A stretch of DNA of 64,000 bases from Shewanella waksmanii ATCC BAA-643 (lineage in GTDB: Bacteria; Pseudomonadota; Gammaproteobacteria; Enterobacterales; Shewanellaceae), in assembly GCF_000518805.1 (NCBI RefSeq), contig NZ_JAEH01000015.1:1-64000 (forward strand). The letters run 5' to 3'. The notes under the pieces were generated by a model. That model was given only the letters and a program-made list of their open reading frames with translations. It was not told the DNA's origin and made no database searches. The stretch's first letter is position 1, and every line of letters starts with the position of its first letter. A program made the position numbers and the translations under genes. Positions 1 to 64,000 of the stretch are shown here, in pieces.

Positions 1-262
1 GTTTCTCTAATCGTTTGATTTTCTGGGCAGGTGTTTCTTTAGATTTAGACATAGGAGAGTGCTCCATGGGTTGCGTCCAGTCTAATCTACCATGCTTTCT
101 TAACCATGTAAGGACCGTACTTCGACCTTGAATACCGTAGTGCTGTTGAGCTTGCTTATAGGTTAGCTCGCCTTTTTCTACTTGACTGACAACGGCTAAT
201 TTAAAGCCTAATGTGTAATCACGTTGTGTACGTTTAATGCTGATTGTGCTTGAAGGTTTCAT
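1..262 (-). CDS. IS3-family transposase OrfA, partial
   Basis: An 87-codon open frame starts at ATG (260-262) and is still open at the window edge. The protein begins MKPSSTISIKRTQRDYTLGF, followed by KLAVVSQVEKGELTYKQA and GIQGRSTVLTWLRKHG. This is the helix-turn-helix pattern of IS3-group OrfA proteins, which bind the IS ends and are normally joined to the OrfB integrase by programmed -1 frameshifting. The last visible residues (KIKRLEK) look like the start of the usual leucine zipper. OrfB would lie outside the window, so whether the IS is intact is unknown. Confidence 0.75.
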   Translation of the reverse strand, partial: MKPSSTISIKRTQRDYTLGFKLAVVSQVEKGELTYKQAQQHYGIQGRSTVLTWLRKHGRLDWTQPMEHSPMSKSKETPAQKIKRLEK

Positions 263-303
263 AGATAAGTCTCCAAAGTGTCAACTTATCTCAGGACGGG
301 ACA
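1..303 (-). mobile_element. Partial IS3-type insertion sequence (right end)
   Basis: The element runs off the left edge of the window. Its visible terminus, read on the minus strand, begins TGTCCCGTCCTGAG and continues into the leader of an OrfA-type transposase gene about 40 bp inside. Ends beginning TG and a first reading frame encoding a small helix-turn-helix protein fit the IS3 family. The IS lies only 12 bp beyond the exeM terminator hairpin, so it appears to have inserted downstream of exeM without damaging it. The exact outer boundary (303 or 305) and any target duplication cannot be fixed because the other end is not in the window. Confidence 0.75.
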
Positions 304-315
304 CACCAATAATAA

Positions 316-348
316 GAAAGGCCACTGTTAACAGTGGCCTTTTTGCTG
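316..348 (-). terminator. Rho-independent terminator of exeM
   Basis: A perfect stem AAAGGCCACTG / CAGTGGCCTTT with a TTAA loop lies 17 bp after the exeM stop. It is followed on the minus strand by a T-rich run (TTTCTTATTATT). T residues also flank the plus-strand side, so it may work in both directions and insulate exeM from the adjacent IS. Confidence 0.75.
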
Positions 349-360
349 ATTAAGCCAACA

Positions 361-3204
361 CTAGAACGATTTAGATTTACTATCTTGTAAACCGTCGTTA
401 TCGGTGACAGTTAACGTCACTTCAGACGCACTGCTACCAAAGCTTATTGCCAATAAGTTTCTACTGGTTTTACCGTTGTTAAACTGCCATAACTGCTCAG
501 TAATATAACCATCGGAATCAGTACTAGTGGAGATAAATACCTGCATGAAGCGGAAGTTTACGTGCCTAAAGCTGGCTATCGGCTGTGATTGCTCGGCAGC
601 AGAGTCAACTATCACTTGTTGCTGACTTTGGGTGCTGGCGCCACTATCATCAGTGGCTGTCATCGTCACCATGTAAGTCCCGGCTTGGGCATAGGTATGT
701 GCGGCCGTATCGCCTGTGGCCTGTGCACCGTCACCAAATTGCCACTCAATACTCACCACTTCACCATCTGCATCAGCGGCGAGTGAGGCAAAACTGACAT
801 TAAGCTGGTCGATATCAACAGTAAAATCCGCTGTGGGTGGCACATTGTCGGCTTCGAGTAGCAATGAGATAATAACCGGATCATGATCTGACGAACGGTA
901 AGCATCTGCTTGGTATAGTTCGCTTAACTGCGTATCCGATTTATATTCTTCGTTATAATCTAAAACTCGAGGTTCATCGGTATTGATATGCCACTCGGCA
1001 ATGTCGACCACCTTTTCTAACAGACTTACATTAGCCAATGCGTGATCGAGCTGACCTGTTTCACCTTTGAATATGTAGCTATACGCAGCGGGTTTATTCA
1101 AATAGTCATTTAACTCGGTATAGCCAGCACTCGCTAACGCTGTCAGCGGGTCTTCTTTGGCGTAGGCATTTAGATCACCTATCACTAAATGGTCCTGCGC
1201 AGGATATTGCGTTTGCATCCATTGTCCAATGGCTTGCGCTGCACGGGTACGAGTTAGATTACAGTTGCCTTGGCCATCGCCCACATCAGGATCATTAAGG
1301 CTATCGCAGTCACTGCCTTTAGACTTTAGGTGATTAACTGCAACCACCAATCCTTCTTGGCTATCTAGCAAACTGAACCCTTGAGCCAACATAGGTCGGT
1401 TTTTTGTGTCGTTAAACAGCGGTGCGCCCTGACCATCTAGCGGCGAATTGGCGCTAGATAGCACCTGAGCAGCACCATCTAAGCTGAGTTTATCGTTACG
1501 ATAGATTAAGCCAACAGCAATGGCATCACTGCCGATACCATTGCCTGTACTTGCGACAAAACTATAGCGACTATCACCCCAGGCTTGATTAAGTCCATTG
1601 ACCAAATCGGCGATGGCAGAATGTTGGTCAAAACCATCGTTCTCAATCTCCATTAGACCAAAGACATCCGCATTTATGCCTACCATGGCACTGATGATTT
1701 TGTCACGCTGACGTGCAAACTCGCTAGCTGAATCTGCACCACGTTCGGTTGGGAATCCATTGCCTAAACCATCACCATTGAAATAGTTAAGCACGTTAAA
1801 GCTGGCAACAGTGACATTACCGCCCGCGCTAAGTTCTGGCGCTGGTGTGCGCATGTTAGCTTGCACAAAATTGACGGTATCGACAGGCATGAGTCGATAT
1901 TGATCAAAGCCATAGTGCATAACCGCATTGAGATTACTGATGCTATCACCCACTCGCACCGTGTTGGCAGCACTTAAGCCCGGCTGTGGGTAACGAATAG
2001 GGTCTGGGTTTTGTGCGGTAAGACCATCGTCGAGAATCAACGTATCTTTGAGGTTGGCTGCGGTTACTGCCAGCGCACCAGCACCAGGAGCAGCCACTTG
2101 AGTTCCAATAAAGTGACGGCTACTACCCAGTAACAGTTCACCATAACGGCCTAGATTATAAACTTCGTTGACCACCAAAGGTTGAGCAAAGCTCACTAAC
2201 ATACCTTCAAACGCTTCAAAATCGGCGAGGCTATCGACCGGAAGTTGAATTTCAGCGGCGCTAGGTAAAACAACATTAGTCTGACATAAAGCATGGGCAC
2301 TCACCTCAGCAAGTTCAGTCAGTCCGTTGTACTCTTTTACCAATGCTTCAACTCTAATTTGATCGCCAACCTGATAACCCAATTGGCCGCCACTGTATAC
2401 GAATACACCTTCAGAGGTTAACGGGTCGCCATCAATATCACTGTCTAGACTTTGAATGAATAGCCCATTAAGACCCGCCTCTTGGTTGCTGGTCACTACC
2501 GCTTCAACCACAACGGTTTGGCCTACAAGCGGGCTGGCATCACCACTGCCCTGTATCGCATTAATAGGCGTAGCCGTTTCACCACAAACAAAATCAACTG
2601 GGTCGGTAGGATCAGTTGGATCTGTTGGGTCAGTCGGATCGGTTGGCTCCCCTGCATCAAACAAACCTAAATCTGAACTGTCATCGGTTGCAAATCCAGA
2701 CCAAGCCGTTAAGGTGACTTCATCACTGGGGTCAATATCAGCTACTAACTGGTCGGTTAAACGGCGCAAGGTATTATTTTGAGTGGATAATTCACCCGTG
2801 CCCCACTGTGAACCTGGGTCGACACCCACTTGACCCAAACTGTCTACCACCGTACCGGCTTTTGAAAGCACAATGGCGTCGTCGCCATTAAAAAAGCTAC
2901 TGCTACTGACCTGATCTGTGACTGCTAAAATATCTGCATTAGCATCATTGTCCGCCAATACAAATACCCCTTGCGGCTCCAGATTGCCCACCAAGTCTAT
3001 TGTGGTACCGGCTTGGTCGCTGCCATTGAAGTAAAAGGCCAATTGATAGCCCGCCAAGTCAATGGCTTGTGTGCCATTGTTGTATAGTTCAATGGCTTTA
3101 TTGTTGCTGCTGCCCTCAATATACTCACTAATAAGCAAGTCATTAGCATGTGCGCCGGTCACCGACGCAATTGCTAGTGCGACAACACTGAATTTAGATA
3201 ACAT
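361..3204 (-). CDS. exeM: ExeM-type extracellular endonuclease with lamin-tail and PKD domains
   Basis: A 947-residue secreted nuclease. In order: signal peptide ending ...GAHA (1-20); a lamin-tail domain (about 21-150) with the motif DLLISEYIEGSSNNKAIEL; a Pro-Thr-Asp linker with five or six PTD units (about 186-204); an OB-like segment (about 205-330); and an endonuclease/exonuclease/phosphatase core (about 465-785). The core shows NVLNYF, EIEN, NHLKSKG, GDLNAY and SSDHDPV, the metal-binding and catalytic motifs of the family. Two PKD-like domains (about 790-865 and 870-947) follow, and there is no GlyGly-CTERM sorting tail. In Shewanella ExeM degrades extracellular DNA in biofilms and supplies phosphorus. 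The start has a strong AAGGGG site 6 nt upstream. It is monocistronic with its own terminator. Confidence 0.9.
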   Translation of the reverse strand: MLSKFSVVALAIASVTGAHANDLLISEYIEGSSNNKAIELYNNGTQAIDLAGYQLAFYFNGSDQAGTTIDLVGNLEPQGVFVLADNDANADILAVTDQVSSSSFFNGDDAIVLSKAGTVVDSLGQVGVDPGSQWGTGELSTQNNTLRRLTDQLVADIDPSDEVTLTAWSGFATDDSSDLGLFDAGEPTDPTDPTDPTDPTDPVDFVCGETATPINAIQGSGDASPLVGQTVVVEAVVTSNQEAGLNGLFIQSLDSDIDGDPLTSEGVFVYSGGQLGYQVGDQIRVEALVKEYNGLTELAEVSAHALCQTNVVLPSAAEIQLPVDSLADFEAFEGMLVSFAQPLVVNEVYNLGRYGELLLGSSRHFIGTQVAAPGAGALAVTAANLKDTLILDDGLTAQNPDPIRYPQPGLSAANTVRVGDSISNLNAVMHYGFDQYRLMPVDTVNFVQANMRTPAPELSAGGNVTVASFNVLNYFNGDGLGNGFPTERGADSASEFARQRDKIISAMVGINADVFGLMEIENDGFDQHSAIADLVNGLNQAWGDSRYSFVASTGNGIGSDAIAVGLIYRNDKLSLDGAAQVLSSANSPLDGQGAPLFNDTKNRPMLAQGFSLLDSQEGLVVAVNHLKSKGSDCDSLNDPDVGDGQGNCNLTRTRAAQAIGQWMQTQYPAQDHLVIGDLNAYAKEDPLTALASAGYTELNDYLNKPAAYSYIFKGETGQLDHALANVSLLEKVVDIAEWHINTDEPRVLDYNEEYKSDTQLSELYQADAYRSSDHDPVIISLLLEADNVPPTADFTVDIDQLNVSFASLAADADGEVVSIEWQFGDGAQATGDTAAHTYAQAGTYMVTMTATDDSGASTQSQQQVIVDSAAEQSQPIASFRHVNFRFMQVFISTSTDSDGYITEQLWQFNNGKTSRNLLAISFGSSASEVTLTVTDNDGLQDSKSKSF

Positions 3205-3689
3205 GAAAACCCCTTATAACATCCTAGTTTTATTTGAATTTAGATCTGTTTGCCTAAATTTCGTTGGCTTTGTCTTAAAGCTCGGATGACTATAAGGCAG
3301 TCAAATTACATTTTGCTTACACCTGTATCAAATTTAGCGCTTTAGACTGATACTCTTTACCTATTTATCAATCATTTAGATGAACACCACCCGCTGAAAA
3401 CTCCCACTAAAGTTGCAGCGTTTGTCGGTCAATTCTCTGTATCACTCAGCTATGTCACTACGGCTATCTCACTACAGCTAAGGCAATGTCGATTAAGCCG
3501 GCGACCTAAAGTGCGTCAGATCACAATCAATCGCACTCAAGCCTGTGGCAGTTCACAACTTGCACAAAAACTGAATTAGTAAAGCCGATAAAGCGCTAAA
3601 CAGGCGTAAAATTGATTATTGCTGCACCTCGCAGCCAATTAATCTACTGTTTAACTATTCACTAGCGGAAAACCCGCACTGAGGCTGGC
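3205..3689. other. Intergenic region between divergent exeM and dcuA
   Basis: These 485 bp carry the promoters of two divergent genes. No open frame with a ribosome site was seen. The one recognisable site is a CRP-like palindrome, listed separately. The first 60 bp upstream of exeM are AT-rich, as expected of its leader. Confidence 0.6.
3510..3525. promoter_or_regulatory. Candidate CRP-binding site upstream of dcuA
   Basis: AGTGC-GTCAGA-TCACA matches 8 of the 10 core positions of the TGTGA-N6-TCACA palindrome, with AAA on its left. It lies about 165 bp upstream of dcuA. In Shewanella, CRP controls anaerobic respiration genes, so control of a fumarate/succinate antiporter is plausible. The match is imperfect and untested. 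Confidence 0.3.
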
Positions 3690-4991
3690 ATGTTAGTCGC
3701 TGAATTATTTATCGTATTGGCTTTTATTTATCTTGGCGCACGCATGGGCGGGATTGGTATCGGCTTAGCTGGCGGTGCAGGCGTTTTAGTACTGACACTG
3801 GCCCTTGGGGTTGATGCTGGCAGTATTCCAGTTGACGTAATTTTAATTATCATGTCAGTTATCGCGGCTATCTCCGCCATGCAAGTCGCTGACGGACTCG
3901 ACTGGCTGGTTGATTTAGCCGAGCGGTTCTTACGCAAACACCCTAAACGCATCACGTTTTACGCCCCTATCGTTACCTATTTTATGACCTTACTCGCCGG
4001 TACCGGTCACACAGCATTTTCGACCTTACCGGTTATTGCTGAAGTTGCCAAAGAGCAAGGTATTCGTCCATCAAGGCCACTGAGTATTGCGGTTATCGCC
4101 TCACAAGTTGCTATCACCGCTTCACCAATTTCTGCAGCGCTGGTGTTTTTCTCAGGCTTGCTCGAACCTATCGGTGTGAGCTATCTAACACTGTTAGCTA
4201 TCTGTATTCCTGCCACGTTCATCGCCTGCTTAATCGGCGCATTTGTGGCTAACTTTATTGGCTGTGAACTAAAAGATGATCCGGTTTACCAACAACGATT
4301 GAATCAAGGTCTAACGGCCAGTAAAGGGCCCACTGCGCGCAATATTCTGCCCAGCGCCAAACCAGCAACCTTAATCTTTGCTGCAGCAATTGTCAGTGTG
4401 ATTGGCTATGCTACGCTGATTTCAGATTCAGTTGGGCTGATCGCCTCCCCAAGCCTAAGCCGCAACGAAGCTATCATGGTATTCATGCTCGCTGCCGCGA
4501 GCCTCATTGTCACCCTCACTAAAATTGATGCCGCCCAGATCACCAATACGGCCACTTTCCGTTCAGGCATGAGTGCCTGTATCTGTGTTTTAGGGGTTGC
4601 TTGGCTTGGTGACACGTTTGTATCACATCATATTGACGCCATTAAAGCATTCAGCGGCGACCTATTAGCTCAATACCCATGGTTATTAGCGGTGACCCTT
4701 TTCTTCGCTTCAATGCTGCTCTATTCACAAGGTGCAACTACCACGGCACTTATGCCTGCGGCTTTAGCAATTGGTGTTTCACCTTTGACTGCTATCGCAT
4801 CGTTTGCAGCAGTCAGTGCGTTATTTGTTTTGCCAACTTACCCAACCTTGCTGGCCGCTGTAGAGATGGACGATACCGGCTCAACGCGCATTGGTTGCTG
4901 GGTGTTTAACCATCCGTTTTTTATACCGGGTGTGGTCACCATCGTAAGTTCGGTCATACTGGGCTTCATTATTGGTGAGTTACTGCTGTAA
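3690..4991 (+). CDS. dcuA: Anaerobic C4-dicarboxylate transporter DcuA
   Basis: A 433-residue inner-membrane protein, the same length as E. coli DcuA and recognisably similar from end to end. Hallmark stretches are the N-terminus MLVAELFIVLAFIYLGAR, IIMSVIAAISAMQVA, LAGTGHTAFSTLPVIAEVAK, ITASPISAA, GMSACICVLGVAWLGDTFVS and PTYPTLLAAVEMDDTG. Dcu carriers exchange external fumarate, malate or aspartate for succinate during anaerobic growth; DcuA variants also serve aspartate uptake. About 10-12 hydrophobic segments are visible. A GAGG site sits 7 nt before the ATG. The gene stands alone between its own promoter region and a strong terminator. DcuA rather than DcuB is chosen from the closer sequence match. 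Confidence 0.93.
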   Translation: MLVAELFIVLAFIYLGARMGGIGIGLAGGAGVLVLTLALGVDAGSIPVDVILIIMSVIAAISAMQVADGLDWLVDLAERFLRKHPKRITFYAPIVTYFMTLLAGTGHTAFSTLPVIAEVAKEQGIRPSRPLSIAVIASQVAITASPISAALVFFSGLLEPIGVSYLTLLAICIPATFIACLIGAFVANFIGCELKDDPVYQQRLNQGLTASKGPTARNILPSAKPATLIFAAAIVSVIGYATLISDSVGLIASPSLSRNEAIMVFMLAAASLIVTLTKIDAAQITNTATFRSGMSACICVLGVAWLGDTFVSHHIDAIKAFSGDLLAQYPWLLAVTLFFASMLLYSQGATTTALMPAALAIGVSPLTAIASFAAVSALFVLPTYPTLLAAVEMDDTGSTRIGCWVFNHPFFIPGVVTIVSSVILGFIIGELLL

Positions 4992-5027
4992 TCAACTTAA
5001 CACTCGCCAAGCAACATCATTAAAAAC

Positions 5028-5053
5028 AGCGCCGTCAATCGGCGCTTTTTTTA
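5028..5053 (+). terminator. Rho-independent terminator of dcuA
   Basis: AGCGCC / GGCGCT stem with a 7-nt loop followed by seven T residues, 37 bp after the dcuA stop. Confidence 0.85.
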
Positions 5054-5256
5054 TGGCCCATTAGCGGCAATCATCTTGGTGCGAATGGTATAAAGCCACT
5101 TGCAAAAAATTGACGTTCATTGCTAATTAAGTGTGATTTACAAAAGCGTCAAAAACCCAGTAAACATGGGGCTTTCGACAAGATATTGGCAGTATCACTA
5201 GCATAAAAATCGCGCTATAGTGCTCAGCCCCAATCATTATATTGAGTGTGTTTGCG

Positions 5257-5454
5257 ATGTTTAGAGTTACCATATACGCCATTTGTGCTTATGCATTTTG
5301 GCTTACTTTTGTCGATGTTTCGGCGTTTTTTGAGCCAGAAGAAAATAGTACAGAAGAGGTAGAATCAGCATACCAAACAGAAGCTTATACTAAGCAATCA
5401 ACCCAGTTGCAACCTGAGCCGGTGATCATTGAAACCGCGCTTCTTAACGAATAA
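5257..5454 (+). CDS. Small single-pass membrane protein, unknown
   Basis: A 65-residue frame starting at ATG 5257, with GAGTG 8 nt upstream; a TTG 15 nt earlier is an alternative. Residues 4-25 (VTIYAICAYAFWLTFVDVSA) form one membrane segment and the rest is an acidic, Glu/Thr-rich tail. I do not recognise a family. Codon use resembles the neighbours. The same frame continues open after its stop except for one further stop codon (see the next entry), so this could be the intact start of a decayed longer gene or a genuine micro-protein. Confidence 0.4.
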   Translation: MFRVTIYAICAYAFWLTFVDVSAFFEPEENSTEEVESAYQTEAYTKQSTQLQPEPVIIETALLNE

Positions 5455-5673
5455 CCTCGCGGACAAGCAGTCGCATATGGGCAATAAAGCACGCTATTAG
5501 CTCGTCTTGACACCTTAGTGAATGCACTTGCTGATAGCAAGCTGCCAGTTAATCCCAGCCACTTAGCGCCACTGTATGCGTATTTGGCTGCATCTATACT
5601 GTCGATAAGGCTAATGCTTGAGTTTTTATTTATATCAAATATAAATAAGAAGCGTTGTAAATTGACAATCTGA
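5455..5673 (+). pseudogene. Possible decayed continuation of the preceding frame
   Basis: In the same frame as the small gene before it, the sequence after the TAA reads ten sense codons, one TAA (5485-5487) and then 61 open codons to a TGA. The second segment contains LARLDTLVNALADSK and LPVNPSHLAPLYAYLAAS, which look protein-like. No family is recognised and there is no start codon with a good ribosome site, so chance remains possible. Confidence 0.2.
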
Positions 5674-5683
5674 ATATATAGAT

Positions 5684-5716
5684 TGTTCGCCTAACGACGC
5701 TGTCATTAGGCGAACA
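5684..5716 (-). terminator. Inverted repeat downstream of the ABC exporter operon
   Basis: Perfect 11-bp arms TGTTCGCCTAA / TTAGGCGAACA with an 11-nt loop lie 18 bp after the stop of the permease gene. The minus-strand side lacks a clean T run, so this may be a weak or Rho-assisted terminator, or a 3' stabilising stem. Confidence 0.5.
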
Positions 5717-5733
5717 TTCACTGTTAAAGGCGA

Positions 5734-6990
5734 TTAATCTCGCTGTAATGCCACAATAGGGTCAAGTCGTGCGGCTTTTTTAGCAGGATAGAGGCCAAAA
5801 CCCACGCCAATGGTCATACATACACCAAGCGCGAGAATAATTGCAAACGGCGACCATGCCACTGGCCAGCCCGCTGCGGTAGAAATGATCACAGCCAACA
5901 GCAAACCAACCAATATACCAATTAGCCCCCCGGTTGCTGAAATTGCGATACTTTCAATAAGAAATTGCCGCGCAATATCTTTTCTACGCGCGCCTAATGC
6001 ACGCAGTAATCCAATCTCGCCAGTCCGCTCTAGTATCGTCGCCAACATGATATTCATAATGCCAATGCCACCCACTAACAAGGAGATTCCGGCTACACAG
6101 GCCATCACGATATTAAATATTTGCTGGGTTTTTTGATGTTGCGCCAACAAGTCAGCCGGCACTACAATTTCGTAGTCTTTCTCACCACCATGACGCCGAT
6201 TCAATAGATGGCGCAAACTCTTGGCGGCCAAAGTAGGTTCAACCCCAGCAGATAACGCCAACTTAAACGAATCTAGCTCAGCCTCAAGGGGCTTAAAGTT
6301 CATTTTCTTTAAAGCCGTCGCTAACGGAATGAACACTTGATTGCGCTCGCCACCCAATTTAACACCTTGGATTTTGGAGTTGCCTACCTCACCTTGAGAC
6401 AAAACGCCCACCACAGTGAACCATTGATGGTTAACTTTAATAATGTTACCCACGGCATTACCTTGAGGAAACAAACTCCGCGCGGCTTCTGAGCCTAATA
6501 CGGCGACCTGCCGATAATGCGCATTGTCACTGTCACTAAAGGCTTGGCCATCATCAAGAGCAAAAGCACTCAATGCAAAATAGTTAGCCGTTACCCCTTT
6601 TACCGAAGCATCACTGCGCCCTTCAGTACTAAACAGGGAAAAGGTTTTAACCTGCTTTTCAGCGCTCCAATTTTCTACAAAAGGCAATGTCTCATTGGCA
6701 CTTTGCACATCGCGTAAACTCAAACCTATACTATGTTCACGCACAGATTTAAGTGCTTCGCCATCGGCTGGGCGGGCATTAACCACCAGATTATTGACCC
6801 CCATCGATTCAATCATCTTCAAGGCTTCACGCTCAGCCCCCTCACCGACACTTAACATGGCAATAACGGCGCCTACACCAAAAATCATTCCAAGCAGAGT
6901 CAATGCGGTGCGTAATTTATGGTGGCGCATCTCATCGAAAGCTTGCTTGATGCCTTCGAAATATAAAGTCAGCTTGCCCTGTTGGCTCAT
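5734..6990 (-). CDS. MacB/FtsX-type ABC transporter permease
   Basis: A 418-residue permease without a fused ATPase domain. Residues about 18-48 form TM1 after the HKLRTALTLLGMIFGVGAVIAML motif region typical of MacB. A periplasmic core (MacB_PCD, about 50-280) follows, then three C-terminal helices of the FtsX domain, with GGIGIMNIMLATILERTGEIG and ALGARRKDI preceding a cytoplasmic coupling loop. MacB-like permeases do not move substrate through the membrane but transmit ATP-driven movement to periplasmic adaptors. The start overlaps the stop of the preceding adaptor (ATGA), showing translational coupling. It is the last gene of a five-gene operon whose ATPase is at 10336-11025. Confidence 0.88.
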   Translation of the reverse strand: MSQQGKLTLYFEGIKQAFDEMRHHKLRTALTLLGMIFGVGAVIAMLSVGEGAEREALKMIESMGVNNLVVNARPADGEALKSVREHSIGLSLRDVQSANETLPFVENWSAEKQVKTFSLFSTEGRSDASVKGVTANYFALSAFALDDGQAFSDSDNAHYRQVAVLGSEAARSLFPQGNAVGNIIKVNHQWFTVVGVLSQGEVGNSKIQGVKLGGERNQVFIPLATALKKMNFKPLEAELDSFKLALSAGVEPTLAAKSLRHLLNRRHGGEKDYEIVVPADLLAQHQKTQQIFNIVMACVAGISLLVGGIGIMNIMLATILERTGEIGLLRALGARRKDIARQFLIESIAISATGGLIGILVGLLLAVIISTAAGWPVAWSPFAIILALGVCMTIGVGFGLYPAKKAARLDPIVALQRD

Positions 6991-8195
6991 ACTCGACTCC
7001 TTTTCGGTGGTGTGGTCAATGCAATCACATCACCTTGATTTAATCCCTGTTTTATCACGGTACGATTTAGGCTGCGGCTGCCTGGCTCAACGGTTTGTTT
7101 AGAAAAACCGCCACTGGTCTTTAAATAGACCCAATACTGACCCTCTTTTTGAAACAGCGCTTGATTAGGTACAGTCAACACATCTTTTTCAGCAAGCGCA
7201 TGCACTGCGGCGTTAACTTGACGACCCGGTTGCATCAACCGCTCGACGGTTTGCTCAAGTTTAACGGTAAATTGAAAGTAATTAACCGGTGAGTCTTTTT
7301 CCCGAGGTTTGGCTAAAGCATCAACTTGAATCACTTCGCCGTTAAAAGGCTTGTCAGGATAAGCATCAAGATAAATAGTGGCTTTTTTGCCCAAACTTAA
7401 CCCCGCAGCTTCAGATTCAAGCACAAATAGCTTTGCCTGCATCTCGCGGGTATCAGGTAGCGTGCCAATAGGAAAACCTGAGAACATCATATCGCCCACC
7501 ACCGGGAAGGTGCCGTCCCAGCCCGCTTGATAAACAAACAGGCCATCGCTTGGCGCAACAATATCCATTTGACTGAGGTTGTTTTGGTAACGACTGATTT
7601 TTGCGGTAAGCCCCTGTTGCTGCAACTTGATTAATTCAAGCTCAGCTTGCGCTTGCGAGCCATGCTGCTCAATACCCCAGCCATAGAAATCTAATTTGGC
7701 ATCGAGATAGTCTTGGTTTCGCATCTGCTCTATGATCTCAATTTTGGTGTAAACCCGCTCATCTTCACTGAAAAAGCGTTCAGCTAAATCACGCTCTTTG
7801 GTCGTCACCTCAGTGCCGGCATAGAGCTCATTACTAATCGTTTGATCTTTTTGCGTTTGCATCGAACCATCAAGATCAAGTCGGTCATAATCAAACTGCT
7901 CCATACGCAGTCGATAGCTCTCACGGGTTGGATCCATTTTGGCAATCACATCACCTTGCTTTACCTGGGTAAAATTATCTTGGATCCACGCTAAAGATTG
8001 CGGTCCGCGCAGCCCCGGCGGCACCACAATGGAGGTAGATTTGCTAGCCTCTAATTCACCATTAGCGGGAATTTCGACGGTAAAGTCACTGCGCTTAACC
8101 TCCATCGTTAACACACCATCGCTATTGTTATCACTGCAGCCACCTACAAGCACCAACAAAGGTATGACAACCGCCATCAGTTTTACATGCTTCAT
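6987..8195 (-). CDS. HlyD-family periplasmic adaptor lipoprotein (third of three)
   Basis: A 402-residue protein with a lipoprotein signal (LLVLVGGC, Cys about 20). A lipoyl/barrel-sandwich half-motif lies near residues 50-80 and the other half near 215-245 (VAPSDGLFVYQAG). The intervening helical hairpin (about 90-210) includes SNELYAGTEVTTKERDLAERF. Beta-barrel and membrane-proximal domains occupy 250-395. It is the type of adaptor that links an ABC permease such as MacB to an outer-membrane channel. ATGA overlaps at both ends couple it to its neighbours. It differs clearly in sequence from the two adaptors upstream, so it is not a recent duplicate. Confidence 0.85.
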   Translation of the reverse strand: MKHVKLMAVVIPLLVLVGGCSDNNSDGVLTMEVKRSDFTVEIPANGELEASKSTSIVVPPGLRGPQSLAWIQDNFTQVKQGDVIAKMDPTRESYRLRMEQFDYDRLDLDGSMQTQKDQTISNELYAGTEVTTKERDLAERFFSEDERVYTKIEIIEQMRNQDYLDAKLDFYGWGIEQHGSQAQAELELIKLQQQGLTAKISRYQNNLSQMDIVAPSDGLFVYQAGWDGTFPVVGDMMFSGFPIGTLPDTREMQAKLFVLESEAAGLSLGKKATIYLDAYPDKPFNGEVIQVDALAKPREKDSPVNYFQFTVKLEQTVERLMQPGRQVNAAVHALAEKDVLTVPNQALFQKEGQYWVYLKTSGGFSKQTVEPGSRSLNRTVIKQGLNQGDVIALTTPPKRSRV

Positions 8196-9373
8196 GGTAA
8201 AATCACCTCATCGCCTACAGTGACACCTTCGGTAATCGCCACTTTATCTATTCCTACATCGCCCAAGGTCACCAGCTGTTTAGCTTGGCCCCATAGCTTA
8301 CCGGCGGTATACACATAAGGACGGCCATCGTCGTAATGCACCGCTTCAATTGGCAATAGATTCACTTGATCATCATTGGCGGTATTAATCGCAATTTTCG
8401 CCGTCATACCTGGACGCATTAAATCAGTATCGGGTTTGGCAATGCTGGCCACCGCATCAAACACCACCAGTGGAATATCTTGGTTTTTATGTCTAAAAAC
8501 GGCGCCGAGTTCGACAATCTCACCGTTGAAAACCCGCTCTGGGTTAGCATCTAGACGAATTTTGATTTGCTGGCCCAATTTAACCCGGCGAGCCTCAACT
8601 TCAGGCACCGTCATATTCACTTGCATATGAGACAAATCAGGAATGCTGAGCGCTGCATCCCCCACATAAACCGACTGGCCTTCTTTAATTTTATTTCCCT
8701 GCGGATCATTGCCATAAACCACCATTCCCGCCCGTGGCGCTTTAAGGGTCAGCGAGGCAATACCGCGTTGTAGGTTAGCCACTTCAGCGGCAAATTTTTG
8801 CTCATCACCACTTAACATTGCTTGGCGTTGCTTGGCACTTTTTATTTCTAAATCAATTTGTTGCTCTGTGAGTAGAACCTTGTCTGCAGCAATTTCCGCA
8901 TCGCGTTGATATTTCTGCTTTTCAATCGCAGCAACCGTATCATCGGAGAGGTCAAATTTGCGCTGCGCTTTTTCAAAGTTCATCTTCGCTTCGGCTAAAT
9001 CAAGCCTTAGCTCCTCTAACTTCTTCGCATTGCGTAATTTGGAAGTTTCAATATCTTGTTGGGTCGCAGCCAGCTTGGCCGATCTTACCGACAGGCGCTG
9101 ACTCACCTCAGAGGTATCGAGCCGCGCAACGACATCCCCTTGTTTAACTTCACTGCCCTCAGGCGCAAGATATTTCACTTGATATTGCCATACACGACGC
9201 ATTGCCGGCGGCATCATCGATACCGTATCAGCTGAAACTAACTCTCCGGTCACTTCAATTTGTTGAGCCAATACACCCTGCTCAACTTCGGTCACAGCAT
9301 GACCATTGCAGCCACTTAATGCCATTGAGCCCACCAGCACAGCCAATGATGTCGTTAAACGATTACAAAACAT
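8192..9373 (-). CDS. HlyD-family periplasmic adaptor lipoprotein (second of three)
   Basis: The start is set at ATG 9373, which has a GGAGG site 6 nt upstream, giving 393 residues. The signal peptide has lipobox ALSGC. The protein has the adaptor layout: first lipoyl half with GSEVKQGDVVARLDTSEV (about 70-90), a long alpha-hairpin rich in Gln, Lys and Glu (about 90-205), second lipoyl half LKAPRAGMVVYG, then a beta-barrel with LRPGM-like MRPGMTAKIAI. The protein overlaps the previous adaptor by 11 nt and the next by 4 nt, within the exporter operon. It resembles the first adaptor more than the third. Confidence 0.85.
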   Translation of the reverse strand: MFCNRLTTSLAVLVGSMALSGCNGHAVTEVEQGVLAQQIEVTGELVSADTVSMMPPAMRRVWQYQVKYLAPEGSEVKQGDVVARLDTSEVSQRLSVRSAKLAATQQDIETSKLRNAKKLEELRLDLAEAKMNFEKAQRKFDLSDDTVAAIEKQKYQRDAEIAADKVLLTEQQIDLEIKSAKQRQAMLSGDEQKFAAEVANLQRGIASLTLKAPRAGMVVYGNDPQGNKIKEGQSVYVGDAALSIPDLSHMQVNMTVPEVEARRVKLGQQIKIRLDANPERVFNGEIVELGAVFRHKNQDIPLVVFDAVASIAKPDTDLMRPGMTAKIAINTANDDQVNLLPIEAVHYDDGRPYVYTAGKLWGQAKQLVTLGDVGIDKVAITEGVTVGDEVILP

Positions 9374-10346
9374 TAGCGACCTCCGAGGTATCAACCATGA
9401 CGCTCATACCCGGTATGAGTTTAATATCTAGCGCGTCGGTAAAATCGATTTCGACTTTAAACCATTTACTTTTGCCCCACGCGGGCTGCGCAATGGCTTG
9501 GCGGCCGATATCACTAATCACACCACTAAACTCGCGTTCTGCCTGGGCATCTAAGCGCAGTGTTACCTGCTGTTGTGGTTGGATCTTATCGACATCGACC
9601 TCGTTTACCCACGCTACAACTTCTAGTTCTTCTAATGCTGGAATCATCGCCACTTGGCGGCCAATTTGTACTGTTTCGCCAACGTTAAACTTCTTGTTAG
9701 ACCAAGGGTCACGCGAATACAGCACTGGCCCAGTTATTTCGGCACTGAGTTCAAGTTGCTCGAGGCCATTTAACGCCTGTTGCAGCTCTAACTGTGCTTT
9801 ATGTTTGTCAATCGCGTGTTGCTCGGTGGTGGCGCGCTGACGATCTAAGGTTTCCTCTAATGCTTGTTTTGCCTTGTTGTATTCCGTATTGGCCTGCATT
9901 AAGTTGAACTGATTCTCGGCATACTCTTTGGCCGCAATAAAATCTGCCGGCACCTCTGCATCGAATTGGGCCTTTTCTACCTCTAATCGACGTTGTTTGA
10001 GATCAAGCTGGGCTTGTAATACCGCCGAGCGTAAGTCAATGGCATTGCTTTGCTCTTGGGCTGTTACCCGCAATAAACTGGCTTCAAGTTGCTCAATTTG
10101 ATTGGCAATTTGGCTTTTATCAAATATAATCACAGGTTGGCCTTTCTGGGCAATCTGCCCTTCGGGCAACATCCACTGAATCTGATATCGCCAAGCATCG
10201 CCGGCTTTAGGCACGGTAAAGGTTTGAGATTGTGCAGACGAGATAGCCCCGGTTAGCAATAAAGGCTCAGTGACTGATTGCGCCAGCAACGTGGTTGGCC
10301 AAGAAAGCAATATAACTGCACTAAGTTGAAACCAGCTACGCAGCAT
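9363..10346 (-). CDS. HlyD-family periplasmic adaptor (first of three)
   Basis: The start is placed at ATG 10346 because GAGGTG lies 6 nt upstream; the longer frame begins inside the ATPase gene. The 327-residue product has a cleavable Sec signal ([12 protein letters not shown]) rather than a lipobox. The adaptor pattern is present: [21 protein letters not shown] as the first lipoyl half, a helical hairpin about 80-200, [20 protein letters not shown] as the second half, and [12 protein letters not shown] in the barrel. A soluble first adaptor followed by two lipidated ones is unusual. The three could form mixed hexameric rings or serve different channels. Confidence 0.82.
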
Positions 10347-11025
10347 AAGTATCACCTCGCGTCTCAATCTCGACGATGCCGCCATCACGCATGCGGATCA
10401 CTCGCTGTGCATACGCTGCAACCTCTTCTTCGTGAGTGACCAAAATAATAGTTTGACCCGCTTGATGCAGCTCGGTGAACAGTTGCATGATCTCTACTGA
10501 GGTTTTGCTATCCAATGCCCCTGTGGGTTCATCGGCCAATAAAATTGCCGGTTTATTGATCAATGAACGCGCAATCGCGACACGTTGTCGCTGACCACCC
10601 GACAGTTGATTTGGGCGATGATGTTGACGGCTATGTAACCCCACTCGGTGTAACAGTGATTGTGCATACTCATCAGCACTATCGGGATCCTCGCTGTAGC
10701 GCATTGGCAACAATATATTTTGCAGGGCACTCAAGCGCGGCAGTAAATGAAAACTCTGGAACACGAAGCCAATCTCTTTGTTTCTCACCGCTGACAGTGC
10801 ATCATCATCAAGCTGAGCGACCTCTTGGCCATTGAGCTGATAATGCCCGCTAGTGGGCTTGTCCAGACAACCAATGATATTCATTAATGTCGATTTCCCG
10901 CTACCCGAAGGCCCCATAATCGCGATAAATTCATTGGCATTTATATTAAAATCAACCCCAGTTAGTGCGGCAACAAGGTTCTCGCCCATCTGATAGGTTT
11001 TGGTTAATTGAGAGACACTAATCAT
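10336..11025 (-). CDS. ABC transporter ATPase (MacB/LolD type)
   Basis: A 229-residue nucleotide-binding subunit, starting at ATG 11025 ([14 protein letters not shown]); a frame 27 nt longer is possible. Walker A is GPSGSGKST, the signature is [15 protein letters not shown], Walker B is [12 protein letters not shown] and the H-loop is VTHEEE. The [15 protein letters not shown]-loop region is typical of the MacB/LolD/FtsE group. It heads an operon with three adaptors and one permease, so it presumably powers a tripartite exporter. No outer-membrane channel gene is present, so a shared TolC is the likely partner. The substrate cannot be told from sequence. Confidence 0.9.
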
Positions 11026-11284
11026 AATATTTCGCTTAACACTGATACTCATCCTTAAGGCTTCACCGGTGTGGAGAAAAATCCATTTTTCGCATAGAGA
11101 GATGCAAGGTCGTACCGCAAGAGCTCGACCTATTTAATAACAGTCACTTTATTGGTTAACTGCCATTGATATTTGAGAAACTTGGGTTACTAAAGTTCAA
11201 CAACGGATTGAATAAGTCAAGAAAAAAGCGAGTTAAAGAGTATTTTTCATACGAAAAACAGTTTATTACAACAAAGTGGCAACA

Positions 11285-11674
11285 TTAGGCCGTGATCGCA
11301 CCCAGGACACTCAGTGCGGAAATGGTCAAATACAATAGCCAGTGATTGACCTTAATAAAAGGCGTTTTTAGGTCACTGACAAAGCTGATATACAGTTGCC
11401 AGATGGCAAAAATACCGCAAGCCATACCGATAAACAGCACCATGCCAAAACCCTGCATAGAGGCGATGACACCAAAAGCACAGGCGGTCAGTACCGCTGC
11501 ACTGAGCAATAATATCACCGACTGATAATGATAGCTACATTGCAATAAGGTTTTAACCATGGGGTCAAGCTCGCTATTTTTTAATGGCACGAGTACTTGT
11601 TTACGACCAATCGTTAATTGCCATAGCAGCAACAGCGCAGCACAACTTCCTGCTGCAAGAAAATAGATATTCAT
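11285..11674 (-). CDS. Uncharacterised integral membrane protein
   Basis: A 129-residue protein with four hydrophobic segments at about 2-20, 50-70, 75-98 and 108-127, joined by short polar loops. The first loop contains TIGRKQVLVPLKNSELDP. I do not recognise a family. MAPEG-type proteins have a comparable four-helix outline and length, but no diagnostic motif was found. It lies 232 bp upstream of the exporter operon on the same strand; the gap is long enough for a separate promoter. Confidence 0.6.
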   Translation of the reverse strand: MNIYFLAAGSCAALLLLWQLTIGRKQVLVPLKNSELDPMVKTLLQCSYHYQSVILLLSAAVLTACAFGVIASMQGFGMVLFIGMACGIFAIWQLYISFVSDLKTPFIKVNHWLLYLTISALSVLGAITA

Positions 11675-11771
11675 ATCACCCTCAGAATTGCTAGCCAGTG
11701 GCTAACCCAGTTGGTTCACTTTTGCTCATCAAAGCAATAGACCTTACTAGTTGGCCTTTGCTTTCATCATT

Positions 11772-11796
11772 AAAAAACGCGCCGAAGCGCGCTTTT
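11772..11796 (-). terminator. Rho-independent terminator on the minus strand
   Basis: A GC-only stem (CGCGC, CGAA loop, GCGCG) followed on the minus strand by six T residues. It lies directly beside the 264-bp inverted-repeat element, so transcripts from 12077-12499 would have to cross that element before ending here. Confidence 0.6.
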
Positions 11797-12060
11797 ATAC
11801 CAATCAGTATAAACATTTAGTCACTCAGCGAGAGTTTAGCGGTTCTGAGGTAAGGCAACGAGTGAAGAGCATAGTTATTCTACGGTTAAGCTCGTTAACA
11901 CAGCATCAGAATCGCTAAAACTCGCCATTCTGGCGCGTTTTGGCTGCCTACTTCTGCGTTGAATAATTTCACAAGGGAACAACCATGGTTTCAATCATTC
12001 GCCTTGAATTAGTTTGCCCAAAGCGCGCTGAGTAGATCAAATTCTTATACTGATTGGTAT
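11797..12060. repeat. 264-bp MITE-like element with perfect 16-bp terminal inverted repeats
   Basis: The left end ATACCAATCAGTATAA and the right end TTATACTGATTGGTAT are exact reverse complements. Similarity continues a few bases inward (ACATTTAG against the inverted GAATTTGA). The interior has no open frame of note. A short version consisting of just the two ends occurs at 28396-28439. Length, terminal repeats, lack of coding capacity and multiple copies fit a non-autonomous mobile element. No unambiguous target duplication was seen (flanks TTTA and TTAA differ by one base). Confidence 0.75.
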
Positions 12061-12076
12061 TAATCATTCAGTTGAG

Positions 12077-12499
12077 TTACATTGTTGCCATGATCCAATA
12101 ATCGAGTCGTTTTTGTGGTTCGGCTAATAGGCTCTTACAGGGTTCTTTGTATTTCCCCATTAATCGACCTAAGGCTTTGTTATTTGGAAGGCTATCGAGC
12201 TGAGCTTGTTTTTGGCTGGCGAGCAATTTTTCAACGTCCGCTTCTGCTTGATATTGTTTAGCAAGTGTCACCGCCTGCTGTGATGATTGCTTCAGCCGCT
12301 CACCAACTGCCGCCATTTGCGGCGCATTCATGTTAGCGATTGCATCAGACGCAATCTCATAATAGGCCGCACATTCCAATACTTCTTTATTAAATGCCAC
12401 TTCAGCATCTGATGCTTGTTTAGCCTGCACTGCCGTGCTGGACATTACCCACATCGACATCATCGCTGTTGCGAGCATTCTTTTATTCAACGCCATCAT
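12077..12499 (-). CDS. Small exported protein of unknown function
   Basis: The start is placed at ATG 12499, which has AAGGA 6 nt upstream; the longer frame adds 10 residues without support. The 140-residue product has a signal peptide ending near AVQA and a mature part that is mostly helical and Ala/Gln-rich. Cysteines occur in VLECAAYYE and YKEPCKSLL and could form a disulfide. I do not recognise the family. It is transcribed alone, toward the inverted-repeat element. Confidence 0.6.
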   Translation of the reverse strand: MMALNKRMLATAMMSMWVMSSTAVQAKQASDAEVAFNKEVLECAAYYEIASDAIANMNAPQMAAVGERLKQSSQQAVTLAKQYQAEADVEKLLASQKQAQLDSLPNNKALGRLMGKYKEPCKSLLAEPQKRLDYWIMATM

Positions 12500-12583
12500 T
12501 TGTTCCTTGCGTGAGTCCCACATCATCACCTGCTATTAGGTGACAACTGCAGCATTGTTATTATTGATTGCATTCACATATTT

Positions 12584-13048
12584 CTACTTTAGCTGTGACT
12601 GAATATCAAGTACATAGGTAAAAAAGCTTTGTTCTTTAACAAAGCCCAGCTGTTGGTAAAGCGCTTGTGCGGTATGATTGTGCTGATGGGTTTGCAAACT
12701 TAAACTACTGACTTGCTGCGTTTGGGCAAATTCAATGGCCGCTGCCATTAACTGTTTGCCTATCCCTTGCTGCCGAGCGTTTTCAGATACAAATAGGTCA
12801 TTTAAAATTAAAGATCGACTGACACTTACAGACGAAAAACTCCAATAAAGCTGCACAAAGCCTTGTGCTTCACCTGTCTTGCCACGGGCGATAAAAATAA
12901 TTCCGCTGTCGTCGGCTAAGCGCCGAGTAATAAATTCAGTGGCCACCTCTATGTCATCAACTTGCTGATAAAACTGTCGATAGTCATTAAATAACTGGCT
13001 GACCTCTTGATGATCAGCAATGGTGGCACGGTGAATAATCGATGCCAT
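12584..13048 (-). CDS. GNAT-family N-acetyltransferase
   Basis: A 154-residue single-domain acetyltransferase with a strong AAGGAG site. Motif A, which binds acetyl-CoA, is visible as LNDLFVSENARQQGIGKQLM (about 88-107), and motif B as the LQTHQHNHTAQALYQQLGF segment (about 122-140). The N-terminal RATIADHQEVSQLFNDYRQF is typical of amino-acid or small-amine acetylating members. The substrate is not predictable. It is the first of three acetyltransferase genes in tandem, each with its own ribosome site and separated by about 65 bp. Confidence 0.85.
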   Translation of the reverse strand: MASIIHRATIADHQEVSQLFNDYRQFYQQVDDIEVATEFITRRLADDSGIIFIARGKTGEAQGFVQLYWSFSSVSVSRSLILNDLFVSENARQQGIGKQLMAAAIEFAQTQQVSSLSLQTHQHNHTAQALYQQLGFVKEQSFFTYVLDIQSQLK

Positions 13049-13114
13049 TTCAACTCCTTGAAACTTGTCGTGGCCTTCTAGCCTGCGCTGTTAACACAGA
13101 CCCTCAGCGAGGTA

Positions 13115-13708
13115 TTAATCAGCTGTAAGCCGAGCTTTTAACGATTGCTTCACAGCGGGCCATTCGCTATCTATGATGGAATACACCACGGTATCGCGTA
13201 TGGTTCCATCTTTTAAAATACGATGGTTACGCAGCACCCCATCTTGCTTAGCCCCTAGGCGCTCTATCGCTTGTCGCGAACGTTCATTGTGCCAGTGGGT
13301 GCGAAACTCGACAGCTAATACATCAAGCGTCTCAAACGCATACGCTAACATCAGCAATTTAGTTTCCGTGTTTACCCCTGTGCGCTGTGCTGACTTGGCA
13401 TACCATGAATGACCAATCTCTAACCGTCGGTTGGGCTGATCCCAATTGAATATCCGTGTACACCCCACAACGCCGCCTGAGTGCTTATCTCTAACCACAT
13501 AAGCTAGCGCCTCACCCCGGCTCTCTTGAGCCAATGCCAGCTCAACGTACTCTGCCATTTCATCGGGATGGGGTACCGAGGTAAACCACAACGACCAAAG
13601 CTCGCCATCAGTCACTGCAACACTTAGTGCTGGAATATGATCTTTACTCAATGGCTCCAAAACAACATGCTGACCCACTAAGCCTCCAAGCTCAGTCACT
13701 TTATCCAT
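13115..13708 (-). CDS. GNAT-family acetyltransferase, RimJ/RimL-like
   Basis: A 197-residue protein with the layout of the RimJ/RimL group: N-terminal GQHVVLEPLSKDHIPALSVA, then YVVRDKHSGGVVGCTRIF, LEIGHSWYAKSAQRTGVN for CoA binding, and FRTHWHNERSRQAIERLGAK toward the end. This group acetylates protein N-termini or small amines. The sequence VNTETKLLMLAYAFETL is characteristic of the subgroup that includes many uncharacterised small-molecule enzymes. A GGGAGG site precedes the ATG. Confidence 0.85.
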   Translation of the reverse strand: MDKVTELGGLVGQHVVLEPLSKDHIPALSVAVTDGELWSLWFTSVPHPDEMAEYVELALAQESRGEALAYVVRDKHSGGVVGCTRIFNWDQPNRRLEIGHSWYAKSAQRTGVNTETKLLMLAYAFETLDVLAVEFRTHWHNERSRQAIERLGAKQDGVLRNHRILKDGTIRDTVVYSIIDSEWPAVKQSLKARLTAD

Positions 13709-13775
13709 ACATCCTCCCTTTATTGGTTATTATTATTGTTCAGATAACTGCTTATTATTGAGTAAATAGTGATAG

Positions 13776-14279
13776 CTATAAAGCGCGTTGAAACAACATG
13801 ACCTGCTCATCTGGTTGCCAATCTATTAATCCTTGAGATGTAAAACCTAGCTTTTGGAGCACGTTGGCCGACGCTTGGTTACTCGGTGAAATCACGCCAT
13901 AAAGTTGCGCTAGCCCTTGCTGTTTTGCCCATTTTAGTACGGCCATAGCCGCTTCGGTAGCAAAGCCCCGTCCTTCATATTGCGGCAGTAATGCGTAGCC
14001 AATATCAGGGAACGGTAAATGGTCTCGTTTAATCAAACCCGCTTGGCCTAGCCACTCGCCTGTCGCTCTATCTTCAACGGCAAACATGCCAAAACCATGT
14101 TGCTTGTAACTGGCCAAAGTGCCTTGCTCTAGATACTGCTTTGCTTGGCTTTCATCACGAACGCCTCGATCGCCGATGTGAGTAATAAAGCCCTCAGTAT
14201 TGACCAAATTCAATACCTGAGCGGCATCAGCAATTGTAAGTAGCCGTATTCGTAATCGGCTTGTCTCTATCGGTTGCAT
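13776..14279 (-). CDS. GNAT-family acetyltransferase, RimJ/RimL-like
   Basis: The start is set at ATG 14279, with GGGAG 6 nt upstream, giving 167 residues that begin MQPIETSRLRIRLLTIADA, the usual N-terminus of the family; the extra 30 residues of the longest frame do not align. The CoA-binding region is LPFPDIGYALLPQYEGRGFA followed by TEAAMAVLKWAK. The C-terminal PSNQASANVLQKLGF matches motif B. It is distinct in sequence from the two acetyltransferases downstream, so the trio is not a simple triplication. Confidence 0.83.
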   Translation of the reverse strand: MQPIETSRLRIRLLTIADAAQVLNLVNTEGFITHIGDRGVRDESQAKQYLEQGTLASYKQHGFGMFAVEDRATGEWLGQAGLIKRDHLPFPDIGYALLPQYEGRGFATEAAMAVLKWAKQQGLAQLYGVISPSNQASANVLQKLGFTSQGLIDWQPDEQVMLFQRAL

Positions 14280-14405
14280 CAATATCTCCCTATATATCAA
14301 TATACTACTATACGAACAATATTCAGCAGAAGATAGCGACCCTAATTGAAGATTATTAAACTTAGCCACCTACCCATTGCAGCAGCATCAGCTTAAGCAC
14401 AAACT

Positions 14406-14954
14406 TTATAAATAACGCACCACATTATCCCCTTTGCGGCTCGGTTTGCTTGGCGCCTTAACTGCTGGCGTACCTATGTATAAAAAGCCAACAATTTGAT
14501 CTGCATCTGTAAGTTCAAGTCGTTGGTGTAAGTGACGATTAAACGCCAAGCCACCCGTGCGCCAAATCGCACCGAGTCCCAAAGCAAACGCTGCTTGTTG
14601 CATGGCCATTACCGCACAACCAGCTGCAAGCTGTTGCTCCAAAGCCGGAACTTTAGGATGAGCTGTCACCTTTGCAACAATAGTTATTACCATAGGCGCT
14701 CTGAACGGCATTTTGGCACATTTTTCTAGTAGCTCTTCATCGCCACCCTCAGCCTTAGCCGCTGCGACAAAATGATCAGCTAATGTTTGTAACCCTGCTT
14801 GCTGAGCGATAATAAATTCAAAAGGCTGTATGCCTCCGTGATCTGGCACTCTGAGCCCCGCTGCGATAATCGTGTCTAGCTGTGATTCTGTGGGACCAGG
14901 CTGTTGTAAACGTGGAGTTGACTGACGAGTAGTAAGTAATTCAATGGCGTCCAA
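14406..14954 (-). CDS. ydjA: YdjA-type NAD(P)H nitroreductase
   Basis: A 182-residue FMN-dependent nitroreductase that aligns along its whole length with E. coli YdjA (183 residues). The start is a TTG codon with GGAG 8 nt upstream; MDAIELLTTRQSTPRL matches the family N-terminus, so the unusual start is probably right. Other family stretches are RVPDHGGIQPFEF, MPFRAPMVITIVAKV, QQLAAGCAVMAMQQAA and DQIVGFLYIGTP. Such enzymes are homodimers that reduce nitro compounds or quinones; the natural substrate is unknown. Confidence 0.88.
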   Translation of the reverse strand: MDAIELLTTRQSTPRLQQPGPTESQLDTIIAAGLRVPDHGGIQPFEFIIAQQAGLQTLADHFVAAAKAEGGDEELLEKCAKMPFRAPMVITIVAKVTAHPKVPALEQQLAAGCAVMAMQQAAFALGLGAIWRTGGLAFNRHLHQRLELTDADQIVGFLYIGTPAVKAPSKPSRKGDNVVRYL

Positions 14955-15001
14955 TGCATACGCTCCATATAAAAAAGTTAACTAAAAGAATATCAAAGCG
15001 C

Positions 15002-15031
15002 AAAAAAAAATCCTACCAAATTGGTAGGATT
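15002..15031 (-). terminator. Rho-independent terminator of the DoxX gene
   Basis: Perfect 10-bp stem AATCCTACCA / TGGTAGGATT with a 3-nt loop, followed on the minus strand by nine T residues, 28 bp after the DoxX stop. Confidence 0.88.
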
Positions 15032-15059
15032 AATTTCTAAGGTAGTGGCAACTGAACGC

Positions 15060-15656
15060 TTAGTCGTTCAACCTGTTCTTTCGAGCTACCCAATAGTCAA
15101 TGCTGGTGTAACGCCCGCCGCCCATAAACAATAGCGCCAATAACATCACAAAATAAGTGATGGCAAACTCAATGCCATTGTTAAGTACCACAAAGTTGCC
15201 TGAACTAGTGAGCCATTCGTAGTTACCGTTATCTTGCAAAATAGACTTGGCTCTATCTAATTTTTCTGCCGACGCTAGCACTTGATCATTGGCCAACCAC
15301 GAACTGGCATCAGCAATGGCCAACCAACCGTTTTGCCAATGTACTGCAAAGGCCGCAACCAGCATAGTGACCATCAGCGGAATGGAGATAAGTCGCGTCG
15401 CCAAACCGATAATTAACAAGATGCCACCAAAAAACTCGGTACCCGCCGCAAGGGCAACCATCACTTCCGGCATAGGCAATCCCAATCCCCAATCAGGATT
15501 ACCAAACCATGCAGCGGTATCTTCAAAGTGCGACAGCTTGTTATAACCAGCTTGCATCATTACCGGTGCAAGATACAGGCGTAACGCCAATGGTGCTGCA
15601 CCCTCCAAGTGTTTTATGGTATTTAGAAATTGTTGATAATAGTGTGCCAATTGCAT
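15060..15656 (-). CDS. DoxX-family integral membrane protein
   Basis: The start is set at ATG 15656 (AGAGGA 7 nt upstream), giving 198 residues. The longer frame to 15824 overlaps the upstream kinase gene and reads unlike a protein. DoxX features are LALRLYLAPVMMQAGYNKL near the N-terminus, an AGTEFFGGILLIIGLATRL segment, and four hydrophobic helices with a GGGRYTSIDYW end. Insertion of a 50-residue loop (about 110-160) between helices resembles the DoxX proteins found in copper-peptide (Hvf) clusters, but no partner genes of that type are nearby. Function is unknown; family members support redox or respiratory membranes. Confidence 0.8.
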   Translation of the reverse strand: MQLAHYYQQFLNTIKHLEGAAPLALRLYLAPVMMQAGYNKLSHFEDTAAWFGNPDWGLGLPMPEVMVALAAGTEFFGGILLIIGLATRLISIPLMVTMLVAAFAVHWQNGWLAIADASSWLANDQVLASAEKLDRAKSILQDNGNYEWLTSSGNFVVLNNGIEFAITYFVMLLALLFMGGGRYTSIDYWVARKNRLND

Positions 15657-15753
15657 AGAAAATCCTCTTAACTGCTCTTGACAGAATAGACCATGAAAGT
15701 TGATTTTATCTTTCAAATTTTTGAATTTAACGCAATCAATGTCGATATCGATA

Positions 15754-16818
15754 CTATTTTTGTTGAGAAGGTGAGATGTCGATTGCTTTTTCAAGGTAGT
15801 CATCAAACCAAGTGAAATAATCATTAGCTTGGTAAGGGGTCAGCGCCTGAGTCACAGGTTTATTCTCCGCAGCAAGAGATTGTGCCGCCATTAATAGCGC
15901 CCAGGCAGCACTATAAAACCAGTATAAGCTGCTGATACTGGTCATTGCATTAGCGGCATTTGGCTTGAGATTTGATTGCTGAGCAAAGTAGATATCACAT
16001 AGACGTTGTTGCTGCATAGACGATAAGTTATGAGTTTGCAGTATTACCGCCAAATCAAATAACGGATGAGATGCGCAGGCATACTCAAAATCAATGCAAA
16101 ATAGTCGCCCATCAGCATGCAGTAAATTATGTGGCGTTAAATCTCGATGACAAAACTGCGGCCTAATGAGATAACTATCACTTAGTGAGATAGCTTGCCT
16201 GACAACCTGCTCATACTCATTTAAGCGATGCCAACGCCGGCACCAACGCTGTTGTTCACCCAGTGTATCACTGCTTGGTGAGGATGCTTTTAAGGCATCA
16301 TTGGCCAGCGCTAGCTGTTGCAAATAATGCTGCCATTGCCCGGTCAAACCCATGTGGTTAGCAGGCAGGGGTAGACTCTGTAAGCCAAGCAACAAGTCTG
16401 CTAATCGTTGCTCAGCATCTGGACAAAGTGTGTGCTGGGTTGCATCAGCGTGACTTTGAGAAGCGGTCATTTGCTGAGACCAAGGCTTGTCAGTGACAAT
16501 AAACTCGCTTAAATAACATTGTCTATCTTCACTTACGAACAAAATTTTAGGCGCTAATTTTGCTTGGGCGGCCAATTGCCAGCAGTTAAGTTCATGCTCT
16601 CGACTCACAAAACCATCACTGCCTTTGTGATTCAACCGTAATACAAAGGCTTGCTCACCATCTTTAATCAAATAATTTAAGTTACTTAATCCCTCAGATA
16701 AGCGAAACACTTGCGTGTGTTGGCTAAAACGTACACCCATAGTGTGCGTTATCTGTTTTAGGTAAGCGGCCACGGTACTCACGTTGACCGCTATGCCCTG
16801 CACTTCACTGTGGCTCAT
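15754..16818 (-). CDS. Thiamine-kinase-like phosphotransferase (APH fold)
   Basis: A 354-residue member of the aminoglycoside phosphotransferase/choline kinase fold. FRLSEGLSNLNYLI marks the nucleotide loop, FCHRDLTPHNLLH is the catalytic HxDxxxxN loop (about 223-235), and LFCIDFEYACASHPLFDLA holds the metal-binding Asp. The C-terminal 60 residues are an all-helical extension. It is the last gene of an operon that begins with a TPP riboswitch, so phosphorylation of imported thiamine, as done by ThiK, is the likely role. That substrate is inferred from context. The start codon abuts a 42-bp tandem duplication. Confidence 0.8.
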   Translation of the reverse strand: MSHSEVQGIAVNVSTVAAYLKQITHTMGVRFSQHTQVFRLSEGLSNLNYLIKDGEQAFVLRLNHKGSDGFVSREHELNCWQLAAQAKLAPKILFVSEDRQCYLSEFIVTDKPWSQQMTASQSHADATQHTLCPDAEQRLADLLLGLQSLPLPANHMGLTGQWQHYLQQLALANDALKASSPSSDTLGEQQRWCRRWHRLNEYEQVVRQAISLSDSYLIRPQFCHRDLTPHNLLHADGRLFCIDFEYACASHPLFDLAVILQTHNLSSMQQQRLCDIYFAQQSNLKPNAANAMTSISSLYWFYSAAWALLMAAQSLAAENKPVTQALTPYQANDYFTWFDDYLEKAIDISPSQQK

Positions 16819-16902
16819 GGCTGTCTATTTCTCTTTCGCTCATGGCTGTAATTGGCTCAAGGCTGTCCATTTCTCTTTCGCTCATGGCAATCATTAACTC
16901 AA
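16819..16902. repeat. Two tandem 42-bp units between pnuT and the kinase gene
   Basis: Units 16819-16860 and 16861-16902 both start GGCTGTCYATTTCTCTTTCG and differ at about seven positions; a third unit begins (GGCTGTGC) and is cut off inside pnuT. On the minus strand each unit contains an in-frame ATGAGCGAAAGAGAAAT stretch, so the duplication copies the leader of the kinase gene including an AGAG-type ribosome site. The left unit forms the pnuT stop overlap. Confidence 0.85.
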
Positions 16903-17558
16903 GGCTGTGCAACGTGCGCTGACTGATGCAACGAGTCCTGCTGGCTTTGCATATTTTTACGCCACATGAAATAGCCGCCAATCGCCATCGCGACATAAAA
17001 CACAAACAGTACAGAGGTCAGCATCAACCCCTTACTGAAATAAAGGTAGATAGATACCAAGTCTATCACGACCCAATAGAGCCAATTTTCCAAAACTTTT
17101 TTGGCCACCAAGTAGGTGGTCATTACCGCGAAACAGGTAGTGGCAGCATCAACGTAGGGAAACGATGCTTGTGTGTATGTTGCCATGCCATACCCCACCG
17201 CAAGGGAAATGGCTGTGGTTACGCCAATTATCGTCAGATGACGCGACATTGACCAACTCACTACCGCAATTGATGAGCCTTTATCTCCACCCCGCCATAA
17301 ACGATAACCATACACTGCCATCGCCATATAATAGACATTAAGCAGTGACTCCATTAATAACGAGACATGCCAGAATAAGGCAGTATAAATGGCGGTGCTA
17401 AAGAAAGCTGCTGCCCAGCACCAGATATTGGTGCGCATCGCAAGCGCCAGGTACGCTACCGCTAATACCACCGCAACCAGCTCCCACAAGGTCATCACTG
17501 ACACTTCTGTAACAGCTGCTAACACGGTTGTTTGTATAAGTTGCCAAAGCTCAGCCAT
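16899..17558 (-). CDS. pnuT: PnuT thiamine permease (PnuC family)
   Basis: A 219-residue inner-membrane protein of the PnuC family with seven hydrophobic segments. Motifs include NIWCWAAAFFSTAIYTALFW, LLNVYYMAMAVYGYRLWRGG, and NWLYWVVIDLVSIYLYFSKG, which has the WxxxD substrate region of PnuC-type vitamin carriers. PnuC transporters use facilitated diffusion with metabolic trapping by an intracellular kinase. Here the next gene is a kinase and the operon leader is a TPP riboswitch, so thiamine rather than nicotinamide riboside is the probable substrate, the case named PnuT. Confidence 0.88.
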   Translation of the reverse strand: MAELWQLIQTTVLAAVTEVSVMTLWELVAVVLAVAYLALAMRTNIWCWAAAFFSTAIYTALFWHVSLLMESLLNVYYMAMAVYGYRLWRGGDKGSSIAVVSWSMSRHLTIIGVTTAISLAVGYGMATYTQASFPYVDAATTCFAVMTTYLVAKKVLENWLYWVVIDLVSIYLYFSKGLMLTSVLFVFYVAMAIGGYFMWRKNMQSQQDSLHQSAHVAQP

Positions 17559-17584
17559 TGGGTTCTAACCTTTATTGGGACAAA

Positions 17585-17845
17585 TTATTCACTGTGGCTC
17601 AAATCCAGCTCACCACCAATGAACTTAACAACAAAGACGGCCTTACCCCATTTTTCATGACCGGCTTGCATTTCTGTCGCCAACATCGCCATTACATCGG
17701 CGTATTCACCGCATACCTGTGTTGCCATAGCATTGGTTTTGCGAGTGATGTTGTCGTAACTATCCACGCGACCAATAAACCATTTGATGGGGTCGAGATA
17801 GTTGTCTTTAAGCGGGTACATACTGATTTCTGCTGTGAGTTTCAT
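17585..17845 (-). CDS. YkoF-like small thiamine-associated protein
   Basis: The start is at ATG 17845 with GAGGA 6 nt upstream; the longest frame adds four residues. The product is 86 residues and begins MKLTAEISMYPLKDNYLDPI, which recalls the single ferredoxin-like fold of YkoF/MTH1187-type proteins (MxVxxEISxYPL). It continues with VCGEYADVMAMLATEM and a final strand KAVFVVKFIGGELDL. YkoF proteins bind thiamine or its pyrimidine moiety. Presence between the TonB receptor and PnuT in a TPP-controlled operon supports that role. Biochemical function is unproven. Confidence 0.72.
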   Translation of the reverse strand: MKLTAEISMYPLKDNYLDPIKWFIGRVDSYDNITRKTNAMATQVCGEYADVMAMLATEMQAGHEKWGKAVFVVKFIGGELDLSHSE

Positions 17846-17862
17846 TTTTGTCCTCAAAGATT

Positions 17863-17887
17863 AAAACGGCGTCTAATGACGCCGTTT
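17863..17887 (-). terminator. Stem-loop inside the thiamine operon
   Basis: Perfect 10-bp stem AAACGGCGTC / GACGCCGTTT with a 4-nt loop, then TTTTAATCTTT on the minus strand. It lies 8 bp after the receptor stop and just before the YkoF-like gene. It probably acts as a leaky terminator or 3' stabiliser that lowers expression of the downstream genes relative to the receptor. Confidence 0.65.
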
Positions 17888-17895
17888 GTATTAAA

Positions 17896-20043
17896 TTACA
17901 TAAACTTAACGTTTACCGTCACGCCAAGCTGACGGGGATCACCGTAGCGGATATATTGTTTGTCGGCCCAATCTTGGTCGGGCTCATTACCGAAGTAGAA
18001 GCCACGTACGCCATACTTCTCATCAAACAAATTGCGTCCCCAAAGATAGGCAGACCACACATCAGTCTCGTAACCTACGCGTGCATTAAATATGGTGTAG
18101 GGATCTGAGCGTGAATCGTTACTGTCTGAGTAATAAAACTCACTCTTACCACTGGTAGTTAAATTAGCAAACCAGCCTGAATCACTGCGGTATGTACCGC
18201 CTACGCTATAAGTGAAATTAGGCGAATGGGCTAATTCACGCCCTGATAAATCAACCGTTCCACCATACTTATCTTGGTACTGGTAATCGCCATAAGCAGT
18301 TTCTAGCCAACCTAAGCTCGCATAGAAGTGTAGATTATCTGTGGCATACCAATTGGCATCAAGTTCGGCGCCATAGTTGTGTGAACTGCCTGCATTTTCA
18401 GTATATAAGATGAATTTTTGCGGCTCTTCAGGGTTTTGCTGTGAAGCGGAAACCTGCTGATCGCGTCTATCCATGTAAAATAGCGAGAAGTTGGTGGCAA
18501 CATCACCGTCAAGCCAGTTTGATTTAATGCCTAACTCATAGTTATAGAGTGTTTCTGCATCGAACTCTTTCTTATCGCTTAACTCAACAGGCAGTGACAT
18601 GTTAAAGCCGCCCGCTTTATACCCTCTGGCAACACGGATATAGCTTTCATGGTTCTCAGCTAACGCCTTACTCAATGCAATATGCCCGCCCCACATGGTT
18701 TCTGATGGATCAAAAGCATCACCCGCACTGTCGCTGTAATCGCTGTCACGACGTTCAGCACGTAAGCCAAATGACAAAGCATAACCATGGCCTAAGTCTG
18801 AATCTAGCTGACCAAATATCGCTAAATTTTTCGCCTCATATTGTGCTTGCAGACCATCTATCCAGCCGTTGTAGTACTCGGTGGTATCATTGTCTTCTTC
18901 AAGACGCATACCATAGAGCCCAAATAACCAATCAGTACTGCCATTGAACCAACGACCGGCGTCGGTTGAACTTAAGCGAAACTCTTGCGATAAGGTTTTA
19001 CGGTCACCCTCTTTATCCCAAGTATAGTCATACACACAGGCTTCCCCGCCGCAGTCTAAACCAGCCCAATAATCTGAATTGGCCCAGTCGCCGTCATAAC
19101 CGTGGTGGTGGTCAGTACTGGCATAAGATGTCAGAGAGACTAATTCAAAACTCTGCGCGCCACTATAGGTAAACTTAAGCGAGCTACCTGTAGTGCGCTG
19201 TTTATCAACACCTGGGTCGTCTGTCAGCGTATCAAAGCCATTGTTATCTAACGTCCAAGCATCGTAGCCATTATCAAAATTGGCGTGCAACATCGTTAAA
19301 TCTATGGATAAATCGTCAGTCGCGTACCAACGCAATTTCGCTCTAGCAGTAAATTCGTCTCTGGCATTAGTATCATCACGATCTAAATACAGGTTATTGC
19401 GATAACCATTTTGTTGATGTTGTTGCAGCGAGACGCGATAGAGTAATTTGCCTGAATCAGTCAACGGCCCTGAGCTAAAACCGCTAAAGGTTTGTAGATC
19501 GTCATCACCCATTGAAATCTCGGCGCCATGCTCAAATACATCAGTGGGATCATTACTCTTCAAGTAAATTAGACCAGCTAGGGCATTGGCGCCATATCGC
19601 GTACCTTGTGGGCCGCGAAGCACTTCCACTTGCTGCAAATCATACATGCTGGAGATCATACCAAGACCCGACATATCAATGTCATCGATGATATAACCCA
19701 CCGAAGAATTAGGCGCACCTTGGTACTCCTCTTGCTCGCCTACACCACGAATTTGAAAGTACTTTGGACGCGAACTACCGCCAGACCAATTGAAATTAGC
19801 GACCGAATTCAGCAAGTCCTCGAAGTGCTGTGCGCCTTCGTCTTCAATTTGTTGCTGATCAATCACCGTAATGCTTGAAGGCATTTTTTCGATACTTGAT
19901 TGACGAAAATCAGACGTAACAACAATGACTTCCATTTCATCGTCGGCAGAATTAGTGTCAACTGGGTTGGCAAAACTATGGGGGCTAGTCAGGGCAGCTA
20001 CAACAGCAACGGCCACTTTTGAGTACGAACGGATGTTAAACAT
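17896..20043 (-). CDS. TonB-dependent outer-membrane receptor, probable thiamine uptake
   Basis: A 715-residue receptor. Signal peptide ends near SFA (about 25); the TonB box is EVIVVTSDF (about 38-46). The plug domain (about 50-165) has SSITVIDQQQIEDEGA and VEVLRGPQGTRYGANALAG. The 22-strand barrel ends in a C-terminal Phe-Met pair (NVKFM), where an aromatic residue is expected. It is preceded by a TPP riboswitch, which makes thiamine or a derivative the likely ligand; this class was called Omr1 in comparative work on thiamine regulons. It is the first gene of the operon with the YkoF-like protein, PnuT and a kinase. Confidence 0.9.
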   Translation of the reverse strand: MFNIRSYSKVAVAVVAALTSPHSFANPVDTNSADDEMEVIVVTSDFRQSSIEKMPSSITVIDQQQIEDEGAQHFEDLLNSVANFNWSGGSSRPKYFQIRGVGEQEEYQGAPNSSVGYIIDDIDMSGLGMISSMYDLQQVEVLRGPQGTRYGANALAGLIYLKSNDPTDVFEHGAEISMGDDDLQTFSGFSSGPLTDSGKLLYRVSLQQHQQNGYRNNLYLDRDDTNARDEFTARAKLRWYATDDLSIDLTMLHANFDNGYDAWTLDNNGFDTLTDDPGVDKQRTTGSSLKFTYSGAQSFELVSLTSYASTDHHHGYDGDWANSDYWAGLDCGGEACVYDYTWDKEGDRKTLSQEFRLSSTDAGRWFNGSTDWLFGLYGMRLEEDNDTTEYYNGWIDGLQAQYEAKNLAIFGQLDSDLGHGYALSFGLRAERRDSDYSDSAGDAFDPSETMWGGHIALSKALAENHESYIRVARGYKAGGFNMSLPVELSDKKEFDAETLYNYELGIKSNWLDGDVATNFSLFYMDRRDQQVSASQQNPEEPQKFILYTENAGSSHNYGAELDANWYATDNLHFYASLGWLETAYGDYQYQDKYGGTVDLSGRELAHSPNFTYSVGGTYRSDSGWFANLTTSGKSEFYYSDSNDSRSDPYTIFNARVGYETDVWSAYLWGRNLFDEKYGVRGFYFGNEPDQDWADKQYIRYGDPRQLGVTVNVKFM

Positions 20044-20125
20044 GGGACCTCAAAATATATCTGCTTGAGATCCGGCACTTATATGGTAAGAGAGAGTCGG
20101 TCTTGATGATTTCATCAATTAGTCA

Positions 20126-20221
20126 GCCCATTCCTACGCCGGTACAAGCCGGATCAGGTTCTAAGGGTTTGTCATCGACATCTCAGTAACCACTCTAGCG
20201 GTTACACCCCTTGGCGCAGCT
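20126..20221 (-). promoter_or_regulatory. TPP riboswitch (THI element)
   Basis: Read on the minus strand the leader contains the conserved blocks in order: GGGGTG (complement of 20205-20210), CTGAGA (20181-20186), ACCCTTAGAACCTGATC (around 20151-20167) and the closing GTACCGGCGTAGGAA region near 20131-20145. These are the J2/3, P4 and P5 parts of the thiamine pyrophosphate aptamer. The aptamer ends about 80 nt before the receptor start. No strong terminator follows it, so control by hiding the ribosome site is more likely than attenuation. Confidence 0.95.
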
Positions 20222-20284
20222 GATTATACATGAGTAATACAAATTGTTGACATATTTACAGCACTTTTACGGGCAACTGATGTG

Positions 20285-20324
20285 AAAAACGCCAACATGA
20301 AGGTAAAAACCTAAGTTGGCGTTT
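20285..20324 (-). terminator. Rho-independent terminator of ycfL
   Basis: Stem AAACGCCAAC / GTTGGCGTTT closing an inner AGGT/ACCT hairpin, followed by TTTTT on the minus strand, 36 bp after the ycfL stop. It separates the hinT-ycfL group from the thiamine operon. Confidence 0.8.
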
Positions 20325-20359
20325 AGCAACAATCATGATGCAGCGCTAATTTGTAGAGA

Positions 20360-20761
20360 TTAGTTCGAAAATGCTTTTCTAACGTACAGTTCATAGCGCA
20401 CAGCATTAGCATTTGGGGCTAGGCCCACAACCTGCATCTGTTGTTTGCCATGTAACTTAACTGACTTCCAACTCACGCCTTCATCTTCAATAGCAAAATT
20501 AGCCGCATCAAACCAAGTAAATTTGTACTGCAAACGTAAATCCGTTGCTACTTGACTGCTTATTAACCCAGCCCCCTGCAATAAACCGCCTTCTGGGCGC
20601 GCTTTTAGTTGCGTTAAAGTCACTTCATTAGCAAAGTTACGGTTATCGATGCGCGACTCACCTGTTGAGCTCGCCATAATACCTGCAGTATGGGGCGCAC
20701 AACCCGCTAATGCTATTGATAATCCAGTCACTAGCGCCACTGCCATTATTAGCTGTTTCAT
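20360..20761 (-). CDS. ycfL: YcfL-family (DUF1425) lipoprotein
   Basis: A 133-residue lipoprotein with signal and lipobox ALAGC (Cys about 21). The mature part is a single beta-rich domain containing ANEVTLTQLKARPEGGLLQG, DLRLQYKFTWFDAANFAIED and QVVGLAPNANAVRYELYVRK, matching the YcfL/DUF1425 pattern. Function is unknown. In E. coli ycfL follows hinT and precedes lpoB and thiK; here two thioesterase genes separate hinT and ycfL, and the thiamine operon follows. A GAGGAG site supports the start. Confidence 0.85.
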   Translation of the reverse strand: MKQLIMAVALVTGLSIALAGCAPHTAGIMASSTGESRIDNRNFANEVTLTQLKARPEGGLLQGAGLISSQVATDLRLQYKFTWFDAANFAIEDEGVSWKSVKLHGKQQMQVVGLAPNANAVRYELYVRKAFSN

Positions 20762-20795
20762 GGTCTACTCCTCAATCGTTTTAGCGTCACTATCA

Positions 20796-21257
20796 TCAAT
20801 CTATCAAAAAGTGCGCTCTTGCTGTAGCGATAAGTTTTTTACGGTTAGTTTGCCAACAATTAATATTCACATTTGCGACCCGTCGACCTTGGCGAGTGAT
20901 TTTGCATTCGGCAAAACTGTCGCGGTGATGACCAGCCCTTAAATAATCAATGGAAAAATCGACCACTTTAGGCACCTTCGTGGTTTGCATAAACACCATT
21001 AGTTGTACAATGGCCGACATCTCCATAAAACCCGCTATCACGCCGCCATGCAATGCAGGCAATGTGGGGTTACCAATGTTGTCGTCTTTAGAGGGCAATT
21101 GAAACACCAACTCATCGCCAAAACGTGACACCTCCATGCCAATAAACTTCGCATAGGGAACATGTGCTAATAGATGGCTAAAGTCATTGAGTTCAGTGGC
21201 TTTTTTAACAATCTCTTTTACATCAAGTGGACTTTGCTCAACACTATTACTGGTCAT
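20796..21257 (-). CDS. PaaI-type hotdog thioesterase
   Basis: A 153-residue single hotdog-fold domain. The family signature is LPALHGGVIAGFMEMSAIVQ (about 68-87), where HGG marks the active site, and the later VDFSIDYLRAGHHRDSFAEC. Such enzymes hydrolyse acyl-CoA or aryl-CoA esters as tetramers. It overlaps the upstream thioesterase by 11 nt and shares only family-level similarity with it, so the two may act as a hetero-complex or on different substrates. Confidence 0.85.
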   Translation of the reverse strand: MTSNSVEQSPLDVKEIVKKATELNDFSHLLAHVPYAKFIGMEVSRFGDELVFQLPSKDDNIGNPTLPALHGGVIAGFMEMSAIVQLMVFMQTTKVPKVVDFSIDYLRAGHHRDSFAECKITRQGRRVANVNINCWQTNRKKLIATARAHFLID

Positions 21258-21750
21258 GCTCGGCTCCCATTAAGGCCTGCTGAAACTCTTTACCGATCAA
21301 CTCTGGGCTAATGCGCATAAAAGACCCGACTGCATGGGCAATAGGGTCATCAATTGACTCTTGGTACGCGATGGCACGGGTAAAGGCGACACTTGATGAC
21401 AACTTATAACACTCTGCAAAACCATAAACTGGCTTGTGCGGCTGCGCTGGCTTCATGTAATCGACACGCAAATCTAACGTTGGCGACAACTCAAGCGACT
21501 TATACTTATCAAAAATAGAGCACACAACCGCACTGCCACTGGCCGTATCCATTAAGGTTGTGATCACACCACCATGGATAACACCCGTATCGGGGTAACC
21601 AATAAGCGCCTCATCATAGGGTAATTCAATCAACACGTGATGCTCACTGGCTTCTAGCACCTGCAAACCAAGACGTCGGCAATGAGTTAGCTGACCTACA
21701 AATCGCGTAGCAAGTTGTGTCAGCGGGAAAAACTCCGCATTATCGGGCAT
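21247..21750 (-). CDS. PaaI-type hotdog thioesterase
   Basis: A 167-residue hotdog-fold protein. YPDTGVIHGGVITTLMDTAS (about 52-71) holds the HGG active-site loop with the Asp that activates water, and LDLRVDYMKPAQPHKPVYG is the typical second strand. An AGGA site precedes the start. It lies 14 bp downstream of hinT and overlaps the second thioesterase, forming a hinT-thioesterase-thioesterase-ycfL series. The physiological acyl-CoA is unknown. Confidence 0.86.
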   Translation of the reverse strand: MPDNAEFFPLTQLATRFVGQLTHCRRLGLQVLEASEHHVLIELPYDEALIGYPDTGVIHGGVITTLMDTASGSAVVCSIFDKYKSLELSPTLDLRVDYMKPAQPHKPVYGFAECYKLSSSVAFTRAIAYQESIDDPIAHAVGSFMRISPELIGKEFQQALMGAEHDQ

Positions 21751-21764
21751 GAATTAATCCTGTT

Positions 21765-22121
21765 CTATGACTGACGTGTCAGTATTGGGCCCAATGGTTG
21801 ACCACCGACCAAATGCATGTGGATATGGTAAACCTCTTGGCCACCATGTTTATTGCAGTTCATAATCAAACGATAACCATCTTCGGCAATACCCGCCTCT
21901 TCAGCTAATTTAGCGGCAACGCTCATCATGCGGCCAAGTGCTTTCTCATCTGAGGCTTTAATATCATTTGCAGTTGGGATCAGGTGGTTTGGAATGATCA
22001 AAATATGCGTGGGTGCTTGTGGCTGAATATCACGAAATGCAGTGACTAAATCATCTTGGTACAAAATGTCGGCAGGGATTTCTCTACGAATAATTTTGCT
22101 AAAAATGGTCTCTTCAGACAT
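21765..22121 (-). CDS. hinT: HIT-family purine nucleoside phosphoramidase HinT
   Basis: A 118-residue protein with the full HinT layout: [20 protein letters not shown] at the start, [19 protein letters not shown] in the middle and the histidine triad [10 protein letters not shown] near the C-terminus. HinT removes AMP from phosphoramidates and acyl- or aminoacyl-adenylates. Length and motifs are normal. A CGGAG site precedes the ATG and the gene begins the series that ends with ycfL. Confidence 0.95.
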
Positions 22122-22510
22122 AACAGGCGCTCCGTAATTGTAGGTTTAATCTTAGCTTCAGCTCAGTTGATTAAAATACTGAATAGATTGCATTATCGCA
22201 GTCATTTTGTAACTGAGTACATGCCACTTTTCGATAACACATTGTAAGCATAAAGTGCGCCTAGTATACGCAAATTTTAGCTTGATTGTTTTTTGTGTGC
22301 GATAGCAGTCGCTGACTGCTTGCTTTATCAGCACTCGCATCCAAATGAATGTAGCTTAGTCAGGCCTAGAGTGTAATGAACTAGAAAATACACCGCAAAC
22401 TCTAGTTGATACTCAGATTATACATTTGTATAGCGTAAAACGTTGACAAGTGTTCACTCAACCATTGTAATGCTCTCAAACGGCATTGATTCACCAACGG
22501 ATGGAAACCT
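22122..22510. other. Divergent intergenic region hinT / TetR gene
   Basis: An AT-rich 389-bp region without a credible gene. It must hold the hinT promoter and it contains a clear sigma-70 promoter for the TetR-type gene, listed separately. Confidence 0.6.
22443..22471 (+). promoter_or_regulatory. Sigma-70 promoter of the TetR-type gene
   Basis: Consensus -35 TTGACA, a 17-bp spacer and -10 TGTAAT, ending 39 bp before the start codon. A loose TTGA...TCAA symmetry overlaps the -35 and could be an autoregulatory site. Confidence 0.6.
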
Positions 22511-22927
22511 ATGTTAACCGATAAAGAACAAGCGCTACTCGATGCAGCTGCTGAACTCATTGCCGAAAAAGGCATGATAGCGCTTAATATGTCAGACGTG
22601 CATAAAAAAGCAGGCTATTCCCGCGCTGCCCAATATCAGTCTTTCAGCGACAAAAACTCACTACTCGCCGCGTTATGTATGCGAGAACTTGTGCAATGTA
22701 CTGAAGCGATCAAAGCTAAGCAGTATGATGGGCTTGCTGGTGATTTCACCGTGGTGCTTCGTCCAGTGGTGTATGACTATCTTAAACTTGCCGATCGGCT
22801 GATGATTGACTCAGCCTTCAATCAACTTCTAGTTGAAGTCCAAACCTTGCCTGATACCGAACACTTTAGATTTGTAAAAAAAGCCTATGATTATTTGGAT
22901 TTAGAACGAAAAAGAAACCTAAAGTAG
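22511..22927 (+). CDS. Short TetR-family transcriptional regulator
   Basis: A 138-residue protein. The N-terminal helix-turn-helix is typical: ALLDAAAELIAEKGMIALNM, then SDVHKKAGYSRAAQYQSFSD, where the usual Y-x-HF of TetR proteins appears as YQSF. The ligand-binding part is only about 85 residues, whereas most TetR proteins total 190-220, so this is a short form or a truncated gene that keeps its own terminator. It is expressed from a strong consensus promoter. The target is unknown; hinT is divergent and the curli genes are convergent. Confidence 0.75.
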   Translation: MLTDKEQALLDAAAELIAEKGMIALNMSDVHKKAGYSRAAQYQSFSDKNSLLAALCMRELVQCTEAIKAKQYDGLAGDFTVVLRPVVYDYLKLADRLMIDSAFNQLLVEVQTLPDTEHFRFVKKAYDYLDLERKRNLK

Positions 22928-22940
22928 CTTAAAAACCGAA

Positions 22941-22962
22941 AAGGGATGCCAATGCATCCCTT
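22941..22962. terminator. Bidirectional terminator between the TetR gene and csgG
   Basis: Perfect 9-bp stem AAGGGATGC / GCATCCCTT with a 4-nt loop between converging genes. TTATTAG follows on the plus strand and TTCGGTTTTT on the minus strand. Confidence 0.7.
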
Positions 22963-22982
22963 ATTAGTAATAGTCTAAACAA

Positions 22983-23831
22983 TTAACCTTGATCGATACG
23001 CGCTTGAACTCGTTGTGGCGAGTGCGCCTCTAACCAATATTTCTGCAGCACTTTATTTTGTAATCCAGTCTCAGTGTCTGCTAAATTCCACGCTCTTTTC
23101 CAAATACCGTCAGCAATCATATGCACAACCGCACTTTCTATCGCTGAAGCGACACACAGGCTAACCGGTTCATTTGAGGTGTAGCCTAGCTCTGACTCAA
23201 GTAACTCTTGAGCATCGATAAACTTAAATACACCGGCAGACACTTCAAGTGACAGTACCGATTTAGTGGTCGTCACACTACTGAGTAGCCTACCTGTACG
23301 AATATCAACGGCCCTTAAGTTAACCGTAACCGTATCAACTCTAAACTGCGTCGATGCACCGATACCTAAATAACGTGCACCAGCCCCACCTGTACGAATA
23401 TTAGTGTCGTACGCCACGATGCCACCTTCCATAAGGATTTGCGCAGAGTTTAGCTGAGGTAACTGACCCGCATCTCCATTTAGCCCAGCGCGAACAATTT
23501 TTCGTTCTGTGAGCAGATTTTGTAACCCTTCACGCTCTACAGGCATAAACCAACTGGAATCATTCAATGCCTGGGCGAGAAAAGCGGTACCACTTTGCGG
23601 TACAGCCGTAGAAAAGTTACTAGAAGGAATGGGTTTATACTGCCCCGTTTGATCACGAAAATCATAAACCGCAGCAACCATGCTGCCTTGCGGCGCAGGT
23701 AAACCGATTAAGTCATAATAGGTATCACCTTTGGGCATTAAGCTAGTAGAAGCATCGATGCCTTCAAAGCTATCAGTAGACGAGCAACCTGCTAGCAATA
23801 ATAACAGTGCAGGGATAATGACTTTTCTCAT
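22983..23831 (-). CDS. csgG: Curli secretion channel CsgG
   Basis: A 282-residue outer-membrane lipoprotein (lipobox LLAGC) matching CsgG: YDLIGLPAPQGSMVAAVYDF, FRDQTGQYKPIPSSNFSTAV, FLAQALNDSSWFMPVEREGL and QNLLTERKIVRA. The last block, around AGARYLGIGASTQFRVDTVT, is the first half of the barrel region. CsgG forms a nonameric pore that exports curli subunits; the Tyr-Asn-Phe constriction corresponds to the SSNFST segment. It is the last gene of csgDEFG, with a 4-bp gap from csgF, and a terminator follows. Confidence 0.95.
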   Translation of the reverse strand: MRKVIIPALLLLLAGCSSTDSFEGIDASTSLMPKGDTYYDLIGLPAPQGSMVAAVYDFRDQTGQYKPIPSSNFSTAVPQSGTAFLAQALNDSSWFMPVEREGLQNLLTERKIVRAGLNGDAGQLPQLNSAQILMEGGIVAYDTNIRTGGAGARYLGIGASTQFRVDTVTVNLRAVDIRTGRLLSSVTTTKSVLSLEVSAGVFKFIDAQELLESELGYTSNEPVSLCVASAIESAVVHMIADGIWKRAWNLADTETGLQNKVLQKYWLEAHSPQRVQARIDQG

Positions 23832-23835
23832 TGCA

Positions 23836-24243
23836 TTAACCCTCTGTACTAGTACTAGTTAAACCACCAACCTCAATGACTGTGGTTTCACCAGTCAAAA
23901 TATCAGTAATATGCACTAACAGCATGCCATCTTCATTCACCACTTGGATTTCGAAGTCATTGGTCTTTAAATATCCTTCGCCACCATTAGCCGCATCATT
24001 GAATAACTGGCTCATTAATCTTGACTCTAATGAACTTGCCATACGTTCTAATGCGGTCGGTGCGGTATAACCCGAGCCATTGTTGTGGTCATTTTGCGCA
24101 GAGGCATTGGCAAGTAAATAAGCACCATTTAAATAGCTTCCCCCAAAATTGGGGTTAACCGGTGTATAGACTAATTGGGTAGCAAAGGCGCAACTTGCCG
24201 ATATGCTAAGCCCCAAAGCCGAAACTATAATTAATTTTTTCAT
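23836..24243 (-). CDS. csgF: Curli assembly factor CsgF
   Basis: A 135-residue exported protein with signal peptide ending CAFA. The mature N-terminus TQLVYTPVNPNFGGSYLNGA is the conserved part that plugs into the CsgG pore and caps its constriction. The C-terminal strand region DFEIQVVNEDGMLLVHITDI is also typical. CsgF couples secretion to nucleation by positioning CsgB at the surface. It lies between csgE and csgG with gaps of 14 and 4 bp. Confidence 0.93.
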   Translation of the reverse strand: MKKLIIVSALGLSISASCAFATQLVYTPVNPNFGGSYLNGAYLLANASAQNDHNNGSGYTAPTALERMASSLESRLMSQLFNDAANGGEGYLKTNDFEIQVVNEDGMLLVHITDILTGETTVIEVGGLTSTSTEG

Positions 24244-24257
24244 AGACTTAATCCCTG

Positions 24258-24740
24258 TTAGAACTCGTCAGGCGCCAAATCTGGGTCTAAAAACTGAGCC
24301 CAAGTTGCCTGCTTCTTATTTTGTTTCAATGTTTGGTCGACGCGTGCTGCTGCAGCCATAGCTTGTTTGTCGATATGACGACTTGCTGGTGAAACCACAG
24401 TAATAAAAACCGGTTTCCGGTTGTGTAAAACCGTTATCTGACTACCGCTACGCGCGGTTGCTCGTTCGACAATGCTCAGGCCGGAATGGTTGGTCATACC
24501 GCCGATGTCTCTGTATGCAGATACAAATTCTCGGTAAAAACGATGACCTAGTCGCGTCATCGCTCTATTTAAAATCAAACCATCAATGAGTTGAGTTTCA
24601 TCTTTTGGTGAAGCATCACTGATATTTTGCGCTTGCACTGCCTGCTTTGAAGTGAGCGTCTCTTGCTCATCACGCTCAGCAGCCAAGCCTGCCGGCGCAA
24701 TCAGTAATAGCCCGGCTAACCACTTCAAATGAGGTTTCAC
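24258..24740 (-). CDS. csgE: Curli assembly factor CsgE
   Basis: The start is set at a GTG (24740) that overlaps the csgD stop as GTGA and has GAGGT 7 nt upstream; the longer frame begins at a TTG inside csgD. The 160-residue product has a signal peptide ending GLAA, then QLIDGLILNRAMTRLGHRFY and SGLSIVERATARSGSQITVL, the CsgE core. CsgE gates the periplasmic side of CsgG as a nonameric plug and gives subunit specificity. The region between signal and core (about 25-50) is longer than in E. coli. Confidence 0.9.
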   Translation of the reverse strand: MKPHLKWLAGLLLIAPAGLAAERDEQETLTSKQAVQAQNISDASPKDETQLIDGLILNRAMTRLGHRFYREFVSAYRDIGGMTNHSGLSIVERATARSGSQITVLHNRKPVFITVVSPASRHIDKQAMAAAARVDQTLKQNKKQATWAQFLDPDLAPDEF

Positions 24741-25369
24741 TGATGTACCTCGTGCAAATGGGTTTGAGCCCAAGCAATGGCCTGCCCGCGGCTAGATACA
24801 CCAATCTTTCTGAAGGCGCGATATAAATGCGTTTTAATGGTGCTCTCACTCACAAACAGCTGATTAGCAATATCAACGTTAGTGCTGCCAGTTAACAGCG
24901 CTTGCAAGACCTCCCGCTCGCGAATAGTCAGGTTTTCGCTGCTATCGATACCCAGTGAGTTTTCATAAGTCGCACTAACTAACTGTGGTGGGTAAACTGT
25001 TTTACCCCGTAAGATATTGGCTAAGCCTTGGCCGATTTCATCAAGTGAAGCATCACTGTAAAACACCCCGGCAGTGACAGATTGTTGGATCAAAAAACGG
25101 GCATCAATCTGTTTTGGGTAGTGTATAAAGACCACCCTTGCGGCGTACTCTTTTTCTATGTGTTTTTGCAATTGATAGGCTTTTTGAACATCGACAGTAG
25201 ACAGATCGATAATAACCAAGGAGTACGCACCTTCCTTGATAACGCTTTCCATCCTTTCTGGAGAAACTTTTGCTAACTTCACTAAAAACTCTTGCGGCCA
25301 GCGTGTATCAAGTAGATCGGCAAGTAACTGTGAGCGGGTGATGACTACCCAATTGATAACTTTAAACAT
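24737..25369 (-). CDS. csgD: LuxR-type curli regulator CsgD
   Basis: A 210-residue transcription regulator with an N-terminal receiver-like domain (about 1-130) that lacks the full phospho-acceptor set, and a C-terminal LuxR helix-turn-helix: ENLTIREREVLQALLTGSTN, VDIANQLFVSESTIKTHLYR and IGVSSRGQAIAWAQ. This matches CsgD, the activator of curlin genes. The gene starts csgDEFG, with csgE overlapping its stop. The 151-bp gap to csgB should hold its promoter; csgB and csgDEFG point the same way, unlike the divergent layout of E. coli. Confidence 0.9.
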   Translation of the reverse strand: MFKVINWVVITRSQLLADLLDTRWPQEFLVKLAKVSPERMESVIKEGAYSLVIIDLSTVDVQKAYQLQKHIEKEYAARVVFIHYPKQIDARFLIQQSVTAGVFYSDASLDEIGQGLANILRGKTVYPPQLVSATYENSLGIDSSENLTIREREVLQALLTGSTNVDIANQLFVSESTIKTHLYRAFRKIGVSSRGQAIAWAQTHLHEVHQ

Positions 25370-25520
25370 TTAACTCTCTCCTTGATGTGTGATCTGACCA
25401 TCCATATCAAACTAAAGTATGATAACACCAAAATTACAATTATTTAACCTTTGTATCGACAGGTTTGACCTTATAGAAACAGATCAAGTTAATTTCTTGC
25501 CAAACAGCGAATCAATAATA

Positions 25521-26048
25521 TTAATTCTGGGTATATCCTTGAGTGATCACGGTTGTTTGTAATTGGCCCCACTGCAAGACACCGACTTTATGTCCTGAAC
25601 CATTCTGAATAATATGTACCGAATTTTCGTTGCCAGTTTGGTGAATATACGCCTCATTATCGGTACCGTTCTGTTCAACATCTAATTCAAGCGCTGAGCC
25701 TAATTGGTTGGCTAAAACCACATTATTAAAGCCACTTTGCAATATAGAAGCTTCGATGTCCTGGCCATTTTGAGCCAGCAAAACTCTATTCATACCGCCT
25801 GTTTGACGGATATCTAAGGTGTTGTTATAACCACCCTGCTGCAGCCCAGCAGTATTGGTAACACCTGACTGATTAATATCAGCTTGTAAACTATCGCCAA
25901 TTTGCGAAATAGTGACATCATTATCAAAAGAAGACAGTTCATCATCTAGGCTTATATCATTGGCAAAAGCTGGCATGCATAACATTAACGCTGATAGACA
26001 CAACAAAGCGCGAAACATGAATGCTGGAGAAAGTGGCGAGAGATGCAT
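25521..26048 (-). CDS. csgB: Curlin subunit, CsgB-like
   Basis: The start is set at ATG 26048, with AGG 8 nt upstream. The 175-residue product has a signal peptide ending PAFA, then a string of about five curlin repeats of roughly 22 residues. Each carries the pattern x-Q-x-G-x2-N-x5-Q-x-G, for example IGDSLQADINQSG, GGYNNTLDIRQTG and ENSVHIIQNGSGH. The last repeat ends GQLQTTVITQGYTQN. One curlin gene is present where csgB and csgA are normally paired. It is called CsgB-like because of the adjacent csgD and irregular repeats; it could act as the major subunit. Confidence 0.8.
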   Translation of the reverse strand: MHLSPLSPAFMFRALLCLSALMLCMPAFANDISLDDELSSFDNDVTISQIGDSLQADINQSGVTNTAGLQQGGYNNTLDIRQTGGMNRVLLAQNGQDIEASILQSGFNNVVLANQLGSALELDVEQNGTDNEAYIHQTGNENSVHIIQNGSGHKVGVLQWGQLQTTVITQGYTQN

Positions 26049-26414
26049 GAACAAACCTAATTAGTTAATTACATGGCATAGTATGAAAGTTTACCCGGAA
26101 TTCAGCGTCCAACTTGAGTATGAAGGGACTATAGACTAAAAGGCTATTTAACAAAAAGGACTAATACTTTATTACTATAAAAGCTAAATATACACAGCGC
26201 TCAGATGACCTAGCGATAAAATACAGAACGCAAAAAATAAAAGTGTATAAAAACAAATGCTTAACCACAGACACATAAAGAGCGCCCAATTTAACAAGCT
26301 ATATCCAAACAGTGTAGATAACCAATTAAGAAACCAAAAATAGCACTTTATGTTGATTCATAATGGACGAAAATCACAAATCCTCTTGTCGAGTATGACT
26401 TACGACTCTATCGC
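26049..26414. other. AT-rich intergenic region upstream of csgB
   Basis: About 366 bp, markedly AT-rich, upstream of the curlin gene. No second curlin gene or other frame was found. It should contain the CsgD-dependent promoter of csgB, but I could not single out an operator by eye. Confidence 0.5.
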
Positions 26415-27560
26415 CTATTGCTGTGCTAGCCAGGCGAGTTTAGCTTTATATTGACGCTTATTCTCAGGTAACTGGGTAAAAGTTAAAGCCTTGTTTAAGG
26501 CTTTTTTGGATGCGTGAATGTTTCCTAGTTCAAACTCGACCTTAGCGAGCTCTACATAGGCAGGATAATAATAGTGGGTAACTTTTATAAACCGGTTCAA
26601 AAATAGCCTCGCCGACTCAAAATCCCCTGCTGCTATCGCATCTTGTGCCACGAAATACCACCCATAGGGTGTTTCATCATCTAAATTACGCAGTTGTGCA
26701 GCAATGTCATCCGCCCCAGCTTTATCGCCAAGACTTTGCAACAACACATAAAAGTTATTTAGGGTGTGTATTTTGCTGTTAGATGAGTGTTCTAATGCAT
26801 ACTGATAGAATGCTTTGGCGCTATCCACATCTCCTAACCGGCGATGGGCGATGGCAATCATATCAAGCACAGGAGAGAAATTAGGCGCATATCCAATCGC
26901 TTGGTTTAATAAAGATAACGCCAGTGATGGATCATTCACAATCAAAGCATCGGCCGCCAAATTGCGGTAAAGCATCGCTATAAACTCATCCTCAGTTATC
27001 ATCGCACCACTGCGATCTAACCTATCAGGAAAATAATCTATCACACTGATGTCTTTTGACGGTTCTACGTCTTCACTAGTCGGTTTATCCGCCAAGAAAC
27101 TGCGGACATGATCTGAAATGACTAATAAATCATCACTGGCATCAACTAGCATCGGAATAGTATGCATTCTTTGAAAAGTGATTTCGACATCAAAAGCATT
27201 CGCGATGGCGTAAGCGAGCAAAGCCAAAGACATACAGTTGCCCTGCCGTTGCTCGTAAGCTTCAGATGCCGACAAATTTTTCCCTTCGTAGTTAAAATTC
27301 ACCATTTTGCGCTCAATAAATTTCGCTGCCTGTTCACGCTTAGATAAGATTCTAATTTCAGGCTGAAGTTTATATTGGGCTATTTCAGCATGTTGCTCAG
27401 GACTCAGCGATGCTAATTGCTCTATTGTGGCAACAGGATGCAATGATAGATCGACAAGTTTATTGTTTATTGCTGGGGGAGGCACAACTGCAACGGGCGC
27501 TTGCTGAGACACACAGGCAGATAAGATTAATGCCGCACTGGCTAGCACAATTGCTTTCAT
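26415..27560 (-). CDS. Lipoprotein with transglutaminase-like and TPR domains
   Basis: A 381-residue lipoprotein (lipobox LSAC, Cys about 16). A transglutaminase/protease-like domain covers about 80-200, with the candidate nucleophile in RQGNCMSLALLAYAIANAF and a His in VISDHVRSF. The second half (about 210-375) is built of TPR repeats, seen in ALSLLNQAIGYAPNFSPVLD, IAHRRLGDVDSAKAFYQYAL and YVELAKVEFELGNIHASKKA. Such proteins process or cross-link envelope components, but no substrate is known. It lies directly upstream of the curlin gene on the same strand with a 366-bp gap; a role in the curli matrix is only a suggestion. Confidence 0.75.
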   Translation of the reverse strand: MKAIVLASAALILSACVSQQAPVAVVPPPAINNKLVDLSLHPVATIEQLASLSPEQHAEIAQYKLQPEIRILSKREQAAKFIERKMVNFNYEGKNLSASEAYEQRQGNCMSLALLAYAIANAFDVEITFQRMHTIPMLVDASDDLLVISDHVRSFLADKPTSEDVEPSKDISVIDYFPDRLDRSGAMITEDEFIAMLYRNLAADALIVNDPSLALSLLNQAIGYAPNFSPVLDMIAIAHRRLGDVDSAKAFYQYALEHSSNSKIHTLNNFYVLLQSLGDKAGADDIAAQLRNLDDETPYGWYFVAQDAIAAGDFESARLFLNRFIKVTHYYYPAYVELAKVEFELGNIHASKKALNKALTFTQLPENKRQYKAKLAWLAQQ

Positions 27561-27659
27561 GAAAATCCCTATTCATTAATGACTGATATCGTTTAACAAT
27601 ACGATTTCTATATCCAATCCTTTAGCAAAGTTAACACATTAAAATCTATAGACACAAAC

Positions 27660-27690
27660 AAAAACACCAGCTAATAAGCTGGTGTCTTTT
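27660..27690. terminator. Terminator downstream of cctA
   Basis: Stem ACACCAGC / GCTGGTGT with a 6-nt loop, with TTTTTG on the minus side and seven T residues on the plus side. It follows the cctA stop by about 25 bp. Confidence 0.75.
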
Positions 27691-27713
27691 TTTAAATTAA
27701 ATTCGTCGCTGAA

Positions 27714-28061
27714 TTATTTCAGTATTGATTCCGCTGTGCGGCCGTCATCGTGACAGCTATCACACGCTGGCTTATCGCCAACATTCATATCATGCGGTGC
27801 ATGACAATCTGCGCATACTAGTGCGCCGTCGTGTGGTTGGTGAACGGCATCCATTTCAGCCAGTGGACCATGACAGCTTTGGCACTGTTCAAATTCAAAC
27901 GCACCATCAGCTGAAGGTTCACCATCTGCATGACATGCTTCACAGCCATCCATTTCTGCATGCATTTCTGCAAGCTCTTGGGGCTCTGCCATCGCCGCTG
28001 GAGATAACGCCAATGCTGCTAAACCAGCACCAAATAATGCACTAAGTATTTTTTTGCTCAC
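27714..28061 (-). CDS. cctA: Small tetraheme cytochrome c (CctA/STC)
   Basis: A 115-residue periplasmic cytochrome with a signal peptide ending PAAMA and four heme-binding motifs: CEACH, CQSCH, CADCH and CDSCH. The spacing and flanking sequence, such as [20 protein letters not shown] and [20 protein letters not shown], match the small tetraheme cytochrome of Shewanella. That protein shuttles electrons across the periplasm from CymA to terminal reductases including the Mtr metal-reduction pathway. The start is GTG with GAGGA upstream. A good CRP-like site lies about 215 bp upstream. Confidence 0.95.
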
Positions 28062-28274
28062 AGTATTTATCCTCTTTTAACAACCACATAGTAAAAGCTT
28101 TGTATTGATTTTGCTTCTATCTTGCAGCTGAATTTTATCGCACGACTTAACTAAAAATAGCCAAGGAGTGACCAATTCGCAAACTTTAATGGGCGCAGAA
28201 TACTGTCTCGTCATCAGCGAAACTGTGCGCTACATCAATATTAACCAGAAAATATGACGAATAAACAACAAGGT

Positions 28275-28290
28275 GGTGACCGGTATCACA
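28275..28290. promoter_or_regulatory. Probable CRP site upstream of cctA
   Basis: GGTGA-CCGGTA-TCACA matches nine of ten core positions of the CRP palindrome and is followed by CTTTT as in the consensus flank. It is 214 bp upstream of cctA, in a region with no other gene. CRP activates anaerobic respiration genes in Shewanella, so control of cctA is plausible; distance to the transcription start is unknown. Confidence 0.5.
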
Positions 28291-28395
28291 CTTTTACCAT
28301 GCAAAAGTGAATAATTAGCGATATTTTTAAGATTAGATTAAGCCTAGGGCAACATCTAGATCACAGCTTAGCGTAACTTATGGCATTTTGGGCTA

Positions 28396-28439
28396 ATACC
28401 AATCAGTTTAAACATTTAAATTCTTATACTGATTGGCAT
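28396..28439. repeat. 44-bp short form of the 264-bp inverted-repeat element
   Basis: The first 23 nt match the left end of the element at 11797 (one T for A change) and the last 21-22 nt match its right end (one C for T change). The interior about 220 bp is missing, so this is either a deletion derivative or a minimal hairpin unit of the same family. The two arms can form a hairpin. Confidence 0.7.
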
Positions 28440-28552
28440 AAACACGGTATCAAGCTATCAATGGCATTTGGCCAAGCCCTAGAGCAAGCAACCTGCGAAA
28501 AACTAACGAGATAAAATAGTGGGCAATAAAAATAGTAGACAGTAAAAATACT

Positions 28553-28593
28553 GAGCAATAAAAAACGGCAACCCCACTTGAGGTCGCCGTTTT
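28553..28593 (-). terminator. Rho-independent terminator of htpX
   Basis: Interrupted stem AAAACGGCAACC / GGTCGCCGTTTT followed on the minus strand by six T residues, 27 bp after the htpX stop. Confidence 0.8.
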
Positions 28594-28619
28594 AAAGCCG
28601 TCAGTCTAACTAAGCTAGA

Positions 28620-29483
28620 TTAGCTAGCTTGTAGTGCTGCGATACGCTTGTCTAGTGGCGGATGACTCATCATCAGTTCAGCCATAGACTTCTTACCATT
28701 GATACCAAATGCAGCCATGTTTGCTGGCATTGCACCGGTTTCTGGACCTTGGCGTAAACGGTCAAGTGCGGCAATCATTTTATGTTTGCCAGCCAGTCTT
28801 GCACCGCCTTCATCGGCTTTATACTCACGGATCCGAGAGAAGTACGCCACAATCATCGATGCCAAAATACCAAATAGCATATCCAATACAAACACTACTG
28901 CCATGTAGGCGAACATACCTAGGCCTTCGCCTTCTTCGTCGTTACTGGCAACAAAGTTATTGATAATGCCAGCTACAACACGGGCAGCAAAGATAACGAA
29001 GGTGTTCACTACACCCTGAATTAGGGTTAGGGTTACCATGTCACCGTTAGCAACGTGGCTCACTTCATGGGCCAGTACGCCTTCAATTTCATCACGTGTC
29101 ATGCCGTAAAGTAGACCACTACTTACTGCAACAAGAGAATTATCTTTGCTTGGGCCAGTGGCAAAAGCGTTAAGCTCTTGAGCTTGATAGATGGCAACCT
29201 CAGGCATTTTAATACCTGCCTGCTCTGCTTGACGAGCAACAGTCTCAACTAACCAGCGCTCAGTCTCATCACGTGGTGTGGTGATAACTTCACAACCCAT
29301 GGTTTTCTTTGCCATCCACTTAGAGATAGCCAAACTGATAAATGCGCCACCGAAACCAAATATTGCTGCAAATATCAGTAAGCCACCCATAGTCGAAGTA
29401 TTCACTCCGAGGATAGACATTACAATTGACGCAACTAGCAAAACTGCCATGTTAGTCGCTATCAATAAAAAAATACGTTTCAT
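28620..29483 (-). CDS. htpX: Membrane zinc metalloprotease HtpX
   Basis: A 287-residue M48 protease. Two N-terminal membrane helices (about 5-25 and 33-55) are followed by the catalytic zinc motif HEVSH at 139-143. Two further helices lie at about 155-180 and 195-220, and the third zinc ligand Glu is in [10 protein letters not shown]. The C-terminal [14 protein letters not shown] is also conserved. HtpX degrades misfolded inner-membrane proteins together with FtsH. An AAAGGAG site precedes the ATG. The upstream region carries a sigma-32-like promoter. Confidence 0.95.
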
Positions 29484-29538
29484 GTACGCTCCTTTAGATC
29501 TTAACCACGATTGGTTAACTTTACTTTCTTAGAGACAT

Positions 29539-29565
29539 AATATGTCCCAAAAACCAGAATTCAAG
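29539..29565 (-). promoter_or_regulatory. Candidate heat-shock (sigma-32) promoter of htpX
   Basis: On the minus strand CCCTTGAA is followed after about 15 nt by GACATATT, resembling the CTTGAA and CCCCATNT boxes. It lies 55-80 bp before the htpX start. A GTAAA-N5-GTATA pair at 29575-29589 also resembles a CpxR box. E. coli htpX is under both kinds of control; the -10 match here is only partial. Confidence 0.35.
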
Positions 29566-29777
29566 GGGAGAAAAGTAAAAAAATGTATAGATGGTTAGAA
29601 CCCGTACGATCTGTTTTACTACTCACACATTGAGCAAGTGCAACAGTCTAAAATTAAACAATTAATCGAAACTTAAACGCCTACTCAGTTACAGCTTGTT
29701 TGCGCTAATTTAGCATTAAATTTGGTTAATTTTGCTAAATAACCTTTCACGCACTTAGTCCGAGTCGGCAGTATTGC

Positions 29778-30461
29778 TTAAACACTAGTCTGTAGCGCCG
29801 AAATATCAAGGTAACTGGCAGCCTGTTCAACCTTGGCGTCGTCGATGTGTGGAACAATACCAAGACATGGCGCACGCATCATATTTTGCAGCGACGCAAT
29901 GTTTTCTTGCAAGCAGCTCATGTTAGGGTCAACAAGATTGCCTACCCAACCCGCAAGCGCCACACCATCATGGGCCAACGCCTCTTGAGTCAGCAGCGCA
30001 TGGTTAAGGCAACCCAGCTTAAGGCCAACGACCAAAATCACCGAATAACCCCGCTGCTGAACCACTTGCGACAAAAATTGGCTATCGTTAAGCGGTAAGC
30101 GCCAACCTCCCGCCCCTTCAACTAAAGCAAAGTCAGCTTGCTGAAACGGCACCGCATCTAAAGCCTGGTTAACACGTGCGATATTTAACGATTCATTTTG
30201 CTGCTTAGCAGCAATATGGGGCGCAATGGCTGGCTGAAACGCAATCGGGTTAATACAGTCATAATCGAGATCAACATTGGCGTGAGCCATCAAAGATAGC
30301 GCATCACTATTGCGCAGCCCTGCTTGGGTGCGCTCACAACCAGAAGCGATAGGTTTTACCCCTAAGGTCGTTCCATGTTGGCTAAAACGATGCAGCAAAG
30401 CACTGGCAATCATGGTTTTGCCGCAATCTGTGTCTGTACCCGCAATAAAATACACCATCAT
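29778..30461 (-). CDS. bioD: Dethiobiotin synthetase BioD
   Basis: A 227-residue ATP-dependent carboxylase-type enzyme. The P-loop GTDTDCGKT is at residues 8-16, the substrate Lys and Ser in LGVKPIASGCE follow, and VEGAGGWRLPL is the conserved BioD motif. It closes the ureido ring of biotin from 7,8-diaminopelargonic acid, CO2 and ATP. It is the last gene of bioBFCD, 67 bp after bioC. Length and motifs are normal. Confidence 0.95.
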   Translation of the reverse strand: MMVYFIAGTDTDCGKTMIASALLHRFSQHGTTLGVKPIASGCERTQAGLRNSDALSLMAHANVDLDYDCINPIAFQPAIAPHIAAKQQNESLNIARVNQALDAVPFQQADFALVEGAGGWRLPLNDSQFLSQVVQQRGYSVILVVGLKLGCLNHALLTQEALAHDGVALAGWVGNLVDPNMSCLQENIASLQNMMRAPCLGIVPHIDDAKVEQAASYLDISALQTSV

Positions 30462-30528
30462 ACTTTCCTAATCATCAAAGCTAACTCACAGCAAAACCAG
30501 ACGCTAAATGCCAATGACCACAGCTAAA

Positions 30529-31326
30529 CTAACGCTTTTGAGCACGAATAAAGCCAATCTGATAACTCAGTGGCAGCCCTTGTGCTACTCGTATTTGCTG
30601 CGCGCTTTGCTGCAAAGCGAGCCAAGATTGGCGCCCTGTCAGTTTAGTTTTGGCATTGGCTTGTCCACAGGTATGGGTTGAAGCCCCTACCCCTTTTATC
30701 GAATACAACAACTGCTTTAAATCATCAAAATAACACGTTAGGGTTTGTTGCTCATGCCACTGCAAATGCCAATCACTGGGCGTAAATGCCTCAGTCACTG
30801 ACTCAAAAGTTAAAAACGAATTAACGTGCAAACCCAACTGTTGCAGCTCGGCTAAACTGCCATCGGTGACAATGGCTAAATTAACGTAACCACCAGAGCG
30901 CACCACTCTAGCCATTTCGTTGACTGCGCTAGGGAAATTGTCGCACCACTGCAATGCCAGATTTGAATAAATACATTCAACCGAGTCATCGGCTAATGGC
31001 AGTTGTTCAGCGTTGGCACAAATTGGGCTCAATCCCACTAATTGATCGCGCGCTTGTTGCAACATGCCTAGCGCAATATCGACACCAACCGTATGCTTAA
31101 CTCCCTTAGCTGCTAAGTCAGTCCCCGGACCACAGCCAATATCGACCACAGATGCGGCAAACTGCCCATGGGCAAGCAGCACATCACGGCTCATACGCTG
31201 CAAACTATCGTGTTTGGCATAATGGTGGGCGGCCGCTGAGAAATGTTTGGCTATCTGTTCACCCTGCGGCTTTTGGGCGCTGGAGTGGTCAGCATTTGTG
31301 CTTGTCACGTTTAACCCACTTGTCAC
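30529..31326 (-). CDS. bioC: Malonyl-ACP O-methyltransferase BioC
   Basis: A 265-residue SAM-dependent methyltransferase. QIAKHFSAAAHHYAKHDSLQ at the N-terminus is typical of BioC, the SAM-binding motif is VVDIGCGPGTDLA, and YSNLALQWCDN carries the family's acidic/aromatic patch. BioC methylates malonyl-ACP so that the fatty acid pathway can make pimeloyl-ACP. The start is a GTG with GAGGAA 11 nt upstream. No bioH or other esterase partner is in the window, so the methyl-ester hydrolase is encoded elsewhere. Confidence 0.92.
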   Translation of the reverse strand: MTSGLNVTSTNADHSSAQKPQGEQIAKHFSAAAHHYAKHDSLQRMSRDVLLAHGQFAASVVDIGCGPGTDLAAKGVKHTVGVDIALGMLQQARDQLVGLSPICANAEQLPLADDSVECIYSNLALQWCDNFPSAVNEMARVVRSGGYVNLAIVTDGSLAELQQLGLHVNSFLTFESVTEAFTPSDWHLQWHEQQTLTCYFDDLKQLLYSIKGVGASTHTCGQANAKTKLTGRQSWLALQQSAQQIRVAQGLPLSYQIGFIRAQKR

Positions 31327-31345
31327 TGCTTGGGGTTCCTCATAA

Positions 31346-32530
31346 TTAATCTTGCTGCTGTAATGGGGATAATTCTTTCAGCCCTTGGGCGATAGCGATA
31401 ACTAGGTCTTTAATCTGGCTTTGGCTATGCAAAGCTGACAACGTGACCCGCAAGCGCGCGCTCCCCTTTGGTACTGTTGGAGGTCTTATCGCACCCACCA
31501 AGAAACCTTGGTGTTTAAGATTGGCCGCCAAGGTGAGCACCTTATCGTTATCGCCTATCACTATGGGTTGAATGGGCGAACTTACCGCTAATGTTGCCAC
31601 CTGGTAGTCACTGCAACACTGCTTAAAAAATTCAATATTGCGCTTAAGTTGCGTGCGCCGCTCATCGCCTTGCCTAACAGATTGCACCGCATTGAAAGCG
31701 ATATGCGCATTTAATGGCGATAATGCCGTTGAGTAGATATAGTGGCGAGCATTAGCCACCAAATAATCAATCACCAATTGGCTCGCCAAAATTGCCGCAC
31801 CTTGGCAACCTAGGGCTTTACCGAACGTCACCACCTGTATATCGCAACTTTGGGCGCTTAACGCCTCCGGCGAAGGGTAGCTTGGCTGCAAGCCAAAGCC
31901 ATGAGCATCATCAACGATTAACCAACACTGCGCCTCTTGCGCTAACTGATAAAGCGCGTTAATCGGCGCGACATCGCCATCCATGCTAAACACTGATTCA
32001 GTCACTATGGCACTGGGTTGTTGCTTGCTCAGTAACTGCTGAGCATGGTTGATATCATTGTGTTTAAAGCGATTAAACTTGGCACCGCTATGCAATAAGC
32101 CGTCAATGAGAGAGGCATGTAGGAGTCGGTCGCACACCACGTAATCGTTACGGTCAAACAAGGTTTGCATTAACGCGCTATTGGCACTAAATCCAGAGCA
32201 AAACAGTAACGCCGCTTCATGTCCTGTTGCATCGCACAAACTACGCTCTAAAGCTTGGTGCGCGTCACTGTAACCACTGACTAATGGCGAAGCAGCGCTG
32301 CCGACACCATATTGCTTAACGCCTTCGACTGCAGCTTGCTGCAAACATTCGCTACTTGCTAAGCCGAGATAATCGTTACCGCTGAAGTTATGATAACGCT
32401 TACCCAAATGATACAAATCACTTGATAATGGATCATCTACTGCATCAAATTGCTGCCGTTGACGCAATACACCCGCTTGTTTGGCAGCTTCAAGCTGCAT
32501 GCGCAGTTTAGTGTCTAATTTTGATACCAT
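31346..32530 (-). CDS. bioF: 8-amino-7-oxononanoate synthase BioF
   Basis: A 394-residue PLP enzyme of the alpha-oxoamine synthase family. NDYLGLASSE, GSAASPLVSGYSDAHQALER, VTESVFSMDGDVAPI, VDDAHGFG and VVTFGKALGCQGA, with the PLP lysine at about 236, are all present. It condenses pimeloyl-ACP or -CoA with alanine. It lies 40 bp after bioB and 19 bp before bioC. Confidence 0.95.
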   Translation of the reverse strand: MVSKLDTKLRMQLEAAKQAGVLRQRQQFDAVDDPLSSDLYHLGKRYHNFSGNDYLGLASSECLQQAAVEGVKQYGVGSAASPLVSGYSDAHQALERSLCDATGHEAALLFCSGFSANSALMQTLFDRNDYVVCDRLLHASLIDGLLHSGAKFNRFKHNDINHAQQLLSKQQPSAIVTESVFSMDGDVAPINALYQLAQEAQCWLIVDDAHGFGLQPSYPSPEALSAQSCDIQVVTFGKALGCQGAAILASQLVIDYLVANARHYIYSTALSPLNAHIAFNAVQSVRQGDERRTQLKRNIEFFKQCCSDYQVATLAVSSPIQPIVIGDNDKVLTLAANLKHQGFLVGAIRPPTVPKGSARLRVTLSALHSQSQIKDLVIAIAQGLKELSPLQQQD

Positions 32531-32570
32531 CGCGCCAGCCTAATCAATTGCCAAAGCTAACGGCGCAATG

Positions 32571-33623
32571 TTACAACGCAGCCGCATCATAAAACTGACT
32601 GGTCTTTTTAGCTTTAATCGCTTCAGCTTTAGCAAAGACTTGCTTTTCCTCTTCGATTTTTGCTGCAGGACCTTGCTCTGGGTGTAAGCCCAAACGCTTA
32701 AACAGCGTCATGTCTTCGTTCTCTTCTGGGTTGGCTGTCGTTAACAGTTTACAGCCATAGAAAATCGAGTTAGCACCGGCAAAAAAGCACATCGCTTGCA
32801 GTTCATCTGTCATGCTTTCACGGCCAGCAGATAAGCGCACTCGCGAATGGGGCATGGTAATGCGCGCCACAGCGATGGTGCGCACAAACTCTAGTGGGTC
32901 TAAATCATCTAAATCGGCAAATGGCGTACCAGCAACTTTAACCAGCATGTTAATTGGCACGGAATCTGGGTGCTTTTCCATATTGGCAAGCTGCTGAATT
33001 AGGCCGGCGCGATCGGTCGCTTGCTCACCCATACCCACAATTCCACCAGAGCAGACTTTCATGCCTGAGGCACGGACATTCGATAAAGTATCTAGTCGTT
33101 CTTGATAAGTCCGAGTCGTAATAATATCGCCGTAGTACTCGGGTGATGTATCGAGGTTGTGGTTGTAATAGTCTAAGCCCGCATCCGCTAACTCTTGCGC
33201 CTGATGGGCTGACAGCATACCTAAGGTCATGCAGGTTTCCATGCCCATGGCTTTCACTTCGCTCACCATATCTTTCAAATAAGGCATGTCGCGTTCGTGT
33301 GGGTTGCGCCATGCCGCACCCATACAAAAACGTGATGCACCCGCTGCTTTTGCGCTACGCGCTTCGGTCAGCACTTTGTCTATCTCTAACAAACGCTCTT
33401 TTTCTAATCCGGTATCATAACGAGCACTTTGAGGGCAGTATTTGCAATCTTCTGGGCAGGCGCCAGTTTTAATCGACAATAGGCGGCTAATTTGCACTTC
33501 ATTAGGATCGTATACTTGGCGATGAATCGTATGTGCTTCAAACAATAAATCGTTCATCGGTTTAGCAAACAAGGCTAAAATTTCTTCACGATTCCAATCG
33601 TGACGTAGTGCAATATTCGACAT
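32571..33623 (-). CDS. bioB: Biotin synthase BioB
   Basis: A 350-residue radical-SAM enzyme. The SAM cluster cysteines are C56, C60 and C63 in [25 protein letters not shown] and the [13 protein letters not shown] segment supply substrate and second-cluster residues, and SAGRES holds the Arg ligand of the [2Fe-2S] cluster. It inserts sulfur into dethiobiotin. The gene heads bioBFCD and diverges from bioA; an AAGGG site precedes the ATG, and the shared promoter region holds a probable BirA operator. Confidence 0.96.
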
Positions 33624-33712
33624 GTTTACAACCCTTTAATACCTTTACTAAGCAATTTTGTAGGCGAATTTTAATTAACTTTATGTTGCTTAGCATACCT
33701 TGAAGTCGTAAC

Positions 33713-33745
33713 CTGTCAACGCAATAACACAAAAACAGTTTACCA
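33713..33745. promoter_or_regulatory. Probable BirA operator between bioB and bioA
   Basis: CTGTCAACG, 15 bp, then AGTTTACCA. Compared with the known arms TTGTAAACC and GGTTTACAA, six and seven of nine bases match, with the standard spacer length. It lies midway between the divergent bioB and bioA starts, 40 bp from bioA, where BirA-biotinyl-AMP would block both promoters. Confidence 0.5.
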
Positions 33746-33784
33746 ATGGTTAAATATTGACCACCAATTAGCGTGAGACTTTCT

Positions 33785-35161
33785 ATGACAAGCAAGCCAA
33801 CCTCTGATTATCACACATCCCCAATTGACTACGCATTCGACAGCCAACATATCTGGCACCCTTATAGCTCAATGCAACAAAGCCAAGCTGTCACTGGCGT
33901 CGTAGCCGCAGATGGATGTGAATTAATCTTAGATGATGGCCGTCGCTTAGTGGACGGTACCAGCTCTTGGTGGGCCTGTGTGCATGGCTACAACCATCCA
34001 AGCATCGTTGCGGCCATGCAAACCCAATTGCATACCCTAAGCCATGTGATGTTTGGCGGTATTACTCACCCGCCTGCCATAGAGTTATCCAAGCGCTTAG
34101 TCGCAATGACCAGTGAATCATTAACTAAAGTATTCTTGGCCGATTCCGGCTCTATCGCAGTTGAAGTTGCCCTTAAAATGGCTTTGCAGTACTGGCAAGG
34201 AAAACAACAACCGCAAAAACAGCGTGTATTGACCGTAAAAAATGGCTATCACGGTGATACTTTTGCCGCAATGAGTGTCTGCGACCCAGAAGGCGGCATG
34301 CACACCATGTTTGGCGAAGCGGTGACACAGCAGCTATTTGCTCCCGCGCCCCAAAGCCAATTTGGACAAGACTTTGACCCAAGCGATCTCGATGAGATAA
34401 GCCAAATGATGGCCGCGCAACACACACATATTGCCGCCGTCATTATTGAGCCGATATTGCAAGGTGCCGGGGGTATGCGTTTTTATCACCATGAATACCT
34501 ACGCGGCCTGCGCAAACTCTGCGACAAGTACAATGTGTTACTTATTTTGGATGAAATAGCCACTGGATTTGGCCGCACCGGAAAACTCTTTGCCTACCAA
34601 CACGCAGGCATAGAGGCGGATATTCTTTGTTTAGGTAAAGCGCTAACGGGAGGCTACATCTCTTTGGCCGCAACCCTTTGCAGTGATGATGTTGCCCTTG
34701 GCGTCAGCCAGTCACCCTCAGGGGTATTTATGCATGGGCCAACTTTTATGGGTAACCCGCTTGCCTGCGCTGCCGCCTGTGCCAGTTTAGATCTGTTGCA
34801 ACAAGGCCACTGGCCACAACAAGTTAGCCAAATTGAAGCGCAATTAAAGCAAGAGCTAGCAGACGCAATTGACTACAGTCAGGTGGCCGATGTACGCGTA
34901 CTCGGCGCAATTGGCGTCATTGAAATGCGCCATACCGTTGACACACCAAAGCTTCAACAGCTTTTTGCTGAGCAAGGTGTGTGGATACGCCCGTTTGGTA
35001 AATTAATTTATATCATGCCACCTTATGTCGTTAGTGCATCACAACTCAGCCAATTGACACAGGCAATGAAACAAGTAGCTAAACATATTAGTGACACATC
35101 AGGCCCGGGCATAGACCAAGAGCAAAGCCACGAAGAGCCAAAGTTTATCAGCCACGGTTAA
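33785..35161 (+). CDS. bioA: Adenosylmethionine-8-amino-7-oxononanoate aminotransferase BioA
   Basis: The start is placed at ATG 33785 with GAGA 7 nt upstream; a GTG 12 nt earlier also fits. The 458-residue class III aminotransferase carries HIWHPYSSM at the N-terminus, LVDGTSSWWACVHGYNHP, FLADSGSIAVEVALKMALQY, the Asp of ILDEIATGFGRTG, and the PLP lysine in LCLGKALTGGY (about 284). It uses S-adenosylmethionine as amino donor. It is transcribed opposite to bioBFCD from the shared control region. Confidence 0.95.
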   Translation: MTSKPTSDYHTSPIDYAFDSQHIWHPYSSMQQSQAVTGVVAADGCELILDDGRRLVDGTSSWWACVHGYNHPSIVAAMQTQLHTLSHVMFGGITHPPAIELSKRLVAMTSESLTKVFLADSGSIAVEVALKMALQYWQGKQQPQKQRVLTVKNGYHGDTFAAMSVCDPEGGMHTMFGEAVTQQLFAPAPQSQFGQDFDPSDLDEISQMMAAQHTHIAAVIIEPILQGAGGMRFYHHEYLRGLRKLCDKYNVLLILDEIATGFGRTGKLFAYQHAGIEADILCLGKALTGGYISLAATLCSDDVALGVSQSPSGVFMHGPTFMGNPLACAAACASLDLLQQGHWPQQVSQIEAQLKQELADAIDYSQVADVRVLGAIGVIEMRHTVDTPKLQQLFAEQGVWIRPFGKLIYIMPPYVVSASQLSQLTQAMKQVAKHISDTSGPGIDQEQSHEEPKFISHG

Positions 35162-35179
35162 AAGCTGCGGCCTAATGCT

Positions 35180-35210
35180 CATACTCCAGCTAAAATACAG
35201 CTGGAGTATG
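35180..35210 (+). terminator. Inverted repeat after bioA
   Basis: Perfect 12-bp arms CATACTCCAGCT / AGCTGGAGTATG with a 7-nt loop, 19 bp after bioA. There is no T tract, so termination may be weak or bidirectional between the convergent bioA and diguanylate cyclase genes. Confidence 0.5.
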
Positions 35211-35264
35211 GCGTATAATTTGGCGCCATTAACTGATTTTTTCTTCGCTTAAACAATCGATAGA

Positions 35265-36518
35265 TTACGCACTGGTATTAATGCGATTGCGCCCGTCAGA
35301 TTTAGCCCGGTACAAGGCGGTATCGGCTGCGCATAACAGCGCGATTGCGCTGGGGTACTCACCCATTTTTTCAACGGCGATTCCTTGGCTTACGCTCACT
35401 CTCACAGAGGGGTGCAAACCCAGTTCAGTAAAGGCCAAGTTGTTAATTGCATGCTGAACCTTTTTGGCGGTTAGCTCCGCCACAAGCTGGTTACAGCCTG
35501 GCAATATCAACGCGAACTCTTCACCACCATAACGGGCAGCAATGCACTGCTCATTAGGCAATACCGCTTTTAATTGCTCGGCTATTAATTTTAAACAGCG
35601 GTCACCATTTATATGGCCAAAGCGGTCGTTAAACAGCTTAAAGTAGTCCACATCAATCATTACTAAGCTCATTGATTGCAAATCACCGGTCGTTTGGGTC
35701 CAGCAGCGTTGCAACACATCATCAAAAGCATGGCGATTGGCTAAGCCTGTTAAGGCGTCAGTGCAGGCTTGTAACTGTAACTTCTGATAGGCCGATTTAT
35801 GATGAGATAAGTCATGCATCACCCCAATAAATAGCGGTCGTGCACCGGTTCGAGTCTGTGGAATGCACGATAATGTTAAATCTACATCAACTTGTTGATC
35901 GCCAGCACTATCAATCACCACCTCTTGGGGACCATAGTAAAAGGTTTTGCCGCGACTGTTTTTCCAACCTATGTACTTTGCTAAATAATCGTCTCTGTAA
36001 CCCTCTGCGAGAAATGCACACCAAGATTGTCCAATCAGCGCCTGTTGAGCATCACCAAATATTTTAGCGGCTAAAGGATTCACCATCTCGATGATGCCTT
36101 CATCGTTAACCACAAAAATGGCTTCGGCGACATAGGCTATAACCGTACTTAGCGCCTGCATAAAATCGCTATCATCTGCGCCGCTATTATTACCTGCTAC
36201 GCTATCAGGGTCTATGTCAGCTTGCTGGCGGAAGTTTTTATCGCCATGTAGTGGCGCCACATTGCTGCGCTCAGTCTCTAACTGACTGCTAATCCCATTG
36301 CCAGCACTTTGGCTGGCTTCAATATTAACTTTTGAATTTGCACCAGTGCCGGCATCTGCATTATTCACCGTGGTCTGCGATGAAAGCGTTACGTTTGCCT
36401 TTTTGCTGCCACTGCTTAATGTGGTATTTAAATCCGGGTTAACCGCATTTGACCAGCTACGGATCAGCTCGACTACATCGAGGTTATGTCGCTGGTTTTT
36501 GGTAGGTGTATCTATCAT
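35265..36518 (-). CDS. PAS-GGDEF diguanylate cyclase
   Basis: The start is set at ATG 36518 with GGGAG 8 nt upstream. The 417-residue protein has a low-complexity Ser/Asn/Ala N-terminus (1-115), a PAS domain (about 120-235) with VVNDEGIIEMVNPLAAKIFG, and a GGDEF domain (about 250-415). The active loop is RYGGEEFALIL and the early motif is DALTGLANRHAF. The usual RxxD product-inhibition site upstream of GGEEF is replaced by NEQC, so feedback control is probably absent. No membrane segment is visible, so the enzyme is probably cytosolic. It makes cyclic di-GMP; a link to the curli genes 10 kb away is conceivable but not shown. Confidence 0.9.
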   Translation of the reverse strand: MIDTPTKNQRHNLDVVELIRSWSNAVNPDLNTTLSSGSKKANVTLSSQTTVNNADAGTGANSKVNIEASQSAGNGISSQLETERSNVAPLHGDKNFRQQADIDPDSVAGNNSGADDSDFMQALSTVIAYVAEAIFVVNDEGIIEMVNPLAAKIFGDAQQALIGQSWCAFLAEGYRDDYLAKYIGWKNSRGKTFYYGPQEVVIDSAGDQQVDVDLTLSCIPQTRTGARPLFIGVMHDLSHHKSAYQKLQLQACTDALTGLANRHAFDDVLQRCWTQTTGDLQSMSLVMIDVDYFKLFNDRFGHINGDRCLKLIAEQLKAVLPNEQCIAARYGGEEFALILPGCNQLVAELTAKKVQHAINNLAFTELGLHPSVRVSVSQGIAVEKMGEYPSAIALLCAADTALYRAKSDGRNRINTSA

Positions 36519-36536
36519 GGTAAAGCTCCCTGTCAC

Positions 36537-37034
36537 CCTGAATGTTGCTCAAACAATCATTTGATGACATTCATTGTGCGCCACAAGCTCAACTTTTACC
36601 TTCTGGTTACCTTCTGATTTAACCAATTGTTACTATTATGATTTTACAGCCATCACGGCTAACCTTCTGGGTTGCTTCCGAAAGATTTCACTACTCAAAA
36701 GCAGGATAATCCTTTGATTCGTCACTTTTTAGTGCGGGCACTTCTCTGCAAAATAGGCTGCTTTGATAAACAAGCAGCTTTGGAAATGACCTTCCGTGAA
36801 GCTAAGCTATTTTGCAGATTGATTACCCAAGCATATGCCTATCGCTGGCAATGCCCCTGCCATAAAAAAACGCCCTAGCATCATTTTTGAATCGTGATGG
36901 TAAGGCGTTAGTTTAGAAACATGGGCGTGTATAAGAATCAGAACCTTTAAAGTGTTCTCCAACATGATAGTCAAAAAAATGCGCTTTACTGCCCTATACC
37001 ACGAGCATTCGTGTGAGCCAGCTATCTTTATACT
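36537..37034. other. Intergenic region between the cyclase and the exported DP-type protein
   Basis: About 500 bp without a supported gene. It contains the terminator at 36864-36912 and a second hairpin overlapping the next stop codon (arms around 37014-37023 and 37041-37050). The remainder is unremarkable. Confidence 0.5.
36864..36912 (-). terminator. Rho-independent terminator on the minus strand
   Basis: AACGCC / GGCGTT outer stem with an inner CATCA / TGATG stem, followed on the minus strand by seven T residues. It lies about 125 bp after the stop of the exported protein at 37035. Confidence 0.6.
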
Positions 37035-37853
37035 CTAGAGAGTTGGCTCATTTTTCACTTGCGGATCAGGGCTCACCAACAGCAAATTGCTGTCATCGCT
37101 ACTAAAGATGAACTGAAATTTACTTACCCCTTCATTTTCAATATTGTTGCGTAAAAATATCTGCTGGCCATCATCGCTGATAGTGACCTCTTCAATATGG
37201 GCATCATATGGGTTGGTAAAGCCCGCGCCAACAATCTTAAGCCCTAGTGGTGTACGAGCGCGGTGAACTAAGCGGTAGCTAATAGTTGTACTTTCATTTA
37301 ACTCGACATTGCCATCGCACTCGATTCCTGACTGTTTATATTTAAAGTGCGCCTGCTTGGCTTGGTCCACGGTAACAATCAACCTAATCGGTTTGTCGCC
37401 CTGACATAAAGGCAATGAGGCCTGCGCTGCTAGGCTAGCTTGCAACAACTTGTCACTGTCTGACACTACGCGCGCCTGAGCATAATCAACCAATTGGTGT
37501 TGCATGCCAAACAAAGACAACACCTGATAGACTTGTGACAAGCTCAAATTGCCCTCAAGCAAGCGGCCATCAAATTGAACGCTACCGTCACCAAACTCAA
37601 CACTGTTTATGAATGCTGGCAACTCGTCACCCAGCGCATCCAAGATTGATGGCGCTGCCAACAATGCTTGTAAATCTGCTGTTGATTTTACCGGAGCAAA
37701 AGCGGCATTCACCTTGGCCTGCTGCGCTGGCGCCGTAACGTTATGGACGCTCTCAGCCACGTCATTAGATAGTGGGTTGGCGATAGCTCCAAGTGGCGCT
37801 GCGGTGAGGAGGAATCCGGCTAGCGGTAATAAATGATTTAATGATGTTTTCAC
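37035..37853 (-). CDS. Exported protein with a C-terminal domain shared with the 126-residue neighbour
   Basis: The start is set at a GTG (37853) with AAGGA 6 nt upstream; the longest frame begins with TTG and has no signal there. The 272-residue product has a signal peptide ending near AIANPLS. Residues about 35-150 are an unfamiliar domain with one long Ala/Leu-rich helical region. The C-terminal 120 residues repeat the fold of the protein at 38183: two shared motifs are IVGAGFTNPYDAHIEEVTIS and GVSKFQFIFSSDDSNLLLVS, followed by PDPQV. The shared DPQ...NEP ending brings to mind an NCBI family label of DP-EP type, from memory. Function is unknown. Confidence 0.6.
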   Translation of the reverse strand: MKTSLNHLLPLAGFLLTAAPLGAIANPLSNDVAESVHNVTAPAQQAKVNAAFAPVKSTADLQALLAAPSILDALGDELPAFINSVEFGDGSVQFDGRLLEGNLSLSQVYQVLSLFGMQHQLVDYAQARVVSDSDKLLQASLAAQASLPLCQGDKPIRLIVTVDQAKQAHFKYKQSGIECDGNVELNESTTISYRLVHRARTPLGLKIVGAGFTNPYDAHIEEVTISDDGQQIFLRNNIENEGVSKFQFIFSSDDSNLLLVSPDPQVKNEPTL

Positions 37854-38071
37854 TGTCTTTCCTTGTGTTGATGGGTACAAATCCGTTTGCGACAAAGCTA
37901 CTGAATAAATGTGAGGGAGATCAAGGACGAATGAGTATTTTAAGCCAGAACAGTGATATCGACTAAAAGATAACCAGTGAGAAGAGGATTATCTCGGCAT
38001 TATGCGAATTAAAACAAAAACAATCATAAGTAGCCAAATTATTTGGTATGGGTAGCCAAGCAAAAATAGAG

Positions 38072-38093
38072 AAAGCCCCCATAAGGGGCTTTA
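38072..38093 (-). terminator. Rho-independent terminator after the 126-residue gene
   Basis: AAAGCCCC / GGGGCTTT stem with a 5-nt loop, followed on the minus strand by TCTCTATTTTT. It ends the regulator-effector pair and separates it from the exported paralogue. Confidence 0.7.
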
Positions 38094-38182
38094 TATTAAT
38101 CATGGGTGGCCATATTCTAATTAGTCATTGATGAACATGTTTAATCACCAACAAATCTGTAAATACTTGGAATAAAGTTGAC

Positions 38183-38563
38183 TCATTGGGTTCCACGATT
38201 GACAATCTGAGGATCCGGGCTAATTAACCAATTAGAAATATTCGGGCATTTGACAATTAGCTGGAACTTAGTAACACCTACAACGCTATCTTCATCTTGC
38301 AATACTAGAGATTGACCCTGGTTGACAACAGCGGCGGAATCAATAACGCCATCACTTGGTGTCAGAAAGCCAGCGCCGATAAACTCGTACCCTTCACTAT
38401 TAGCCAATACATAAGTAATTGTTTCGCCACTCTTTACAATTACATTTCCACAAGTTTGATTTCCATTCTCATCAAAATAACTAAATGAGTGTGACTTAGC
38501 TTTTTCATCATAGCTAATCTCAACAGTTATTGTTGGGCCTTGAGGTAGAGTATTTGTCGACAT
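38183..38563 (-). CDS. 126-residue protein of a two-member local family
   Basis: A single-domain protein without a signal peptide. It reads as a beta-rich fold: TITVEISYDEKAKSHSFSYF, VIVKSGETITYVLANSEGYE, FIGAGFLTPSDGVIDSAAVV, LVLQDEDSVVGVTKFQLIV and LISPDPQIVNRGTQ. The AGF-TP-D and G-V-x-KFQ motifs and the SPDPQ ending are also in the exported protein at 37035. It lies 48 bp after the regulator gene, on the same strand, and is followed by a terminator, so the pair is probably one transcript. Parts of the gene are AT-rich. I do not recognise a characterised family. Confidence 0.7.
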   Translation of the reverse strand: MSTNTLPQGPTITVEISYDEKAKSHSFSYFDENGNQTCGNVIVKSGETITYVLANSEGYEFIGAGFLTPSDGVIDSAAVVNQGQSLVLQDEDSVVGVTKFQLIVKCPNISNWLISPDPQIVNRGTQ

Positions 38564-38611
38564 AATAATTTCCTTATTAAGTTATTAATATTTTACTTAG
38601 TTTTAAAATAC

Positions 38612-41600
38612 CTACCAAGTAATTCTTTCAGCATCAATTCCTGATTCATTCAGATAATTTGACAGTTCCGAATTTTGGTAGTGTTTATTTTGACAAATTA
38701 AAGCCAAAGCATATATTTCAACATTCAATGGATCTTTATCTTTTTCATAAAGACTGCTAATCATTTTTTCTGCAGAATTACATGTAATCAGCATATCCTC
38801 CTGCTTGTTATGAAAACGAAATTGAACAGCTTGAAGTAAAGTGCTTTTCGCTAAATGACTTTTAAAAAAAACATCATTTGAATACATTTCAACTAGCGAT
38901 TTATACGTATCTATAGCTCTGGTAACAAAACCCTGTGCTAGATACCACTCTCTTTGTGTCTGATAGGCCGCTGCTACAGCCGAATAATAAGCTCCTAATA
39001 GTGAATTTAGGCGTCTCGTACTCTTTATTAACTTACTACCGTCCACTATTAATTCTTCGAGCTCATTAAACTCAACCAGGTTTAACCCACTAGCTTCTCT
39101 GCTATATAATTTAAAAGCTAAGATTTCTAACAAGAGATTTTCGTATATCCAGAGTTCATTCTTTCCATCGATCTTTAAAGCTTCGTTTGTAGCTGCAAGC
39201 CCCTTAGTTATAGTATCTGAAGCAGTTCTATATTTTCCTTTCAACATTTGTAGCTCTGCCAACATTTTGAAACTAACCATAAATTTATCAACTAAATACC
39301 CATTAGCTTTGTTCTGTTCACTCAAATTCAGGTAGTCAGTATGTAGCCGAGAGTATATTGTTTCAGCAGCATTAATATCACCTCTTGTACGAGCTACACT
39401 TGCAAGCCATGAACGTGTATCGGCAACATCAGCAATCAGCATAGGATCGTCAGGGCTTTTTGATAATACCAACAACTTCAACTCTAAAGACTCCTCAAAA
39501 TACCCTTTTGCTTGCTTAAACTCTTGGCGCTTCATCAACAACGACCCTAGCGAATTAGTCGCATAGGACAGTTCCATTAACGCATCGGCATTATCTGGTG
39601 CAATTTGGTACATCTGCTGACTGTATTGATAATACAACTCTAAATACGGCTGAGTGGCTTGCCAGTCACTGGCATCGTACTCAATTTGTCCAAGCCAGAA
39701 GGCGTTGGCACCTAAGGTTTTGAGTAATTCTAGATTTTGCGGCTGTTCAATTAATAAGGCTTCGAGTTTGCTTTTAGCACTGAGCAGTGCGGCGGTGGCT
39801 TCATCAATCTTGCCGCGTGAATAGGCCACCTCGCCCATGGCTTCTAGGGTTTGGCCATGCTGGAAACGGGCATCAAAACTGTAAAAACTGGCGTCACTGG
39901 TATTAGACTGCTCACTGAAATACTCCAGCGCTTTGTTGCTGATGCCATCGAGCAAATCCATACGGCCAATGCCACGCAATTTGTCAGCAAAATCCCCCAC
40001 CATGAATCCCAATAAGTTTTCGGCGGCAAGCCGTTTTTCAAGTGCGCGATTTTCTGCATCTATACTTTTTACCGTCATCAACACTGAAGTTACGGTCAAC
40101 ATAATGAGCACTAACACGGTAGTCCGTAGCGTCCAAGTTTTCACATTGGCGCGCTGATTTGAAGCTTGAATAAACTCAACTTCGCTGGAACTGACACTGA
40201 ATAGCTCACTGCTCGCCAGCGCTTGTGCTTCTTGTAACGGCTTACCAGCAGGTAAAAGGTAAGCCTTATTTTTGTTTTCTTCTTGCCAGCGTTTAGCGAG
40301 ATATTGCAGTCGTGATTTGACACTTAAGCTATCTTTATGGGCAGCAATCCACTCTGTGGCCCTTGGCCAGCGGCGTAACAGGGCTTCGTGGGCGATACTA
40401 AAACACGCGACTTCATTTTGTAGGTGCGAGACAAATAGGCGACTGTCCACCATAGCTTGCACTAATGCTTGTTCGGCATCGCTAGTTAACAGACTCCAGC
40501 GGCCACTGCGACTGGTAATACTGGCATCGTCGTGCTGCAGGGTGACAAGTTGTGATAATACTTTAGGCAGGCTGTCACGCTGCGCTTGGCTTAACAAAGC
40601 AATGGCTTGCTCGGCGTTTTTACCTATGGCGCCCTCTATACCGCCGAGTTCATGATAAACCGACACTAATAGTTGATTGTCATCATCTCGGTTTAGATAT
40701 AGCGCCTGTAAGGTATATTGCAACATAGGCAATACATCTAAACCACTGGCTGCTTCATCGCATAACAGCTCATCCAATGAAATACCAGTTTGTGGGTCAA
40801 CTTGCCAGCTGAGCTGTGCAGCTTGCGCCGGTAAGCGGATCATCTGCAATAGCTCATTGCGAGAAGGAGGCGATAGATCGAAGTGCGCGCCTTTAGCCTT
40901 GCCAGCCATTAATGGCGGATAGGCCACCAACTGCGGATAAAAGTCGTTACGACAAGCGCTTAGCACTAAAATCACCCCAGAGGTGGCAAAACGTTCTATC
41001 AGTTCAACAAACTGGCTACGTTGCTCGTCACTGTATAAGGGCGATGATAATAAGACTTCGAGACGGTCAATAAACAAAGCAAACATCGACAGATGATCGG
41101 CTTGTTCTTGCAATACGGTTTTACAGCGCCTAATAATGTATTGAGGTTGTTCTGCTAGCTTGCTGGCAATGTCTTCAGCACTTTCGCCATAAAACACCGG
41201 TACATCATTTATCTCCCAGTCTAGCAGTGCACTGGCAAGCTCTAACATTAATTGATTCGGGCCAACATCAGCCAGATCTAAGCTAGTGTAGCCATTAACT
41301 TTAATGCCATTGTAACCTTGCGGTGTCATCAGGTTAGGCAACACCCCCGCTTGTACTAATGATGATTTACCACTACCACTGGGCCCCAGCACTAAGCAAA
41401 AACCGCGGCCAAAATGCACCTGATTGGCAATTCGGTCTAGCAAGGTATCAACTTGGGCTTTACGACCAAAAAATACCGTAGCATGTTCAGGGGTGTAGGC
41501 CTGTAGCCCAGGGAATGGCGACGCACCTTGCCAAGTATTGGTCGCCGCGCCCTGCTGATCACCCAATAAGTACTTTATTGGTGCTAAAGTGCGATAACCA

Positions 41601-41884
41601 CGTTTGCGGATAGTTTCAATGTAGGTAGGAGCGCTAGCACTGTCGCCAAGGGCACGGCGCAATTGGTTAATAATTTTGTGTAGTGGATTATCACCTACGT
41701 CAAAATCTGGCCAACAATGGCTGACGATTTCATCACTGCTGAGCACTTCACCGTCGTGTTGACACAACAACTTAAGCACATCCATTGCTTTGGGCTCAAG
41801 TTGCTTAACGGTATCTCCCGCGCGCAGACGGTTTGATTTAGGTTCTACTTGCCAATCACCGAAGTAAAAGGTTGTCTCATCCAT
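38612..41884 (-). CDS. Membrane-anchored winged-helix/nSTAND/TPR regulator
   Basis: The start is set at ATG 41884 (1090 residues); a TTG 60 nt earlier is the alternative. Residues 1-105 are an OmpR/CadC-type winged helix (LEPKAMDVLKLLCQHDGEVL, RRALGD, YIETIRKRGYRTL). An nSTAND1-type ATPase follows (about 120-540), with FPGLQAYTPEHATVFFGR, the P-loop GPSGSGKSS near 165 and a Walker B FALFIDRLEVLL near 267. One membrane helix lies at about 585-608. After it AENLLGFMVGDFADKLRGIG precedes TPR repeats to the end. This topology places the ATPase and DNA-binding parts in the cytoplasm and the TPRs outside. The 3' part is strongly AT-rich. Confidence 0.78.
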   Translation of the reverse strand: MDETTFYFGDWQVEPKSNRLRAGDTVKQLEPKAMDVLKLLCQHDGEVLSSDEIVSHCWPDFDVGDNPLHKIINQLRRALGDSASAPTYIETIRKRGYRTLAPIKYLLGDQQGAATNTWQGASPFPGLQAYTPEHATVFFGRKAQVDTLLDRIANQVHFGRGFCLVLGPSGSGKSSLVQAGVLPNLMTPQGYNGIKVNGYTSLDLADVGPNQLMLELASALLDWEINDVPVFYGESAEDIASKLAEQPQYIIRRCKTVLQEQADHLSMFALFIDRLEVLLSSPLYSDEQRSQFVELIERFATSGVILVLSACRNDFYPQLVAYPPLMAGKAKGAHFDLSPPSRNELLQMIRLPAQAAQLSWQVDPQTGISLDELLCDEAASGLDVLPMLQYTLQALYLNRDDDNQLLVSVYHELGGIEGAIGKNAEQAIALLSQAQRDSLPKVLSQLVTLQHDDASITSRSGRWSLLTSDAEQALVQAMVDSRLFVSHLQNEVACFSIAHEALLRRWPRATEWIAAHKDSLSVKSRLQYLAKRWQEENKNKAYLLPAGKPLQEAQALASSELFSVSSSEVEFIQASNQRANVKTWTLRTTVLVLIMLTVTSVLMTVKSIDAENRALEKRLAAENLLGFMVGDFADKLRGIGRMDLLDGISNKALEYFSEQSNTSDASFYSFDARFQHGQTLEAMGEVAYSRGKIDEATAALLSAKSKLEALLIEQPQNLELLKTLGANAFWLGQIEYDASDWQATQPYLELYYQYSQQMYQIAPDNADALMELSYATNSLGSLLMKRQEFKQAKGYFEESLELKLLVLSKSPDDPMLIADVADTRSWLASVARTRGDINAAETIYSRLHTDYLNLSEQNKANGYLVDKFMVSFKMLAELQMLKGKYRTASDTITKGLAATNEALKIDGKNELWIYENLLLEILAFKLYSREASGLNLVEFNELEELIVDGSKLIKSTRRLNSLLGAYYSAVAAAYQTQREWYLAQGFVTRAIDTYKSLVEMYSNDVFFKSHLAKSTLLQAVQFRFHNKQEDMLITCNSAEKMISSLYEKDKDPLNVEIYALALICQNKHYQNSELSNYLNESGIDAERITW

Positions 41885-42098
41885 GGAAACTTTTGCCTTA
41901 TTCGATTCACTCAGCTTTTGTGCTGACAGCAGTATCCGACTCAATCTACCAAGCTATTGGTATCATTTATATTTATAAGTTTATTTTACAGCGCGCTCAT
42001 TGAGCGTTTAGCGGTTGGTTTAGCTAAGTAACTACTCTAATTGGCTTAAGACAGCGATGTCAAATTTGACTCAAGTTGAAATGAAAAAGCGTACTTTC

Positions 42099-42299
42099 TT
42101 ATGATGAGCTAGTTGCGAATTGGCCGGTGACTTTGCAAGTCCGCTTACTTAGCTTGGCTTGCAGTTTGGCCTCGGCGCAACGTTTAGCGGTAAAGGCTTC
42201 AATGGCACTTTTATAGCGGCGGGTCTTAGTGCCAGCACCAGTAGGGATAGTGACTTGATACTTTTCATCAATCAGGGTCACACCTTCAGGCAGTTTCAT
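42099..42299 (-). CDS. Small basic protein, unknown
   Basis: A 66-residue protein beginning MKLPEGVTLIDEKYQVTIPT and rich in Lys, Thr and Ala, with two Cys. The start has a clear GAGGA site 6 nt upstream, and the coding composition matches neighbours, which argues that the gene is real despite its size. No family is recognised. A 37-bp palindrome lies just upstream of the ribosome site. It is followed by the promoter region of the winged-helix/nSTAND regulator. Confidence 0.55.
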   Translation of the reverse strand: MKLPEGVTLIDEKYQVTIPTGAGTKTRRYKSAIEAFTAKRCAEAKLQAKLSKRTCKVTGQFATSSS

Positions 42300-42322
42300 C
42301 TATTTTCCTCTACAGCAGCAAC

Positions 42323-42359
42323 AAAATCTCGATAGCATTAATTTAGCGATCGAGATTTT
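42323..42359. promoter_or_regulatory. Palindrome upstream of the 66-residue gene
   Basis: Perfect 11-bp arms AAAATCTCGAT / ATCGAGATTTT separated by 15 bp, 24 bp before the ATG of the small gene. It could be a terminator for the gene at 42470 or an operator for the small gene. TTTTG follows the left arm on the minus strand. Confidence 0.45.
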
Positions 42360-42469
42360 AGCAACTACACAACTGTATAGTAATAGAACTACCTATATGA
42401 TTTTAGCGTTGAATAATATGCTATCTATGGCATTGACATAAACGCTTTAGCAAACCAGTTATAGACGCC

Positions 42470-43072
42470 TTATAGTTTTTGCCATACCTCAACTTCTTTA
42501 AGTTGGCCTTTTTCAATACGTTTAGTATGCATTAAGGTTTTATCACCCTGCTGCTCTAAGGTGTACTCAAATGAAAACGCTTGCCCATGCTTTGCGCCAA
42601 AAGAGTTAAGTGAAAGATATTCGGTATATTGGGTATCAGTCAGTTTATATTGGCCTGAACCTGCTGCCCAAAATTCGGTGGGGGCAACCTCAGCAGCAAT
42701 GCCAGATTTGCTCGGGGGTTGCTTAACCGTGGTAAAGCTAAAATATCCGTCAGCTATCACCTTGATGGCTTGCAGGTGCAGTGCGGCGTAGTCTTGCCAC
42801 ACGCCCTTATCGTCAAGATACTTACCTTGTTGTAGTCGCCAAGCACCTTGCAGTCGATCAGTTGCAGAGGTTTGCGTGACGAGTGTTTCAGCGGGCGCAG
42901 ATTTAGCGATTTGCGGCGCGGTTTGGGCCATCACTGCAGGAGCAGAAAATAACCCGCCCATTAGCAAAACTGTTGAGGCTAGCAAAGCCCGCGTTGAGCG
43001 AACTGGTTTAGCCGTGTATTGACTTAAAGATAATCTATTTGGGATGAAATTAGGGGTTAATTGAGACTGCAT
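42470..43072 (-). CDS. Exported lipocalin-like (DUF4488-type) protein
   Basis: A 200-residue protein with an extended N-region before a signal peptide (LLASTVLLMGGLFSAPAVMA, about 30-49). The mature domain begins LQGAWRLQQGKYLDDKG and continues ADGYFSFTTV and FWAAGSGQYKLTDTQYTEYL, then ends with HTKRIEKGQLKEVEVWQKL. This pattern of a glycine-tryptophan start and a repeated strand order resembles DUF4488 lipocalin-like proteins; the assignment is by eye. AGGA lies 8 nt before the ATG. It stands alone between oleD and the small basic gene. Confidence 0.6.
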   Translation of the reverse strand: MQSQLTPNFIPNRLSLSQYTAKPVRSTRALLASTVLLMGGLFSAPAVMAQTAPQIAKSAPAETLVTQTSATDRLQGAWRLQQGKYLDDKGVWQDYAALHLQAIKVIADGYFSFTTVKQPPSKSGIAAEVAPTEFWAAGSGQYKLTDTQYTEYLSLNSFGAKHGQAFSFEYTLEQQGDKTLMHTKRIEKGQLKEVEVWQKL

Positions 43073-43203
43073 TATGAGCTTCCTGCCACCGAGAAAACCC
43101 TTAAATTGCCAGCGCTTAGTTATTCTAGCAACTGATTTAAGGCGAAAATATATTTCTCGGTACAGAACGTTTACTAAAGATGCAGGGACGCTTTAGCCAC
43201 TGT

Positions 43204-44301
43204 TTAGCGCAAACTCACTGCAAGCTTTTGCATGCCTTGATCGATAGAAATTAGCGCTTGGTAACCTAAATCTTGCTTAATGGCATCGATATTAAAGTAA
43301 TGACAGGTAGATAACTGCCGCGCCACAAAGCGCGTCATCATTGGCTCGTCTTGTTTTCTAAGCAATGAATAAACACCTTCTAAAACACAACCGGCTGCAT
43401 AGGCAACATTGGCGGGTACCCGCTGTGTTACCGGCGGTAAATCCACACAAGCAAGAATTTTATTGAGCATGCTTGCCATAGTAATAGGCTGATCGTTACT
43501 GACAAAATACGCTTTACCGGCACAAACCGCATTGGCTTGGGTTTGTGCGAGCGCCGCCAATATATGCGCATAAGCCGCATTTTCAACAAAAATGGTGTCA
43601 ACTAATTTGTCTTGTTTACCCACTAACTTGAGTTTGCCTGCGCGAGCGCGGTCAATAACACGTGGCACCAAGTGAGGATCTTGTGGCCCCCAAATAAGAT
43701 GTGGCCGAATAGATACCGTTTGTAAACGTTCGCCGTTGGCAACACTGACCCCGTTGGCTTGGCGCACCATCTGCTCTGCTTTGGCTTTAGACTCACCATA
43801 GTAATTGAGATACTGGTTAGCATAGGGCGCAGACTCGTCAATGCCCGCTTCATCTACGCCAGCAAAGGTAACACTGGGCGTACTGGTATAAACTAAATTG
43901 GTAATATTGTGCTGTTTAACAGCGCTAATAATGTTGGCTGCACCATCAACATTAGGGGAATAATAACTCGCTTTACTGCCCCATACACCAGCCTTAGATG
44001 CAACATGAAATACCACATCACATCCTTGCATTGCATCAGTCACAGTTGCTTTGTCGGCAATATCACCCGTTACCATAGTGACACCCATAGCTTGCAGCTC
44101 TGGGTAGTTACCGCGTGCAAGCCCGGTCACTTTAATACCCGCAGCTAACAGTCGAGTGCAGATCGCTTTTCCTAAAAACCCACCCGCTCCGGTAACAAAC
44201 GCATGATTGACCTTTGCCGCCAACTGCGTCAGCGCTTGCTGCTCTGCGCCGTGTAAAGCGCTAAATACTTGCTGCGGGTCAAATTGGCTAGTGGCTGTCA
44301 T
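43204..44301 (-). CDS. oleD: OleD NADP-dependent reductase of olefin synthesis
   Basis: The start is set at ATG 44301, with AAGGA 6 nt upstream and a 2-nt gap from oleC; the extra residues of the longest frame do not align. The 365-residue short-chain reductase has the Rossmann motif TGAGGFLGKA (about 37-46), TSTPSV for the catalytic Ser and YYGESKAKAE for the Tyr-Lys pair. OleD reduces the 2-alkyl-3-ketoacid made by OleA to the 2-alkyl-3-hydroxy acid. It is the last gene of oleABCD and has a normal length. Confidence 0.92.
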   Translation of the reverse strand: MTATSQFDPQQVFSALHGAEQQALTQLAAKVNHAFVTGAGGFLGKAICTRLLAAGIKVTGLARGNYPELQAMGVTMVTGDIADKATVTDAMQGCDVVFHVASKAGVWGSKASYYSPNVDGAANIISAVKQHNITNLVYTSTPSVTFAGVDEAGIDESAPYANQYLNYYGESKAKAEQMVRQANGVSVANGERLQTVSIRPHLIWGPQDPHLVPRVIDRARAGKLKLVGKQDKLVDTIFVENAAYAHILAALAQTQANAVCAGKAYFVSNDQPITMASMLNKILACVDLPPVTQRVPANVAYAAGCVLEGVYSLLRKQDEPMMTRFVARQLSTCHYFNIDAIKQDLGYQALISIDQGMQKLAVSLR

Positions 44302-44303
44302 GG

Positions 44304-46001
44304 TTATTCCTTGTGTGTCTTTTGCGCCCAAACTGCCAGTTTTTCGCGAAATATCTTGGCATTGTGACGAATATCAACGGGGAAATCAGGGTGGATAAGA
44401 AAGCGCGCTATGCCTTGAGTTTGTGAATGCGCCTCGGCAAGCTGCGTTAATGCATGAAACAGCTCTGATGATTGCGAACACGCTAAGCTGTTGTCTAGCT
44501 CGACACACAATAATGGCACTCGTTCACCGTTGACATCAATCCCCACCAACGCAGAGCGTTTAACTTGGGGGTGGGTATTAAAGATGCGCTCAGCTGGAAT
44601 AGAAAAATAGCGTTTGCCGTCACTGGCATCAACTCTGTGGGCTTTGCGGCCGCACATCCACAGTTGCCCTTGTGCATCTAAGTAACCTAAGTCACCCATG
44701 CGATGATAGACCTTGCCGTTTTCATCACGCATTTTTGCCTGTAAGGTCGCGGCATCGCGGTGATAATAGCTTTGGCTGACCATATTGCCGCTCACAACTA
44801 TCTCGCCAACTTGCTGGGTGTCTAATAACTTGGCATCGGCGAGCTGGGCAATGGGTTGTTCATCAATATCAATGATGGCGATATCCACTCCCTTAATTGC
44901 CTGACCCACACAAATTCCGCCACCATTATCAGTAATTGCCGTGGTATCTAATAAGGCATCGCTACCCATCATGCTTATGGGTAATGATTCGGTTGCGCCG
45001 TAGGAGTTAAGTACCTGCACACCAGGGTTAAGCATAGTGGTAAAGCGGGCAATAGAAGGCAAAGTAGCAGGCGCGCCAGCAGATATAACACGCTGAATAC
45101 TATTTAATTTACGTACAGGTTCTGCAGTTGTGCTCGCAAGGCCAAGACGCTCAATCAGCGCTGGATTAACAAACATATTGCTACATTGATATTTATCAAT
45201 TGCCGCAAAGAAATAATCGGGGTTGGCAGTGATGGGTTTACTGGCATCCATATCAGGCACAATCGATGCCATCCCGAGTGCCGGACCAAATAACGAGAAC
45301 AGCGGAAATGTGGCTAGATCTCGCTCGCCCACTTTGATCTGATAATCGTCCCTAAGTGCGCTGATTTGCGCCTCAAACATTTTGTGAGAATACACCACCC
45401 CTTTTGGAGTGCCTGTGCTACCACTGGTGAACAAAATGGCACACATGTCATCATCGGCTAACCACTGCATAGCAAACGGTTGCTCGGCGTCAACCTTAGC
45501 AACCAAGCTAGCAAGTGAAGGGCCACCGCAAAGCCAACTTGGGCCACCCACTCCAATAATGTGCTTAACGCTAGTTTTACCCCAACCAAATAATTTACGC
45601 GCAATGTGCGCTTTAGGTATGCCAATAAACGCATCGGGCTTGGCTTCTTCAAAGCATTGTTTGAGGTTATGGATCCCCATACCTGGGTCAACAAATATCG
45701 GAATGATGCCGGCTTTAAACAGGGCAAAAGTCAATGCAAAAAAGTCGACACTAGGGGTTACCATAAGCACCGCTTTCATACCCAGCTTTATACCCTGCTG
45801 GCACAATGCATGGGCCATACGGTCGCTTAAACGATTAAGTTCGGCAAAGTTTATTTCTTGATAGCTTAGGGTTTTAGCCTGCCAAGGCAGGCCATTTGCT
45901 TGCTGCACTGCCACAGCCAGTTTGTCTGCGGAATGATTGGCCGCATCGACCAAGTGGCGACATAAGTTCGCCGTGTGCTTACTTGATTGAGTCATCGCCA
46001 T
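44304..46001 (-). CDS. oleC: OleC beta-lactone synthetase (AMP-dependent ligase fold)
   Basis: A 565-residue ANL-superfamily protein. The AMP-binding motif [18 protein letters not shown] is near 188-205, SYGATE is the A5 motif, [20 protein letters not shown] is the hinge and RKAHRVD follows. OleC uses ATP to cyclise the beta-hydroxy acid from OleD into a cis beta-lactone. The normal ANL C-terminal lysine region is altered in this family, so it is not an ordinary acyl-CoA ligase. The initiating codons ATG-GCG-ATG both suit the AAAGG site. It lies 49 bp after oleB. Confidence 0.92.
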
Positions 46002-46050
46002 CGGCCTTTATGGTTAGGTTAGCGTTTAGTTATACTGCCACGGTGACAGT

Positions 46051-46926
46051 TTAGCTTGTTGCCATAAACTGCTTAATATGACCCACCACTTCTTCGCTGG
46101 CATCTTCAAGAATGTAGTGACCACAGTCAGCAAACTCATGAACTTGCGCGTGAGGCATTTCTTGTTTCCACTGTGCAAGAAAGTGTTTATCGAATACAAA
46201 ATCCTGTAGGCCCCAACAAATTAATGTTGGCACCTGACTAAATTTAGGCAATGACTGGCTAATTTCGGTCACTAAGTCGTAGTTTCTATCACCTGGTTTA
46301 AGCGGAATATCTTGTACAAAACGCAGGGTCGAGATGCGGTTTTCCCATGAATTAAATGGTGCGACATAGGCTTGGCGAATATCTTTAGGCATAGGTTTGC
46401 GTTTTACGCCAACGTAACTCGCAATCGATGAAAAGGCATTAAAGCCGCGCACTAATCCGGTACCAATAAAGGTATTGCGGCAGATCCACAAAGGCCACGG
46501 GAATGGTTTAGATTTAGGAAGATGAAAGGCACCGGTATTAAGAATAACCAGTTTTTTAATCCGATCAGGGTAACGTGCCGCATAACCCATACCAATCATG
46601 CCGCCCCAATCATGGACCACTAAGGTAATGTTTTGCTTAATGTTGAGCTGATCAAGTAAGGCTTCTAAGTCGTCAATACGCTGTGGCAAGGTATAGTCGT
46701 AACTTTCGTCACCGGGTTTATCTGACAAGCCACAACCAATATGATCAGGCACTATGCATTGGTGCGTCGATTTAAGCGTTTCAATGACATTACGGTAGTA
46801 AAACGACCAGCTAGGATTACCGTGTACCATGACAACCGGCTCGCCTTGGCCTTCGTTGACATAATGCTGTTTATTGCCGTTAAGATCTAAATAGTGACGC
46901 TGGTAAGGAAAAAGCGTGTCTAACAT
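46051..46926 (-). CDS. oleB: OleB beta-lactone decarboxylase (haloalkane-dehalogenase fold)
   Basis: A 291-residue alpha/beta-hydrolase. HGNPSWSFYYRN is the oxyanion region, the nucleophile is Asp106 in VVHDWGG, and the catalytic His is in CGHYILEDA (about 270). OleB is related to haloalkane dehalogenases but splits the beta-lactone of OleC to a cis-alkene and CO2. In many bacteria oleB is fused to oleC; here the two are separate genes. It lies 93 bp after oleA. Confidence 0.93.
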   Translation of the reverse strand: MLDTLFPYQRHYLDLNGNKQHYVNEGQGEPVVMVHGNPSWSFYYRNVIETLKSTHQCIVPDHIGCGLSDKPGDESYDYTLPQRIDDLEALLDQLNIKQNITLVVHDWGGMIGMGYAARYPDRIKKLVILNTGAFHLPKSKPFPWPLWICRNTFIGTGLVRGFNAFSSIASYVGVKRKPMPKDIRQAYVAPFNSWENRISTLRFVQDIPLKPGDRNYDLVTEISQSLPKFSQVPTLICWGLQDFVFDKHFLAQWKQEMPHAQVHEFADCGHYILEDASEEVVGHIKQFMATS

Positions 46927-47019
46927 GACTTGTCCTAAATTTGCTCTGCCCTGTGGTCAGCACACTTGGCTGCCACAGGTATTTTTGTTGGGGACGATAC
47001 AGCTAGTACGTGGCGTAAT

Positions 47020-48069
47020 CTACCACTTGATGCCTAACATCATGCAGTTCAATCCACTGCCGATGCCAAGAAAGCTGACTTGATCGCCCTTTTGCAAGAA
47101 GCCCTGATCATGAGCGATAGCTGCAGTGACGGGTAACGACACTGTACCCATATTGCCCAGCAGCTGGTATGTAGGGAACTCTTTTTCTTGCGGAATATTA
47201 AGCGCATTAAGCACTTGTCTGCGATTAGATGCACCCACTTGATGACAAATGACTTTATCGACCTGCTCTACCAACCAATCACGTTGGTCTAAGAAGTGGG
47301 TCCAGGTGTGTCTGGCAAGCTCAACCCCTTCTTTAAGTAGCGCTACGCCATCAGTACGCATAAACTCGCGATAAAGCTGCAAGCCCGCTTCCTGTAACCC
47401 CCATTGACAAAGGTTGTGATGCTCTGGTGCCGATAAATGACTGGCGCCTAACAATTGGTGCTGTCTGTCAGACTTAAGATCAACACTGCCATCGGTAAGT
47501 AGTACCGCAACAGCTCCGGAGCCGCCGGTTAAGGTCGCTAATGACTGTGCGTAGTTTTTCATCGTAGGCTCAGCAAGCATGTTGTCGATGGTGATATCAA
47601 CAATGTGTCTGGCTGATTCACACGACACCACAAGCCCAGCTTTGATTTGCCCTAACTCAATACGGTTGGCAATGTCTAAAATACCGCTAAGCACGCCTAA
47701 GCACGCATTACTGATATCATAAATTGCCGTGTCTTTTGAAACACCGAGTTCTGCTGCAATTCTGCAAGCGGTAGCTGGTTCGTGTTGATCGCGACATACG
47801 CCGGTATAAACCACCGCACCTAAATCACTCACTTGAATACCGGTTTCGTCAATGGCTTTGTTAGCAGCAACAAGCGCACCGTCTGACAAACGATGCCCTT
47901 TTGGCCACCAACGACGCTCGTCAATACCCGTCAGTGCAGCTAACTGCCCCATTGGGATACGAAACTTCTGATACAAAGGGGCAAGTCTAGACTCTAACTC
48001 TGACGTTGAGACCACTTCCGGCGCCAACTCATAGGCTAGGCTATTTATATAAACGCGGGAATATTTCAT
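47020..48069 (-). CDS. oleA: OleA thiolase: head-to-head acyl-CoA condensation
   Basis: The start is set at ATG 48069 (MKYSRVYINSLAYELAP), the usual N-terminus of Shewanella OleA; a GTG 21 nt earlier has no better ribosome site. The 349-residue thiolase-superfamily enzyme has the nucleophile Cys123 in DISNACLGVL and the base Glu97 in RDQHEPAT. The 26-residue spacing between them equals that of the Xanthomonas enzyme (Glu117 and Cys143). OleA joins two fatty acyl-CoAs by non-decarboxylative Claisen condensation. In Shewanella the pathway product is a highly unsaturated C31 polyene. It is the first gene of oleABCD. Confidence 0.95.
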   Translation of the reverse strand: MKYSRVYINSLAYELAPEVVSTSELESRLAPLYQKFRIPMGQLAALTGIDERRWWPKGHRLSDGALVAANKAIDETGIQVSDLGAVVYTGVCRDQHEPATACRIAAELGVSKDTAIYDISNACLGVLSGILDIANRIELGQIKAGLVVSCESARHIVDITIDNMLAEPTMKNYAQSLATLTGGSGAVAVLLTDGSVDLKSDRQHQLLGASHLSAPEHHNLCQWGLQEAGLQLYREFMRTDGVALLKEGVELARHTWTHFLDQRDWLVEQVDKVICHQVGASNRRQVLNALNIPQEKEFPTYQLLGNMGTVSLPVTAAIAHDQGFLQKGDQVSFLGIGSGLNCMMLGIKW

Positions 48070-48324
48070 GAAACAGTATATTTCGCTCACTTTATCGACA
48101 GTTTAAGCGTCGACAAATATTATTATTCAATGTTAACCCGTCATTTGAACAAGAAAACACGCATCATTCAATAAAAAACCACTATCAATGGCTATTTTTC
48201 ACTTATAGAGCACATTGTATGGCGCTGTTTTTGCAACACTTCGAATGTTATTCAAATATCATAGCTAATTTTAACTATTAATAAACATAACCTTAGAGAG
48301 CATTTCAGTCGCAAGCTGCTTTTT

Positions 48325-49644
48325 TCAACGTTTTTTGGCCAAAATAAGCGCATTTCTTGGGGTGACAGTAAAATCACAAAAATTAAACAATTCGACACGG
48401 TAACCATGTGCCTGCAGATAACATACCCGGTCAAGTAATAACCAGCGCTCTAATACATGACGAAACAGGTGCGCCACCAAATCAATTCGGCGCGTTAATC
48501 TTTGCCGTTGTATACCCTGTGCCAAAAACGAGTCAGCACACCATGGCTTAGTCAATTTGAGCTGTTTTTGCTGCGCTGCCCAATGACAAAAATGCTCAAA
48601 ACCCATTTTATGCTGGCTTTGTTTCATGGTGGGTACTGGTAAATACTCATCTACATCACGTTGATAGCGCTGCAAACTATCAAAACCTAAACGCCATGCG
48701 ACCTGTTGTAACCGCAATTGCCGCTGACTGTCGCTGGCAATCACACTCTGTTGCAGTGGCAACTGCAAATCGTGGCGCGATAGCGTCAGTGTGCTTTGCT
48801 GGCCTAACTGACTGAGAGGTTGATAGTGTTTATCGCGGATTAAGTGATAACAACACGGCGAAATAGCGATTTGCTCCGTCGCCGACTGGCTAGCCTGTTT
48901 AAGCAACTGCACATGCAGATCGCCACAAGCATGCAAGGCAACTGCGGTTTGCTTAGCCTGAACGTGTTTTGCAGCACTCTCATCAAAGGCATCTTGGCAA
49001 ACAAAATGTTGTGGTAAATGCCATTTGTCAGCAAACACTTGTCCCGCTTGGCACAGCGATGCCTGCCATTCAAGGCTCGTCACTTGGCAATCATGTTGCT
49101 TTGCTAGTAACCGGCCTAAATGCCCTTTACCGGCACACCACTCAAGTATTGGCAACTCGGTGCGCGGTACCACCGCAGCAAAAGCTTGAATTTGTTGCCA
49201 CTTACGCCCCTTAATATGGGCGCTAAAATGAGGCAGCTCATCGACCGAAAGTGCTGAGGTTGTGCTGCTCTGATGATTAGCGACTTGATTGTGCAGTTGT
49301 AGGCCCAAAGTTTTGGGGTCAAGTAGCGATAACAGCTTGTCAGCCTCAGATTTCAAATCTTGTTGCAGTGCAGGACGTAAGCGGGCAAATAAGGTTTCAG
49401 GGCAACTGTCTAGCGCTTCAAGCTCGCTATCTTGCAGTTGCCATACTGCCTGTGCCAATTGCGGATATTGCTGTCGCCAAGGCAGTTGCTGGCAGTTAAA
49501 CGCCTGTACCTGCCATAGTGCTTTGGTTTGCACTAGCAAGCTGTCGATTGCCGCAAATTGTTCAGCAAACCCCATATATACCGCGTCATGACTTGCGCCT
49601 ACTCCGCTATCCACGACTGGTTTTGAACCTGCTAATTCTGTCAT
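48325..49644 (-). CDS. SAM-dependent methyltransferase, uncharacterised
   Basis: A 439-residue protein with a class I methyltransferase core of PF13679 type. The SAM motif is ILEWCAGKGHLGRLLAKQ (about 167-184), followed by VALHACGDLHVQLLKQA (motif II/III region) and SPCCYHLIRDKHY, whose SPCCY resembles a catalytic tetrapeptide. The C-terminal part continues with a helical RHVLERWLLLDRVCYL region. Such enzymes act on RNA or protein, but the substrate is unknown. The start overlaps the stop of the upstream lipoprotein gene (ATGA), indicating coupling to that gene. Confidence 0.8.
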   Translation of the reverse strand: MTELAGSKPVVDSGVGASHDAVYMGFAEQFAAIDSLLVQTKALWQVQAFNCQQLPWRQQYPQLAQAVWQLQDSELEALDSCPETLFARLRPALQQDLKSEADKLLSLLDPKTLGLQLHNQVANHQSSTTSALSVDELPHFSAHIKGRKWQQIQAFAAVVPRTELPILEWCAGKGHLGRLLAKQHDCQVTSLEWQASLCQAGQVFADKWHLPQHFVCQDAFDESAAKHVQAKQTAVALHACGDLHVQLLKQASQSATEQIAISPCCYHLIRDKHYQPLSQLGQQSTLTLSRHDLQLPLQQSVIASDSQRQLRLQQVAWRLGFDSLQRYQRDVDEYLPVPTMKQSQHKMGFEHFCHWAAQQKQLKLTKPWCADSFLAQGIQRQRLTRRIDLVAHLFRHVLERWLLLDRVCYLQAHGYRVELFNFCDFTVTPRNALILAKKR

Positions 49645-50870
49645 TGTGGCGCTGCACTATCACTGCGTTGCTGCATACGCTTACCAAGCCAAATGCCTAA
49701 AAATAGCGGCACAAACACCACCACCATAATAAATAGAATGATATAAAGGATGAGATCTTGTAGCAATTTGCCGAGCTCATCAAACACTTTGGCGACGGTC
49801 ATTTGTGAGATATGCTCTAAATCCGCGGCCGCGGCGATACGCTCGCGAGCAATCATCTCTTCTATCGCTAAGCGCTCATTTTTAACCATGATAGTTAGCG
49901 CTTCACGCTCGCTCGACAGCTGCGCCATTTTATCATCGGTCACACTGCTCAATTGATTGAGCAAAGGGGTTAATTCACGGCGTAAATCAACGGCTAAAGA
50001 TTGCATCATCTCTGGGCTTTGCGCCATTAGCACTTGAAATTTAGCTGAGGTATCAGCAATGCTAGCTAGCGTGCGCTGCACTTCTTCAGAGTTGATGTTT
50101 GAATGCAGCGCATATAGCTCTGCTTTCCAGCCTAATATTTTCGGCATCTGTTCAGATATCATTGCCATGCGATCTGAAATATCACTCATCACCTCAGGTA
50201 GAGTCCCAAAGGTGGTGACCGCTTCAAACTCGCTAATCTCGTTGTACTTTAACCAAGATTGAAACGCCGTTTGCCGCGCAAAACTGATATCAGGTAGCGG
50301 CTGACTCGCTATATACTGGTTAATGAATTTACGGTGCTTGTTAAAATCTGATTTGGAAACAAACCCTTGCACCGTGGTTTCAAAATCACGCTGTAATTGC
50401 TCACTCGCTTTAATGGCAATCCCTTGGTGTTCGCCAAATAATTGCTGACCGGATCCGTCACAAAAAAACGCATTCATTTGCGCCGTTAATGCCCAGGTAT
50501 CCACCATGGCGGCCACAGGCGAGCTTTGATAGATACTGCGGCTGAGCGCCTCTTCAGCGTTAATTTTCCACATTAAGGTATTAGAGCGGATACTAATATC
50601 ACCGCTTGCTGCTTCATCATTTTTAGCCAGTCGCGCAATGTCATCAGCAGCATGTTCGACGCCGATAAAAAACGTCTGACTAAAATCGCGACTAAATAGC
50701 CGCATATTAAGTTGCTCTTGAGGTAAAGGTTCAATACCACTTTCAAGTTTGACTTCTAACAAAGAGCACGCTGATAACATCGCCCCAAACGTAAACGCTA
50801 ATGCGCTACGCCATAAACTGCGGGGCCAACGGCTTGCAGGCCTAATGTGACTGGGCCAATTTGACTTCAT
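49641..50870 (-). CDS. Lipoprotein with C-terminal membrane helix, uncharacterised
   Basis: A 409-residue protein with an N-terminal lipobox (GAMLSAC, Cys about 35) after an Arg-rich stretch, and a strong C-terminal hydrophobic helix (about 366-390, LYIILFIMVVVFVPLFLGIW) followed by KRMQQR. Between them is a largely helical region; residues about 230-360 are heptad-like with many Glu, Met and Ser, suggesting coiled coil. Having both a lipid anchor and a C-terminal helix with a positive tail implies an inner-membrane protein held at both ends. No family is recognised. The start has a GAGG site and a perfect CRP palindrome lies 170 bp upstream. Confidence 0.7.
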   Translation of the reverse strand: MKSNWPSHIRPASRWPRSLWRSALAFTFGAMLSACSLLEVKLESGIEPLPQEQLNMRLFSRDFSQTFFIGVEHAADDIARLAKNDEAASGDISIRSNTLMWKINAEEALSRSIYQSSPVAAMVDTWALTAQMNAFFCDGSGQQLFGEHQGIAIKASEQLQRDFETTVQGFVSKSDFNKHRKFINQYIASQPLPDISFARQTAFQSWLKYNEISEFEAVTTFGTLPEVMSDISDRMAMISEQMPKILGWKAELYALHSNINSEEVQRTLASIADTSAKFQVLMAQSPEMMQSLAVDLRRELTPLLNQLSSVTDDKMAQLSSEREALTIMVKNERLAIEEMIARERIAAAADLEHISQMTVAKVFDELGKLLQDLILYIILFIMVVVFVPLFLGIWLGKRMQQRSDSAAPQ

Positions 50871-51039
50871 AAATTCCTCGTGACGCCATCCTCACCAACA
50901 GGCGAGCTTAATAGCAATTGAATCGTTTAAGTTTATCACCGCAACGGTGAGTCAACCAATATCGACAAATCGCTTTTAGCCTATTCTGTTGCTGCTAAAG
51001 TGAGCATTTATTAAAGATTGCGCCTGACAAGATTGAAGA

Positions 51040-51055
51040 TGTGAACCAGCTCACA
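51040..51055. promoter_or_regulatory. CRP-binding palindrome between divergent genes
   Basis: TGTGA-ACCAGC-TCACA is an exact match to the CRP core, flanked by GA and TAAA. It lies 37 bp before the DUF1289 start and 170 bp before the lipoprotein gene, so it could activate the latter and repress or activate the former. Confidence 0.7.
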
Positions 51056-51091
51056 TAAAATAGCGGCCTGTTTTTATGTTGAGATAGTTAA

Positions 51092-51331
51092 ATGCAATCA
51101 CCCTGCGTAGCAAAATGTGGCCTTAACGATGATGATTTCTGTGTCGGTTGCTTTCGACATATTGACGAAATTGTCGGCTGGTCTGCGGCAAGCGATGAAC
51201 GGAAACAACATATTTGCCAGCAAGCGGCCGCACGCAAGCAAGATGTTAAAGGCACTGATAACAAGCAGATCATCAGCCGAGCGAAATGGTTAGCAGCAGA
51301 AGCGCGTATCGCCGATCGCCCTGTTGATTAG
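51092..51331 (+). CDS. DUF1289 protein
   Basis: A 79-residue protein with the DUF1289 signature: SPCVAKCGLNDDDFCVGCFR, with four Cys placed as CxxxC...CxxC, and EIVGWSAASDERKQHI, where the I-x-W-x(6)-R pattern is conserved. The cysteines suggest a small metal or iron-sulfur site, but the function is unknown. A GAGA site precedes the ATG. A CRP palindrome lies immediately upstream. Confidence 0.85.
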   Translation: MQSPCVAKCGLNDDDFCVGCFRHIDEIVGWSAASDERKQHICQQAAARKQDVKGTDNKQIISRAKWLAAEARIADRPVD

Positions 51332-51467
51332 CATCGTCCTAATGCTTTACATGCTCTGGCTTTACACGCATTGCTTAATAAGCCTCGGCATGTGACTTCA
51401 AGCTAGCATAGACAAGGCGTGTCAGCTAAAATTACATTCTCGCTTGGGTTTAGCTTAACCTAGACCA

Positions 51468-51830
51468 TCACTTCTTATTCATCATGCCTTTCAAATCCGC
51501 AAATGGATTATATGTAGCGGCTTCTACTTTGGTTTCAGTGGTGTCACCGTACTGAATCAACTCTTCATATTTAGCGTGTTCGTTGTCGTGGCAATATAAA
51601 CACAATAGTTCCCAATTGGAGCCGTCAGAGGGGTTATTGTCGTGGTTATGGTCCACATGATGCACGGTGAGTTCTCTTAGGTTGGCATGGGTGAACTCGC
51701 GGGTGCAGCGGCCGCAGATCCATGGGTAGAGTTTTAACGCTTGCTCGCGGTAACCCGTTTCACGTTTGGCTTTATACTCTCTTGCTTGGGCTAAAACACG
51801 ATCTAATTTGCTTTGTGGTTGGCTCGACAT
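51468..51830 (-). CDS. yajD: YajD-type HNH nuclease
   Basis: The start is set at ATG 51830 (120 residues), which agrees with the family; the longer frame has no homology. It aligns along its length with E. coli YajD: LKLYPWICGRCTREFTHANL, the catalytic core RELTVHHVDHNHDNNPSDGS, NWELLCLYCHDNEHAKYEEL and NPFADLKGMMNKK. CGRC and CLYC bind a structural metal, and HHVDHNH is the HNH metal site. YajD is presumed to be a nicking or structure-selective nuclease, but the role is unknown. Confidence 0.92.
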   Translation of the reverse strand: MSSQPQSKLDRVLAQAREYKAKRETGYREQALKLYPWICGRCTREFTHANLRELTVHHVDHNHDNNPSDGSNWELLCLYCHDNEHAKYEELIQYGDTTETKVEAATYNPFADLKGMMNKK

Positions 51831-51938
51831 GATGCACACTCGGTCTGTAATTATGCCATTAGAATAATCGCCGCTATCAATAGATTCAAGCGCGCTAGGC
51901 CACATTACTTAAAAACCCTAGCGGGGGTGTTACTACAT

Positions 51939-51966
51939 AAAAAAGCAGCGTGAACGCTGCTTTTTT
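51939..51966 (-). terminator. Rho-independent terminator of the pst-phoU operon
   Basis: Perfect 12-bp stem AAAAAAGCAGCG / CGCTGCTTTTTT with a TGAA loop; six T residues on the minus side, 30 bp after phoU. Confidence 0.88.
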
Positions 51967-51995
51967 AATTAGATAAGTGACCGTAATGAGTCTGA

Positions 51996-52697
51996 TTAGA
52001 TGTTTTTCATCTCTTCATAAGAGGTATGACGCACATCTTTACCTTTTACGTAGTAAATAATGTACTCACAAATGTTTTGGCAACGGTCGCCTACACGCTC
52101 TACCGCCCGAGCAGCCCACAATACGTCAAGTACTTCAGGGATTGAACGTGGATCTTCCATCATATAAGTCATTAACTGACGAATAATCCCTTCATATTCA
52201 CTATCAAGCTTTTTGTCTTCACGGTGCAGTTCAATCGCCACTTCGGCATCCATACGCGCTAGCGCATCCAAGGTATCGTGCAATGTGCGGGTTGCATGGC
52301 GTCCCATGTTTTCAATGCTAACCAACAAAGGTTGTTGGTTCTTTAAGCGCTTATCGAGTGCCGCTTTAGCAATTTTTACGCAAGCATCACCAATACGCTC
52401 AAGGTCAGCAATCGTTTTTGAAATAGCAATAATCATTCGTAAATCACTGGCTGCCGGCTGGCGCTTAGCAATAATACGGGTGCATTCTTCATCAATCGAC
52501 ACTTCCATGCCGTTGACGCGGTGATCGCCTTCTATCACACGCTGCGCTAACTCAGCATCCAAAGAGACCAGTGCGTTAAGTGCTTCTTGCAACTGGTTTT
52601 CAACTAGGCCGCCCATGGCTAATACGCGATTACGGATATCATCAAGCTCGGCATTAAATTGGCCTGAGATATGGCGATTTAAATTCATGTTTTCCAT
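51996..52697 (-). CDS. phoU: Phosphate signalling protein PhoU
   Basis: A 233-residue all-helical protein with the two PhoU repeats (about 10-110 and 115-215). Metal-binding motifs are seen as [18 protein letters not shown] and the repeated ...[12 protein letters not shown] / [14 protein letters not shown] pattern. PhoU transmits Pst activity to PhoR and lowers the Pho response when phosphate is ample. It is the last gene of pstC-pstA-pstB-phoU. ATG at 52697 is used; a second ATG three codons in has a closer GGAAAA. Confidence 0.95.
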
Positions 52698-52750
52698 TAT
52701 GTTTTAACCTTAAGTATCTAATTTAAACTGGCACTATTAACCTAAAGCTA

Positions 52751-53569
52751 TTAGCCATATCGTCCGGTAATGTAATCTTCTGTCTTACGCTGTTTTGGCG
52801 TTGTGAAGATGGTGTTGGTATCGGCATATTCAATCAACTCACCCATATACATAAAGGCAGTTTGATCCGATACACGTGCTGCTTGTTGCATGTTGTGTGT
52901 CACAATCACCACGGTGTACTTAGATTTAAGTTCGGTGATCAACTCTTCAATGGTTAAAGTAGAGATTGGATCCAGCGCTGATGTTGGTTCATCGAGCAGT
53001 AATACTTCTGGCTCAATGGCGATGGCACGGGCAATCACTAGACGCTGCTGCTGACCACCAGATAAACCAAATGCGTTGTCGTGTAGACGATCTTTTACTT
53101 CGTCCCAAATGGCAGCGCCACGCAGTGAACGCTCGGCAGCTTCATCCAATTCACGGCGGTTATTGATGCCTTGTAAGCGTAAGCCATAAACCACGTTTTC
53201 ATAAATAGACTTAGGAAACGGGTTTGGACGCTGGAATACCATACCTACGTTACGACGTAGTGACGCTACATCAACTTTCTTGTCGTAAATATTTTGTCCA
53301 TGCAGCATGATCTCACCACCAATATGGCAGTTATCGACTAAATCATTCATGCGGTTGATGCAGCGCAGTAGTGTAGATTTACCACAACCACTTGGACCAA
53401 TAAATGCGGTAACTTTCTTCTTTGGTATTTTCATTGAGACATCAAACAATGCCTGCTTATCGCCATACTTAAGATCTAAATTACGGATCTCTAGGGCTGT
53501 TTGCTCAGGACTTAAGTTGTCCAAATCTAAAGTGTCTGTTTTCATTACCGACTTATCTATCGAAATCAT
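52751..53569 (-). CDS. pstB: Phosphate ABC transporter ATPase PstB
   Basis: A 272-residue ATPase with Walker [11 protein letters not shown]-loop [14 protein letters not shown], signature [16 protein letters not shown], Walker [14 protein letters not shown] and switch VTHNMQQA. The sequence [20 protein letters not shown] is specific for PstB. It drives high-affinity phosphate import. AGGA lies 6 nt before the ATG, and the gene sits between pstA and phoU with gaps of 79 and 53 bp. Confidence 0.96.
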
Positions 53570-53648
53570 ATCTATTCCTAATCACTTCAGGATAACTGTT
53601 TTTAAAGCGCCCGACCACTTTGCGGACGCTTTCAAATCTGCTTGTAAA

Positions 53649-55301
53649 TTAATGTTCTAGCGAACGGTATTTTTCGCGTAAATGGTTACGTACGGCAATT
53701 GCGGTTAAATTCAAACTCACAATCACAGAAACCAGTAAGAACGATGTGGCATAAACCAAAGGACGCGCTGCTTCAACGTTAGGGCTTTGGAAACCAACAT
53801 CATAAATATGGAAACCTAAGTGCATGAATTTTCTTTCTAAATGCACAAATGGGAAGTTCATATCAATAGGTAACGTTGGTGCCAGCTTAACCACACCCAC
53901 TAACATAAGCGGTGCAACTTCACCTGCTGCACGGGCAACCGCCAGAATCAAACCGGTCATAATCGCTGGACTTGCCATTGGGATAATAATACGCCATAGG
54001 GTTTCCGCTTTCGTTGCGCCCAGGGCTAAACTACCTTGGCGCACAGAGCTTGGAATGCGGCTTAAGCCTTCCTCGGTCGATACAATCACCACTGGCAAAG
54101 TCAAAATGGCTAGGGTTAGCGCCGACCAAATAACACCTGGCGAGCCGAATGTCGGCGTAGGCAGTGCTTCAGGGTAAAACAGTTGGTCAATTGAGCCACC
54201 TAACATATACACAAAGAAGCCCAGACCAAATACGCCGTAAACAATCGACGGTACACCGGCTAAGTTAATCACCGCGATACGGATCATCTTAGTTATCGGC
54301 CCTTTCTTGGCATATTCGTGTAGATAAATTGCGGCAACAACCCCAAAAGGTGTCACGATGACAGCCATCAGCATCACCATGAAGACCGTACCAAAGATAG
54401 CTGGGAACACCCCGCCCTCGGTATTGGCTTCACGTGGATCATGGGTGACAAAGTTGATTACCCCTTTCACCCAATGGGCTGCCTTACCAAACACGTTAAG
54501 ACGGTTTGAGTAAGTCACCCCTAAAATGCTATCAAGTTTTAATGTGACCTCTTGGCCACGCATATCTTTAATGATCACCGCATCACGGCCAGCTTCTGCA
54601 CGCAGGTCAAAGAACTGCTTTTCCAATACCAGATAGTCAGCTTGTAAGGTATCGCGCTGCGTTTGTAACTCAAGCTTACGGCTATCGGTCAGGGCATTAT
54701 CTAACTCATAACGACGTTCTTTTAAACGAAGTTGTTCAAGCTTATGATTAATGGCGCCAATTTCACGCTTTTGTAGTCCTACCGCTTTTTCGCTGAGCTC
54801 TACCGCTCGCTCGATTTGCGCTTCAAACTCACTTTCAACATCTTCTGGGTTAAGACGCTTACCATTTTCGATAATCGCTACCGGGTAGCCATAGAAGTCA
54901 CCATTCTTGGTGCGCTCCATTTTGGCAATCCCTTCAGGTGTTGAACGCGACACGATGTCGGTTTCCATCACCCAACGAAAATCTAGGCCAACAAATTCAC
55001 GGTTACCGGTTTTAATCAAATAACGCGTGACGGTCTCACCCGGGTGGTCGTTAAACTTGTGACCCGCTGAGATTAAACGTTCAGTAGGCACTTCTTCACG
55101 GTCATAAATCTCACCAATAATGGTGGATTTTTGTCCCTGCTGATCAACTAGCTCCCATTGATAAATCTCTGCAGGCCAAAAGTAACTTAGGCCGCGCCAG
55201 GCAATAAGCAACAATAGCCCTAATACTGCGATCAAGCTGATGCTAACAGCACCACCTGTCATCCATATCCATGGAGCCCCTGATTTAAACCACTTACCCA
55301 T
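53649..55301 (-). CDS. pstA: Phosphate ABC transporter permease PstA, long form
   Basis: A 550-residue permease, nearly twice the 296 residues of E. coli PstA. The extra N-terminal part (about 40-280) follows a first membrane helix and includes a coiled-coil segment (about 165-245: HKLEQLRLKERRYELDNALT and so on) and a beta-rich region. The normal permease domain occupies the C-terminal 260 residues, with AAIYLHEYAKKGPITKMIRI, NLAGVPSIVYGVFGLGFFVY and the EAA-like SLALGATKAETLWRIIIPMA. The extended form is known from Shewanella and Vibrio. GAGG precedes the ATG. Confidence 0.92.
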   Translation of the reverse strand: MGKWFKSGAPWIWMTGGAVSISLIAVLGLLLLIAWRGLSYFWPAEIYQWELVDQQGQKSTIIGEIYDREEVPTERLISAGHKFNDHPGETVTRYLIKTGNREFVGLDFRWVMETDIVSRSTPEGIAKMERTKNGDFYGYPVAIIENGKRLNPEDVESEFEAQIERAVELSEKAVGLQKREIGAINHKLEQLRLKERRYELDNALTDSRKLELQTQRDTLQADYLVLEKQFFDLRAEAGRDAVIIKDMRGQEVTLKLDSILGVTYSNRLNVFGKAAHWVKGVINFVTHDPREANTEGGVFPAIFGTVFMVMLMAVIVTPFGVVAAIYLHEYAKKGPITKMIRIAVINLAGVPSIVYGVFGLGFFVYMLGGSIDQLFYPEALPTPTFGSPGVIWSALTLAILTLPVVIVSTEEGLSRIPSSVRQGSLALGATKAETLWRIIIPMASPAIMTGLILAVARAAGEVAPLMLVGVVKLAPTLPIDMNFPFVHLERKFMHLGFHIYDVGFQSPNVEAARPLVYATSFLLVSVIVSLNLTAIAVRNHLREKYRSLEH

Positions 55302-55360
55302 TGCAACAACCTCTTACGGATTCAGGCGACAATACAATTACGTTAAACATCCATTTCCCC

Positions 55361-57619
55361 TTACAGTGAGCTGTAGCGTTCACGAAGACGCTGACGGACC
55401 ACTTCTGCAATGGTGTTAAAGAAGAAGGTGAAGATAAACAACACGAATGCGGCCAAGAACAACACACGATAGTGTGAGCTGCCAATAGCAGACTCTGGCA
55501 TCTCTACGGCAATGTTTGCCGCTAAGGTACGCATACCTTCAAACACGCTCCACTCCATAATCGCGGTGTTACCCGTTGCCATTAGTACAATCATGGTTTC
55601 ACCCACAGCACGGCCTAATCCCATCATTACGGCTGAGAAAATACCCGGACTTGCGGTAAGTAGCACAACGCGTGTCAATGTCTGCCAGTTGGTCGCACCT
55701 AAAGCCAAACTACCGTTTGATAGGTGACGGGGTACTGAGAACACCGCATCTTCAGCAATAGAGAATATGGTAGGAATAACCGCGAAGCCCATAGCAATAC
55801 CCACCACTAGTGCATTACGCTGATCGAATGTAATTCCTAGCTCGTTAGTGATGAACATACGCGAGTCGCCACCAAAGAAGGCTAATTCGATGGTTGGGCT
55901 AATGTAGAATGAGAACCAGCCTACAAAGATAATCACCGGCAGTAACATCAGTTCTTGATAGACTTCAGGTAAACGCTGTTTCCATTTACCTGGCAAGTTA
56001 TGCCACGCAAATGCGGTAGTCAGTATCGACAGTGGCAACAGCAGTAATAGCACCAGTATGCCCGGCAAGTTGTCTTCAATCAGCGGCGCTAACCACAGAC
56101 CCGCTAAGAAACCCAAAATAACCGTCGGTAAGGCTTCCATGATTTCAATGGTCGGTTTAACAACGGCGCGCACTTTTGGTGACATGAAGTAAGCCGTATA
56201 GATAGCACCAGCAATCGCCAATGGCGTTGCAAATAACATCGCATACAGTGCCGCTTTCATGGTACCGAACGCTAAAGGCGTCAAACTTAACTTAGCTTCA
56301 AAATCATCTGAGCCTGAGGTTGACTGCCATACAAACTGTGGCTCTGGGTAACCTTCGTACCAGACTTTGCTCCACATCGCACTCCAAGAAACTTCTGGGT
56401 GAGTGTTATCAACGCTAAATAGGTTTAACTTATTGTTAGCTTCGACCACCAACGCATTCGAACGTGGGGTAAATCCGAGCGCTGTTGGGTTTTGGATATC
56501 AAAAGTTTCAGTGAGCAGCTTACGTTGGCTAGTGGTGTATAGCAGGTTCAGTTCGCCTTGCTCACTGACAGTGATGAAGCTTTTACGATAAAACTCACTC
56601 GCCATAGCTGCGATAGCGGTTTTGTTTTTGAATTCACGGATTTGTTGGTACTGACGACCTTTATCACCGTTAACTTGGAAATACTGCAACACCAAACCAT
56701 TGTCGTAAGACACCAACACTGAACTCGCGCCAGCGAGTAGCGTAACATCAGTCACTTTGGCCTTGCTGCGTTCAAGTTCAACTACTTGTAGTAAGCGCAC
56801 GGCTTCTACATCGCGAATGTCATAAACAAATAGCTTGTTGTTCGCTCTTAACATAAGTTGACGCTGATCTGGCGTCATCAGTTGCTGATCAACACGTTGT
56901 GGTGCATCGGCAATAATGCCGCGATAGCTGTACCACTCGACCTCTTCGGTCATCATGTTCTCTTCACCCTCTTTACGAGTGAGATACCATGTTTGGTCAT
57001 CACCTTGATACGCAAATGACATTTTGTCACTGGCATAGGCAAACGCGAGGTTATTTAGCGGCGCGCCATCAAGTGCTACCTGCAAAGGTTGCTCACCTAA
57101 AGGCAAGCGCAGCTTAGGCGTGATAAGACGCTGGTTGTTTGGATAGGTAACGCCAAAGTCAATCCCTGCGAGGATAAGCTGACCGTTAGATAGGCCAAAT
57201 GCAAAACGTTGCTCACTTGGGACAGAAACCGCACTACTCACAATGCTCGCATCGGCAGGGATGGTAAGCTTATTGGTTTCAATTTCGCTACCGCTAGATG
57301 CGCGATAAAAGCTCACCGTGGCATCTTCGCCAACACGGTAAAGTACTTCATTTTGTTCATCTGCGCCGACCATTAATGCCGGAGCACTAGTTTCATCGAG
57401 GCTAATTTGGCTTACGGGCGCGATTTCTGCACCGTCAAATATTGGCTTTACTACATAAAGCAAATAGAAAAAAATCAGCAGTAGTGCCACAAAAACCATT
57501 GTGCCACCTAAGGTTACACCTGCCTGTGTTAATCTATCTTTTATCGCCCTTCTACTCGAGCCCTTACCCATTAATAGGTTTGTTGCCGTAGAACCAGGTT
57601 GAGATACCTGAGCTTCCAT
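55361..57619 (-). CDS. pstC: Phosphate ABC transporter permease PstC, long form
   Basis: A 752-residue permease, against 319 in E. coli PstC. After an N-terminal membrane helix (about 35-60), residues about 70-430 form a large periplasmic domain with repeated short beta motifs of beta-propeller appearance. The standard PstC domain starts near 455: LTPLAFGTMKAALYAMLFAT, PTIEIMEALPTVILGFLAGL and SLALGATNWQTLTRVVLLTA for the EAA loop. It is the first gene of the operon and its upstream region has PhoB half-sites. No pstS precedes it, so the binding protein is encoded elsewhere. GAGG lies 6 nt before the ATG. Confidence 0.92.
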   Translation of the reverse strand: MEAQVSQPGSTATNLLMGKGSSRRAIKDRLTQAGVTLGGTMVFVALLLIFFYLLYVVKPIFDGAEIAPVSQISLDETSAPALMVGADEQNEVLYRVGEDATVSFYRASSGSEIETNKLTIPADASIVSSAVSVPSEQRFAFGLSNGQLILAGIDFGVTYPNNQRLITPKLRLPLGEQPLQVALDGAPLNNLAFAYASDKMSFAYQGDDQTWYLTRKEGEENMMTEEVEWYSYRGIIADAPQRVDQQLMTPDQRQLMLRANNKLFVYDIRDVEAVRLLQVVELERSKAKVTDVTLLAGASSVLVSYDNGLVLQYFQVNGDKGRQYQQIREFKNKTAIAAMASEFYRKSFITVSEQGELNLLYTTSQRKLLTETFDIQNPTALGFTPRSNALVVEANNKLNLFSVDNTHPEVSWSAMWSKVWYEGYPEPQFVWQSTSGSDDFEAKLSLTPLAFGTMKAALYAMLFATPLAIAGAIYTAYFMSPKVRAVVKPTIEIMEALPTVILGFLAGLWLAPLIEDNLPGILVLLLLLPLSILTTAFAWHNLPGKWKQRLPEVYQELMLLPVIIFVGWFSFYISPTIELAFFGGDSRMFITNELGITFDQRNALVVGIAMGFAVIPTIFSIAEDAVFSVPRHLSNGSLALGATNWQTLTRVVLLTASPGIFSAVMMGLGRAVGETMIVLMATGNTAIMEWSVFEGMRTLAANIAVEMPESAIGSSHYRVLFLAAFVLFIFTFFFNTIAEVVRQRLRERYSSL

Positions 57620-57722
57620 TAAAAACCTCGTTTATTATGTTTCAGTAGACTTTTTTCTGGGATTGTGAACAACGCTATGCTAACAATAGTGTTCGCAACC
57701 CATTTCAGACGAGTGGGATTAT

Positions 57723-57751
57723 ATGACGTAAAGATGACACTAGTGTTACAG
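57723..57751 (-). promoter_or_regulatory. PhoB-binding Pho box with three half-sites
   Basis: On the minus strand CTGTAAC-ACTA-GTGTCAT-CTTT-ACGTCAT gives three 7-bp half-sites at exact 11-bp spacing, resembling CTGTCAT repeats. They lie about 105-130 bp upstream of pstC. A TATAAT overlaps the last base of the third half-site. Spacing fits PhoB control of the operon. Confidence 0.75.
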
Positions 57752-57796
57752 TGGGGCAATGTCAGCTTTTTTATTAATTAGTGGAGTTTTATCAAA

Positions 57797-58297
57797 ATGT
57801 TACGATATTTAGTAACCTTGCAGGTAGCCGACAAAACGGGTTTAGTCGAGCAAATCGCCCATGCAGTCAGTCGTCACGGCGGTAATTGGTTAGATTCTGA
57901 ACTGCGTCACATTAATGGTATTTTTGCTGCCATTTTGTTACTTGAAGTACCGGCAAATAATTGGGACAACTTAGTCGATAGCCTAGAGTGTATAGAAGGC
58001 CTAAGTTTAACGTATGCAAAGACTGGGCAAGAAAGTCAACCTTCACAACAACTTAGCTATAGTGTCGTTGCCTATGACCGCCCCGGTTTAGTGCATGAAA
58101 TCTCCAATAAGATCAATGCTACGGGTATGAACATTGAACATTTTAGTACCCAGTACGAAAGCGCAAGCCACACAGGCGTAGCGCTATTCAAGGCGACATT
58201 TATTGTCGGCCAGGCGGCACAAGATAGCGATGAGCGCTTAACAGAGGCGCTTTATACTATTGGCGATGACGTGGTTTTGGACAAGCTCGAACGCTAA
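57797..58297 (+). CDS. GcvR-like protein with two ACT domains
   Basis: A 166-residue protein with two ACT domains (about 3-75 and 87-160): YLVTLQVADKTGLVEQIAHA and YSVVAYDRPGLVHEISNKIN, followed by INATGMNIEHFSTQYESASH. Paired ACT domains of this size resemble GcvR, the glycine-cleavage repressor accessory protein, and other amino-acid-binding regulators. No DNA-binding domain is present, so any control is by protein contact. A TGGAG site precedes the ATG. It diverges from the pst operon and ends at a strong terminator. Confidence 0.8.
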   Translation: MLRYLVTLQVADKTGLVEQIAHAVSRHGGNWLDSELRHINGIFAAILLLEVPANNWDNLVDSLECIEGLSLTYAKTGQESQPSQQLSYSVVAYDRPGLVHEISNKINATGMNIEHFSTQYESASHTGVALFKATFIVGQAAQDSDERLTEALYTIGDDVVLDKLER

Positions 58298-58322
58298 TAC
58301 CTGCACATAACAGAGACTCATG

Positions 58323-58349
58323 GGCCAGCCTTTACAGCTGGCCTTTTTT
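58323..58349 (+). terminator. Rho-independent terminator of the ACT-domain gene
   Basis: GGCCAGC / GCTGGCC stem with a 7-nt loop and six T residues, 25 bp after the stop. Confidence 0.85.
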
Positions 58350-58475
58350 ATTAACAAATATATCCTGCATTTTCTGCCTATTTCGAGCCAATGCTAATCG
58401 ATTAAATCGTTCTAAGTTGTCTATGATAATCTGTTAGACTAGCTACCAAATCATAAAAATAGCTTTGGAAACGCA

Positions 58476-59303
58476 ATGTCAAACACCACTATTGGTCATA
58501 TCAGAAAAATGAAGAGCGCACTCAATGCGCAAGGTGAAGTTAGCTATCAATTGCCACTTGGCGATCAGTTAGTCGACATGAACCCGTATATAGGCAAAAC
58601 ACTGACATTAGTGCATACCGGTAATATTCACTGCTGTAACTGCGGCAAGAAAACAAAGAAAAGCTACTCGCAAGGGCACTGTTTTGTTTGTATGAAGAAA
58701 CTTGCTAGCTGCGACATGTGTATTATGAAACCGGAAACCTGCCATTATGATCAAGGTACCTGCCGAGAGCCTGAATGGGGGCAAGCCAACTGTTTCGTAC
58801 CCCACTATGTTTACTTGTCGAATACCTCAGGTTTAAAAGTCGGCATTACTCGTCATACTCAACTGCCTACACGCTGGATTGACCAAGGCGCGACTCAAGC
58901 ACTCGCAATACTGAAAGTATCAAGCCGCCAATTGTCAGGGCTTGTTGAAGTTGAGCTGGCAAAAATGATCGCAGACAAAACCAATTGGCGTGCAATGCTT
59001 AAAGGCGATGAGTCACCAATGGACTTGCAAGCCAAAGCGGCTGAATTGCTACCAGAAATTGAAACACGCTTGCACGAACTGGCAATGGAACATGGTGAAT
59101 ACGCCATTGAGAGATTAGACAATGCACCCCAGTCGATCTCATTTCCGGTGAGCCAATATCCAACTAAGATTAGTTCGCACAATTTTGATAAAAACCCCGA
59201 AGTATCCGGTGTTCTTCAGGGCATAAAGGGTCAGTATTTAATTTTTGATACCGGCGTGATTAACCTTCGAAAATTCACCTCTTATGAAATTGAATTGAGT
59301 TAA
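58476..59303 (+). CDS. DUF2797 protein with Cys clusters
   Basis: A 275-residue protein. Residues about 48-110 carry CCNCGKKTKKSYSQGHCFVC, then a C-x2-C-x4-C set in CDMCIMKPETCHY and a CREPEWG end, a likely zinc-binding region. Next comes HYVYLSNTSGLKVGITRHTQ and LPTRWIDQGATQALAILKV, a short strand-helix unit that resembles the GIY-YIG/T5orf172 core (VYxx...VGIT..R). This matches the DUF2797 family as I recall it. Function is unknown; the GIY-YIG resemblance hints at nucleic acid binding. GGAAA precedes the ATG. Confidence 0.8.
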   Translation: MSNTTIGHIRKMKSALNAQGEVSYQLPLGDQLVDMNPYIGKTLTLVHTGNIHCCNCGKKTKKSYSQGHCFVCMKKLASCDMCIMKPETCHYDQGTCREPEWGQANCFVPHYVYLSNTSGLKVGITRHTQLPTRWIDQGATQALAILKVSSRQLSGLVEVELAKMIADKTNWRAMLKGDESPMDLQAKAAELLPEIETRLHELAMEHGEYAIERLDNAPQSISFPVSQYPTKISSHNFDKNPEVSGVLQGIKGQYLIFDTGVINLRKFTSYEIELS

Positions 59304-59312
59304 TCAACCTAG

Positions 59313-59342
59313 CTGCGTTGGCACTTAGCCAACGCGGCCTTG
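59313..59342. terminator. Stem-loop between convergent DUF2797 and MsrBA genes
   Basis: GCGTTGGC / GCCAACGC with a 5-nt loop. T runs on both sides are weak, but the position between two converging stops fits a shared terminator. Confidence 0.45.
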
Positions 59343-59353
59343 TTCTACGTGCC

Positions 59354-60259
59354 CTACTTTAGCTTGTCAGCAAATAACTGTTTAACTTTATCCACTTTCG
59401 GCTTAACCACTATTTGGCAGTATGGCTGCTCACCATGTTGAGCAAAATAGTCATCATGGTATGACTCAGCAGGGAAAAAGCGGTCGAAAGCACTCACTTG
59501 AGTGACGATAGGATCGGGCCATAGCCTAGCTCGGGTCATCTGTTCAATATGCTGATTAACGCTATCGCTTTGCGCACTATTATGAATGAACACCACTGAA
59601 CGGTATTGCGGGCCAATATCGTTACCTTGACGGTTTAACGTTGTCGGATCATGGCTTTGCCAAAATACAGCCAATAACTCATCAAAAGAGATCACTTTGG
59701 GGTCAAACTCAATATGAACCACTTCAGCATGGGCGGTCGATCCGCTACAAACCGCTTTGTAATTCGCATCTGACTCATCACCACCGCTATAGCCAGACTG
59801 AACGGTTAACACACCGGCTAATTGACTAAATACGGCTTCGATACACCAGAAGCAGCCACCGCCAAAGGTTGCAAATTCAGTCGTACTTTGGTTTTGTGCC
59901 AGATCATCTAATGCTTTAAAACTCATGGAGACTGAGTTGACGCAATGGCGCAAGTTTTTGTCTGTTAAGCGCTCACCGGCAAAAACATGGCCTAAATGGC
60001 CATCGCAACCACTGCATACGATCTCTGTTCGTTGGCCATCGGCATCTGGAATCCTGTTAACTGCCCCGGCAATCTCATCATCAAACGCAGGCCAACCACA
60101 ATGGGCATTAAACTTATGTTCGCTCAAGTAAAGCGGCTGATCACAACGCTTGCAAACATACACCCCCTTAGCATCATGTAGGTGGTACTCACCGCTAAAA
60201 GGTCGCTCAGTGCCTTTTTCTTCAATGACATATCGTTCGAATTCAGTTAACTCACGCAT
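59354..60259 (-). CDS. msrAB: Bifunctional methionine sulfoxide reductase MsrB-MsrA
   Basis: A 301-residue fusion in the order MsrB-MsrA. The MsrB part (about 1-120) has zinc ligands C36, C39, C82 and C85 and the catalytic Cys106 in LRHCVNSVSM. The MsrA part (about 127-295) has GGGCFWCIEA with catalytic Cys136. YSGGDESDANYKAVCSGSTA, HAEVVHIEFDP and QYRSVVFIHN are the MsrA core. The two parts reduce the R- and S-forms of methionine sulfoxide. A GGAG site lies 8 nt before the ATG. It is cytosolic: no signal peptide is present. Confidence 0.95.
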   Translation of the reverse strand: MRELTEFERYVIEEKGTERPFSGEYHLHDAKGVYVCKRCDQPLYLSEHKFNAHCGWPAFDDEIAGAVNRIPDADGQRTEIVCSGCDGHLGHVFAGERLTDKNLRHCVNSVSMSFKALDDLAQNQSTTEFATFGGGCFWCIEAVFSQLAGVLTVQSGYSGGDESDANYKAVCSGSTAHAEVVHIEFDPKVISFDELLAVFWQSHDPTTLNRQGNDIGPQYRSVVFIHNSAQSDSVNQHIEQMTRARLWPDPIVTQVSAFDRFFPAESYHDDYFAQHGEQPYCQIVVKPKVDKVKQLFADKLK

Positions 60260-60497
60260 TAATACTCTCCAACTCTCTAACTCGCGATTGCTTATAACTA
60301 CCTAGACCGGACTTAAGGTCAATTTCTGTCATCATTTGCAGCGATAACTCAACTGAGTCAACAGATTAAGTATCCGACTAATTTACTAAGATATTAGCAA
60401 AATTATTTTGCTGATGCTTGTTTACACTCATCTGACTGATATTACGTTATTAATGGACTTTTTCGATCACCTAAACCTAAATTAAAAACAATAAAAC

Positions 60498-60513
60498 AGT
60501 GACTTATGTCACA
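60498..60513 (+). promoter_or_regulatory. CRP site in the oxygenase promoter
   Basis: AGTGA-CTTATG-TCACA matches nine of ten core bases of the CRP palindrome. A TAAAAT at 60527-60532 or TAATGC nearby could serve as -10, about the distance seen at class II promoters. The start codon of the oxygenase is 73 bp downstream. Confidence 0.55.
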
Positions 60514-60585
60514 CTTGTTTGCAGGCTAAAATAATGCAGGCTACTATCTATCTTGGGTCAAACATACAATAAAAGCGAAAAGCAG

Positions 60586-61425
60586 ATGCAACTACCAACC
60601 ATAAATTATCAAGCAGCAGATAGTGCGCAGCAATTTGTCGAGTCATTAAGAGAGACTGGCTTTGGGGTGCTCACTCAACATCCCATTGACAAGCAACTCG
60701 TTGAAACCATTTATCAGCAATGGCAAGACTTCTTTAATAGTGATGAAAAACAGCAATATTTGTTTAAGCCGGAAACTCAAGATGGCTTTTTCCCAGCTGA
60801 AGTCTCTGAAACCGCCAAAGGCGCAACAGTTAAAGACATTAAAGAGTACTACCATGTATACCCTTGGGGACGCATCCCACCTGCTTTAAAAGACAACATT
60901 ATTGCCTATTATCAGCAAGCTAATGACTTAGCAGCAGAGTTGCTAAGCTGGGTAGAAGCTCATACACCAGCAGAAATTGCCGTCAATTACTCTATTGCTC
61001 TGCCTAAAATGATCGAGCAAAGCCACAAGACACTGTTGCGAATTTTACATTACCCACCAATGTCTGGTGATGAAGAACCCGGTGCCATTCGTGCCGCCGC
61101 ACATGAAGACATTAACTTGCTTACCATCTTGCCCGCAGCCAATGAGCCCGGACTGCAGGTTAAAGCCAAAGACGGTCAGTGGTTAGACGTACCCTGTGAT
61201 TTTGGCAATCTGATCATCAATATTGGAGACATGTTGCAAGAAGCCTCTGGTGGGTATTTCCCATCAACCACCCACAGAGTGATTAACCCCGAAGGGGCAG
61301 ATATGAGTCGCTCTCGTATTTCGCTGCCGCTGTTTCTCCACCCGAAACCAGAAGTCGTGCTTTCAAGTCGCTATACCGCAGACAGCTATCTAATGGAAAG
61401 GTTACGTGAACTGGGTGTGATCTAA
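60586..61425 (+). CDS. 2-oxoglutarate/Fe(II) oxygenase, IPNS family
   Basis: The start is set at ATG 60586 (MQLPTINYQ), 279 residues; a TTG at 60553 is the alternative. The isopenicillin N synthase-like fold is clear: the iron ligands are H173 and D175 in AAHEDIN and H230 in TTHRVINP, and the 2-oxoglutarate Arg is R244 in SRSRIS. KTLLRILHYPP and LLTILPAANEPGLQV are typical of bacterial members. The substrate is unknown. A good CRP site lies in the promoter, so expression may respond to cAMP. It is not in an operon. Confidence 0.85.
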   Translation: MQLPTINYQAADSAQQFVESLRETGFGVLTQHPIDKQLVETIYQQWQDFFNSDEKQQYLFKPETQDGFFPAEVSETAKGATVKDIKEYYHVYPWGRIPPALKDNIIAYYQQANDLAAELLSWVEAHTPAEIAVNYSIALPKMIEQSHKTLLRILHYPPMSGDEEPGAIRAAAHEDINLLTILPAANEPGLQVKAKDGQWLDVPCDFGNLIINIGDMLQEASGGYFPSTTHRVINPEGADMSRSRISLPLFLHPKPEVVLSSRYTADSYLMERLRELGVI

Positions 61426-61776
61426 CAAAACAACCCCTTTAGTGCCACGGCAAGTCAGTTTAAGTCGCCAAGACTTGAGCTGACCCCGCTCCAATCAACT
61501 TAAGAGTACGATTGGTTAAAATAGCTAAACATGCGGTTTAGCTTGGCTTATGACGCGGATAATGCCTATAAAGTGGTCTGTGTTCGCGTAAAGCACTTTA
61601 CTAAACACATAACAGATAACGGCAATCGTTTTACGCTAGAATCTACCTGCCACTACAGCATCACAAAAACTTTAAAAACATCAACTTAATAGCAAATTTT
61701 GCTTGCTATCACGTTTACATAATATTATGTTTTAGCCTTGATGGTATTAACATAATAACAAAAAAGGTTGCGCTGG
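61426..61776. other. Intergenic region after the oxygenase
   Basis: About 350 bp without a gene. It contains an imperfect hairpin (GTCAGTTTAAGTC / GACTTGAGCTGAC, 61454-61484) that may end the oxygenase transcript and an 8-bp hairpin AGCTAAAC / GTTTAGCT at 61523-61543. Both lack T tracts. Confidence 0.4.
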
Positions 61777-62577
61777 ATGTACAAAAGGCTTGTCGTCTTC
61801 TTGCTGCTATTCGCACCGTTGTCAATTGCAGCCAAACCACTAACTTATTTGGTTATCGCTCAGCAAGCCGAGCCGTTTCAAATTGTGCATAGCCAAACAG
61901 ACGCCATTGAATACAGCGGCATCATTACCGATATCGTCAACCATCTTGCAAAGCACTACCTAAAACAACAACTGCGTACTGAACACGCACCTTTTTTGCG
62001 TTATATTCGCTCAATGAATGAAAAACAGATGCAACCTTGGATTAGCTACGGCTCTCCAGTATGGGCCCAGCATCAAGCGGTCGCAATTCAAAACACTCAC
62101 CTAGTGGCGACCCCATTATTCACCGTGCACCATCAATTGCTTACCCGCTCTGCCGACCCGTTCCACTATCAGCGTATCGACGATCTATTTGGTGAAACGG
62201 TCATATTGCTTAAAGGGTACAGTTACCCAGGCCTGCAACAATACATAGACTCAGGCCAGATCAAAGCTTTTGCGGTCAATAGCCACCAGAGTGCACTCAA
62301 TGCGCTATTGAATAACCGCGGTAAGGGCTTTGTCTCTATGGGGATTCGCAGTCATTACACCATTGAACGCTATGGGTTTAACAAACGCTTATTTGCCTTT
62401 AATGATTTCTCCGACACCATTAAACCAAATAACATCCATATTTCTCACAACGAAAAAATGCCGCAGAGATTAATCAATCAGCTTAATCACGGCATCATCA
62501 ATATGCATCAAGAGCATAAGATTGCCGAGATTATCTCGCGTTACACGGTGGCGACCAGTCCAGCACCAAGGTTGTAA
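61777..62577 (+). CDS. Periplasmic amino-acid-binding-protein-like
   Basis: The start is placed at ATG 61777 (266 residues) with AAGG 9 nt upstream; the longest frame begins with a TTG. A signal peptide ends near LSIAAKP. The rest resembles the type 2 periplasmic binding fold: TYLVIAQQAEPFQIVHSQTD, GIITDIVNHLAKHYLKQQL, LFGETVILLKGYSYPGLQQY and the final INQLNHGIINMHQEHKIAEI ISRY segment. No ABC permease is adjacent, so it may be a stand-alone sensor or solute-binding protein. The ligand is unknown. Confidence 0.72.
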   Translation: MYKRLVVFLLLFAPLSIAAKPLTYLVIAQQAEPFQIVHSQTDAIEYSGIITDIVNHLAKHYLKQQLRTEHAPFLRYIRSMNEKQMQPWISYGSPVWAQHQAVAIQNTHLVATPLFTVHHQLLTRSADPFHYQRIDDLFGETVILLKGYSYPGLQQYIDSGQIKAFAVNSHQSALNALLNNRGKGFVSMGIRSHYTIERYGFNKRLFAFNDFSDTIKPNNIHISHNEKMPQRLINQLNHGIINMHQEHKIAEIISRYTVATSPAPRL

Positions 62578-62762
62578 ACTTGCCCATATTCACAGCAAGA
62601 ACATGCTTCGAGGTCAGCCTATGCACAGTTAATTTTCTTAATATGAGAACACACTGTTTAGCAGTTGAAATTGCGACTGAAATAGCTGTTGAGCGAGTCA
62701 AGTTCTGCTACAATTCCCGCCGAAAACTTCCTTCACCAACATGATAAATAACAATAGACCCT

Positions 62763-63869
62763 ATGAATCCGTCAAACAAAGTTTTAGCCGTCAACGACGA
62801 CCTGCCGATCCGCACTGATAAAGCGGTTCACTCTGGAAAAGTACGCAGTGTCTATTGGTTAACCGCCGCAGATAGTGCGCGTCTTATTGAACAAAAGGGT
62901 TACGATGTACCCGCTGATACACCATTGGCTATTATGGTGATAAGCGATCGTATTTCGGCGTTTGATTGCATTTGGCAAGGCGAAAATGGCTTGAATGGTG
63001 TACCAGGTAAAGGCGCAGCGCTTAATGCTATTTCCAATCACTGGTTTAAATTATTTAAAGAGCAAGGCCTTGCAGATAGCCATATTTTGGACGTGCCGCA
63101 CCCATTTGTTTGGATTGTACAAAAAGCCCAACCTATCATGATTGAGGCCATTGCTCGCCAATACATCACAGGTTCAATGTGGCGTGCGTACAGCAATGGT
63201 GAACGAGAGTTTTGCGGAATTACTTTGCCTGAAGGGCTAGAAAAAGATCAAAAACTACCAGAATTACTGATCACCCCGTCTACCAAAGGTATTTTAACCG
63301 GCCTTGAAGGTGTGCCTGAAGCTGATGATGTCAATGTATCGCGCAGTGACATTGAGCGTCACTACGCAGGCTTTAATTTCCGCAATACTGATGATATTAG
63401 TCAGTATGAAAAGTTGCTTAAACAGGGCTTTGATGTCATTAGTGCCGCACTGGCTGAGCAAGATCAGATTTTTGTTGATACAAAATTTGAGTTTGGCTAC
63501 GTCAATGATGCAAGCGGTAACCAAAAGCTAATCTACATGGATGAAGTCGGTACGCCAGATTCATCACGTATTTGGGATGGACCCGCTCGCCGCGAAGGTC
63601 AAATTGTAGAGAAATCAAAAGAAGGCTTCAGACAATGGTTGCTAAACCACTTCCCTGATCCCGATATTTTGCTGAACAAAAACCGCATGCAAGAGCGACT
63701 CGCCCTGGCAACTGACAATAAGTTACCCACTAGCGTAATGATGGATATTTCCAACACCTATGTCGGAATTGCCGAGACCGTTATAGGGAAAAAGCTCACC
63801 CTCAGTGATAATCCTCGTCAAGAAATTATCGATGTACTGCGCAATGACTATCAATTGATCGTTGAGTGA
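62763..63869 (+). CDS. purC: SAICAR synthetase PurC, long form
   Basis: A 368-residue enzyme, longer than the 237 residues of E. coli PurC and nearer the size of the eukaryote-type form. Motifs include the nucleotide region [61 protein letters not shown] and [15 protein letters not shown]. It joins aspartate to CAIR in purine synthesis. The C-terminal 80 residues (about 285-368) are helical and absent from short PurC. No PurR-type operator was recognised upstream. It ends in a strong terminator. Confidence 0.93.
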
Positions 63870-63891
63870 TCGTTGGTCGCAAATAACAAAG

Positions 63892-63918
63892 AGCCGTCAT
63901 CTCTATAACGGCTTTTTT
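63892..63918. terminator. Rho-independent terminator after purC
   Basis: AGCCGT / ACGGCT stem with a 10-nt loop and six T residues, 23 bp after purC. T residues on the other side suggest it serves the convergent gene at the window edge too. Confidence 0.75.
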
Positions 63919-63941
63919 GTAACAACAGCTCCAGGCTATCT

Positions 63942-64000
63942 TTACTGATAAATTGAAGGCTCGCCAGCGGGGCGAGTTTGCAGCACCTTTAAGAACCACA
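63942..64000 (-). CDS. C-terminal end of a gene entering from the right
   Basis: One minus-strand frame reads WFLKVLQTRPAGEPSIYQ then TAA, and is open to the window edge. Its position, ending 24 bp from a terminator shared with purC, is what a convergent gene would show. The 18 residues are too few to identify a family. Confidence 0.35.
   Translation of the reverse strand, partial: WFLKVLQTRPAGEPSIYQ

What the first reader, a model, noticed from the sequence alone, without database searches (positions are those of the whole stretch)
38612..39550. Composition break inside the regulator gene
The TPR-coding third of the regulator is much more AT-rich than the rest. For example, 38641-38700 has 17 G+C of 60 while 40561-40620 has 32 of 60, with the change between about 39.3 and 39.55 kb. 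The adjoining start of the 126-residue gene is also AT-rich. This suggests that the sensor end of the regulator and its downstream partner were exchanged as a block onto a conserved N-terminal module.
Basis: seen in the sequence. Interest (0 to 1): 0.52.

Follow-up and report, generated by a model that had tools for sequence, protein, structure and literature searches.

The report
Swappable sensor-and-partner cassette in marine bacteria
A membrane-bound gene regulator keeps its control end constant but repeatedly swaps its AT-rich sensor end, often together with the small protein encoded next to it, across related marine bacteria, which looks like an undescribed matched receptor-and-partner system.

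Summary
The 1110-residue regulator (38612-41944, -) is winged helix, nSTAND1 NTPase, hydrophobic segment and TPR solenoid. GC3 falls from about 0.45 to 0.27 after residue ~840. In 78 of 78 orthologous loci GC3 is lower in the C end than in the N module; the mean drop, 0.17, is far outside 178 control ORFs. Protein identity collapses at the same place. Of 124 near pairs, 106 lose at least 0.15 DNA identity at a median residue of 832; 9 show the reverse mosaic. The downstream 126-residue gene is a DP-EP protein, present in all 78 loci. C end and DP-EP covary beyond the N module in three clades; their trees agree well in one clade and partly in two, and conflict with the N module. So a C-end block, often with DP-EP, is exchanged between more stable flanks. 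The C end remains one TPR fold with two conserved cysteines. Best reading: a co-inherited, diversifying periplasmic receptor and partner, perhaps with c-di-GMP output. Function is inferred; a rough fold test for direct contact was negative.

The parts
38612..41944 (-). regulator, 1110 aa (TTG start in the ORF list): winged helix, nSTAND1, hydrophobic segment, TPR solenoid
   Evidence: long relatives
41591..41803 (-). Trans_reg_C winged helix, residues 48-118 (conserved control end)
   Evidence: Pfam PF00486, E 6e-17
40265..41518 (-). nSTAND1 NTPase, residues 143-560 (conserved)
   Evidence: Pfam PF20703, E 1.1e-86
40070..40123 (-). hydrophobic, probably membrane-spanning segment, about residues 608-625
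   Evidence: read by eye from the sequence (residues 601-640 printed); no membrane predictor was run
39449..40051 (-). proximal TPR solenoid, residues 632-832, more conserved between species
   Evidence: fold
38615..39448 (-). distal TPR solenoid, residues ~833-1110: AT-rich, hypervariable, exchanged part
   Evidence: fold
38780..38782 (-). codon of Cys1055, conserved in 72 of 72 rows of alignment A2
38693..38695 (-). codon of Cys1084, conserved in 72 of 72 rows of alignment A2 (nearly invariant, not invariant, in the 41-row alignment A3)
38183..38563 (-). 126-aa DP-EP partner gene, second member of the exchanged block; C-terminal motif SPDPQIVN
   Evidence: Pfam PF08985, E 7.3e-20; relatives in 78 of 78 loci
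38072..38092 (-). terminator-like hairpin after DP-EP
   Evidence: 4 such sites found in the region, 4.9 expected by chance
37035..37895 (-). second DP-EP gene, signal-peptide-like start (by eye), own N-terminal domain, ordinary GC; outside the AT-rich block
35265..36536 (-). PAS-GGDEF diguanylate cyclase; its homologues are the only other neighbour shared by most loci

Best explanation
This is a polymorphic receptor-and-partner cassette. Shown: a conserved control module (winged helix, nSTAND1 switch, hydrophobic segment, first half of a TPR solenoid) carries a hypervariable, AT-rich second half of the same solenoid. That half is exchanged by recombination, often together with the adjacent DP-EP gene, between species whose flanking parts keep a more stable history. 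Inferred: the regulator works like ToxR/CadC. The DNA-binding and NTPase domains are in the cytoplasm and the TPR solenoid is in the periplasm, perhaps held by a disulfide between the two conserved cysteines. The distal solenoid recognises a variable ligand, most likely the co-inherited DP-EP protein or something it modifies. The bound state switches the NTPase and so transcription of neighbouring genes, with the diguanylate cyclase (c-di-GMP, surface life) as the probable output. Diversifying selection on recognition would then favour exchange of matched pairs from an AT-rich allele pool.
For: Domains. All 78 loci with a complete regulator frame and downstream DNA have DP-EP directly downstream on the same strand. 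In the genus sample the regulator is in 73 of 129 genomes (E at most 1e-100) and DP-EP in 72 of 129, with 71 shared. Mean GC is 0.04-0.10 below the flanks from 750 nt before to 600 nt after the regulator stop, and 0.012 below at 900 nt. Mean pairwise identity 0.44-0.82 up to residue 870 and 0.15-0.31 beyond. 106 of 124 near pairs drop by at least 0.15 DNA identity, median break residue 832; 9 of 124 rise by at least 0.05. C and DP-EP similarity stay correlated after removing N-module similarity: r 0.30, 0.64 and 0.86 in three clades, permutations reaching the observed value 7, 0 and 0 of 5000. Rheinheimera clade: of 14 supported C-end splits 1 is in the N tree, 8 in the DP-EP tree, 1 in the cyclase tree. 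N and cyclase trees agree in Shewanella: 9 of 11 splits, 0 contradicted. A cyclase homologue lies downstream on the same strand in 71 of 81 loci. C-end dN/dS 0.12-0.94 against 0.04-0.10 in the N module over 12 pairs. Confident helical solenoid, mean pLDDT 92.4, matching TPR superhelices.
Against: DP-EP stays similar while the C end differs in the L034/L037/L097/L098 group (protein identity DP-EP 0.90-0.92, C 0.18-0.38) and in L061/L100, so pairing is not strict. C-end splits are found in the DP-EP tree for 4 of 8 in Shewanella (2 contradicted) and 2 of 6 in Pseudoalteromonas (3 contradicted). In the Rheinheimera clade the cyclase is itself not congruent with the N module (6 of 16 splits shared, 7 contradicted) and shows a weaker but significant covariation with the C end (r 0.28, 0 of 5000), so the exchanged tract may reach further there. 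In several of the 9 rising pairs the shared tract starts well inside the N module (residues 288-591). The read-through fold of solenoid plus DP-EP gave pTM 0.72, so DP-EP is not placed on the solenoid (no control, short linker). The first DP-EP protein shows no signal peptide by eye (alignment), while the solenoid should be periplasmic. dN/dS is below 1 in all 12 pairs, so positive selection is not shown. No regulated promoter was tested.
Confidence: 0.55

Rival explanations
1. Non-self sensor: the distal solenoid recognises variable foreign molecules (phage or competitor products), and DP-EP is an accessory or decoy that hitchhikes because it is the next gene.
For: STAND-TPR architecture resembles Avs-type sensors (recalled). 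Hypervariability and AT-rich exchange are typical of arms races. DP-EP is sometimes left behind.
Against: In PADLOC only two matches, mad3 (E 3.6e-5) and mad8 (E 0.0012), both confined to the P-loop region. The hydrophobic segment, if it spans the membrane, puts the solenoid outside the cytoplasm. Most loci share a cyclase neighbour (71 of 81). DP-EP is present in 78 of 78 complete loci.
Confidence: 0.2
2. Plain linkage: the C end diversifies and recombines for its own reasons; DP-EP covaries only because it lies in the same recombination tract and has no functional link to the sensor.
For: The two are adjacent. The covariation is weaker in Shewanella (r 0.30), DP-EP can keep its identity while the C end changes, and the next gene also covaries somewhat in the Rheinheimera clade (r 0.28).
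Against: Near-perfect co-occurrence in the genus sample (71 shared of 73 and 72). DP-EP itself is lower in GC than the upstream flank in 70 of 78 loci and more diverged than the cyclase that follows: at N identity of at least 0.85 it averages 0.67-0.79, the cyclase 0.84-0.91.
Confidence: 0.15
3. No exchange: the C end is simply a fast-evolving, weakly constrained tail with drifting composition.
For: dN/dS is higher in the C end than in the N module in 12 of 12 comparable pairs. The AT-rich tail is found in nearly all relatives.
Against: Abrupt DNA breaks in pairs with 90-100% identity per 30 codons before the break (L002/L008, L031/L034). Reverse mosaics, such as L076/L102 with dS 0.008 in the C end and 0.34 in the N module. 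Supported tree conflict. Length and two cysteines are conserved.
Confidence: 0.03
4. Contact-dependent delivery: DP-EP lacks a signal peptide because it is injected into neighbours by a type VI secretion system, and the solenoid detects it there.
For: No signal peptide seen on the first DP-EP (by eye); analogy with Proteus Ids self-recognition (recalled).
Against: The type VI sheath family PF05591 is found in only 16 of 73 regulator-positive genomes and in 12 of 56 without the regulator, so this cannot be the general route.
Confidence: 0.02

Closest known systems
ToxR/CadC-type membrane-bound regulators
   Same: N-terminal Trans_reg_C winged helix, one hydrophobic segment (by eye), C-terminal sensor part beyond it
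   Different: An nSTAND1 NTPase sits between the DNA-binding domain and the hydrophobic segment, and the sensor is a long TPR solenoid whose distal half is exchanged between species
DP-EP (DUF1888) family, solved 'Peptidase' chains 3n55 and 3njf-3njn (that these are S. oneidensis SO1698 is recalled)
   Same: Homologous over residues 7-123 of 126 (E 2.6e-19). S-x-D-P motif: Asp in 77 of 78 and Pro in 78 of 78 relatives. Several deposited chains end at that Asp
   Different: The Asp of the GDxT segment, replaced by Ala in 3njh, is Asn in the window's protein and Asp in only 30 of 78, so self-cleavage as in the solved protein may not be general. I found no paper that links the family to a polymorphic regulator (searches named in Tried and rejected)
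Pherotype systems (Agr, ComQXPA; recalled)
   Same: Polymorphic sensor domain and adjacent gene exchanged, often together, beside a conserved signalling module
   Different: Gram-negative, one-component nSTAND regulator with a TPR sensor; no processed peptide signal has been shown
CdiA/Rhs polymorphic toxins (recalled)
   Same: AT-rich variable C end plus small downstream gene on a conserved N-terminal part
   Different: No toxin domain in the Pfam scan; the variable end is a continuous TPR fold

Membership tests
nSTAND1 NTPase proteins | nSTAND1 domain over Pfam cut-off | tested here: met
   292.3 bits against cut-off 27.1, residues 143-560
ToxR/CadC-type regulators | N-terminal Trans_reg_C winged helix | tested here: met
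   61.9 bits against cut-off 26.2
ToxR/CadC-type regulators | single membrane segment with sensor outside the cytoplasm | tested here: inconclusive
   one hydrophobic stretch seen by eye at residues 608-625; conserved Cys pair; no topology predictor was available
ToxR/CadC-type regulators | binds promoter DNA and controls transcription | not testable with these tools
   needs binding and reporter assays
DP-EP family (PF08985) | match over Pfam cut-off | tested here: met
   72 bits against 25
DP-EP family (PF08985) | S-x-D-P motif at the apparent cleavage site of the solved chains | tested here: met
   SPDP present in the window's protein
DP-EP family (PF08985) | Asp of the GDxT segment that is replaced in the 3njh construct (its catalytic role is recalled) | tested here: not met
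   Asn in the window; Asp in 30 of 78 relatives. Lowers the claim of self-cleavage, not membership by profile
Polymorphic toxins (CDI/Rhs) | toxin domain in the variable C end | tested here: not met
   no such Pfam match; TPR solenoid
Avs-type defence STAND proteins | match to defence models beyond the P-loop | tested here: not met
   only P-loop-region matches to mad3 and mad8 in PADLOC
RRNPP peptide receptors (features recalled) | cytoplasmic XRE-type HTH-TPR receptor without a membrane segment | tested here: not met
   winged helix of Trans_reg_C type and an NTPase in between; hydrophobic segment before the TPR
Pherotype (receptor-ligand) systems | sensor part and adjacent gene share one history that differs from the conserved module | tested here: met
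   covariation in three clades; tree agreement 8 of 14 in the Rheinheimera clade, only 4 of 8 and 2 of 6 in Shewanella and Pseudoalteromonas
Pherotype (receptor-ligand) systems | the adjacent gene product is the specific ligand of the sensor | tested here: inconclusive
   read-through fold did not place DP-EP on the solenoid, pTM 0.72; no control

The most novel reading that the evidence does not exclude
A Gram-negative self-recognition system of pherotype kind: each lineage carries one of many matched alleles of a periplasmic TPR receptor and a DP-EP ligand (or its C-terminal P-[QE]-[IV]-x-N peptide), swaps them as a unit across species and genera, and uses the match to set c-di-GMP through the neighbouring diguanylate cyclase.
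Probability: 0.25. Interest if true: 0.88.

Novelty: new variant of a known kind. Interest (0 to 1): 0.66.

Why it matters
It ties a protein family with solved structures but no role that I know of (DP-EP/DUF1888) to a polymorphic regulator and a probable output gene, in cultivable marine bacteria that by recall include the laboratory organism Shewanella oneidensis. If the pair proves to be a matched receptor and ligand, it would be a new recognition system, with a natural library of alleles already in sequenced genomes. Even without that, it is a clear case of recurrent exchange inside a gene, marked by composition, which explains a within-gene GC break that would otherwise be read as one odd transfer.

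Tried and rejected
One-off transfer in this genome: rejected, because the break recurs in most relatives. Loci with little drop: L005 and L016 clearly, L009, L015 and L019 mildly; the GC3 drop is below 0.08 in 11 of the 77 measured named loci (L032, L047, L073, L086, L087, L088, L090, L092, L093, L105, L106), and L106 has a C end richer in total GC (0.656) than its N module (0.623). Weakly constrained tail: rejected on the reverse mosaics. Type VI delivery: rejected as a general route by census. Mobile element: tblastn of the window's DP-EP found nothing in the plasmid or phage collections at E 0.001 (one query sequence only). Defence family: P-loop matches only. Direct contact of solenoid and DP-EP by folding both as one read-through chain: negative, pTM 0.72. 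Wider spread: DP-EP in 2 of 369 genomes of the class sample, one being the window's own; in the other, the 3.3-kb locus held has a regulator-like stretch upstream (query residues 637-942, 37% identity).

Literature: searches for 'DP-EP family', 'SO1698', three PDB codes, 'DUF1888', 'PF08985', a self-cleaving/self-assembling combination and an nSTAND/winged helix/TPR combination found no paper on this system. One search (DP-EP with Shewanella or diguanylate cyclase) held 267 papers, of which 10 were listed, none with DP-EP. The library lacks most subscription journals. The DUF1888 structure paper (Osipiuk 2012, PMC3365983) is not held; I saw only its citation and its content is recalled.

Rows dropped before counts: of 81 loci (80 named plus the window), L043 and L096 (cut by contig ends) and L101 (regulator frame interrupted; DP-EP still present) were left out of the 78. 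The cyclase tests use the 70 of these 78 with a cyclase. Of the 77 relatives listed, 71 were given to the alignment. In one search, 22 relatives were in-frame read-throughs and 18 were solenoid only; 55 of 78 loci were not suitable in frame. The loci overlap in part (the same genomes), so they are not added together. The 124 pairs are not independent of each other.
Full report
1. Observation. GC is 0.44-0.50 over most of the regulator and 0.28-0.38 from about 39.5 kb down to 38.45 kb. GC3 per 60 codons drops from 0.38-0.58 to 0.20-0.32 after residue 840. GC stays at 0.36-0.40 through the 126-residue gene and down to about 37.9 kb; the next gene (37035-37895) has ordinary GC.

2. Anatomy. The regulator has a Trans_reg_C winged helix (residues 48-118), an nSTAND1 NTPase (143-560) and weak TPR matches. 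A single hydrophobic stretch at residues 608-625 can be read by eye (sequence printed). AlphaFold2 on residues 632-1110 with 72 sequences gives one continuous all-helical solenoid, mean pLDDT 92.4, pTM 0.90; the best Foldseek matches are TPR superhelices, E 7.6e-8. The break therefore lies inside one fold, not between two domains. The 126-residue gene is DP-EP (PF08985, 72 bits), related to the solved 'Peptidase' chains 3n55 and 3njf-3njn. In several of these entries the chain ends at the Asp of the S-x-D-P motif, while constructs altered at GDxT, S, D or P of these motifs are full length, which fits self-cleavage there. The paper on this (Osipiuk 2012) was seen only as a citation; its content, and that the protein is S. 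oneidensis SO1698, are recalled.

3. Relatives. A search of 60 related genomes gave 22 further long matches, L002-L023, two of them partial (L007 cut by a contig end, L023 matching residues 21-858). A scan of named species genomes gave 80 loci, L031-L110, mostly in Shewanella, Rheinheimera, Arsukibacterium, Alishewanella, Pseudoalteromonas and Paraglaciecola (88 encoded a relative, the best 80 were kept). With the window this makes 81, of which 78 have a complete regulator frame and downstream DNA. All 78 have a DP-EP gene directly downstream on the same strand. In the genus sample, 73 of 129 genomes have the regulator at E 1e-100 or better and 72 of 129 have DP-EP; 71 have both. The two with the regulator alone are G028, cut by its contig end, and G125, where only residues 2-585 of the 811-residue query match, near a contig start. 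G071 has a partial DP-EP match alone.

4. The composition break recurs. Over 78 loci mean GC is above flank level from 3150 to about 1050 nt before the regulator stop, 0.04-0.10 below it from 750 nt before to 600 nt after, 0.03 below from 600 to 900 nt, and within 0.023 of it from there on. The GC3 difference averages -0.170 against +0.005 (sd 0.040) in 178 control ORFs, none of which reaches the regulator median. The C end has the lowest GC3 of its locus in 57 of 77 loci, and 39 of 811 flank segments are as low or lower. GC3 is lower in the C end than in the N module in 78 of 78; the two correlate at 0.48, so alleles partly follow their host. Some loci show little drop (listed in Tried and rejected).

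5. Identity breaks at the same place. Mean pairwise identity is 0.44-0.82 up to residue 870 and 0.15-0.31 beyond it. In 106 of 124 pairs with N-module identity of at least 0.85 the DNA identity drops by 0.15 or more, at median residue 832 (interquartile range 811-852, full range 678-939), from a mean of 0.865 to 0.557. In 9 of 124 pairs it rises by 0.05 or more, at residues 288-832, so some shared tracts begin well inside the N module; the other 9 show neither. Examples: L002/L008 are 91-100% identical per 30 codons and then fall from 98% to 62% in one step, staying at 33-70%. L020/L021 are 72-94% identical over the first 11 segments, 94-99% over the next 10, and 99-100% over the last 17. L076/L102 have dS 0.34 in the N module and 0.008 in the C end. 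I see no way to get these mosaics without recombination.

6. The block and its limits. DNA identities (N module, C end, DP-EP, cyclase): L063/L065 0.79, 0.93, 0.94, 0.77; L076/L102 0.91, 0.99, 0.99, 0.93; L031/L034 0.96, 0.48, 0.69, 0.96; L039/L041 0.93, 0.54, 0.65, 0.90. Against strict linkage: L034/L037 0.95, 0.52, 0.87, 0.95; L034/L098 0.82, 0.49, 0.86, 0.78; L061/L100 0.78, 0.49, 0.80, 0.76 (11 chosen pairs). After removing N-module similarity, C and DP-EP similarity correlate with r 0.30 (Shewanella, 25 loci), 0.64 (Rheinheimera clade, 30) and 0.86 (Pseudoalteromonas, 13); permutations reach these in 7, 0 and 0 of 5000. The same test against the cyclase gives -0.15 (22 loci), 0.28 (30) and -0.14 (13); the Rheinheimera value is itself significant (0 of 5000), so the tract may sometimes extend further there.

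7. Trees. In the Rheinheimera clade, of 14 supported C-end splits 1 is in the N tree (12 contradicted), 8 are in the DP-EP tree (3 contradicted) and 1 is in the cyclase tree (13 contradicted); N and cyclase share 6 of 16, with 7 contradicted, so the cyclase is not a clean marker of the N module's history there. In Shewanella N and cyclase share 9 of 11 with none contradicted, while C and DP-EP share 4 of 8 (2 contradicted). In Pseudoalteromonas N and cyclase share 7 of 9 (1 contradicted) and C and DP-EP share 2 of 6 (3 contradicted). So conflict of the C end with the N module is clear in all three clades; joint travel of C end and DP-EP is clear in one and partial in two.

8. The window's allele. 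Its best relative among 77 loci for both C end (0.376) and DP-EP (0.603) is L033, S. benthica, which ranks fifth for the N module. The next-best DP-EP relatives are Rheinheimera loci and related metagenome genomes (0.50-0.53), while the nearest N module (L036, an uncultured Shewanella) has DP-EP identity 0.37. N-module values are nearly tied (0.68-0.69), so this only hints at allele classes shared across genera, and the event in this genome cannot be dated.

9. What is conserved in the variable part. Despite 2.2-3.2 bits of mean entropy per 20 positions, Cys1055, Cys1084 and Gly855 are invariant in the 72-row alignment; in the 41-row alignment A3, Cys1084 is only nearly invariant. The length of the region from residue 632 stays within 442-498. 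This suggests a disulfide and a periplasmic location (inference). In DP-EP the S-x-D-P motif is nearly invariant (Asp 77 of 78, Pro 78 of 78), while the Asp replaced in 3njh is kept in 30 of 78.

10. Neighbourhood. The only other neighbour shared by most loci is a homologue of the window's PAS-GGDEF diguanylate cyclase, downstream on the same strand in 71 of 81 loci, at a median of 0.7 kb and at most 8.3 kb. Homologues were grouped by single linkage and GGDEF proteins are common in these genera, so the more distant ones may be chance. Four of the ten misses have 2.2 kb or less of downstream DNA. The S. oneidensis gene SO1699 is listed as a transcriptional regulator repressed by ArcA (PMC2262068, one passage read); that SO1699 is this regulator is inferred from its number next to SO1698.

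11. Mechanism. The shown part is recurrent exchange of a C-end block, often with DP-EP; I hold this at about 0.95. The inferred part is that the two are a matched receptor and partner controlling the cyclase; I hold this at about 0.55. A fold of both proteins as one read-through chain did not place DP-EP on the solenoid (pTM 0.72). My note of what to expect (about 0.73 if unplaced, 0.86 if placed) was sent in the same turn, before that answer was seen. The test had 23 paired rows, a short linker and no control, so it weakens the claim without settling it. dN/dS in the C end is higher than in the N module in 12 of 12 pairs but below 1 in all (the highest, 0.94, rests on very few changes), so diversifying selection is plausible, not shown.

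12. Verdict. What it could not see is that the break is a family-wide, recurrent exchange, that it cuts through one solenoid fold, that the partner belongs to a family with solved structures, and that the partner is not always exchanged with the sensor end.

Noticed in passing
window 37035-37895 (-); second DP-EP genes in L035, L036, L039, L041, L045, L071, L072, L097: A second DP-EP gene in 9 of 78 loci, with a signal-peptide-like start where the frame is complete and its own N-terminal domain; these are closer to each other than to the first DP-EP of the same locus. Pfam names no family for the N-terminal domain of the window's copy.
   Followed up: partly
L101 9940-11089: Regulator frame interrupted after 383 codons in Shewanella sp. 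HN-41, while a DP-EP gene lies 2.2 kb further on.
   Followed up: no
DP-EP alignment, position of the GDxT Asp: A residue replaced in one of the solved constructs is not conserved across the family, although the S-x-D-P motif is; self-cleavage may be limited to one branch.
   Followed up: partly
G071:C129:86206-86382: Partial DP-EP match (profile positions 59-119) in a Shewanella genome without a regulator match at E 1e-100.
   Followed up: no
L106 (Parachitinimonas caeni): A distant outlier (a betaproteobacterium by recall) carries the regulator and DP-EP without the GC drop.
   Followed up: no
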